Shown here one piece after another: positions 1-26,536 of a stretch of DNA of 26,536 bases. Numbering within the stretch: the stretch's first letter is position 1; each line of letters begins with the position of its first letter. The position numbers and the translations under genes are program-made. Location: the IMG/VR virus record IMGVR_UViG_3300045611_000155, positions 1-26,536 of that record. One strand, given 5' to 3'. Under the pieces are notes generated by a model. It saw only the letters and a program-made list of their open reading frames with translations. It was not told where the DNA came from and did not search any database. This DNA is from a virus.

Positions 1-436
1 TCACGGCGTTGGTGACTTCGACGTCCTTCCTGACCGGATTAATGATCTCCTTGTCAACAAACACCGGACGCTCAACCTCGACCTCTTTGTAAACTGGCTT
101 TTCGCAGTTAACTTCTTTGTACTTAATCTGGAGTTCCTCCACTATCTTGGGAACCTTGATTGTACTAATACGCTCGTCTATGGCCTTGCTTAACTTCTGC
201 TCTATAAGCGCAAAGATCTTTTCAGCGATCTTATCAGCGGTGCCCAAAGCAATATCGTTAGCAATTTGCTCAAACCCTACGGGAACCTTGATAGGCTCAT
301 CTACGAAAATAGGAACTTTGACTACAACATCCTCGAACACGGGAACATTTACTTTATACTCTGTTTGCACTAACTTCAATCCCGACATGATTTCTAGCTC
401 TTTTACTTTCCCTTGAGGATTATTAGTCTGCTCCAT
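1..436 (-). CDS. Repeat-rich probable virion protein, cut by the left window edge
   Basis: An open frame starts at ATG 436-434 and runs off the window edge without a stop, giving 145 visible residues. GGGAG lies four bases before the ATG and overlaps the end of the upstream gene. The protein alternates Val/Pro/acidic strands: a motif of the type PVFxDxxxxxPxFVD occurs near residues 31-50, and PVYKEVEVERPVFVDKEI near residues 113-130. A helical, charged stretch of about 60 residues (GTADKIAEKIFALIEQKL and onward) separates the two strand-rich blocks. The position at the end of the head and minor-structural cluster suggests a virion component. I do not recognise a family, and the C-terminus is missing, so a fibre, connector or chaperone role is only a guess. 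Confidence 0.7.
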   Translation of the reverse strand, partial: MEQTNNPQGKVKELEIMSGLKLVQTEYKVNVPVFEDVVVKVPIFVDEPIKVPVGFEQIANDIALGTADKIAEKIFALIEQKLSKAIDERISTIKVPKIVEELQIKYKEVNCEKPVYKEVEVERPVFVDKEIINPVRKDVEVTNAV

Positions 437-437
437 T

Positions 438-761
438 TTACTCCCTTTCGTAGGTAACGCTGATCTCTGAATCCGCAGATCCGGTTCTAATACACTTAAA
501 ATCTTTCATCTGCTGCTGACCCTTGAGCACTAAAATACCTCCGTCAAGTAACACGTGTCCTTCGGTAGACGAGGGTGTGCCACCGTTGTACTTGTATCTG
601 ATATTTCCTCCATTAAGAGTCAGAAATGCCTCAGAAGCACCGGCAAAACCACTCTGCGCGGTGTATTTAGCCGGAGTCAATACCTGGACACCCGTGGTTA
701 CCGTTAACTGTTCGTAATCATATCCTACTGTAGGCCTAAATTGTACTATTGAGCCGCTCAT
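438..761 (-). CDS. Small structural-type protein, 107 aa
   Basis: I do not recognise the family. The protein opens with a short run of alternating hydrophobic and polar residues, then carries Gly/Thr/Ser-rich beta-type sequence such as YTAQSGFAGASEAFLTLNGG and GTPSSTEGHVLLDGG. It ends in EISVTYERE. This composition resembles small beta-sandwich head or tail accessory proteins. GGAGG precedes the ATG, the stop is two bases from the next gene's start, and all neighbours are small structural-type genes on the same strand. A decoration or stabilising role is inference from context. Confidence 0.75.
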   Translation of the reverse strand: MSGSIVQFRPTVGYDYEQLTVTTGVQVLTPAKYTAQSGFAGASEAFLTLNGGNIRYKYNGGTPSSTEGHVLLDGGILVLKGQQQMKDFKCIRTGSADSEISVTYERE

Positions 762-770
762 TTAACCTCC

Positions 771-944
771 TTAACTATCATAAATTAAACAAACCATATA
801 CTTTCCGTCTTTAGTCTTTAATACTTTGGCTAACCTGATTGTCTTGGTATCGTCTATAGTCTCAAGTTTAGTCTCCATCGCGGCGGCCGCATCTTCGGCT
901 GTGCCTTTTACGATGGTGTAAGTTGTAACGCTGTATGCTGCCAT
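771..944 (-). CDS. Small protein, 57 aa, unknown function
   Basis: This short frame starts at ATG 944-942 after an AGGAGGATAA ribosome site and ends at TAA 773-771. It reads MAAYSVTTYTIVKGTAEDAA at the N-terminus, followed by an acidic helix (METKLETIDDTKTIR) and a beta-like C-terminus ending VCLIYDS. It sits nine bases from the upstream gene and nine from the downstream one, with the regular spacing of the other small genes in this run. The shape (strand, helix, strand ending in an aliphatic/Tyr pair) recalls the 50-residue gene at 2005-2157. No function can be assigned. Confidence 0.7.
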   Translation of the reverse strand: MAAYSVTTYTIVKGTAEDAAAAMETKLETIDDTKTIRLAKVLKTKDGKYMVCLIYDS

Positions 945-952
945 TTATCCTC

Positions 953-1138
953 CTATACGATTGTCCCGGTCGTGACCAGAACCCCAAAATAATCACTACC
1001 CTCTGATTCGAGAATGTCGATAAGCTTAATCGGGTTATTGGTAGAATCCTGCAATTCTAAGGCAGTTTTTAGGGCAGCCAGGATTGTCGCAGGACTACCA
1101 TCAACCGAAACGGTTTTGTTCGCTACATAATTAGCCAT
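953..1138 (-). CDS. Small protein, 61 aa, unknown function
   Basis: The frame starts at ATG 1138 with GGAGGATAG just upstream and ends in TTGTIV. It has a basic N-terminal strand (MANYVANKTVSVDG), an alanine/leucine helix (ATILAALKTALELQD) and a C-terminal strand (YFGVLVTTGTIV). This alpha/beta pattern is common in small accessory genes around phage heads, but I cannot name a family. Its neighbours are equally small genes in the same operon, separated by 8-9 bases. Confidence 0.7.
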   Translation of the reverse strand: MANYVANKTVSVDGSPATILAALKTALELQDSTNNPIKLIDILESEGSDYFGVLVTTGTIV

Positions 1139-1147
1139 CTATCCTCC

Positions 1148-1579
1148 TTACGCCATATTGAGGTTCGCCCAAGACCATTGCCAAGGCTTACCAGGATATT
1201 CGAACGTAATGGCGGTCAGGTTGTTCGCTCCTGTGCCGTCAGCATCTGCAATAGTTGCAGTAGTCACCTTAACTTCTACTTCCTTGCCGCCGTCTTCGCT
1301 TACCCATAAAGAACCGGGATTTGCCTTAGCTGTCGCGTTTGCAAAAGCATCTCCTAAGTGAACCATCCTAGAATCAGCTGAAAACTTTAACATTGTGCCA
1401 TCAGCCAGTAAAACATCCTGATTAGCTCCGGCTCCGGCATACGTACCAGTTTCACCAAGATCATAGAGATAAATCTGGAAAGTTTGTCCTGTTCCGCTAA
1501 CTGTAGTAGTTTTACCATCAGTTTTTACCCACGGACTGTTTGACGTGTCAATCGTGATTGTTCTGAGTGCATCTGCCAT
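1148..1579 (-). CDS. Probable structural protein, 143 aa
   Basis: The protein is rich in Thr, Gly, Ala and Asp and looks almost wholly beta: TITIDTSNSPWVKTDGKTTT near the start, FQIYLYDLGETGTYAGAGAN in the middle, and VEVKVTTATIADADGTGANN before a Trp-rich end (PGKPWQWSWANLNMA). No Cys and few Lys/Arg fit a secreted or capsid-surface beta protein. GGAGAAATAA precedes the ATG. Similar composition is seen in the gene at 6081-6503 just after the capsid gene. I infer a head-decoration, head-completion or tail-surface role without a recognised family. Confidence 0.7.
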   Translation of the reverse strand: MADALRTITIDTSNSPWVKTDGKTTTVSGTGQTFQIYLYDLGETGTYAGAGANQDVLLADGTMLKFSADSRMVHLGDAFANATAKANPGSLWVSEDGGKEVEVKVTTATIADADGTGANNLTAITFEYPGKPWQWSWANLNMA

Positions 1580-1581
1580 AT

Positions 1582-1740
1582 TTATTTCTCCTCTTTAAGT
1601 GAACCCGATGTCGGGTCGTATTTTACTCGGCTGAATTCACCGTGCACCGCCAAGTCAGCGTTCTCTCTTGCTATCCTTGCCTCTTCCTTTGCCTTCAGGT
1701 ACTCTTTACTCTGTCGTGCGTGTTCTTTCGCATCCATCAT
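1582..1740 (-). CDS. Small charged helical protein, 52 aa
   Basis: The frame starts at ATG 1740-1738, overlapping the TGA of the upstream gene as ATGA, which implies translational coupling. A second ATG follows directly. The first 30 residues are almost pure charged helix (KEHARQSKEYLKAKEEARIA), likely a short coiled coil, followed by FSRVKYDPTSGSLKEEK. It ends at TAA 1584-1582, three bases before the next start. Small coiled-coil proteins of this type occur among phage assembly factors, but no family is recognised here. Confidence 0.65.
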   Translation of the reverse strand: MMDAKEHARQSKEYLKAKEEARIARENADLAVHGEFSRVKYDPTSGSLKEEK

Positions 1741-2012
1741 AAGCTCCATTCGTCATAGATTACGGCACATTCGGCTGTGCCTCCGCCATTCGCTATCGTC
1801 AATGTACATTCTGTCTTACAAATTAATGGATGTGAGAAGATAAACTGCTGTGTCGTGTTCGCCGGTGAATATATCCGGACTAATTCAGTCGTTGAGTCTT
1901 GGATAATAACATTCGCTCCGGCAGCAGTAGCGGTAAAAATTACTTCATAGACCTTGATTGGTACGTTATTCTCTACATCGCCTGTCGCGGTAAGTTTCTT
2001 TACTTTAGCCAT
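1737..2012 (-). CDS. Probable small virion protein, 91 aa
   Basis: I place the start at ATG 2012, after GAGGAAGTATCTA. An upstream in-frame ATG at 2057 has no ribosome site and would extend far into the preceding gene. The protein reads MAKVKKLTATGDVENNVP, then beta strands (IKVYEVIFTATAAGANVIIQ, ELVRIYSPANTTQQFIFSHP) and two Cys near the end (CKTECTLTIANGGG). This beta-sandwich-like pattern suits a small capsid-surface or tail-attachment protein, by inference. Its TGA overlaps the next ATG, and its start overlaps the preceding stop region by eight bases. Confidence 0.7.
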   Translation of the reverse strand: MAKVKKLTATGDVENNVPIKVYEVIFTATAAGANVIIQDSTTELVRIYSPANTTQQFIFSHPLICKTECTLTIANGGGTAECAVIYDEWSL

Positions 2013-2157
2013 TAGATACTTCCTCGTAAACAACACAAATGCCAATGTCTCTATCAAATATAGAGATAACCTTTATCTTGTCTGCTTGTTCTCGTAACCA
2101 CTTGTTTATATTCTCTTCGTTACTATCTTCTTTCCAGAAATTTTTTATCTGCGTCAT
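2005..2157 (-). CDS. Small protein, 50 aa, resembling the Cse60-type fold
   Basis: The frame starts at ATG 2157-2155 with AGGAGGCCTG directly upstream and ends at TAA 2007-2005 inside the next gene's start. The layout is a short strand, an acidic helix (EDSNEENINKWLREQADKIK), then VISIFDRDIGICVVYEE. That strand-helix-strand arrangement with a final aliphatic strand ending in Tyr resembles small Cse60-like proteins often found near phage structural genes. The similarity is by eye and weak. No function is known from the sequence. Confidence 0.6.
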   Translation of the reverse strand: MTQIKNFWKEDSNEENINKWLREQADKIKVISIFDRDIGICVVYEEVSNG

Positions 2158-2165
2158 CAGGCCTC

Positions 2166-2537
2166 CTAAATTTTTGTTATTTGCTCTACTTCTATTTTAT
2201 TATTACAATGCGGGCATAGAATACCGCTCTTAACATAAATCCAATTCTTGTTAGTAGAGCGAATGTGCAAACGAGCATGCTCAGAGCGCCCCTTGAACAA
2301 TTCAAGATTCTCTATTCTGTTATCTTGGCGATTTCCGTTTTTATGATGCACGTACTCATCCTTACAAAGAGGACGCCCAAGATGTTCTGACATAACATAT
2401 CTATGCTCTAATACATAACCTCTTCCGTTAGCATTAGGATGTCCATGCATACGAAGACGGATATATTGGTCTCCTCGTACTGAACGAGTAACTTCTTTAA
2501 AACGCCGAAGTTGCCCCTTGCTCATATTCTGTTTCAT
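2166..2537 (-). CDS. HNH homing-type endonuclease
   Basis: The protein carries a clear HNH signature: [20 protein letters not shown] at about residues 61-80, with His64-His65, Asn67 and Asn77, followed by a conserved EHARLH, and a C-terminal CPHC pair near residues 108-111. Upstream [18 protein letters not shown] is typical of free-standing phage HNH nucleases of this class. I choose ATG 2537, which has GGAA at good spacing; longer frames from 2609 lack a ribosome site and would overlap the methyltransferase end. It lies just after the second glycosyltransferase/methyltransferase pair and looks like an inserted selfish gene. Confidence 0.85.
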
Positions 2538-2571
2538 AATTTCCGTTCTTACATAGACACCTATAGGCATA

Positions 2572-3396
2572 TTAAAAGTAACGACGCTGACAAATAATAT
2601 GAAGGTCAAACCAACTCATGAACTTGCTCGAAATATTACGTCTTTTCATGATTATATTGAATCCTAATCTTTCGAGTTCCCGGCACAATGCGCGCTCTGA
2701 CCAGAGGATGTAGTGCTCTTTCCCCTTAAGATGCGGCCAACCGCGTACAGTATGCTTGTAAATAAAGTCAGTGTCGGGTGTACTAATGAACAATACGCCA
2801 TCCGGAGACAGTAGATCATAGGCCTTATTAAGAGCAGCCAAAGGATCAGGCAAATGCTCCAGGACATGACCCATCCAGATAAGATCAAACTTACGGTCAA
2901 TTTTTTCCAAGCCGGTAGCCTGCTGAATGGAATCACCTGAGAGAGAAAAATCATAGGTCAGAAAGTCTCCTTTATAAATGTTACCCTTGCCAGTTAGTGT
3001 TGGGTTAACGTCTATGGCCCAGGTAAGCCAACCTCGCTCTTCCATGGACTGGAGGATGAATGGAACGCAGAACCCTACTTCCAACATCATACGGCCATAA
3101 GTCAACTCCTCTATTAACGGAGCGTAGAGTCGGAGTAAGTAGTTGTACCGCTCTCTGGCCTGTTTTCCCTCCGCTAACTGGGCAACATACTTCTCATCAT
3201 AGATCTCTTTGCCGACCGGAAACTCGCTCTGGAACACCACGCCGCACTGGCAGAAGTACCAGACGGAGGTATCGTTCGTCTTACTATCCTGGATCGCTTC
3301 CGCCACGACAGTCTGAACGTTACAAATGGGACAGAACTGGGGCGTGATCTTTACTTGCTTTGGCTCTTGTTCCGATAACACTTTTGATTCGGTCAT
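2572..3396 (-). CDS. Zinc-finger class I SAM methyltransferase (second of two paralogs)
   Basis: The start is ATG 3396, with GGAAAGG five bases upstream; the longer frame from 3441 has no such site. An N-terminal CPICN and a later CQC suggest a zinc knuckle. The SAM-binding core follows: [13 protein letters not shown] (motif I region), AIDVNP (acidic end of strand 2), [17 protein letters not shown] (motif IV/post-I) and GVLFISTPD. The C-terminal stretch [20 protein letters not shown], then KRRNIS, matches the paralog at 4324-5064 almost position by position. The zinc-plus-Methyltransf_23 layout is known among sugar and small-molecule methyltransferases, so a sugar substrate delivered by the adjacent GT9 enzyme is plausible. 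It overlaps that gene by 77 bases. Confidence 0.8.
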
Positions 3397-4327
3397 ATAA
3401 CCTTTCCGGTTTAATCCCCTCGGCCATACACCAGGCCGCATGAGTTACAAACTCAATCGGGCATTGTATACTGTGGTCATAAATAAGTCTAAAGCATGGC
3501 GCACAGGCGCACTCTGCTTCCAACGAGTAATCATTCAGGAAATGCTTTGTGATGTTAGTCCTCGTGGTATGCCCAAGAACCCCAATTTTCGGCGTTGGGT
3601 AGCATCCGCTCGCGTGTAATACGCCGGTGTCGGGAGAAATCACTAAATCTACGAGGCTCGTCAGCGCCATCGCGGTTCTCGCGGGAATTCTTCCGCTTAA
3701 GTTCAAGATGTTTTCGTCGGTTATACTTTCTAACAATTGACATTTTTCATCTCCCGTAGTTATAAACCTGACGTTATTAAAATTCTTCAATACCTCTCCC
3801 ATCACAAAATCCGCCCAGGGATAGACCTTCTGGTGGCCAGAGCCTGAGAGCTGCCAGAGTATATTGATCTTATCGGGGATAATATGTTTCTTCGCTTCCT
3901 CCACTTCGAAAGGAGTAAAGTAGAGTTCGGGAAGCTTCTGGCAACCCTCAAGCCCAGCCCACTTTTCCGTGGCTTCATAATAATTTACGTTAAAAAGATC
4001 GAACCTTTCCTTCTTCGTGTAGTTATACGCCGGCTGGAAAGGATGGGCGACTGTGTTACACTCCAGAGACTCTGAGAAATTGATAAACTTGTCCGGATTT
4101 ATTTCTTTCTTGATTTTTTCCCAGTGCTCCGGAAGATCATCGATTGACATTTTTTCATCATGTTCGATAAACTCGTCCACGTTCGGGTTGTTCTCGAGAA
4201 CTTCCTTTCCTCTTTTATTAGTGTTAAGAATGACATGGTACCCTAACTCCTTTAAACGTTTTAACACTGGAGTTATGATAATCATATCTCCATAAGCCCC
4301 GTACCGAATAACTAGCGCTTTCTTCAT
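3320..4327 (-). CDS. Glycosyltransferase family 9 (heptosyltransferase-like), second of two paralogs
   Basis: The start is ATG 4327, overlapping the upstream TGA as ATGA. The N-terminus KKALVIRYGAYGDMIIITPV is the GT9 signature of ADP-heptose:LPS heptosyltransferases (R-x-G-A-x-G-D loop). The second Rossmann-like domain shows WQLSGSGHQKVYPWADFV and later the donor-site block LVISPDTGVLHASGCYPTPK. A Cys cluster (CACAPCF) lies near the C-terminus. Size (335 aa) is normal for GT9. GT9 enzymes transfer sugars from nucleotide donors to LPS core. In a late phage operon the acceptor could be a virion protein or host LPS; that choice is open. It forms a unit with the methyltransferase at 2572-3396. 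Confidence 0.85.
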   Translation of the reverse strand: MKKALVIRYGAYGDMIIITPVLKRLKELGYHVILNTNKRGKEVLENNPNVDEFIEHDEKMSIDDLPEHWEKIKKEINPDKFINFSESLECNTVAHPFQPAYNYTKKERFDLFNVNYYEATEKWAGLEGCQKLPELYFTPFEVEEAKKHIIPDKINILWQLSGSGHQKVYPWADFVMGEVLKNFNNVRFITTGDEKCQLLESITDENILNLSGRIPARTAMALTSLVDLVISPDTGVLHASGCYPTPKIGVLGHTTRTNITKHFLNDYSLEAECACAPCFRLIYDHSIQCPIEFVTHAAWCMAEGIKPERLYDRIKSVIGTRAKASKDHAPVLSHL

Positions 4328-5064
4328 TTTTGGAAAATCAGGTGATAATCTCCTGTACAAACAAAATCTGGATCTATGTTACGTTTATGGTAAACTTTCT
4401 TAAATCCCAGATTTTCTAACTTCTCAATAAAACTATCCATATCCCAAAGGATATGATGTTCTCTCAATACCCAATGCTGCCACTGATGCGGATGTTCCCA
4501 GTTGATAAACCAGGGGTCTGGCATAGCCACAAATAATAATCCCTTTTCATTCAAAGAGTTATATAGATTACTTGCTACAGTCAATGGATCTTTAAAATGC
4601 TCAAAGATATGGGATGCCCAAATAACATCATAACCACGCAAGTGAATTGCCTCTTCTACGTTCCAGTTAATTATGCTATGTTGTTCTGACTTTACATTAG
4701 GGTTAATATCAATCCCGATTGTTCCCCAGCCCTCTTTCTTGGCTTCATCTAATAACACCTGATTGATAGAACCAATCTCGCCAAAGACCTTTATGTTACT
4801 ATTGAACTCCTTAAGCATAGGGAAGTAGCGGGAATACCTTCTTATAGCCTCAGTAATAACTTCCTGTTGGTAATGCTTCTGGTAATTCTCGTCATAGATC
4901 CGCTGGTCTATATTCACCCAGTCTGTATAGAATATGTTAGAGCAATTACAGAAAGAATACCCCCTATCTAATACAGGCATAGCCATCTTGAAGTTCTCTG
5001 GATTTCTTACCAGGCCCTGAACATAGATAGGATTAACCCTACCACAAACAGGGCACTCTTGCAT
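4324..5064 (-). CDS. Zinc-finger class I SAM methyltransferase (first of two paralogs)
   Basis: I place the start at ATG 5064, eight bases after the upstream stop, so the protein opens with MQECPVCGRV; a longer frame from 5112 would overlap the upstream gene by 41 bases. CPVCG and a later CNC look like a zinc knuckle. The SAM fold shows GEIGSINQVLL (a degenerate motif I), IGIDINPN, DVIWASHIFEHFKDPL and KGLLFVAMPDP. The C-terminal block REHHILWDMDSFIEKLENLG, then KRNIDPDF, parallels its paralog at 2572-3396. The glycine-rich loop is less canonical than usual, so activity is not certain. It sits between two GT9 genes and probably acts on the same sugar or acceptor. Confidence 0.78.
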   Translation of the reverse strand: MQECPVCGRVNPIYVQGLVRNPENFKMAMPVLDRGYSFCNCSNIFYTDWVNIDQRIYDENYQKHYQQEVITEAIRRYSRYFPMLKEFNSNIKVFGEIGSINQVLLDEAKKEGWGTIGIDINPNVKSEQHSIINWNVEEAIHLRGYDVIWASHIFEHFKDPLTVASNLYNSLNEKGLLFVAMPDPWFINWEHPHQWQHWVLREHHILWDMDSFIEKLENLGFKKVYHKRNIDPDFVCTGDYHLIFQK

Positions 5065-5071
5065 TATCCTA

Positions 5072-6070
5072 TCAGGATATTTGAGCAGGCTCTTTCCGCA
5101 CTGAGTAGTCATAAGCTTTCTCCACTTGCTTCATAACTAAATCTACATCAAAGAATACACATAAAGGATATCCGTCCTTGACCGGGCATCCTATAAATTT
5201 ATATTGCGCTTTGCAACACGGCGAACAAGGTGCAGGACTTTGCAAGCTGTAATCATTGGGGCAATCGTCCGGGTGATTGACCAAACTTGCACAGGTCATC
5301 ATCTGTATTGTCGGAACACCCCACATATTAGCCCCTACGCCGAAACCACTCTCCATAGTAATTACTAACTTAGAGTATTTGGCCATCAGTAAAGCCTGTC
5401 TGAATGGCATAACACCTATAATACTTTTAATCCTTGGAGAGGAAGGAATATCTAAACCATCAGAGTTCTTATCCCCGGTAAGTATAATATCCGCCTCAGG
5501 ATACTTTTTTAATATCCGCTTGATTAACTCCGGGGCGATAACCATTCTCTTGTTTAATGTCGTGCCGTTTAAGTTAATCATTATCGGGTCATGGAGTTTC
5601 GCCATATACTCCTGGGCTATAACATGCTCTTCCAACGGATAAAAAATCTCCCCTCTGTATCTACCAACTAACTCAGGATAACCGGCAGCGATTGCGCTTT
5701 GGTCATAGTAGTTTATATTGGCTAAGGCATCCCGGTTCTTTTGGTGCATAAAGTAGAGGTTAGAGGATTCTGGAGCGATTAAAGAAACTTCTATGCTGTT
5801 GAATAGATTTACAAACTTATCATATCCCTCTGAAATGATCTCCCAGTGTTTCTGGATTACAAAAGGATTAGAATAAACATTAATGCGATTTGTCGGCTCA
5901 AAGAATATCAAGTTGTCAATGAACGGATTGTAACCTAAGAGCTGGTACCCCTTGTAATTCGTTTCTACATCTACTACATTAAAACCTTGTTCCTTAAGGA
6001 GACGAGGAAGGTGCGACATGTGGATAATGTCACCATAAGCGCCATATCTTGATATCAACACCTTCCTCAT
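5072..6070 (-). CDS. Glycosyltransferase family 9 (heptosyltransferase-like), first of two paralogs
   Basis: The start is ATG 6070 with AGGAG six bases upstream; an in-frame TTG immediately before it is less likely. The N-terminus MRKVLISRYGAYGDIIHMSH repeats the GT9 loop seen in the gene at 3320-4327. The C-terminal half carries LVITMESGFGVGANMWGVPT, the usual GT9 donor-binding region, and a Cys-rich tail (PCSPCC, then FIGCPVKDGYPLC). At 332 aa it is full length. The two GT9 proteins share layout but have diverged, so the duplication is not recent. It begins the two-pair cassette directly after the gene that follows the capsid gene, which ties expression to late virion assembly. Confidence 0.85.
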   Translation of the reverse strand: MRKVLISRYGAYGDIIHMSHLPRLLKEQGFNVVDVETNYKGYQLLGYNPFIDNLIFFEPTNRINVYSNPFVIQKHWEIISEGYDKFVNLFNSIEVSLIAPESSNLYFMHQKNRDALANINYYDQSAIAAGYPELVGRYRGEIFYPLEEHVIAQEYMAKLHDPIMINLNGTTLNKRMVIAPELIKRILKKYPEADIILTGDKNSDGLDIPSSPRIKSIIGVMPFRQALLMAKYSKLVITMESGFGVGANMWGVPTIQMMTCASLVNHPDDCPNDYSLQSPAPCSPCCKAQYKFIGCPVKDGYPLCVFFDVDLVMKQVEKAYDYSVRKEPAQIS

Positions 6071-6080
6071 CAATTACTCC

Positions 6081-6503
6081 TTATCCATTCTCATTACCGA
6101 CCACGAATGTTTCGCGGATCTGTAAGACAGGACAAACTACTGCTACCGTTGCTCCAGTACCTTCTAACTGAATGACGACATCATCACCAGCGGCGAAGGC
6201 AGTCTCAGTGCAAGCACCATCTACAACAGTGTCCACGGTGTTAGTTCCGATCGTGATAGTACCGATTAAGGAAACAGCACCGGTCCCGGCTAAGGATTTA
6301 CCAAGCAGAACGTTTCTGCTCGTTCCGTTGCCAGCAGTTGTAACCATTACCTCCCAATCAGTCACAATGACCGGAGCCATAAAAGTATAAACCTGGTCAG
6401 TTGCGGCTGCAGCAGTACCGTTAAGTGCTGCTGTGTTCAGAAGTGTAACCTCTTTCTTCGACCCAAAGGTGGGGTCAGAGTATGTTCTTGAAGTATTACC
6501 CAT
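6081..6503 (-). CDS. Probable head decoration or head-accessory protein, 140 aa
   Basis: This small protein lies ten bases after the major capsid gene, with AAGGAGGGCGAT before its ATG. It is Thr/Val/Ala/Gly-rich and strongly beta in pattern (AAATDQVYTFMAPVIVTDWE, SLIGTITIGTNTVDTVVDG). There is one Trp and no long helix. Small beta proteins immediately downstream of a phage capsid gene are often capsid decoration proteins or head-fibre bases. No known family is recognised, so the role rests on position and composition. Confidence 0.72.
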   Translation of the reverse strand: MGNTSRTYSDPTFGSKKEVTLLNTAALNGTAAAATDQVYTFMAPVIVTDWEVMVTTAGNGTSRNVLLGKSLAGTGAVSLIGTITIGTNTVDTVVDGACTETAFAAGDDVVIQLEGTGATVAVVCPVLQIRETFVVGNENG

Positions 6504-6513
6504 ATCGCCCTCC

Positions 6514-7443
6514 TTAGAGTGAAGTCAGGTGAATGATTCTCGTTTCCGAGTCGTTGGTAAAATCCCAAGTGAGCTTGAATCCACCGAGATAGTACCAGGC
6601 GATGGCCTGATCTCTTCCAAAGTCTTTCGGAAGGTCAATGCGGATGTCTTCCGGAATCACGATACCTTCACGCACGGCATCGCCACCGAAGAACACGGCT
6701 TCACCATCAATACTACCAGATCCTAAGGTGTTCTTTAGGATGTTGGTTTCCTCGACAAAACGGCAGCCATAATACTGTCCGACTTCACCGTTGTACAAAG
6801 GCTTCAGCGTGGTCTGAGAAGCTTTTGCCTCGAAGAAGTCATAAAGACCCCTAATCGAGTTGGTGGAGGCGATACAGATATAGTTATTGCCATCGTATCT
6901 CGGAACATTCAACGTCTTCAGTTTGTCAATGACATCTCTTACGTTCTTGTCTGACATCGAACCAGACGAAGTCGCGGAGGCTGTTCCTGACGTGCTGAAA
7001 GTCGTTGTTGCCGTATTCACGACCGCGGCCTTGTAGACGCAAGTCTTGAATTCGGCTGCTGCTGCACTGTCCAAAACCTTAGCCATGTCATTCCTTAATA
7101 CTGTTTTCACAATATCAGGAACGGTAACATCAGCTAAAGACTGGACCTTTAAGGTGTACGGAATGGCGTTGCCATACTCGTTCACGGTCAAGGTCGACTG
7201 GACAATGGTGTAATTCCTCTTCGGAATGGTACTCGTTTCGGATAATGTACCGCCAGCGGTAGAGATATTGCTGATCTTGTTAAAGAACACTTTATCTCCA
7301 CGATTCTTGCCGGCTGCTGCTTCGGCGTTGACGAATTGCCTAAACTTCATCAACGGCTGTGCGGCATGACGAATCTGCTTGCTTAATACATTATTTGAAA
7401 GATAGCCACCGAGCGAGGATACTGCCCATAGTTGCTGTGACAT
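6514..7443 (-). CDS. Major capsid protein, N4-gp56 family type
   Basis: The 309-residue protein has features I associate with the N4-gp56/HK97-fold capsid family: an N-terminal arm with MKFRQFVNAEAAAGKNRGDK, the E-loop-like ISTAGGTLSETSTIPKRNYT, the block VNEYGNAIPYTLKVQSLADV and helices VPDIVKTVLRNDMAKVLDSA. The C-terminal half contains GNNYICIASTNSIRGLYDF and YYGCRFVEETNIL, typical of the P-domain. It follows a scaffold-like gene with a one-base overlap of stop and start and has GAGGG in front. Together with the portal and terminase upstream this fixes the head module. Confidence 0.88.
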   Translation of the reverse strand: MSQQLWAVSSLGGYLSNNVLSKQIRHAAQPLMKFRQFVNAEAAAGKNRGDKVFFNKISNISTAGGTLSETSTIPKRNYTIVQSTLTVNEYGNAIPYTLKVQSLADVTVPDIVKTVLRNDMAKVLDSAAAAEFKTCVYKAAVVNTATTTFSTSGTASATSSGSMSDKNVRDVIDKLKTLNVPRYDGNNYICIASTNSIRGLYDFFEAKASQTTLKPLYNGEVGQYYGCRFVEETNILKNTLGSGSIDGEAVFFGGDAVREGIVIPEDIRIDLPKDFGRDQAIAWYYLGGFKLTWDFTNDSETRIIHLTSL

Positions 7444-8396
7444 TAGAACCCTCTTTCATCTTGATAATTTTTGCGCTCGTTGATATAATCTTCGAGGCTC
7501 TCTTTGTCGGTCAGCGGAGCCTTCGGAGGTTTTTGTTCCCCGCCAGGCACTCCACTTACTGGACTCTTCTTCATACGTTCTTTAGTCAATTGCTTTTCCA
7601 GCTTCTTGACTTTAGTTTCCGTACGGCTTCCGGCTTTAGTCCGAATTAGATACGTCAGTGCATCCGCGACTGCCAATTTCTGACCGCCAGGTTGTTTTTG
7701 GTAATAATCGGCTTTAGCCTGGTCTTTATTCCAGTATAAAGCCATAGCAATCTGGTATAACATACTTGTCCCGTTTTTCAGGTCCAAGTCTTTATGAGAA
7801 TTCGGCCATATCTCAGGAACTTTCGTATCAGCATATCTAGCATAAGCATCCTGGACATCTTTCCATTCCGCGTCTATCCTCTTCTGATTTTCGAAATGGG
7901 CATTCTTCTCGGCCTCGTACATATCGATTAAGTCCTGCTTAGTCTGCTTGCGCATATGATCCATAATATCCCAGACTAAACCTGTATCTCCGTCCTCAAT
8001 GCCTTTCTTGAGCGCGGCCTTTAACTGTTCATCGCTGTACTTCGGCAACTTCCCGTCTTTAGGCTCCTGGCTAGCCTCAATCCTGGCTAACCTTTCCTCA
8101 AGCGCTTTTTTTTCGGCGGTCAGTTTGTCAATCCTCTTCTGCACATTCGGTGTCTCTTCGGCTTCCGTTACCTCTTTGATGGCTCTCTCAACATCAGAGA
8201 GTTCATCCTTGGCAGTTCCTTCCTCTCCAGGATTTATAGCGGCAGCTATTTCCTCTGCTTCGGAGACTTCTCCAGTAGCTTCTTTGTCAGGTGCTACAGC
8301 AACCTCATCAGTGGATTCGAGAGAGTCTTCGATCGCTTCCCTTATACTCTTCTCAGGTGCCTCAGTAACCTCTGGTGCTTTGACTTCATCAGCCAT
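7443..8396 (-). CDS. Probable capsid scaffolding protein
   Basis: The 317-residue protein is highly charged and lacks recognisable enzyme motifs. Its N-terminal third is acidic and low in complexity (VTEAPEKSIREAIEDSLEST, EEIAAAINPGEEGT). A predicted coiled coil follows (VQKRIDKLTAEKKALEERLA), then a helical region with YSDEQLKAALKKGIEDGDTG. The C-terminus is basic and flexible (KQLTKERMKKSP ... INERKNYQDERGF). Acidic N-terminus, central coiled coil and basic C-terminus directly before the capsid gene is the usual arrangement for phage scaffolds. The stop shares one base with the capsid ATG, and GGAGGTACAAA precedes its own start. Confidence 0.82.
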   Translation of the reverse strand: MADEVKAPEVTEAPEKSIREAIEDSLESTDEVAVAPDKEATGEVSEAEEIAAAINPGEEGTAKDELSDVERAIKEVTEAEETPNVQKRIDKLTAEKKALEERLARIEASQEPKDGKLPKYSDEQLKAALKKGIEDGDTGLVWDIMDHMRKQTKQDLIDMYEAEKNAHFENQKRIDAEWKDVQDAYARYADTKVPEIWPNSHKDLDLKNGTSMLYQIAMALYWNKDQAKADYYQKQPGGQKLAVADALTYLIRTKAGSRTETKVKKLEKQLTKERMKKSPVSGVPGGEQKPPKAPLTDKESLEDYINERKNYQDERGF

Positions 8397-8469
8397 TTTG
8401 TACCTCCATTCAGCGTTTTAAGATACGCAGAAACTTACAGCGCTTCAAGGGGAAACGCAGGACCCTAAA

Positions 8470-8997
8470 CTATTTCACGGAAAGATAAAGTATATTCCCG
8501 TTGTCCTTAGTGCAATACTTGAAAGTTGAACCGCCCTCCACGATATTATTCTTCTGCAGGAAAGCGGCTTCTTCCGGAAACTCCTTAACATCCTCAAGCC
8601 TCATGTAAGTCGTCTCCACCACGACATTATTCTTATATTTTGAGCAGCAGACAGTAGTCCCAAGCATCATGTAGATATATTCGTAAAGGATTTCACCCTT
8701 TTCATTGAACCTTATCTCCCTTACATCATCTATTGTCACATAAAAAGAGTTAAATACCCAATCCCCATTCTTATAGTCGAATTTTGCAAGACCCATGCGC
8801 AGATCTTTATATGTGACTATGAGATATATGGAATTCAGCTCTCCCTTATCAAACCTGACAAACCCGATGTCAAGCACAAGCCCTACCTGGACTCTCTTCT
8901 CAAGGAGTATATCCTTAAGTTTGCTATAGACACCTAGGCAAAACCTGCTTATAGGAGTTCTTGACAACCTTAAGGACTGCGCATTGGATATGTTCAT
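8470..8997 (-). CDS. Hypothetical protein, 175 aa, in the head module
   Basis: I choose ATG 8997, which overlaps the preceding TGA as ATGA and has GGAGG five bases upstream; an ATG four codons earlier has a weaker site. The protein begins MNISNAQSLRLSRTPISRFC and continues with beta-type segments (VGLVLDIGFVRFDKGELNSI, VTYKDLRMGLAKFDYKNGDW). Several Cys and Tyr residues appear (TTVCCSKYKNN). I recognise no domain. It sits between the portal-proximal small genes and the scaffold. About 73 bases after its stop hold only the scaffold's ribosome site. Confidence 0.7.
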   Translation of the reverse strand: MNISNAQSLRLSRTPISRFCLGVYSKLKDILLEKRVQVGLVLDIGFVRFDKGELNSIYLIVTYKDLRMGLAKFDYKNGDWVFNSFYVTIDDVREIRFNEKGEILYEYIYMMLGTTVCCSKYKNNVVVETTYMRLEDVKEFPEEAAFLQKNNIVEGGSTFKYCTKDNGNILYLSVK

Positions 8998-9275
8998 AGC
9001 TTCCTCCATTTCCCATCTTCATAACGCCATCTGCCAGCTCCCATCCGCACTCCTGAGCCGAAACCTGATTGTTTAGTGCCACGGCCGCTTAAGGACGAAG
9101 ACTCTTTAGCTAGTTTAATTAGACTATTCTGTGCTCTCTCGCCTTCGCGGACCGTGGCTTGATTTATCAGGGAATTTATCAGGTTACTTTTAGCTTGGGG
9201 GTGGCCGGGGGCGGATGCAATCCTTTTAACCCTTTTAGAGACTTCGCTGTAATCCATTCCCGGCCGTTGATCCAT
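8994..9275 (-). CDS. Hypothetical basic protein, 93 aa
   Basis: The frame starts at ATG 9275 with AAGGAGATAATA directly before it; that site overlaps the stop of the upstream gene. The protein is basic: a helical N-terminal half (DYSEVSKRVKRIASAPGHPQ, LINSLINQATVREGERAQNS) and a Gly/Ser/Arg-rich tail (GTKQSGFGSGVRMGAGRWRY). This could be a nucleic-acid-binding or assembly factor, but no family is recognised. It is coupled to the next gene by an ATGA overlap. Confidence 0.65.
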   Translation of the reverse strand: MDQRPGMDYSEVSKRVKRIASAPGHPQAKSNLINSLINQATVREGERAQNSLIKLAKESSSLSGRGTKQSGFGSGVRMGAGRWRYEDGKWRKL

Positions 9276-9277
9276 TA

Positions 9278-9397
9278 TTATCTCCTTGCGTTTGCCAACG
9301 CTATTGCTACGGCTTGCTTCTGCGGCTTGCCGTGTTTCATTTCTGTCCTGATATTTTCTGAAATAACTTTCTTAGATTTACCCTTTTTTAATGGCAT
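9278..9397 (-). CDS. Conserved short phage protein (DUF6496-like), 39 aa
   Basis: The frame reads MPLKKGKSKKVISENIRTEM followed by KHGKPQKQAVAIALANARR. I recognise this as a short basic protein often found near phage head genes: a lysine-rich MPLKKGKSKK head, an NIR segment, then GKPQKQAVAIAL. Its molecular role is not known to me. ATG is at 9397-9395 and TAA at 9280-9278; the stop region doubles as the ribosome site of the next gene. It was found by reading the gap between 9275 and 9399. Confidence 0.8.
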   Translation of the reverse strand: MPLKKGKSKKVISENIRTEMKHGKPQKQAVAIALANARR

Positions 9398-9398
9398 G

Positions 9399-9797
9399 CT
9401 AATACCCCGGTTTGTATCTCGTGTCATCAACTAACGGGACACGAAAGCGTTCTTCGTTCTCTCTCTGGATTTCCTTGATCCTGTCCTCAATCGCTGGTAT
9501 TTGCTGCAAATGGAACATAAGCCTGCCGTGAAGATCCATTAACGCCTGTTTGTAGCCGATATAAAACTCCCTGCGTTCCTCCTTTTTAGCGCGATCCAGC
9601 TTGCCAGAAACCCAAACATCCTTGACTTTCCCTCCAACCGTGTCAATTATCATACGATCCAGTATTGGTTCAATCGTATTCTTCCAACCAGCGCTATCAA
9701 GCGTTTCTTTCACCGCACGGCAGATTGACAATTCCTTGTTCAGCCTTTTCTCTTGCTCATCGATCAAAGGTTTGTGTTCATCCGGAGAATAAGCCAC
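9399..9797 (-). CDS. Hypothetical helical protein after the portal, 132 aa
   Basis: The start is GTG 9797, with GGAG seven bases upstream, and the first 20 bases overlap the portal gene end. The protein is almost wholly helical and charged: DEQEKRLNKELSICRAVKET, LDRAKKEERREFYIGYKQAL, EDRIKEIQRENEERFRVPLV. The stretch WVSGKLDRAKKEERREFYIG may act as a small helix bundle. A head-assembly or portal-associated role is inferred from position only. Confidence 0.7.
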   Translation of the reverse strand: MAYSPDEHKPLIDEQEKRLNKELSICRAVKETLDSAGWKNTIEPILDRMIIDTVGGKVKDVWVSGKLDRAKKEERREFYIGYKQALMDLHGRLMFHLQQIPAIEDRIKEIQRENEERFRVPLVDDTRYKPGY

Positions 9798-11862
9798 CGA
9801 TCAGCTCCTTTCCGACTTGTGCAGCGGTATTAGCCTCTACCATCTCTGAATTCTCTTTCACCTGTGCCGCCTGCGCATCTACTTCTTTCTTCTGGTCCTT
9901 GCTCGCCTGCAGGTCCTTTTCCGCCTTAACGCCTTCCATAGCCATCCGCTGGCCTTGCTGAGCCATCTGAGCCAATTGCTGCTGCATCTGGTTAATCTTC
10001 TCCTGCGCGATAATCTTAGGATCTGTACAGAATTGATCCGGGTCCTTGACCCCGTCTTTTTCGAGCCAATCTTTAAGCGCATTGTACCTGTCCTCGCTGT
10101 TTACGATGTCCTGAAGCACCGGGTTCATGATAACCTGCAGGCGCATCGCGGCTTTCTGGGTAGCCAGTTGTTCATTAGCGACTTCCAAGTCGCCGTTAGA
10201 CCTTACCTCTGCCGGAAAGTTGAAATCCTCTTTGGTGACCTCAACCCCGTCAACATAGATCGATTCTCCCAGGCGCTCTGCGAGTATCTGGAACATTTTC
10301 GTATAAACGCGCGAGAGCGTTTCATTCCAGGATATAACCTCAAGGTTCAGCGGGCCTGAATTCTGCTGAATGCCGACATTTATCTCCCCAAGAGTCTTGC
10401 CTCCGCCAACATTGGTAGCGTTCCTGAAGAGCTGGTCACTGACAGCGAGATACTCTTCGGTATACGCCTTTAAGATAGTCATTATCTCTGTGGAGTTAGG
10501 GTCTGGCTTGGGGTAATCAGATAATTGCTTTATTTCAGCCCCTAATTGCCTTACAGGAAGCTTTGCCCCGGGAGTCATGCGGATATGCGCGTCCATGATC
10601 TCCGATGTGTCAAGAACCTCCCACATAGGAGTATTGGACATCTCATCCCGGATTATCTTGTTGTTTATGCAGCGCTCCATAATCTCTTGCATGGCGCGGA
10701 TCTGCTCAGGGACACCCCTAGAGGCATAATAACGCGAGTCTTTTATCTCATTATCGTCCTTCTCGTAAGCCCAGCCGTCAAAAGAGAACGGAAAATCTAT
10801 TTCCTGCGCCAAAGCCAATTCCGGGTCCATGGCATCGCAGAAGAAAGTAAATATTTTGCGCACGAACGGATCTGTCTCGTTTTCCCTGTACCAGCAACAT
10901 ATCAGCTCCATGCGGTATAAGTCTGTCCGGGAGGTGTTATCCGTGATCCCCTCGTTGCGGGATTTCGTAACAGTGACCCAGTCATCATCCCCGTTGACCC
11001 AGTAAGGGATTAGATCCAAATCCTTCTTTAGGAAAATCTCATCTGAAATAAGCTGCTCAACGATATGGCGCGGGAGGAAGAACTCCTCGCGGATCCTCAC
11101 GGCTTCGTTTATGTCCTTGGTATATGATGGTACAGTAACAGTAACCGGGTCCACAACATCAATCATCGGCCTGGACTTGTACTCTTTGACAGTGAATTCT
11201 ATCTCCTTAGCTCCGGAAGAGAACTGCCCGACAATGTAATCCAAAGTCTTTTTGTCATCTTTGTCTTCGGTATCAAAACCATACTTATCCGCAAAATAGC
11301 TGATCTTATCCGCCTTGGGAAGAGCCTTAATCATTTCGACTTCCATCGGATCCATATCCTCAACGTCTATGCACTTGCCGTTAGCCTGGCAGGTGAATTT
11401 CTCGCTGACCTTGAAAATAGCGTGCCCATACTGCTTGCGGTTATCCGCAGCCAGCATAAGCTTGCGGAACCAGTCCATATCCGGAGAGCGCAGGAACATA
11501 TTCATAGCCATCTCGGATTTCGCGGCCTTGACCTTCAACTCCGGGGTATCCATAACCCCCTGGGCAACCCTCACGCGGCAAAGCTTCTTAGGACTCCACG
11601 CAGAAAGGACCAGATTAGGGACGGATTTCTTAATAAGCTTATCTGTTTCAGGCAAGGGAATATCAGGAGCCCCCGGATACGGGAAGTTCGTATAACGCTT
11701 AACCCCCAGCCTCTGGTTGACAGAAATGACCATTTTCTGCTTCCATACCATCCGGTCATTTTGGTCAATCCTGGTCTTGCTTCTGATATCCCGCAGGAAA
11801 TCAAGGTATTTCTGCGAGAACGTAGGTTCTAACGTCTTGTCTTTAGCCTCATCTAATGCCAT
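9778..11862 (-). CDS. Portal protein, about 694 aa
   Basis: The gene directly follows the large terminase with a ten-base overlap, the usual place for a portal. Size matches the large portals of P22- and N4-like podoviruses (about 700-760 aa). Characteristic segments include TNFPYPGAPDIPLPETDKLI early on, a central KDSRYYASRGVPEQIRAMQE, and the Thr/Gly-rich NATNVGGGKTLGEINVGI where wing and stem meet. The last 100 residues are Gln/Ala/Lys-rich coiled coil (INQMQQQLAQMAQQGQRMAM), as often seen at portal C-termini. It forms the dodecameric DNA gate in the capsid and docks the terminase. AGAGGAAATATT precedes the ATG. Confidence 0.88.
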   Translation of the reverse strand: MALDEAKDKTLEPTFSQKYLDFLRDIRSKTRIDQNDRMVWKQKMVISVNQRLGVKRYTNFPYPGAPDIPLPETDKLIKKSVPNLVLSAWSPKKLCRVRVAQGVMDTPELKVKAAKSEMAMNMFLRSPDMDWFRKLMLAADNRKQYGHAIFKVSEKFTCQANGKCIDVEDMDPMEVEMIKALPKADKISYFADKYGFDTEDKDDKKTLDYIVGQFSSGAKEIEFTVKEYKSRPMIDVVDPVTVTVPSYTKDINEAVRIREEFFLPRHIVEQLISDEIFLKKDLDLIPYWVNGDDDWVTVTKSRNEGITDNTSRTDLYRMELICCWYRENETDPFVRKIFTFFCDAMDPELALAQEIDFPFSFDGWAYEKDDNEIKDSRYYASRGVPEQIRAMQEIMERCINNKIIRDEMSNTPMWEVLDTSEIMDAHIRMTPGAKLPVRQLGAEIKQLSDYPKPDPNSTEIMTILKAYTEEYLAVSDQLFRNATNVGGGKTLGEINVGIQQNSGPLNLEVISWNETLSRVYTKMFQILAERLGESIYVDGVEVTKEDFNFPAEVRSNGDLEVANEQLATQKAAMRLQVIMNPVLQDIVNSEDRYNALKDWLEKDGVKDPDQFCTDPKIIAQEKINQMQQQLAQMAQQGQRMAMEGVKAEKDLQASKDQKKEVDAQAAQVKENSEMVEANTAAQVGKELIGGLFSG

Positions 11863-13211
11863 AATATTTCCTCTTTCATTCCTTCATGATAGTTCCACCC
11901 ATAAGGATTGATTTCTTGTTGGTTATTAAGAAAACTATTCTTCGCCCGATTGAAATCCTTAGCGGAATCTCTCATGTTTCTTGTCCCCCAAAGTCCCAAG
12001 ATAAAAGCATCTGCCCGGTCCGGAGATCTGCCCAACCTTGTCTTTACCTCATCCTTCGGTTCCACAATAATCTTCCCATTCGATCTATATGAATGTTTCA
12101 CAACTCCCAACTGACGAATGAGCAAAGGATCATTGATAATAGAAACCTTTCCCTTCTCAAACAACTCCCGCGCATACCACCAAATTTCACTCTTCAAATT
12201 AACAAACTGTTCGCTATTCTGTGCCTTCTCCCCGCCGTTCACCGCCAAAACCTGTTCATCCATTTCCCTTAACCTGTCTGTTACTCCACCGCCAAGCGCC
12301 GCATCATCCACCACCAACATCCTGGCGTTATAAACTTTGCGCTTATTAATAATTCGGCCAACAGTTTCCATAAGAGATTGTTTATTGCTGACATCCTGTT
12401 CCACCAACCTATTTCCTAATAAATAATCAATAACAATCTCATCATCCCCAAACCGCGCAATATCCGCCGCCACCACCCTCTTCTCCTCAATCTCAATCTC
12501 CGCATTCACCGCCCGCCGTATCCAATCCCCGGGGATCACACTCTTCCCATCCGACAACTCATCCCACGACCCCTCCAGGAAAATGCGCACCCAATCCTCA
12601 GGATACGACTCCCTCAACCGCGCCTCATAATCCCCCGGCAAATACGGATTATCCTTCGGCAGACTAGGAATAAATTTGTAGTCCGGCGAATCATTATAAA
12701 CAAACATATCCTTCAACCAGCAATCCGCCGGGTTGCTGGCCAACAACCCAAAGAAGGGCGGGAACGACCCGTCGTTCACGCGCTTCCTCAGCCTCGACTG
12801 AAACAGCAAAAAATTCTCCTTCGGCACCTCCGACGCCTCATCGATGGCAAACCACCCCAACTCCATCGACTTCAGCTTCGACACATTCTCGGCCTCGCTC
12901 ATCCCCATATAAATTATCTCCGACCCATTCACCAACGTAATCGTATGCTCCGCCAAATTATGGTTCGCAATTATCTCCGCCGGAAAACACTCCTCAATGC
13001 ACTTCAACGTCGAATTCTTAAAATCGCTCAAATGATACCTACACATCACACCGCGGTTCCCGGGGTGTGCCAAACTCAGCTCCTTCGCCTCCTCGCACAA
13101 CCACCGCGTCTTCCCCCCACCCATTGCGCCCCCAAACAACTTATACCGGTTCGGCGCCTTATGCGCTAGGGCTTGGGTAGGAGTGGGATGATAAGAACTT
13201 TTGAATTCCAT
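11853..13211 (-). CDS. Terminase large subunit (packaging ATPase/nuclease)
   Basis: All key parts are visible in 452 residues. Walker A is GAMGGGKT at 28-35, Walker B ends at Asp124-Glu125 (LGWFAIDEAS), and the coupling motif LLASNP is at 156-161. The RNase H-like nuclease has Asp250 (VAADIARFGDDE), Asp301-Asp302 (MLVVDDAALGGG) and SPDRAD with Asp397/Asp400. It drives DNA into the prohead and cuts the concatemer. The gene lies between a small terminase-like gene and the portal. The ATG at 13211 has GGAGG only at long spacing, so translation may depend on coupling to the small gene before it. Confidence 0.95.
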   Translation of the reverse strand: MEFKSSYHPTPTQALAHKAPNRYKLFGGAMGGGKTRWLCEEAKELSLAHPGNRGVMCRYHLSDFKNSTLKCIEECFPAEIIANHNLAEHTITLVNGSEIIYMGMSEAENVSKLKSMELGWFAIDEASEVPKENFLLFQSRLRKRVNDGSFPPFFGLLASNPADCWLKDMFVYNDSPDYKFIPSLPKDNPYLPGDYEARLRESYPEDWVRIFLEGSWDELSDGKSVIPGDWIRRAVNAEIEIEEKRVVAADIARFGDDEIVIDYLLGNRLVEQDVSNKQSLMETVGRIINKRKVYNARMLVVDDAALGGGVTDRLREMDEQVLAVNGGEKAQNSEQFVNLKSEIWWYARELFEKGKVSIINDPLLIRQLGVVKHSYRSNGKIIVEPKDEVKTRLGRSPDRADAFILGLWGTRNMRDSAKDFNRAKNSFLNNQQEINPYGWNYHEGMKEEILWH

Positions 13212-13214
13212 AAT

Positions 13215-13400
13215 TTAAAAATTACCTCCTGAGATGGGACCCAAATTTGTGGTAGATTCGCCTTCATGGGTACTACCTTCTATTTCTAGATGGGACCCAT
13301 TCGCCCGCGTAATCAAACGCACCCGGGCGATCTCATCTCGCTCCTGGTCAATAGCATCAATCGCTCTTAATAGGCTGTCTATATCCAACTCGTGCTCCAA
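13215..13400 (-). CDS. Small acidic protein between the terminase genes, 61 aa
   Basis: The frame opens at TTG 13400 or at a second TTG a few codons later (GAG-TTG-GAT); no in-frame ATG exists, so the start is uncertain. It reads EHELDIDSLLRAIDAIDQER, a likely helix, then a polar tail ending LGPISGGNF. The stop is within the ribosome-site region of the large terminase gene, suggesting coupling. The 12-base sequence AGATGGGACCCA occurs twice inside it, at 13232 and 13288. No function is recognised. Confidence 0.5.
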   Translation of the reverse strand: MEHELDIDSLLRAIDAIDQERDEIARVRLITRANGSHLEIEGSTHEGESTTNLGPISGGNF

Positions 13401-13426
13401 CTTCCTATAATATACAAATTGTTAAC

Positions 13427-13777
13427 TTACCCACTATCAATAACCTTATGTGTATCAACAACTTCTGTATTTACCCCGGCATTATCCTCATTATCCTCAT
13501 CATTATTTATGGGTAAGTACTCATTATTCACCTCCGGCCGCGGGACATTGCTAATATAAGTAATTTGCGGATCCCGGTTGACGCTTAGGCTCATATCCTT
13601 AGGCAAACAGGCGGCCGCAAACTTTATAAGTGTAGTTGTATCAACACTTTCCAAGTCTCTTTCACTTGTGATTCGGCGCAGCAGGATCCGGAAGAGCTTA
13701 TCTCGAATAATTGGGAGCGTGTTTTTGCTACCTTTTGGCCTGCCGGGACCGCCGGCGTATCCTGGTTTAAATGGCAT
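13427..13777 (-). CDS. Probable terminase small subunit, 116 aa
   Basis: The protein begins MPFKPGYAGGPGRPKGSKNT, the Gly/Arg/Pro-rich opening commonly seen in phage small-terminase-like and DUF5681-type DNA-binding proteins. A basic helical stretch follows (LPIIRDKLFRILLRRITSER), then FAAACLPKD, and the tail is acidic and Asn-rich (NNDEDNEDNAGVNTE). It is first in the head operon, 216 bases before the large terminase, and downstream of the promoter at 13961-13990. Small terminases recognise the packaging site. The ribosome site is weak (AGGG about 12 bases from the ATG). An HTH is not obvious, so the assignment rests on motif and position. Confidence 0.65.
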   Translation of the reverse strand: MPFKPGYAGGPGRPKGSKNTLPIIRDKLFRILLRRITSERDLESVDTTTLIKFAAACLPKDMSLSVNRDPQITYISNVPRPEVNNEYLPINNDEDNEDNAGVNTEVVDTHKVIDSG

Positions 13778-13869
13778 CTATATTATTTACCCTTCCAATA
13801 ATTGCCCTAATTTTGCTCTTATCACTATTACAGATGAGCCCTTGGCGATTATTTCCTATATTTATTAAT

Positions 13870-14195
13870 CCAAAGTTATCCACAGGTTATCCCCAGATTT
13901 TTGACACATGTTGAAAATGAAAAAAAAATGTGTCGAGCACGAGTTTCAATGGGTTACAACATTTTATCGACGAGAAACTGGATGTGTCAAGACGCAACCC
14001 CCTGCCCACCAGGGGTTTGTGTGATTTTTTGACGCATGTACGCATTTTCTCTATATGTAACTTTATAGCATATATATTATTTTATCTTTCTTTTGTCTAA
14101 AAGAAGGATAAATATGTGTCAAAAGTGTCAAAAAGCGCAACTTATTGAACCACAACAGGTTCTGGTTTGACACATTTTGACATATTGACACGTTT
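13870..14195. other. Origin-like or control region: DnaA-box-like sites, nonamer repeats, AT-rich stretch
   Basis: This gap of about 365 bases, plus the end of the HNH gene, holds no other gene. A perfect DnaA-box sequence TTATCCACA is at 13876-13884, with a near copy TTATCCCCA at 13887-13895. The nonamer TTGACACAT occurs exactly at 13901, 13982 (inverted), 14114 (inverted) and 14167. One-mismatch copies are at 13928 (inverted), 14029, 14123 (inverted), 14177 and 14185. Between them, 14050-14100 is a long AT-rich run with TATATATTATTTTAT. DnaA boxes, iterons and an AT-rich unwinding segment are the classic parts of a theta origin. The nonamers also contain TTGACA and could be repressor operators. 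Role is inferred. Confidence 0.55.
13961..13990 (-). promoter_or_regulatory. Candidate sigma-70-type promoter for the head operon
   Basis: On the minus strand, TTGACA (13990-13985) is followed after 18 bases by TAAAAT (13966-13961), five of six matches to the -10 consensus. Its -35 lies within one of the TTGACACAT repeats. Transcription from here would reach the small terminase gene at 13777 after about 175 bases of leader containing the DnaA-box pair. Confidence 0.4.
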
Positions 14196-14516
14196 TCGCC
14201 AGTCCTCGGCGCTTTTGGTTCTTTTTTGTTGGTTGCAGCGCCAACAACCTGTTATGAGGTTTTTGGGTTCGGTGCGGCCGCCTTGACTCCAAGGAATTAT
14301 ATGGTCGACTTCCAGAACCACGCCGCCTTCATATCTAATATAATCAACGCCGCGATAAGTACCGTAATTATAATGTTTCGGATCAGCTTTAATACCACAA
14401 TATTGGCAAGTATGCTTATCTCTGTCAAAGATCATATGCCGTAATTTAGGGCTTACCGTTCTTATGTTCTTTTGCCTTCTGATATATTTCTTAATTCTTG
14501 TAGCTTCACTTTCCAT
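14142..14516 (-). CDS. HNH endonuclease next to the terminase genes
   Basis: The 124-residue protein has a textbook zinc-supported HNH domain: CQYC at residues 37-40, LEVDHIIPWSQGG at 69-80 with the catalytic His72, NLITG with Asn86, and CWRC at 91-94. AGGAGGGAAT precedes the ATG. HNH genes beside terminases are common, and some assist terminase cleavage at cos ends; others are homing nucleases. Gene position supports a packaging role but does not prove it. The last codons overlap three of the TTGACACAT-type repeats, so the coding end and the control region share sequence. Confidence 0.88.
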   Translation of the reverse strand: MESEATRIKKYIRRQKNIRTVSPKLRHMIFDRDKHTCQYCGIKADPKHYNYGTYRGVDYIRYEGGVVLEVDHIIPWSQGGRTEPKNLITGCWRCNQQKRTKSAEDWRKRVNMSKCVKPEPVVVQ

Positions 14517-14550
14517 ATTCCCTCCTAGTTAGGTCCGGCTAGCCGCGGAA

Positions 14551-14784
14551 CTAGGCCGCAGCAAGGGAATGACCCTTTTCGCCGGTGGTTATGTTTTCTT
14601 TGCCTTCCCGCACGCCCAGGGGGGTGTGGTGTTGGCTGATATCAAAGTGCGCGCGGCAGGAATTGTCGCGGGCATAGGCGCAAGTGCGCTCAATAGAAAA
14701 GGCGCCGAGGGGCGCCTGGAATTTAACCGGGAGGTTGCGGATGCAGGTGATGACGGTGCAATGATGAAATGGGATGTGGGGCAT
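14551..14784 (-). CDS. Hypothetical His/Cys-rich protein, 77 aa
   Basis: The frame begins at ATG 14784 with AGGAG ten bases upstream. It reads MPHIPFHHCTVITCIRNLPV, then a middle with TCAYARDNSCRAHFDISQHH. Four Cys and several His suggest a metal site, but the spacing matches no domain I know. Codon use is GC-rich at third positions, unlike many neighbours. A hairpin with a short T-run (14701-14716) lies inside it and looks like a terminator, so either the hairpin is coincidence or the frame is not translated. Downstream sits the HNH gene. Confidence 0.5.
   Translation of the reverse strand: MPHIPFHHCTVITCIRNLPVKFQAPLGAFSIERTCAYARDNSCRAHFDISQHHTPLGVREGKENITTGEKGHSLAAA
14694..14716 (-). terminator. 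Terminator-like hairpin inside the 77-aa frame
   Basis: On the minus strand GGCGCC, a CCTC loop and GGCGCC are followed by TTTTCTATT. The stem is six GC pairs and the T-run is short. It could end transcripts from the sigma-like gene upstream, but it lies within an open frame that has a good ribosome site. Confidence 0.35.
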
Positions 14785-14893
14785 CCGGGATAATCTCCTG
14801 TTTTAGTAGGCGCTCAGAACGGACAAAGCTCTGCGGCTTAATGGCCTATAATATTGTGCCCTTGTGTTCATATTGCACCTAATATAGTATGCA

Positions 14894-15112
14894 TTATTTT
14901 TTTTGATTGTTTAGCCTTATTTTTCTGTATGCCCTGTTCATTATTAGGCTTACGGCCGCCCGGCCGATGCGGCGGCCGTCGAGGCGGGCGATCTCGTCCC
15001 AGTTTTTGCGGTTGTAAAAGCGCCAGATTAGATAATTCGTCTCGCGGGCCGTGAGGCGGTAGTTGAGGAGGCGCAGGTAGAGCCGCCAGAAATTCATATC
15101 GTATGAGTCCAT
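14894..15112 (-). CDS. Sigma-70 region 4-like DNA-binding regulator, 72 aa
   Basis: The protein matches the helix-turn-helix layout of sigma region 4: RLTARETNYLIWRFYNRKNW at residues 19-38, DEIARLDGRRIGRAAVSLIM at 39-58, then NRAYRKIRL. LTxRE, then EIA, then V, then RAxRKIR is the usual spacing. Such small proteins in phages act as late-gene activators (ArpU- or sigma-like). Its place just before the head module fits a late switch. I choose ATG 15112; an in-frame GTG at 15157 would add 15 residues that pass through a hairpin. No strong ribosome site is visible for either. Function is inferred from the fold pattern. Confidence 0.6.
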   Translation of the reverse strand: MDSYDMNFWRLYLRLLNYRLTARETNYLIWRFYNRKNWDEIARLDGRRIGRAAVSLIMNRAYRKIRLNNQKK

Positions 15113-15153
15113 AAATAAAATGGCCCACCCCCGGGGTGACCCGGGAATGGGCC
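15113..15153 (-). terminator. Probable intrinsic terminator before the sigma-like gene
   Basis: Read on the minus strand, GGCCCA (15153-15148) pairs with TGGGCC (15127-15122), and an inner CCCGG/CCGGG pair closes the loop. ATTTTATTTAT follows directly. The long GC stem plus T-rich tail is a good rho-independent terminator for the middle operon. It ends only a few bases before the ATG at 15112, so expression of that gene would need read-through or antitermination. Confidence 0.6.
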
Positions 15154-15178
15154 TCACGCCTAATCGTGTCGGCTGCGG

Positions 15179-15328
15179 TTAACCTAGTTTTTCGCGTTTG
15201 TGGATGATGTCGCCGGCCATAATTTTGCCGTCGGTGATTTTGAATTCGACGGTGATGGTGCCGTAGCGGATTTCTTCCGCGCGGCGTTTGAGTTCGTTTA
15301 TTATTATTGCTTGTTTATCTTCGTTCAT
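15179..15328 (-). CDS. DUF2292-like small protein, 49 aa
   Basis: The frame runs from ATG 15328-15326 to TAA 15181-15179 and reads as an N-terminal helix (IIINELKRRAEEIRYG) followed by TITVEFKITDGKIMAGD and a basic end. The pattern helix, IRYG, TxTVxxxDGKI is like small DUF2292 proteins, whose function is unknown. Its start overlaps the last 14 bases of the upstream gene in another frame, so translation is probably coupled; there is no separate strong ribosome site. Confidence 0.6.
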   Translation of the reverse strand: MNEDKQAIIINELKRRAEEIRYGTITVEFKITDGKIMAGDIIHKREKLG

Positions 15329-15446
15329 GCTGAGGCTTCGGCTGTTTTATTAATAGTTTGCTGGCCAGCCGGAACTTCTCCTTCTCCGGGAGCGCGGCCA
15401 GGATCTCTTCGTGGGTCAGTTCTTTTTTACAATGGGGGCATTTCAT
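15315..15446 (-). CDS. Small CPHC zinc-type protein, 43 aa
   Basis: The frame starts at ATG 15446-15444 after GGAGAGATTGAG and ends at TAA 15317-15315. It reads MKCPHCKKELTHEEILAALP, then KEKFRLASKLLIKQPKPQHE. Only one CxxC is present, so a full zinc ribbon would need dimerisation or the nearby His residues. A nine-codon frame (15472-15443) bridges from the upstream stop to this start by ATGA overlaps at both ends, suggesting re-initiation. No specific role is known. Confidence 0.6.
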   Translation of the reverse strand: MKCPHCKKELTHEEILAALPEKEKFRLASKLLIKQPKPQHERR

Positions 15447-15468
15447 CTCAATCTCTCCAGTATGTCCT

Positions 15469-15750
15469 TCATCTCTCTAGTAATCCTTTTTCGTATGCGT
15501 CTTTTATAAATTTATGGTCAACAATAGCATATCCTTTTGAAGCCAATGTTTTTAGTATCTCATTTGTTTTTATTGGTTTATCTTCGCCCAAAACCTCTCC
15601 TATAATCTCCTGGGCAGTAGCACAATCAAAACACCAACCTATTCTTGTTTCTGCTTTTGGGTCGCCACAACATTTGCAACCCTGTCCTGGATGTGCATCA
15701 ACCCATATAAACTTTGGTTCTGATACTGAACAAGTTTGTCTTTCTTTCAT
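15469..15750 (-). CDS. Hypothetical Cys-rich protein, 93 aa
   Basis: The protein has CKCC near residues 25-28 and CFDC near 40-43, a four-Cys arrangement likely to bind zinc. A C-terminal helical half follows (KTNEILKTLASKGYAIVDHK), which resembles a small winged-helix-like or alpha-helical domain. AAAGGAGGGGTAG directly precedes the ATG, within the stop region of the RyR-domain gene, so the two are coupled. No family is recognised. Confidence 0.7.
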   Translation of the reverse strand: MKERQTCSVSEPKFIWVDAHPGQGCKCCGDPKAETRIGWCFDCATAQEIIGEVLGEDKPIKTNEILKTLASKGYAIVDHKFIKDAYEKGLLER

Positions 15751-16275
15751 CTACCCCTCCTTTGTTAGGTTGGTTAGTATGTCTTTCAATAAATTTTTTG
15801 TAAGCCAAACAAATGATAAGAATATGGCATCCTTATCTTTTTCATCTTGAGGAAGTTTTTCATAAGGAACCATATCGGGGTGTGTTTTTGCAACAACATC
15901 TCTTGTTGTTCCATATTTCCAGCCCATTCTAATATAGGCATCCATCCAACTATTGTGTGCTTCTTCGGGAGTTGGTAATTTATCAATTGATAAATAATCC
16001 GTAATAATTTTACTGAATTGTTTTTTGAACTTTTCGTCTCGTTCTTCCCACTTTTCTGGAACAATGGAACGATTAGACCACTCCGCTTCTATACGAGTTG
16101 CTTCATAAAGTGATTGTGTTATCTTCTCCTTCGGCACGACCTCTTCCTTGAACCATTGGAGGATGGCTTTTTTGGCTTCATTAATAGAGCATAATTCTAT
16201 GTAATCTCCTACATTACCCATATTCCCTCTTTGTGCATTTGCTAACCCCTCCAACACTTCCATTAGTTTAGTCAT
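15751..16275 (-). CDS. RyR-domain protein, 174 aa
   Basis: I choose ATG 16275: GGAG lies six bases upstream and the ATG overlaps the TGA of the small gene before it. The frame extends to 16308, but that start has no ribosome site. The C-terminal third carries a RyR (ryanodine receptor) repeat-like domain: EEAHNSWMDAYIRMGWKYG, then KTHPDMVPYEKLPQDEKDKD, with the conserved W, GWxYG, HPxxVPYxxL and the acidic end. RyR domains occur in bacterial and phage proteins without calcium channels and may bind nucleotides or small ligands. The N-terminal 90 residues are helical and unrecognised. No transmembrane segment is seen, so a cytoplasmic role is likely. Confidence 0.8.
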   Translation of the reverse strand: MTKLMEVLEGLANAQRGNMGNVGDYIELCSINEAKKAILQWFKEEVVPKEKITQSLYEATRIEAEWSNRSIVPEKWEERDEKFKKQFSKIITDYLSIDKLPTPEEAHNSWMDAYIRMGWKYGTTRDVVAKTHPDMVPYEKLPQDEKDKDAIFLSFVWLTKNLLKDILTNLTKEG

Positions 16276-16373
16276 TTGGACTCCTTGAGTTTCCTTGCTC
16301 TCAACCATTGCTTGTAGGGTTTTTCTGATTTCTTTATTGATAACCTATGCCTTCCTTTTGAGCGACTTCCCAT
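16272..16373 (-). CDS. Very small basic protein, 33 aa
   Basis: ATG 16373-16371 is preceded by AAAAGGAGGGGAG, and TGA 16274-16272 overlaps the next start as ATGA. The sequence is MGSRSKGRHRLSIKKSEKPY, then KQWLRARKLKESK. Nearly half the residues are Lys, Arg or His, fitting RNA or DNA binding. Strong ribosome site and tight coupling argue that it is translated. It may also serve mainly to couple the RyR-domain gene. Confidence 0.6.
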   Translation of the reverse strand: MGSRSKGRHRLSIKKSEKPYKQWLRARKLKESK

Positions 16374-16387
16374 CTCCCCTCCTTTTA

Positions 16388-16429
16388 GTTACCCAACAAA
16401 CAACCGGTTAACATCTTTTGTTGGTTAAC
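16388..16429 (-). promoter_or_regulatory. Stem-loop in the leader between two tiny genes
   Basis: The arms GTTACCCAACAAA (16388-16400) and TTTGTTGGTTAAC (16417-16429) pair at 12 of 13 positions around a 16-base loop. The stop codon of the 15-codon frame at 16408-16455 falls in the loop. The downstream arm lies about 15 bases before the ribosome site of the gene at 16373. A translating ribosome on the small frame would cover this structure, as in leader-peptide control; that function is inference. Confidence 0.45.
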
Positions 16430-16455
16430 GCCTCCACACATTCCTTAATCTCCAT
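16408..16455 (-). CDS. Micro-frame with strong ribosome site, 15 aa
   Basis: AAGGAGGTCGCAG leads directly into ATG 16455-16453. The frame reads MEIKECVEALTNKRC and ends at TAA 16410-16408. AAGGAGGT is among the best ribosome sites in the window, unusual for so short a frame. It may be a leader peptide controlling the stem-loop at 16388-16429, or a true small protein. Confidence 0.4.
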   Translation of the reverse strand: MEIKECVEALTNKRC

Positions 16456-16466
16456 CTGCGACCTCC

Positions 16467-16931
16467 TTATATTATTATTTCCTTATTTTTATATCCTCGG
16501 CGATAATAAACACAGCCCATCTGAAATCCAAACTGGGGAAATTCTTTCGGTGTGTCTAAACAAAGTATCTCCTTTATCCCAAATCCCGAATCCTTAATAT
16601 CCCGTAATCGTGCCCTATAAAAAGTAGCATTAACGAGTTGTAAAAATACTATGTTATCTGCTACTGACATTGACTTTTTTAAGAAATCCCTATATTTTGA
16701 ATAAGGTGGGTTAGTTATTACCCAATCCCAATGTCCTTCTATAGTAAGAAAATCTCTTCCTTTGTCTATCTCACACCAATCAGCCTGCATAACCTTAAGA
16801 AAATTCCCGCTACCACAACAAGGTTCTAAAATTCTACCCGACGGCTTGAAATGTTCTACTATCTGTTTACATAAATAAACAGGTGTCATCACTCTGTCAT
16901 TACCATTTTTACTTGCAATTGCTCTACCCAT
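16467..16931 (-). CDS. DNA methyltransferase (NPPY type), 154 aa
   Basis: The protein has SAM motif I RILEPCCGSGNFL at residues 33-45 and catalytic motif IV WVITNPPYSKY at 70-80, the NPPY form of N6-adenine or N4-cytosine DNA methyltransferases. It is short and lacks an obvious target-recognition domain, so specificity may be low or supplied by loops. MTPVYLCKQIVEHFKPSGRI resembles the start of Dam- or EcoRI-like enzymes of phages. AAGGAGGGCAGA precedes the ATG, 17 bases after the tRNA. It likely methylates phage DNA against host restriction. Confidence 0.82.
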   Translation of the reverse strand: MGRAIASKNGNDRVMTPVYLCKQIVEHFKPSGRILEPCCGSGNFLKVMQADWCEIDKGRDFLTIEGHWDWVITNPPYSKYRDFLKKSMSVADNIVFLQLVNATFYRARLRDIKDSGFGIKEILCLDTPKEFPQFGFQMGCVYYRRGYKNKEIII

Positions 16932-16948
16932 TCTGCCCTCCTTATTAG

Positions 16949-17020
16949 TGGGGCTGTAAGGACTTGAACCTTAACCTGTGGTTCTACAGACCAGCGTGCT
17001 GCCGCTAACACTTCAGCCCC
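16949..17020 (-). tRNA. tRNA with probable anticodon GUA (Tyr-like)
   Basis: On the minus strand a 72-base cloverleaf can be drawn. The acceptor is GGGGCTG/CAGCCCC with discriminator A. The D-arm is GTGT/GCAC with an 8-base loop containing GG, the anticodon loop is CTGTAGA, and the T-arm is TAAGG-TTCAAGT-CCTTA. The anticodon stem has four good pairs plus a C-C mismatch at the top, and position 37 is G. The loop gives GUA, which reads Tyr codons. The variable loop is only about four bases, whereas bacterial tRNA-Tyr normally has a long one, so the identity is less certain than the fold. CCA is not encoded. Confidence 0.75.
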
Positions 17021-17441
17021 ATTTTATTTATCCATGACCATAGCCAGAGTCAGGGTGGGGACAATTTGTCACCCCCCTTTCTGAACCATAGCCAGAACCA
17101 GAGTTAATTATTCTTGCCATATTTACAGGGGCTGGTAGTAATCTTAATTTCCTACGAGCTTTGTAACGAGGCATACTTTTTATGGCTTTGGCTATTCTGA
17201 TTGGCTACCACACTATCCTTTGCCTTCGTATCTCTGTCTCCGATTCCACGGATTAACACAGCCCCATATTTACAGGGTAGCTTGGCAGGATTTGAACCTG
17301 CTTGCGGAGTGTGTTATGGTCATTTACCACACATAATAGGGTTTTCAATCCTCACCAAGTTTGCAATAGCCCTATTTATCCACTTTAGTTTGAGGTTTCC
17401 TCCATAGCGTTTTCGCAGAACGCCACAAGCTACCCCTTTAG
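17021..17441 (-). other. Non-coding, RNA-like gap with short repeats
   Basis: About 420 bases between the tRNA and the gene at 17442 hold no secure protein gene. Inside are an inverted pair GGGGCTG/CAGCCCC (17128-17134 and 17259-17265) that repeats the tRNA's acceptor arms 138 bases apart, and the 14-mer CCATATTTACAGGG at 17117 and 17264. The T-arm-bearing element at 17275-17435 also lies here. A 48-codon frame (17174-17028) containing SGSGYG and DSGYGHG and a 35-codon GTG frame (17259-17152) exist, but neither has a convincing ribosome site. The region looks like remodelled tRNA-gene sequence or an RNA gene cluster. Confidence 0.5.
17275..17435 (-). ncRNA. Unclassified structured RNA candidate with a tRNA-like T-arm
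   Basis: The minus strand starts GGGTAGCTTG and ends CAAGCTACCC, a perfect ten-pair terminal stem enclosing 141 bases. Directly before the 3' arm is a complete T-arm, GCAGG-TTCAAAT-CCTGC, with the TTCRANY loop. Inside are further helices: GCGTT/AACGC, GAGG/CCTC, AATAGGG/CCCTATT (seven pairs) and TTATG/CATAA. No D-arm or anticodon arm can be placed, and the element is too short for a normal tmRNA, whose conserved 5' sequence is absent. It may be a tRNA broken by insertion, a tRNA-like regulatory RNA, or chance pairing. Confidence 0.4.
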
Positions 17442-17900
17442 TTATTCCGTTACTTCTTCGTTAATAATCTCTACTTCACCATCCTTATTCTTGCGGGTTT
17501 TCCTTACCTGTCCGATTATGTTCACTATCTTGTCCACATCAGCAACCGCTAAACCAGCACTTTTAATAACTGAACCGGCGTCAACCTCAAGCAAAACATC
17601 TTCTATGTTATCAGCAATTACTATCTTGTCTAAAAGCATCTTTTTCTCTTTTGGGTCTATAAGTATTACCTGAAATAAACCTCTCTTGTTTTTGTCTATA
17701 GCCATTTTCTTCTCCTTTTTGGGTTCTGCTACTTTACGTTCTGTTAGTATGTTAAATGCTTGCTGGTTATCATAATACTGCCAACCGCCACCTGTTACCT
17801 GACCTAATGCTAAATTGCTGCCAGATGTATAGTTTATTGAATAATTAGTATTATCATTCACGCATACTGCTCCTAAACTTGTGTTCTGATATTGGTTCAT
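17442..17900 (-). CDS. Hypothetical protein, 152 aa, with a possible internal start
   Basis: The gene starts at ATG 17900 after AAGGAGGTGAAAAG. The first 55 residues are Asn/Tyr/Gly/Ser-rich and low in complexity (NQYQNTSLGAVCVNDNTNYS). A Lys/Glu linker follows, then an alpha/beta domain (GLFQVILIDPKEKKMLLDKI, VIKSAGLAVADVDKIVNIIG). At codon 66 a second ATG has its own AAGGAG six bases upstream, so an 87-residue form (MAIDKNKRGLFQ...) may also be made. The two parts differ sharply in composition. No family is recognised. Confidence 0.65.
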   Translation of the reverse strand: MNQYQNTSLGAVCVNDNTNYSINYTSGSNLALGQVTGGGWQYYDNQQAFNILTERKVAEPKKEKKMAIDKNKRGLFQVILIDPKEKKMLLDKIVIADNIEDVLLEVDAGSVIKSAGLAVADVDKIVNIIGQVRKTRKNKDGEVEIINEEVTE

Positions 17901-17927
17901 CTTTTCACCTCCTTTCTCACTTTTAAT

Positions 17928-18335
17928 CTAACCCCCCTTTAGTTCTTCTAAAACCTTTAACTTGGTTTGTAAGTCAGATATAATCTGTTCTAATTCTATG
18001 ATAGTGAATTTATGTGTCTTTTCCGCCCGAACCCTTAACTCTGCTATCGTAGCCTCGCCATACTCTGCGATAAGCCTTTCTGCGTAGACTCCAAGATTGC
18101 CGGATAAAAACTTGTTACACCTTACACACTGACAATGTATATTTATTGGGTCAAAATCAAGGCAGTCTTCATGTATGTAATGACCGGCGTTCTGCTCTTT
18201 CCAGTGCTTTCTTGCCCCGCAGGTAAAACAGATACCCTTCTCCGACCTTCTGACAAGTTCAGAGTGGAGTTTCCAAGCCTTCTTGCGGAGTGCCGTAGTG
18301 GATTTATGCTTAATCTTCTTAATCTTCTTGCTCAA
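17928..18335 (-). CDS. ninG: NinG-like recombination protein
   Basis: The 135-residue protein matches the lambda NinG/Rap family: a basic N-terminus, CFTCG at residues 36-40, NAGHYIHEDCLDFDPINIHC around 49-68, CVRCNKFLSG, and GVYAERLIAEYGE. Lambda Rap is a structure-specific nuclease that resolves recombination intermediates and aids RecA-independent exchange. The HNH-like zinc fold is retained here. The start is TTG 18335, with AGGAGAG upstream, and it overlaps the MT-A70 gene stop as TTGA. It belongs with the RecT/exonuclease set upstream. Confidence 0.85.
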   Translation of the reverse strand: MSKKIKKIKHKSTTALRKKAWKLHSELVRRSEKGICFTCGARKHWKEQNAGHYIHEDCLDFDPINIHCQCVRCNKFLSGNLGVYAERLIAEYGEATIAELRVRAEKTHKFTIIELEQIISDLQTKLKVLEELKGG

Positions 18336-18880
18336 GACTTCTCTCCTAAATTAATATCGCTCTCTACTTCGTTTCCCCAGACATCCCAGCCTTCGGTCTT
18401 CTGGCGGGCAAAGAGTTCTATACGAGGCAGATCGCCCATCAGTTCTACAATACGATTTCTTGTGTCAGCGGGTTTTTGAGAGTGTCTTTCTACTGGTGTA
18501 TCAATAACACTATGCACGCCTGCAGATATTCTTTTAGGATTTCCCTTGGTTGCCAATAAACAAAGTTCGGCATTTGCCCTTGTCCAATATCCCATACCCC
18601 AAAACCAAGAAGATGACTTTTTGTTCCTCTTAACCCAAGTAAAAGCCACAGTCTTAAATTGAAATCCCCAAGCCTCAATAACCTCCAATGCTTCTTTTAT
18701 CGTTGGCATAGTAGTCCAAAGAAATAATATACAATTTTTCTCAGTAGGAATACAAAGATTTTTAATATCTTCTAAGTTCATTCGTTTATAGTGTAGTGGT
18801 CTAATTTTGGAATAGTTTTTTTCTGACCATACCTTAAATTTCCACGGCGGGTCGGCATAGATTATCTGGTATTTTTTCAT
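18332..18880 (-). CDS. MT-A70-like N6-adenine methyltransferase
   Basis: The protein starts MKKYQIIYADPPWKFKVW, with the DPPW catalytic motif at residues 10-13. It continues with the MT-A70 pattern: NCILFLWTTMPTIKEALEVI, GFQFKTVAFTWVKRNKK, FWGMGYWTRANAELCLLATK, HSVIDTPVERHSQKPAD and RIELFARQKTEGWDVWGNE. Length (182 aa) is normal for phage MT-A70 enzymes such as phage-type DNA adenine methyltransferases. It likely modifies phage DNA. The ATG lies after AAGGGGTAGCTTGTT, a leader whose 14 bases recur exactly at 17425-17438. Confidence 0.92.
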   Translation of the reverse strand: MKKYQIIYADPPWKFKVWSEKNYSKIRPLHYKRMNLEDIKNLCIPTEKNCILFLWTTMPTIKEALEVIEAWGFQFKTVAFTWVKRNKKSSSWFWGMGYWTRANAELCLLATKGNPKRISAGVHSVIDTPVERHSQKPADTRNRIVELMGDLPRIELFARQKTEGWDVWGNEVESDINLGEKS

Positions 18881-18893
18881 AACAAGCTACCCC

Positions 18894-19037
18894 TTATTTC
18901 ATCCCCCACAAAACACTCACCTGCAATATCACCGCCCCGGCCCAATAAAGCGCCCGCGGCCAGTTACGCTCCCAGAGGCACGCACTCAGGATGACTGCGT
19001 ATTGGATGAGGAGGAAGCGCATGAGCCAGGTGCTCAT
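18894..19037 (-). CDS. Small membrane protein, 47 aa
   Basis: ATG 19037-19035 overlaps the TGA of the upstream gene as ATGA, and TAA is at 18896-18894. The sequence has two hydrophobic segments, MRFLLIQYAVILSACLW and YWAGAVILQVSVLWGM, separated by ERNWPRAL. This hairpin with a short basic turn is like very small class II holins or other phage inner-membrane proteins. Its position among replication genes does not favour lysis specifically. Function is unassigned. Confidence 0.65.
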   Translation of the reverse strand: MSTWLMRFLLIQYAVILSACLWERNWPRALYWAGAVILQVSVLWGMK

Positions 19038-19285
19038 ATTCCTACTACCTGGGCATCGAAGATATTGATGCAACTGAGCACGTTTTGGGGTAGGAGGTCC
19101 TGGGATACTAGTTCCTTCACGATCGCCCCTCTACGGGCCTCTGGAAGCGAATTCCAGGCCCTTTTTTTGGCACTATCGGCCAAAGCCAGCAATTTGCGCT
19201 GTTTGGCCGGCAATTCCTCCCTGGCTGCCCAAACCCGGTTGGCCAGCCATTCCTTATAAATCTGTATAAAGTCCAACTCTTCCAC
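19034..19285 (-). CDS. Hypothetical helical protein, 83 aa
   Basis: The start is GTG 19285 after AGGAAGGAGGATCTT, and the first 32 bases overlap the replication gene's end. The protein is helical and charged (FIQIYKEWLANRVWAAREEL, KQRKLLALADSAKKRAWNSL), ending in LSCINIFDAQVVGI. No family is recognised. Coupling to the primase-helicase upstream and the membrane protein downstream suggests co-expression with replication. Confidence 0.7.
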   Translation of the reverse strand: MEELDFIQIYKEWLANRVWAAREELPAKQRKLLALADSAKKRAWNSLPEARRGAIVKELVSQDLLPQNVLSCINIFDAQVVGI

Positions 19286-21284
19286 AAGATCCTCCTTCCT
19301 GAATTAATTGAATGCCTTGCCAGATGCGGTCACCATGATCGCCCCGGGCATTCTTGTCAAGGTTAAAATGTTTTACAAGCTGCATGCCGAATTTCTTCTT
19401 GCTGAGAGCCAGCATTCCGCTGGCTTTGCACCAGTCGCGGTATACTTCATAAAGGGTGTCTTTCGCAATTATCCCCGTGGCATCTATATGGCATTTTTCC
19501 TCCACAAAACTGAGCACGGAGTTGTTTTCTTTCCGGTATTCTTCCGTTTCCTGTTCGATACTTTCGCCAGGGTCAAAGTAGCCGCGCTGTTTCAGGCGCT
19601 GGTAGCCGGCCAGCATCCAGAGGAAGATGCCATTGAGCTCCGGGAGCAGCTTGCTACGCAATTCGCGGTCCTGCTCAATGTCAGTAAACTGCCTAGTCAG
19701 GCGCAGCGTGATTAGGCGCTTATAAAATGCATCGGTTTTATCATTGACCTGGGGCATATTATTCAATGCAAAAATCATTTTGCAGAAGGGATGAAACTTG
19801 AATGGGTGACCGTACTTACGGTCGGCCGTTACTGTATCCCCGGACACAATGGCCTTGAATTTAGCATCATAAATAGAGGTTTTGGCGTTGGTTTCGATGC
19901 TAATGTTGGTGAGTTTGCCGTAGATTTCGGAGACATAGTTAGGCTTAATCAGATCCTCCAGGGTAACTGCGCTATAATTCGCATGGCCCAGGACATTTTC
20001 AAGGGCAAATAGCAGGGTTGATTTACCATTGCGCCCTTCGCCCAGCATAAACAAAGCCTTCTCATATTTAGTCTCCCGGGTCAGGCATAAGCCAAAAAAC
20101 TCCTGAAGCACAGAAATGTACTGGTTTCTTTCTTCCGCAGATTTATCCCCGAACACCCCCTTCAGAGTATTCAGCCAAACGGGGCAATCGGCATCCGGAA
20201 GGTATTCTACCGGGAGCTGGATGGTCGAGTAATATTGAGGATCATGAGGGAGTATCTCTTTTGTATCTATATTAAACATCCCATTTTTGAGGTTTAATAG
20301 AGGAAAACTATTCATTTTATCTACTTTAAGATAAGCCTTACGCTTCAGGGCAGCCGTGACTTCTGTGACCTTGAAGATGGTGGCGGCCGCCCCTAACTTA
20401 TCCCCTATCAACTTTTTGATGTAAAACCCATCCACTTCCTGGTAGCATGAGCCGTCATACTCATAACTCAGATCCCCGGGGAACACCAGCTTATGCTCTG
20501 TCAGAATATTATCCGCTATCACATTGCAATTAAAACTATCCTTGCCGACAGGCTTGACCGCCTTGGAGTATCTTCCGCTGCTGCGGGCAATGGCCAATAC
20601 CTCCCGCTTGGGGAGGGGCGGGCGGCAGCGTTTTTTGTTGAATTGCAGGAGGTGCTCTTCGATTTGTTCTACCTCACAGCCGGCGCTGCGCATCTTCCCG
20701 GCGATGCTTATGAGGGTGGAGTTGCGCTTGCCGGCAGTGATTGGGGCTTCATCTTCCGATACATCCACAACAGGTTTCTCCACAATCATATCCAGCAACC
20801 ACTCCGGCGCCTCGGCCATCTCTTCGGGATTGGAAAGCTCCCAGGCATACGCCTTCTCATTTATCACAGACGGCGGCGCAATCACATATCCGCCGTCCCC
20901 GCGGATATCTATCCCCGGCCGGATCCCGGTGCGGCAACCCACCCCCTGGGCTGGGTACTTGAAAAATAAATGGCGGCCTCCGCTCCAGGTGATGGATTCT
21001 ATGGTATGTGGCAGCGGTTCATATCTCTCGATTAGCTCCACCAACGATTCATCGCCATGGGCGCCGTTCTTCGTGTCTATATCGACCACAAAGAAATTGG
21101 TGTCCTTTCCGGTGCAGAGGCCTATATTTGCATTAGGATATTTAGAGAAAAGTGTTTCAACTATAGTTATATCGTTGGAGGCATCTTTATATCCCTGAGA
21201 TGTAAGAGGTACTTTCCCATTAGATGCGCATGGGAAAACTTTCCATCCACGTTTTGCATAATCTATTGCGTATTCTTTAAACAT
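19254..21284 (-). CDS. Prim-Pol primase fused to SF3 helicase (replication protein)
   Basis: The 676-residue protein has two parts. Residues 1-170 are an archaeo-eukaryotic primase-type Prim-Pol domain: VVDIDTKNG with Asp68/Asp70, SGGRHLFFKY with His105, and GIDIRGDGGYVIAPPS with Asp126. A PriCT-like linker (KRCRPPLPKREVLAIARSSG) follows at about 218-238. The C-terminal half is a D5-type SF3 helicase: Walker A GEGRNGKST at 415-423, then IETNAKTSI, KMIFALNNMPQV and YKRLITLRL. It should synthesise primers and unwind DNA at the fork. ATG 21284 has GGAAAGAG upstream. No phage DNA polymerase is visible, so host polymerase, or the Prim-Pol itself, may do synthesis. Confidence 0.93.
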   Translation of the reverse strand: MFKEYAIDYAKRGWKVFPCASNGKVPLTSQGYKDASNDITIVETLFSKYPNANIGLCTGKDTNFFVVDIDTKNGAHGDESLVELIERYEPLPHTIESITWSGGRHLFFKYPAQGVGCRTGIRPGIDIRGDGGYVIAPPSVINEKAYAWELSNPEEMAEAPEWLLDMIVEKPVVDVSEDEAPITAGKRNSTLISIAGKMRSAGCEVEQIEEHLLQFNKKRCRPPLPKREVLAIARSSGRYSKAVKPVGKDSFNCNVIADNILTEHKLVFPGDLSYEYDGSCYQEVDGFYIKKLIGDKLGAAATIFKVTEVTAALKRKAYLKVDKMNSFPLLNLKNGMFNIDTKEILPHDPQYYSTIQLPVEYLPDADCPVWLNTLKGVFGDKSAEERNQYISVLQEFFGLCLTRETKYEKALFMLGEGRNGKSTLLFALENVLGHANYSAVTLEDLIKPNYVSEIYGKLTNISIETNAKTSIYDAKFKAIVSGDTVTADRKYGHPFKFHPFCKMIFALNNMPQVNDKTDAFYKRLITLRLTRQFTDIEQDRELRSKLLPELNGIFLWMLAGYQRLKQRGYFDPGESIEQETEEYRKENNSVLSFVEEKCHIDATGIIAKDTLYEVYRDWCKASGMLALSKKKFGMQLVKHFNLDKNARGDHGDRIWQGIQLIQEGGSCGRVGLYTDL

Positions 21285-21723
21285 TACTCTTTCCTAAAAG
21301 ATAATTAATAACTTTATTTCTATTTTTAGTGGGTAAAAGACGATTGCATCTTCGACATAACATACCAAATTTACATGCCTCAAATATTTTCTCTGTCTCT
21401 GCGGTTCTTCTATTAGTAGATAACCATAGGGTAGGAGTACATTTTATAGGAGCAAATTCATCTTTATGATCAAAATGAATAGCATTTTCTATGTTATTTT
21501 GATTGAAGAATATGGGTTTACCGCAAATTTGACATATAGTTTCCTTTGGGATATACCCTTCCCATGTTCCTTGGGTTTTTCTTCTCCAGTTTTTATTTAA
21601 TAGTTTAATCTTATCCTTATTTTTAAGTCTATATAATTTACAATCCCTACTGTTCTTATCTTTATTCTTAGCATAATATTCTTTAGAATAAGCTAATCTT
21701 TCTTCTCTTGTTTTATATCCCAT
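21277..21723 (-). CDS. HNH-type endonuclease between replication genes
   Basis: The basic N-terminus (GYKTREERLAYSKEYYAKNK) is of the kind seen in many small phage nucleases. The HNH/zinc part has CQICGKPI with Cys64/Cys67, FDHKDE with His86, and CRRCNRLLPT with Cys123/Cys126. GC content is clearly lower than in the neighbouring ERCC4 and primase genes, suggesting separate origin. It overlaps both neighbours (31 and 8 bases), as inserted homing genes often do. AAAGGAAATAA precedes the ATG. Confidence 0.8.
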   Translation of the reverse strand: MGYKTREERLAYSKEYYAKNKDKNSRDCKLYRLKNKDKIKLLNKNWRRKTQGTWEGYIPKETICQICGKPIFFNQNNIENAIHFDHKDEFAPIKCTPTLWLSTNRRTAETEKIFEACKFGMLCRRCNRLLPTKNRNKVINYLLGKSNV

Positions 21724-22169
21724 TTATTTCCTTTCGCCCTCGTCCTTCCCCTCGCACAAAACATCTCCGCCACATACACCGCCATCTCCCTCCGATCCCG
21801 GCAAAACACATGGCTAATCTGGTACCTATCATACAGCGACAACAGCGTCCGGAGGATCCGGAGGCCGTCAACTTGACTGTACGGCGTACCGTCAAGGATG
21901 TTTTGGGTGGTGCCTTCGATTATGATTATTAATTCCTTATTGGATTGCTTGGCCTTCATCAGTTCGCGCTTGAATCTTTTATAACCTTTGCTCAGGCTCC
22001 CGAACAGATCCGGGATGCTCTTGCGCTCAAATATAATTCCCGGCACATGCCCGTCTTTATATCGGACCGCATAATCACCGACGGGAAGGGACTCACGTTG
22101 AGTCCCTTCCACGTACGGGTGGCAGAATTCCAATGGGAGTTGCTCACGGGTGTCAATGAGAATAATCAC
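21693..22169 (-). CDS. ERCC4-type (XPF/Mus81-like) nuclease
   Basis: The nuclease fold is clear: ILIDTREQLP at residues 3-12 (Asp6), VGDYAVRY from 30 (Asp32), and FERKSIPDLFGSL at 47-59 containing the ERK catalytic pair Glu48-Lys50. A basic region follows (KRFKRELMKAKQSNKELI). At 158 residues it is just the nuclease domain without the usual tandem HhH. Such phage proteins cleave branched or flapped DNA in recombination or replication. The start is GTG 22169, overlapping the upstream TGA as GTGA. Confidence 0.9.
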   Translation of the reverse strand: MIILIDTREQLPLEFCHPYVEGTQRESLPVGDYAVRYKDGHVPGIIFERKSIPDLFGSLSKGYKRFKRELMKAKQSNKELIIIIEGTTQNILDGTPYSQVDGLRILRTLLSLYDRYQISHVFCRDRREMAVYVAEMFCARGRTRAKGNKWDIKQEKKD

Positions 22170-22567
22170 AGAGTTGCTTTCTCCGTGGTTGCGCGGAATT
22201 TGGTGAGGTTATTCCGCATCTCCTTAATTACCTCGCCTTCCCGGTTGGTATATTCATTCGGCTCCTGCTTGTTATATGCCTCAACCGAAATACCAACTAA
22301 GTCCGAAGGTTCAAACCTAAATTTCCCCTGCTCATCCTCCTTAACGCCGCAGGCCTTAAGGAAACCTTTCAGCTTCCAGCGTTTTCCTTTGGCGGTGATC
22401 ATATAGACATCTTCCGCAGCCCCGGTCTCTGGATGGTCCAAGGTTACCACAAACATGTCGTTGCCGGCTTTGCTTTTGACTAATTCCATATCAGCCACCT
22501 GGAACAAGTGCCAACCATCTGGTAATAATACTCTTTCGCCTTCACCTCGCAGATCGTACTCAAACAT
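22166..22567 (-). CDS. Probable ssDNA-binding protein (DUF669-like), 133 aa
   Basis: The protein has the beta-rich pattern of phage DUF669-type proteins that accompany RecT/nuclease modules: LPDGWHLFQVADMELVKSKA, GNDMFVVTLDHPETGAAEDV, KGKRWKLKGFLKACGVKED and LVGISVEAYNKQEPNEYTNR. An OB-fold ssDNA-binding role is commonly proposed for these. Position between the exonuclease and ERCC4 nuclease supports it. GGAGGTTTCAAA precedes the ATG. The family assignment is by pattern, not by a diagnostic motif. Confidence 0.7.
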   Translation of the reverse strand: MFEYDLRGEGERVLLPDGWHLFQVADMELVKSKAGNDMFVVTLDHPETGAAEDVYMITAKGKRWKLKGFLKACGVKEDEQGKFRFEPSDLVGISVEAYNKQEPNEYTNREGEVIKEMRNNLTKFRATTEKATL

Positions 22568-22892
22568 TTTGAAACCTCCTTTTTAAATAATCATATTCAC
22601 TATGGCAACTGACACACATTCTTTTATAATCCATTTCATTGGCATAATCTCCCGTCATGTTGCACCAGTGATAAACTTTTTTCCTATTCGTTTTACATAC
22701 CTCACAAAATTTCGGTTTGCCTCTTCGTGTTTCTACTCGATAATGAAACGCTCTGTAGCCAGCATCATCTCCTTTCCAATTCTTAATTTTTTCTCCAATA
22801 TTAACTCCTTTTTTAAAAGCAGTTAATGGTACAATTCCCTTTTTAAACCATCCCTTATTTCTCTTTCCGTTATTAGGTATACCCTTAGCCAT
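22560..22892 (-). CDS. HNH homing-type endonuclease, 110 aa
   Basis: I start at ATG 22892, which has AAAGGAA upstream; the longer frame to 22946 lies inside the exonuclease gene. The N-terminus is Lys/Gly/Asn-rich (MAKGIPNNGKRNKGWFKKGI), then IKNWKGDDAGYRAFHYRVET, CEVC at 63-66, YHWCNMTGDYANEMDYKRMC and CHSEYD. This layout (W-K-G-D, GY-A-H, CxxC, W-N-G-Y, CxxCH-x-x-YD) is that of a common free-standing phage HNH nuclease family. It splits the exonuclease and ssDNA-binding genes and is AT-rich, so it is probably a recent insertion. Confidence 0.85.
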   Translation of the reverse strand: MAKGIPNNGKRNKGWFKKGIVPLTAFKKGVNIGEKIKNWKGDDAGYRAFHYRVETRRGKPKFCEVCKTNRKKVYHWCNMTGDYANEMDYKRMCVSCHSEYDYLKRRFQNV

Positions 22893-23523
22893 TTTTTTTC
22901 CTTTGATAGTTGTAGATTTGTAACGCAGGCAAAAATACTTCTTCAAAACCTCCCTTCAGTTTTGTCGAATCAATCTCCATATAATTATAAACAGGTTTAT
23001 CTTTGGCTAATGAGACAATAATAGCTCGATTGATAGTAGTCTTATTAATCTCATTATAGGCCGCCACGTAAGCCGCCACCTGATATATATATTCATCATA
23101 TATATCTGGATAATCTTTATCCTTGACTTTAGACGTTTTCCAGTCGGCAATCAACAACTCACCGTCCCTCTCGGCCTCGCAGTCTAGGGTCCCATTATAT
23201 TTATGCACCTCGCTCGTCAGCATCATCTCCGAGCGCCTAAGTTTGAATTCCGGGTGATCTTTCTTAAACTGCATGAAGGCCTTCAGGGCGTTCATGACTT
23301 CATCCGGATACATCGTATCCACCTTCACTTCCCTCAGCTCAATATGATCCTGAATCGCCTGATGGATAATGGTGCCGATCTCCTTTCCTTTAGTAGTTTC
23401 ATTATTGATAAACTGAATAGTGTTATACTTAAACCACGCCTCAAGGCCTGGTTTACGCAACACGTCCAGCACTTGGGTAACCGAGGGGTAGTTGTTATTG
23501 TACTGGCGCTTGGCTTGAACCAC
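22885..23523 (-). CDS. PD-(D/E)XK exonuclease, RecB/Cas4-like
   Basis: The nuclease core is visible: KGKEIGTIIHQAIQ with His54, SEVHKYNGTLDCEAERDG with Asp114, LLIADWKTSKVKDKD with Asp127 and Lys129, and YQVAAYVAAYN (QxxxY) from 147. This is the arrangement of RecB-family and lambda-exonuclease-like 5'-3' exonucleases that pair with an annealase. The gene follows the RecT-like gene with a 29-base overlap. Start is GTG 23523 with GGAGGTGGTCA upstream. It likely resects DNA ends to give the ssDNA on which RecT acts. Confidence 0.88.
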   Translation of the reverse strand: MVQAKRQYNNNYPSVTQVLDVLRKPGLEAWFKYNTIQFINNETTKGKEIGTIIHQAIQDHIELREVKVDTMYPDEVMNALKAFMQFKKDHPEFKLRRSEMMLTSEVHKYNGTLDCEAERDGELLIADWKTSKVKDKDYPDIYDEYIYQVAAYVAAYNEINKTTINRAIIVSLAKDKPVYNYMEIDSTKLKGGFEEVFLPALQIYNYQRKKNG

Positions 23524-24064
23524 TGACCACCTCCCCGTCTGTTGTGATGCTGATTACCTTGGTTGATGCTGGGTCTTCCTGAACTTCCTCCGTGGTATAG
23601 CCGCAAAAAACATCAGCCGTGTACCACCGCGCGCCGTTGGATAGGGCGCGGGCGAATAGCATATTGCGCGGATAATTCTTCCAGACATCTTTGTTGATTA
23701 CGCCGGCCTTTGCGGCGTCCTGGCGCGTGAATGAACTCTTGCCGATCTCCACACGCTTATTGTCAATAAGTTGCAGGAATGTAATGGTACATTCCTCATC
23801 CGTCAGTTTATCGATCTGATAATCGTACTTCCCTGACTTTTTAATCAGTGCTGCAATCAGCTTCGCTTGCAGGCTCACCTTGCCGTTGACTATGTAAATG
23901 TTCGTCATAGCCTCCAGCGGCGCCAGGCCCAACTCCCTTCCAGCTAAAATCTTGACGACGGCCTGGGCCTGCGTCTTGACGTCCGAGAACATCCCGGACT
24001 GCTGGAATACCTCACCGAGAGCCATGGGCTCGGTCAGTAAGGGTATTACCTGTTTCTCTTCCAT
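23495..24064 (-). CDS. RecT-like ssDNA annealing protein
   Basis: The 189-residue protein resembles short RecT-type recombinases of environmental phages: AQAVVKILAGRELGLAPLEA, MTNIYIVNGKVSLQAKLIAA, FTRQDAAKAGVINKDVWKNY and PRNMLFARALSNGARWY. These blocks are typical of the family, and the gene stands directly before a PD-(D/E)XK exonuclease. It should anneal complementary single strands in recombination-dependent replication. AGGAGGTGACGC precedes the ATG. It is somewhat shorter than classic RecT (about 270 aa). Confidence 0.85.
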   Translation of the reverse strand: MEEKQVIPLLTEPMALGEVFQQSGMFSDVKTQAQAVVKILAGRELGLAPLEAMTNIYIVNGKVSLQAKLIAALIKKSGKYDYQIDKLTDEECTITFLQLIDNKRVEIGKSSFTRQDAAKAGVINKDVWKNYPRNMLFARALSNGARWYTADVFCGYTTEEVQEDPASTKVISITTDGEVVSGSSQAPVQ

Positions 24065-24078
24065 GCGTCACCTCCTGT

Positions 24079-24498
24079 TTAATTTAGAATTGTAATTTCT
24101 ACTTGGATAAGACCTTTGCGGATACCATCAAGTCGACGCATCGCCTCGTAATTGAGGTCGATGATCCGGCCCCTGCGCACCAGCCTTTTGGCCGGGCCGC
24201 GGTCGGTGATTGTGACGACGACTTCTTTGTTGTTTTCGATATTCCTGACCCTGACCTTCGTGCCGAATGGCACTTTCCACATTGCCGCCGTGCAGACGCC
24301 TTCATCTTGCAATCTCCTTCCATTAGCCATTATCCCACTAGTTCCCTCACGACGGCAGGATGCGGTCGTGTAGTAACTGGCAGTATAAATAGGAGATGCC
24401 CAGGCTACCTGCGAGGATATAAAAATAGCCATAACTAGGGTTATGGCTATTAACCTGGGCATCTCAGATTGTGTTTTTGTTTCTCGCAGGGTTTGCAT
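24079..24498 (-). CDS. RlpA-like double-psi beta-barrel protein with signal peptide
   Basis: Residues 14-34 form a hydrophobic segment ending AWA, a likely signal peptide or anchor, preceded by a polar N-terminus. The rest matches the RlpA domain: YTASYYTTASC, GIMANGRRLQDEGVCTAA, VPFGTKVRVRNIENNKEVVV, then TITDRGP with Asp99, GRIIDLNYEAMRRLDG and GLIQVEITIL. RlpA proteins cleave naked glycan strands in the periplasm of diderm bacteria. Here it may open the wall for lysis, entry or exclusion. It has Cys residues at 48 and 69 that could form a disulfide. It lies before recT in the early operon, an unusual place for a lysis gene. GGAGTCTGTA precedes the ATG. Confidence 0.87.
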   Translation of the reverse strand: MQTLRETKTQSEMPRLIAITLVMAIFISSQVAWASPIYTASYYTTASCRREGTSGIMANGRRLQDEGVCTAAMWKVPFGTKVRVRNIENNKEVVVTITDRGPAKRLVRRGRIIDLNYEAMRRLDGIRKGLIQVEITILN

Positions 24499-24507
24499 TA
24501 CAGACTC

Positions 24508-24642
24508 CTAATTTAACATCTTCTTAATATATTTAAAATAACATTTACGGGAATGGAACTTGCCGCGCTTTCCTATCCAGCACGGCGGAATATAAAAATC
24601 TTTCTTGCAACCTATACACTTTACGACACGTCCCTTTTTCAT
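24508..24642 (-). CDS. Small Cys-rich zinc-type protein, 44 aa
   Basis: ATG 24642-24640 follows GAGGAAAT, and TAG is at 24510-24508. It reads MKKGRVVKCIGCKKDFYIPP, then CWIGKRGKFHSRKCYFKYIK. CxxC, a single Cys and a later HxxxC would make a zinc knuckle of the kind used to bind nucleic acid. The candidate promoter at 24652-24679 ends just before its ribosome site, so transcripts from there would be almost leaderless for this gene. Confidence 0.65.
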   Translation of the reverse strand: MKKGRVVKCIGCKKDFYIPPCWIGKRGKFHSRKCYFKYIKKMLN

Positions 24643-24651
24643 ATTTCCTCA

Positions 24652-24679
24652 AGTATATCAGAATTACAATCGTTGTCAA
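24652..24679 (-). promoter_or_regulatory. Candidate promoter TTGACA-16-TATACT
   Basis: The -35 TTGACA (24679-24674) and -10 TATACT (24657-24652) are 16 bases apart. The hexamers and spacing are identical to the promoter at 25589-25616. It would start transcripts in the ribosome site of the small zinc gene and feed the RlpA and recombination genes. The -35 overlaps the stop of the upstream gene. Confidence 0.6.
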
Positions 24680-24864
24680 GAACTTTTTTGTCCCTCTTGG
24701 TTGATATATTTCATTACCTCAATTAGCAGTTCCAAGTCAGCCAGACCATACCCCTGTAATACCATAAGAGCATCCCGGATCTTAAACAAATCCTGCAGCT
24801 TGTAAGGCTCACTACTCTGCATCTCTTGCATTAAATTTTTAAGCGCCCCTTTCGTCCATTCCAT
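24676..24864 (-). CDS. Hypothetical helical protein, 62 aa
   Basis: I start at ATG 24864, with AAGGAGGGGAT directly upstream; the frame to 24903 has no ribosome site. The protein is helical: MEWTKGALKNLMQEMQSSEP, KLQDLFKIRDALMVLQGYGL, then ADLELLIEVMKYINQEGQKS. It is acidic and has no Cys. Such small early phage proteins often modify host enzymes, but nothing specific can be said. A perfect 15-base dyad (24904-24918, CCGGGAT around one base) lies 40 bases upstream. Confidence 0.65.
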   Translation of the reverse strand: MEWTKGALKNLMQEMQSSEPYKLQDLFKIRDALMVLQGYGLADLELLIEVMKYINQEGQKSS

Positions 24865-24940
24865 ATCCCCTCCTTGGTTTACCCTCAGCCGCTCGCCACC
24901 CACCCGGGATCATCCCGGCCACAGCCTCGTCCGCTGAAGG

Positions 24941-25141
24941 TTAATTCTTCTCGACTACCACGAAGTCGCCGTTCTTGAGGTTGAATTTGTAGCTGCCATC
25001 GTCAAATTCCTCGCAGCTGGCTACTTCGTCCATCCAGGTGTCATCATTAAAATATTCAAGCTTAGATGCTTCTGTTACCGGCCAGCATTGAGTGGCCTTG
25101 AGTGCTTTGCTGATCTCTGCAAAAACCGAAGTTTTACCCAT
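24941..25141 (-). CDS. Hypothetical protein, 66 aa
   Basis: I start at ATG 25141, with AGGTG six bases upstream; the longer frame to 25228 lies within the HNH gene. The sequence is MGKTSVFAEISKALKATQCW, then SKLEYFNDDTWMDEVASCEE, ending FNLKNGDFVVVEKN. The C-terminal DGSYKFNLKNGDFVVVEK looks like a small beta-hairpin. Acidic, with two Cys. No family is recognised. Confidence 0.6.
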   Translation of the reverse strand: MGKTSVFAEISKALKATQCWPVTEASKLEYFNDDTWMDEVASCEEFDDGSYKFNLKNGDFVVVEKN

Positions 25142-25164
25142 CTTTACACCTGTGCCCTTTCCAC

Positions 25165-25440
25165 TCAACAATATCTTTGAATATATTCTAATTTCTTCTT
25201 TTCTGATAACTTTATAGGTGGTGTCCAATGCCCCTTTTTATGCCTAACCTTCCGATGACAAGTATGACAAAGAAGTTCTAAATTCTTCAGCTTATTATCG
25301 GTAGGTCGACAATTCTTATGATGGATTGGAAACAATCTACTTTTGCCATTCCACCTTTTCTGACATTTGCCACAACGAAAGTTATATTTCCAATACACCA
25401 ATATTCTAATTTCCATTTTTATTTTATTTAATAGTCTCAT
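25165..25440 (-). CDS. HNH endonuclease in the early operon
   Basis: The protein has CGKC at residues 23-26, PIHHKNCRPTDNKLKNLELL with His40-His41 and Asn53, and CHTCHRKV at 58-65: a full zinc-supported HNH domain. The N-terminus is basic and AT-rich. AAGGAAGAAAA precedes ATG 25440, which lies inside the end of the zinc-ribbon gene. A second in-frame ATG eight codons later is possible. It is probably a homing nuclease near the start of the early operon. Confidence 0.85.
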   Translation of the reverse strand: MRLLNKIKMEIRILVYWKYNFRCGKCQKRWNGKSRLFPIHHKNCRPTDNKLKNLELLCHTCHRKVRHKKGHWTPPIKLSEKKKLEYIQRYC

Positions 25441-25558
25441 TTTTCTTCCTTTTCCAATAAGGGCTTTTGCATTTTGGACAAATCAATATCTCTTCTTTCC
25501 GCGGATTCCATTTGTGACCGCAACGTAAGCATTTTAACTTCACCAACGCAATTTTCAT
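25424..25558 (-). CDS. Zinc-ribbon protein, first gene of the early operon, 44 aa
   Basis: ATG 25558-25556 follows AGGAGGTAAG, and TAA is at 25426-25424. It reads MKIALVKLKCLRCGHKWNPR, then KEEILICPKCKSPYWKRKKN. CxxCGHxW and CPKC form a classic four-Cys zinc ribbon as in small transcription or translation-related proteins. Being first after the main early promoter, it may modulate transcription; that is inference. Confidence 0.75.
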   Translation of the reverse strand: MKIALVKLKCLRCGHKWNPRKEEILICPKCKSPYWKRKKNETIK

Positions 25559-25572
25559 CTTACCTCCTTCCG

Positions 25573-25616
25573 TATAGGTTCCAGTATAAGTATAACCTAT
25601 AAGTAAGATTTGTCAA
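25573..25616 (-). promoter_or_regulatory. Early promoter with an operator-like dyad over the -10
   Basis: On the minus strand TTGACA (25616-25611) and TATACT (25594-25589) are separated by 16 bases. The inverted repeat TATAGGTT (25573-25580) / AACCTATA (25594-25601) brackets the -10 and the expected start point. A dimeric repressor bound there would block initiation. It drives the operon beginning at 25558, with AGGAGGT as first ribosome site. Confidence 0.75.
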
Positions 25617-25640
25617 GTCTTTTTTTAGCAATCATTGTCA

Positions 25641-25680
25641 GCATAAAAGACAGACGAATTTCCCCGTCGGAGAAATTCGT
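25641..25680 (-). terminator. Strong intrinsic terminator after the virion gene
   Basis: On the minus strand ACGAATTTCTCC and GGGGAAATTCGT (25680-25669 and 25665-25654) make a 12-pair stem with a GAC loop, one pair being T-G. CTGTCTTTTATG follows. It closes the operon ending at 25689 and insulates the early promoter 25 bases further on. On the plus strand the same stem is followed by TTTTCCTG, so it may work both ways. Confidence 0.8.
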
Positions 25681-25688
25681 TTTCCTGC

Positions 25689-26536
25689 TTATTGGGTATC
25701 TAAAATATTTTTTGCGCCGCGCGGGACATAGGGCTGACGTTGCCCGCGGACTGTCTTTTTGGGGTAAAGACCGAAGAGTTCGATTTTTGCTGCGGTGTTG
25801 ATGTCATTGAGATAACCTGCCAACTTATTTGCCTTTATTTCATCCGGTAACCGCATAAAATAAGGATCATTCGCCAAGATCGTATAAAGCACCCCAGTCT
25901 TATTTCCTATATATTGCTGGTAATCACGATACTGCTCCGGCTTGAGCCGGATTGTTTTGCCATCTATTGTCAATGATTTCGGGGCTACCCGCGGGAAGTG
26001 CCCGGTTTCTCCGGTTTGTTGGTAAATATCCAGTACCATTTTGGAAACCGGATCTGGTTTGTACTTAGTGACGAAAGCCGGATTCAGGAAAACATTGAAT
26101 GGATTGTTGCTGTCTCCTTGGTAAGACTTCATCGGCTGGCCGAAAGTGTTCAATGCCCCCGGAAGAGTCTTGGATAACCCCGGAACTTTCGCGGCCACCA
26201 TATTATAGGCTTGCCGGAAGAAATTCGGGTCTTCGGTATTACGCACAATATTGTCGGCAAGCTTGGCAAGTTGATAAGATGCTGTCGGTACAAAACTCGC
26301 GGGGATCCCTGTAAGTGTCGATTTTAGCCAGTCTGCGATATTGGCTCCACGCATACGGGCTAATCCGGCTAACATAGGCTGGTCCACCATGGAGTTTGCT
26401 GCCTCAGCTATCCCTTCTGTAATAGCTCTTCCCGGCTCCGGGACCTCTTTCGCGGCCCTTCGCTTGCCTTCCTCTACAACATTTGCCCCAACCACCATTG
26501 GTATTGATATGGGTAAGGCCCAATCATAGCTCACCA
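25689..26536 (-). CDS. Large virion or polyvalent protein, C-terminal part, cut by the right edge
   Basis: The open frame enters from the right window edge; the GTG at 26534 is probably internal because no ribosome site can be seen and the opening YDWALPISIPMVVGANVVEE reads like mid-protein sequence. The visible 281 residues contain NPFNVFLNPAFVTKYKPDPV, SKMVLDIYQQTGETGHFPRV, then TIRLKPEQYRDYQQYIGNKT and IKANKLAGYLNDINTAAKIE. These resemble the C-terminal LPD-type segment of the very large 'polyvalent' or ejection proteins of tailed phages, with a hydrophobic stretch followed by Pro/Tyr-rich helices. The true length, domains upstream and function cannot be judged here. Confidence 0.65.
   Translation of the reverse strand, partial: VSYDWALPISIPMVVGANVVEEGKRRAAKEVPEPGRAITEGIAEAANSMVDQPMLAGLARMRGANIADWLKSTLTGIPASFVPTASYQLAKLADNIVRNTEDPNFFRQAYNMVAAKVPGLSKTLPGALNTFGQPMKSYQGDSNNPFNVFLNPAFVTKYKPDPVSKMVLDIYQQTGETGHFPRVAPKSLTIDGKTIRLKPEQYRDYQQYIGNKTGVLYTILANDPYFMRLPDEIKANKLAGYLNDINTAAKIELFGLYPKKTVRGQRQPYVPRGAKNILDTQ

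Follow-up and report, generated by a model that had tools for sequence, protein, structure and literature searches.

Glycosylation of phage virions has been shown in few cases so far. Mycobacteriophages Che8, Corndog and Myrna are reported to carry virion glycans on capsid and tail-tube proteins (Freeman et al. 2023, via PMC12363180 and PMC11256854), and TibC is a GT-B heptosyltransferase with an iron finger which glycosylates proteins (PMC4358343). The locus analysed here resembles the mycobacteriophage cases in that phage-encoded glycosyltransferases (GTs) are proposed to modify capsid-surface proteins, and differs in that their glycans have been demonstrated whereas those of our island are predicted. 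In the openly readable literature, no GT9 island was found described behind the capsid genes of a phage. The explanation that fits the whole best, and that we regard as moderately probable, is that the locus is a phage-encoded virion-glycosylation island; gene identities, a conserved gene order, the co-switching and co-divergence of a decoration-like protein (DEC) with its GT, and the degeneration of the SAM site in the methyltransferase-like partners can be seen directly.

The window, that is, the whole stretch of DNA analysed, is a 26.5-kb IMG/VR virus record with its head operon on the minus strand, and the features that matter here are the following:

13211-11853, minus strand: terminase
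11862-9778, minus strand: portal
8396-7443, minus strand: 317-aa ORF without family match, in the usual scaffold position
6514..7443, minus strand: major capsid protein (MCP; phrog_1357 major head protein, E 1.6e-17; Phage_capsid weak)
6081..6503, minus strand: DEC, putative decoration/cement protein of type I (AlphaFold2 model, weak fold matches, conserved place after MCP)
5072..6070, minus strand: GTb, GT9-type GT-B glycosyltransferase linked to DEC (model pLDDT 89, GT9 fold)
4324..5112, minus strand: MTb, zinc-knuckle class-I methyltransferase-like partner of GTb (Methyltransf_23, 57 bits; family alignment)
3320..4327, minus strand: GTa, GT9 glycosyltransferase, conserved core member (PF01075, 38 bits; alignment of 16)
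2572..3396, minus strand: MTa, zinc-knuckle class-I methyltransferase-like partner of GTa (Methyltransf_23, 74 bits)
2166..2609, minus strand: HNH endonuclease inserted after MTa, outside the cassette (HNH_3, E 1.9e-10; phrog_20891, E 9e-20)
1148..1579, minus strand: g1148, small beta-rich protein found in 23 island loci, which forms the end of the island in many relatives

Gene calls were mechanical, the contigs compared are fragments, and redundancy among them was taken out by hand. The first-pass annotation had placed two pairs of a GT and a methyltransferase (MT) in a row on one strand, ten bases after the capsid/decoration genes, and the four ORFs are indeed there on the minus strand, with GTb starting 10 bp behind the DEC stop (6081) and MTa overlapping GTa by 77 bp. 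Because its homologues have extra N-terminal residues, MTb more likely starts at 5112 than at 5064, and would therefore overlap GTb. Since DEC and GTb share one strand and are only 10 bp apart, they are probably co-expressed late; a scan for promoters and terminators gave counts near those of shuffles. The minor structural genes expected 3' of the cassette are not its direct neighbours, as the HNH endonuclease comes next and small beta-rich genes follow only then. One of these, g1148, has a weak FecR-like match which falls below the cut-off.

The two GTs are 29% identical over 301 aa (BLASTP, E 3e-35) and the two MTs 28% (E 9e-35), similarities far beyond chance that bear out the paired likeness of the copies. 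They do not, however, reflect a recent tandem duplication, which is ruled out by the 28-29% identity of the copies and by the separation of the GTa and GTb orthologue groups: in an 86-row GT tree, GTa, GTb, fused MT-GT9 proteins and cellular GT9 each lie on one side of a branch, and because of these separate clades GTa and GTb are, by their sequences, ancient paralogues. The assignment to GT9 and Methyltransf_23 by profile search stands for GTa (Glyco_transf_9, PF01075, 38.1 bits against a Pfam cut-off of 22) and for both MTs (cut-off 27 bits), but not for GTb, which has no Pfam match at E<0.01 and is placed in GT9 by its predicted fold. The best matches of the GTb model are to GT9 enzymes, in the order 3tov, WaaF, WaaC and then TibC, with E values of 2.6e-14 for 3tov, 6.7e-12 for 1psw and 4.3e-11 for WaaC. 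Both enzymes contain the RYGAYGD motif and the C-terminal Cys cluster previously reported for them, the latter spaced C-x2-C-x10-C-x10-C in GTa and C-x2-C-x9-C-x8-C in GTb. An alignment of 16 sequences gives GTa the canonical D14, S163-x3-K167 and D233-T-G-x-x-H238 together with the four-Cys cluster; the conserved residues of GTb are D14, T170-x3-K174, R224, E240-S-G, W250 and Cys282/285/295/304, so that the donor motif D-T-G-x-x-H is kept in GTa whereas GTb mostly has E-[ST]-G without the His at that place. The four-Cys cluster marks the phage enzymes (37/39 GTa and 34/35 GTb) and is less frequent in fused MT-GT9 proteins (17/40) and in sampled cellular GT9 (3/26); in both GTa and GTb its pattern is like that of the iron finger in TibC. 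GTb, with 332 aa, begins directly with a Rossmann strand; the N-terminal beta-barrel of about 97 residues that BAHT enzymes have is absent, so GTb does not belong to that group.

The partner proteins show the CPxC knuckle and the HxILW and K-R-(R)-N-I motifs that had been claimed for them. MTa and MTb appear as METHYLTRANSFERASE-like partners of the GTs, and we had not expected them to have lost a motif. Both copies in the window have a degenerate SAM motif I (EVGFCVP in MTa, EIGSINQ in MTb), and the intact form, DxGxG, occurs in only 5/33 MTa and 2/34 MTb. Under a stricter pattern, motif I was recognised in 15 of 28 cellular Methyltransf_23 frames (an approximate figure, as some frames are wrong) versus 8/67 phage ones, and under a looser pattern in 31/40 fused MT-GT9 proteins. 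It is wholly gone, with the zinc knuckle kept, in 15 of the 34 MTb homologues, which take two forms: some lack the N-terminal half of the Rossmann core, and others have lost the core entirely and are down to 145-176 aa. In these core-lost proteins the C-P-x-C...F-C-N-C knuckle is invariant and a W-x-M-D-S...G-F end persists. Two of them (L038 and L045) are fused to a Methyltransf_24-type domain, and 10 of the 14 core-lost loci with visible context have either such a fused domain or a Methyltransf_24/CmcI-type gene directly behind, against an extra methyltransferase at that place in 4/16 core-kept loci (Fisher p 0.026, not corrected for kinship). Since motif I is degenerate in both copies, methylation by MTa and MTb appears doubtful, and the idea of a sugar-methylating system is not upheld; the acidic residue after strand 2 is still present in both, so that SAM binding may still be possible. 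We read the pattern as selection that retains the knuckle and the C-terminal end while catalysis is lost or replaced.

Scans with a GT alignment, with MCP and with an MCP alignment yielded 111 viral-contig loci and 17 bacterial-genome-contig loci, some contigs being counted twice; a scan of viral contigs with single proteins found no GTb relatives, and the profile search succeeded. The relatives share a common plan in which MCP and DEC come first, a variable island follows, and GTa and MTa, often with g1148 behind them, lead on to the tail genes. The same four genes as in the window make up the locus in L003, L004, L005/L006, L007 and L063, and with one extra small gene in L010. Larger islands add GT2, PF08421/PF08484 C-methyltransferases, GT4/GT1, a UDPG-dehydrogenase-like/hexapeptide protein, B12-radical SAM, MptE/Maf-like and RMNT_CmcI rhamnosyl O-methyltransferase genes, and Methyltransf_13/14 proteins are also found in them. 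In distant phages this place is taken by an MT-GT9 fusion of 505-590 aa, seen too in (pro)phage contigs of Magnetococcales, Geobacteraceae and other MAGs and in Pseudothauera. The recurrence of the order in the structural operon rules out a random insertion of host genes, including one outside the operon. GT9 proteins scoring at least 150 bits, i.e. of phage type, lie on phage-type contigs or are of the fused phage form, and ordinary cellular GT9 score up to about 56 bits. The claim that no described phage system has this layout holds for the collections searched, although more than 30 metagenomic contigs, undescribed relatives, have it. Among isolated phages MTb had no match, GTa matched only two distant Campylobacter phage proteins (23%) and fused MT-GT9 only the methyltransferase domain of a Microcystis phage; Xuquatrovirus PTXU04 and Vibrio podovirus 219E41.1, with related MCPs, have no annotated island genes 3' of MCP. 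The split MCP of L002/L087 gave no Rfam match for an intron. The lineage is one of uncultured phages, widespread in metagenomes, with a putative glycosylation island that is near-constant in the head operon.

The evidence for an acceptor comes from DEC, a 140-aa beta-sandwich protein between MCP and GTb. DEC proteins have in common an N-terminal YSDPxYG tail and an all-beta domain, the latter modelled by AlphaFold2 with 8-9 strands for the type I DEC of the window (pLDDT 83.5); fold matches are weak, phage fibre domains being the best, and include the trimeric cement protein of phage KHP40 (E 2.4e-3). From its position, size and these matches, DEC is a putative decoration protein. The order MCP-DEC-GT-...-GTa-MTa is conserved in relatives, but the first GT changes with DEC: type I is followed by GTb in 33/34 of the tree set (the 34th contig, L089, ends before GTb), types II/IV are followed by a GT4-type enzyme in 13/13, and in L037 DEC is paired with a Maf-like protein. 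Mapped on the MCP tree, the DEC/first-GT label changes 11 times, at least eight of them on well-supported branches (10 times with long rows left out), with no mismatch observed, and independent pairs are concordant for DEC type and first GT in 8/8 cases (sign test p 0.008). Even contigs whose MCPs are 97% (L036) and 96% (L037) identical to that of the window have other DEC types and other first GTs. Sequence divergence follows the same lines. DEC co-diverges with GTb given MCP (partial Mantel 0.68, n=33, p 0.001) and with MTb (0.62), whereas DEC with MCP given GTb (0.03) and DEC with GTa given MCP (-0.03) are not significant. The pattern was already known when these tests were devised, and the GT4 class, whose enzymes are unrelated to GTb, serves as the replicate: DEC of type II and GT4 given MCP reach 0.82 (n=10, p 0.0005), against a non-significant -0.08 for DEC and MCP given GT4. 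GTa, in turn, tracks the portal (0.62 given MCP), and GTa and MTa follow each other and the portal, i.e. they belong to a vertical backbone. As a GTa acceptor g1148 was rejected, the two showing no co-divergence.

It is conceivable, but in our view unlikely, that this tie is linkage only, with DEC at the edge of a hot-spot recombining island whose enzymes act elsewhere in the virion or cell. DEC does adjoin the GT, the islands are clearly mobile, and the two could be transferred together without a functional link. However, MCP is equally close to DEC (about 10-20 bp) and yet decoupled from it, so that adjacency alone is insufficient to account for the pattern; the tie also persists across a C-methyltransferase gene of roughly 1.2 kb which lies between DEC and GTb in 8/22 loci, and it appears in two GT families that are unrelated to each other. 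That the enzymes remodel a host surface glycan (LPS or capsule, with seroconversion or superinfection exclusion) and have DEC as a neighbour by chance seems improbable. LPS is the typical substrate of GT9 enzymes, the canonical heptosyltransferase motifs are conserved in GTa, and distant fused MT-GT9 proteins occur in (pro)phage contigs of Gram-negative MAGs; but no flippase or polymerase partner is found among the annotated genes, relatives have these genes in the late structural operon, and DEC switches and diverges together with the first GT. Between the two roles suggested by the first-pass annotation, the GTb-DEC tie favours virion glycosylation over the host surface. Phages glucosylate modified bases with GT-B enzymes, but a role of the GTs and MTs in DNA hypermodification is very hard to credit: a scan of the window's proteins showed no gene for modified-base synthesis, the nearest folds are GT9 heptosyltransferases, there is a tie to a capsid-surface-like protein, and the GT families alternate with DEC type.

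Under virion glycosylation, GTb with MTb would be the cognate glycosyltransferase pair of the neighbouring DEC, the probable acceptor, with GTb using a nucleotide sugar made by the host to glycosylate side chains of DEC when the late genes are expressed. Heptose, the usual GT9 sugar, may or may not be the one transferred. The donor would presumably be supplied by the host, since no GmhA-type SIS_2 match and only one epimerase were found in 13 related virus records, which are fragments; phage-made ADP-heptose was set aside on the same grounds. GTa and MTa would be the core pair kept across the lineage, and may act on another virion protein or extend the glycan from its first sugar. Zinc-ribbon sugar methyltransferases may be the ancestors of MTa and MTb, whose zinc knuckle and C-terminus have been kept, probably as an adaptor that positions the GT or the acceptor, with methyl transfer weakened here and often supplied in relatives by a substitute methyltransferase. 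The fact that GTs are swapped and co-evolve with DEC suggests that these phages glycosylate their own particles. More tentatively, DEC, its cognate GT and the knuckle adaptor could be exchanged as one unit, the sugar coat of the capsid switching like a serotype, while methyltransferases become zinc-knuckle adaptors and either shed their catalytic domain or have it replaced (by a fused or adjacent Methyltransf_24, or by a rhamnosyl O-methyltransferase).

That the candidate acceptor and its GT have repeatedly switched together amounts to a natural experiment which names a specific enzyme-acceptor pair. If the proposal is true, it would offer compact protein-glycosylation tools, give a reason why phage capsid surfaces vary, and clearly exemplify methyltransferases that drop the SAM site and keep another part.

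Among described enzymes, GTb shares with TibC/BAHT the GT-B protein glycosyltransferase fold, a C-terminal four-Cys cluster, an Asp base and S/T-x3-K (PMC4358343), and its S/T-x3-K spacing and conserved R and W recall Thr226, Lys230, Arg286 and Trp305 of TibC in a comparison of patterns rather than a superposition. GTb is about 10% identical to TibC/BAHT and is without their N-terminal beta-barrel, and TibC/BAHT form a dodecamer acting on an autotransporter whereas the acceptor proposed here is a phage protein. The LPS heptosyltransferases WaaC/WaaF (GT9) are similar in fold and in the GTa motifs G-x-x-G-D and D-T-G-x-x-H, but the phage enzymes differ in forming a clade apart from sampled cellular GT9, in the Cys cluster and in the structural-operon context. 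Zinc-ribbon sugar methyltransferases (Methyltransf_13/23/14) have the same N-terminal Cys knuckle and class-I MT fold, unlike which the MTs of the window show a degenerate SAM motif I and no Methyltransf_14 match. A064R of chlorovirus PBCV-1 likewise unites virus-encoded GT and MT functions for a capsid glycan, as the fused MT-GT9 proteins may be compared with it, but belongs to a eukaryotic virus, has two rhamnosyltransferase domains and an MT, and makes a glycan of known structure (PMC7019647). Finally, compared with Che8, Corndog and Myrna, our island stands apart in its location in the late operon behind DEC and in its first GTs, which are of GT9 or GT4 type and switch with DEC.

Immediately behind, and overlapping, the zinc-knuckle methyltransferase-like gene MTa (2572-3396), the structural operon carries an HNH endonuclease gene whose product is probably a homing endonuclease, and the window's replication protein is probably the Prim-Pol / D5-type primase-helicase:

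2166-2609, minus strand, HNH endonuclease gene
15751-16308, minus strand, RyR-domain protein (PF02026, E 2e-11)
16467-16931, minus strand, short N6-methylase-like ORF (weak match)
16949-17020, minus strand, tRNA gene outside the structural genes (Rfam RF00005, 54 bits)
18332-18880, minus strand, MT-A70 DNA methylase (E 2e-26)
19254-21284, minus strand, Prim-Pol / D5-type primase-helicase

Among related loci, the major capsid protein (MCP) gene is present as two ORFs in L002 (3417-4954) and L087 (9036-10660), separated by a gap of about 570-620 bp that could be an intron or an insertion; no Rfam match was found for these split genes.

The glycosyltransferase/methyltransferase island behind the capsid genes also varies. 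A Methyltransf_24-type domain, assigned by Pfam test in L038 (8892-9872) and by similarity in L045 (7599-8579), is fused there to an MTb zinc-knuckle module lacking the SAM core. A third island type lies behind a third kind of putative decoration protein (L037, 11335-13754), and comprises an MptE/Maf-like protein fused to a methyltransferase together with a SPASM radical-SAM gene; the MCP of this phage shares 96% identity with that of the window.
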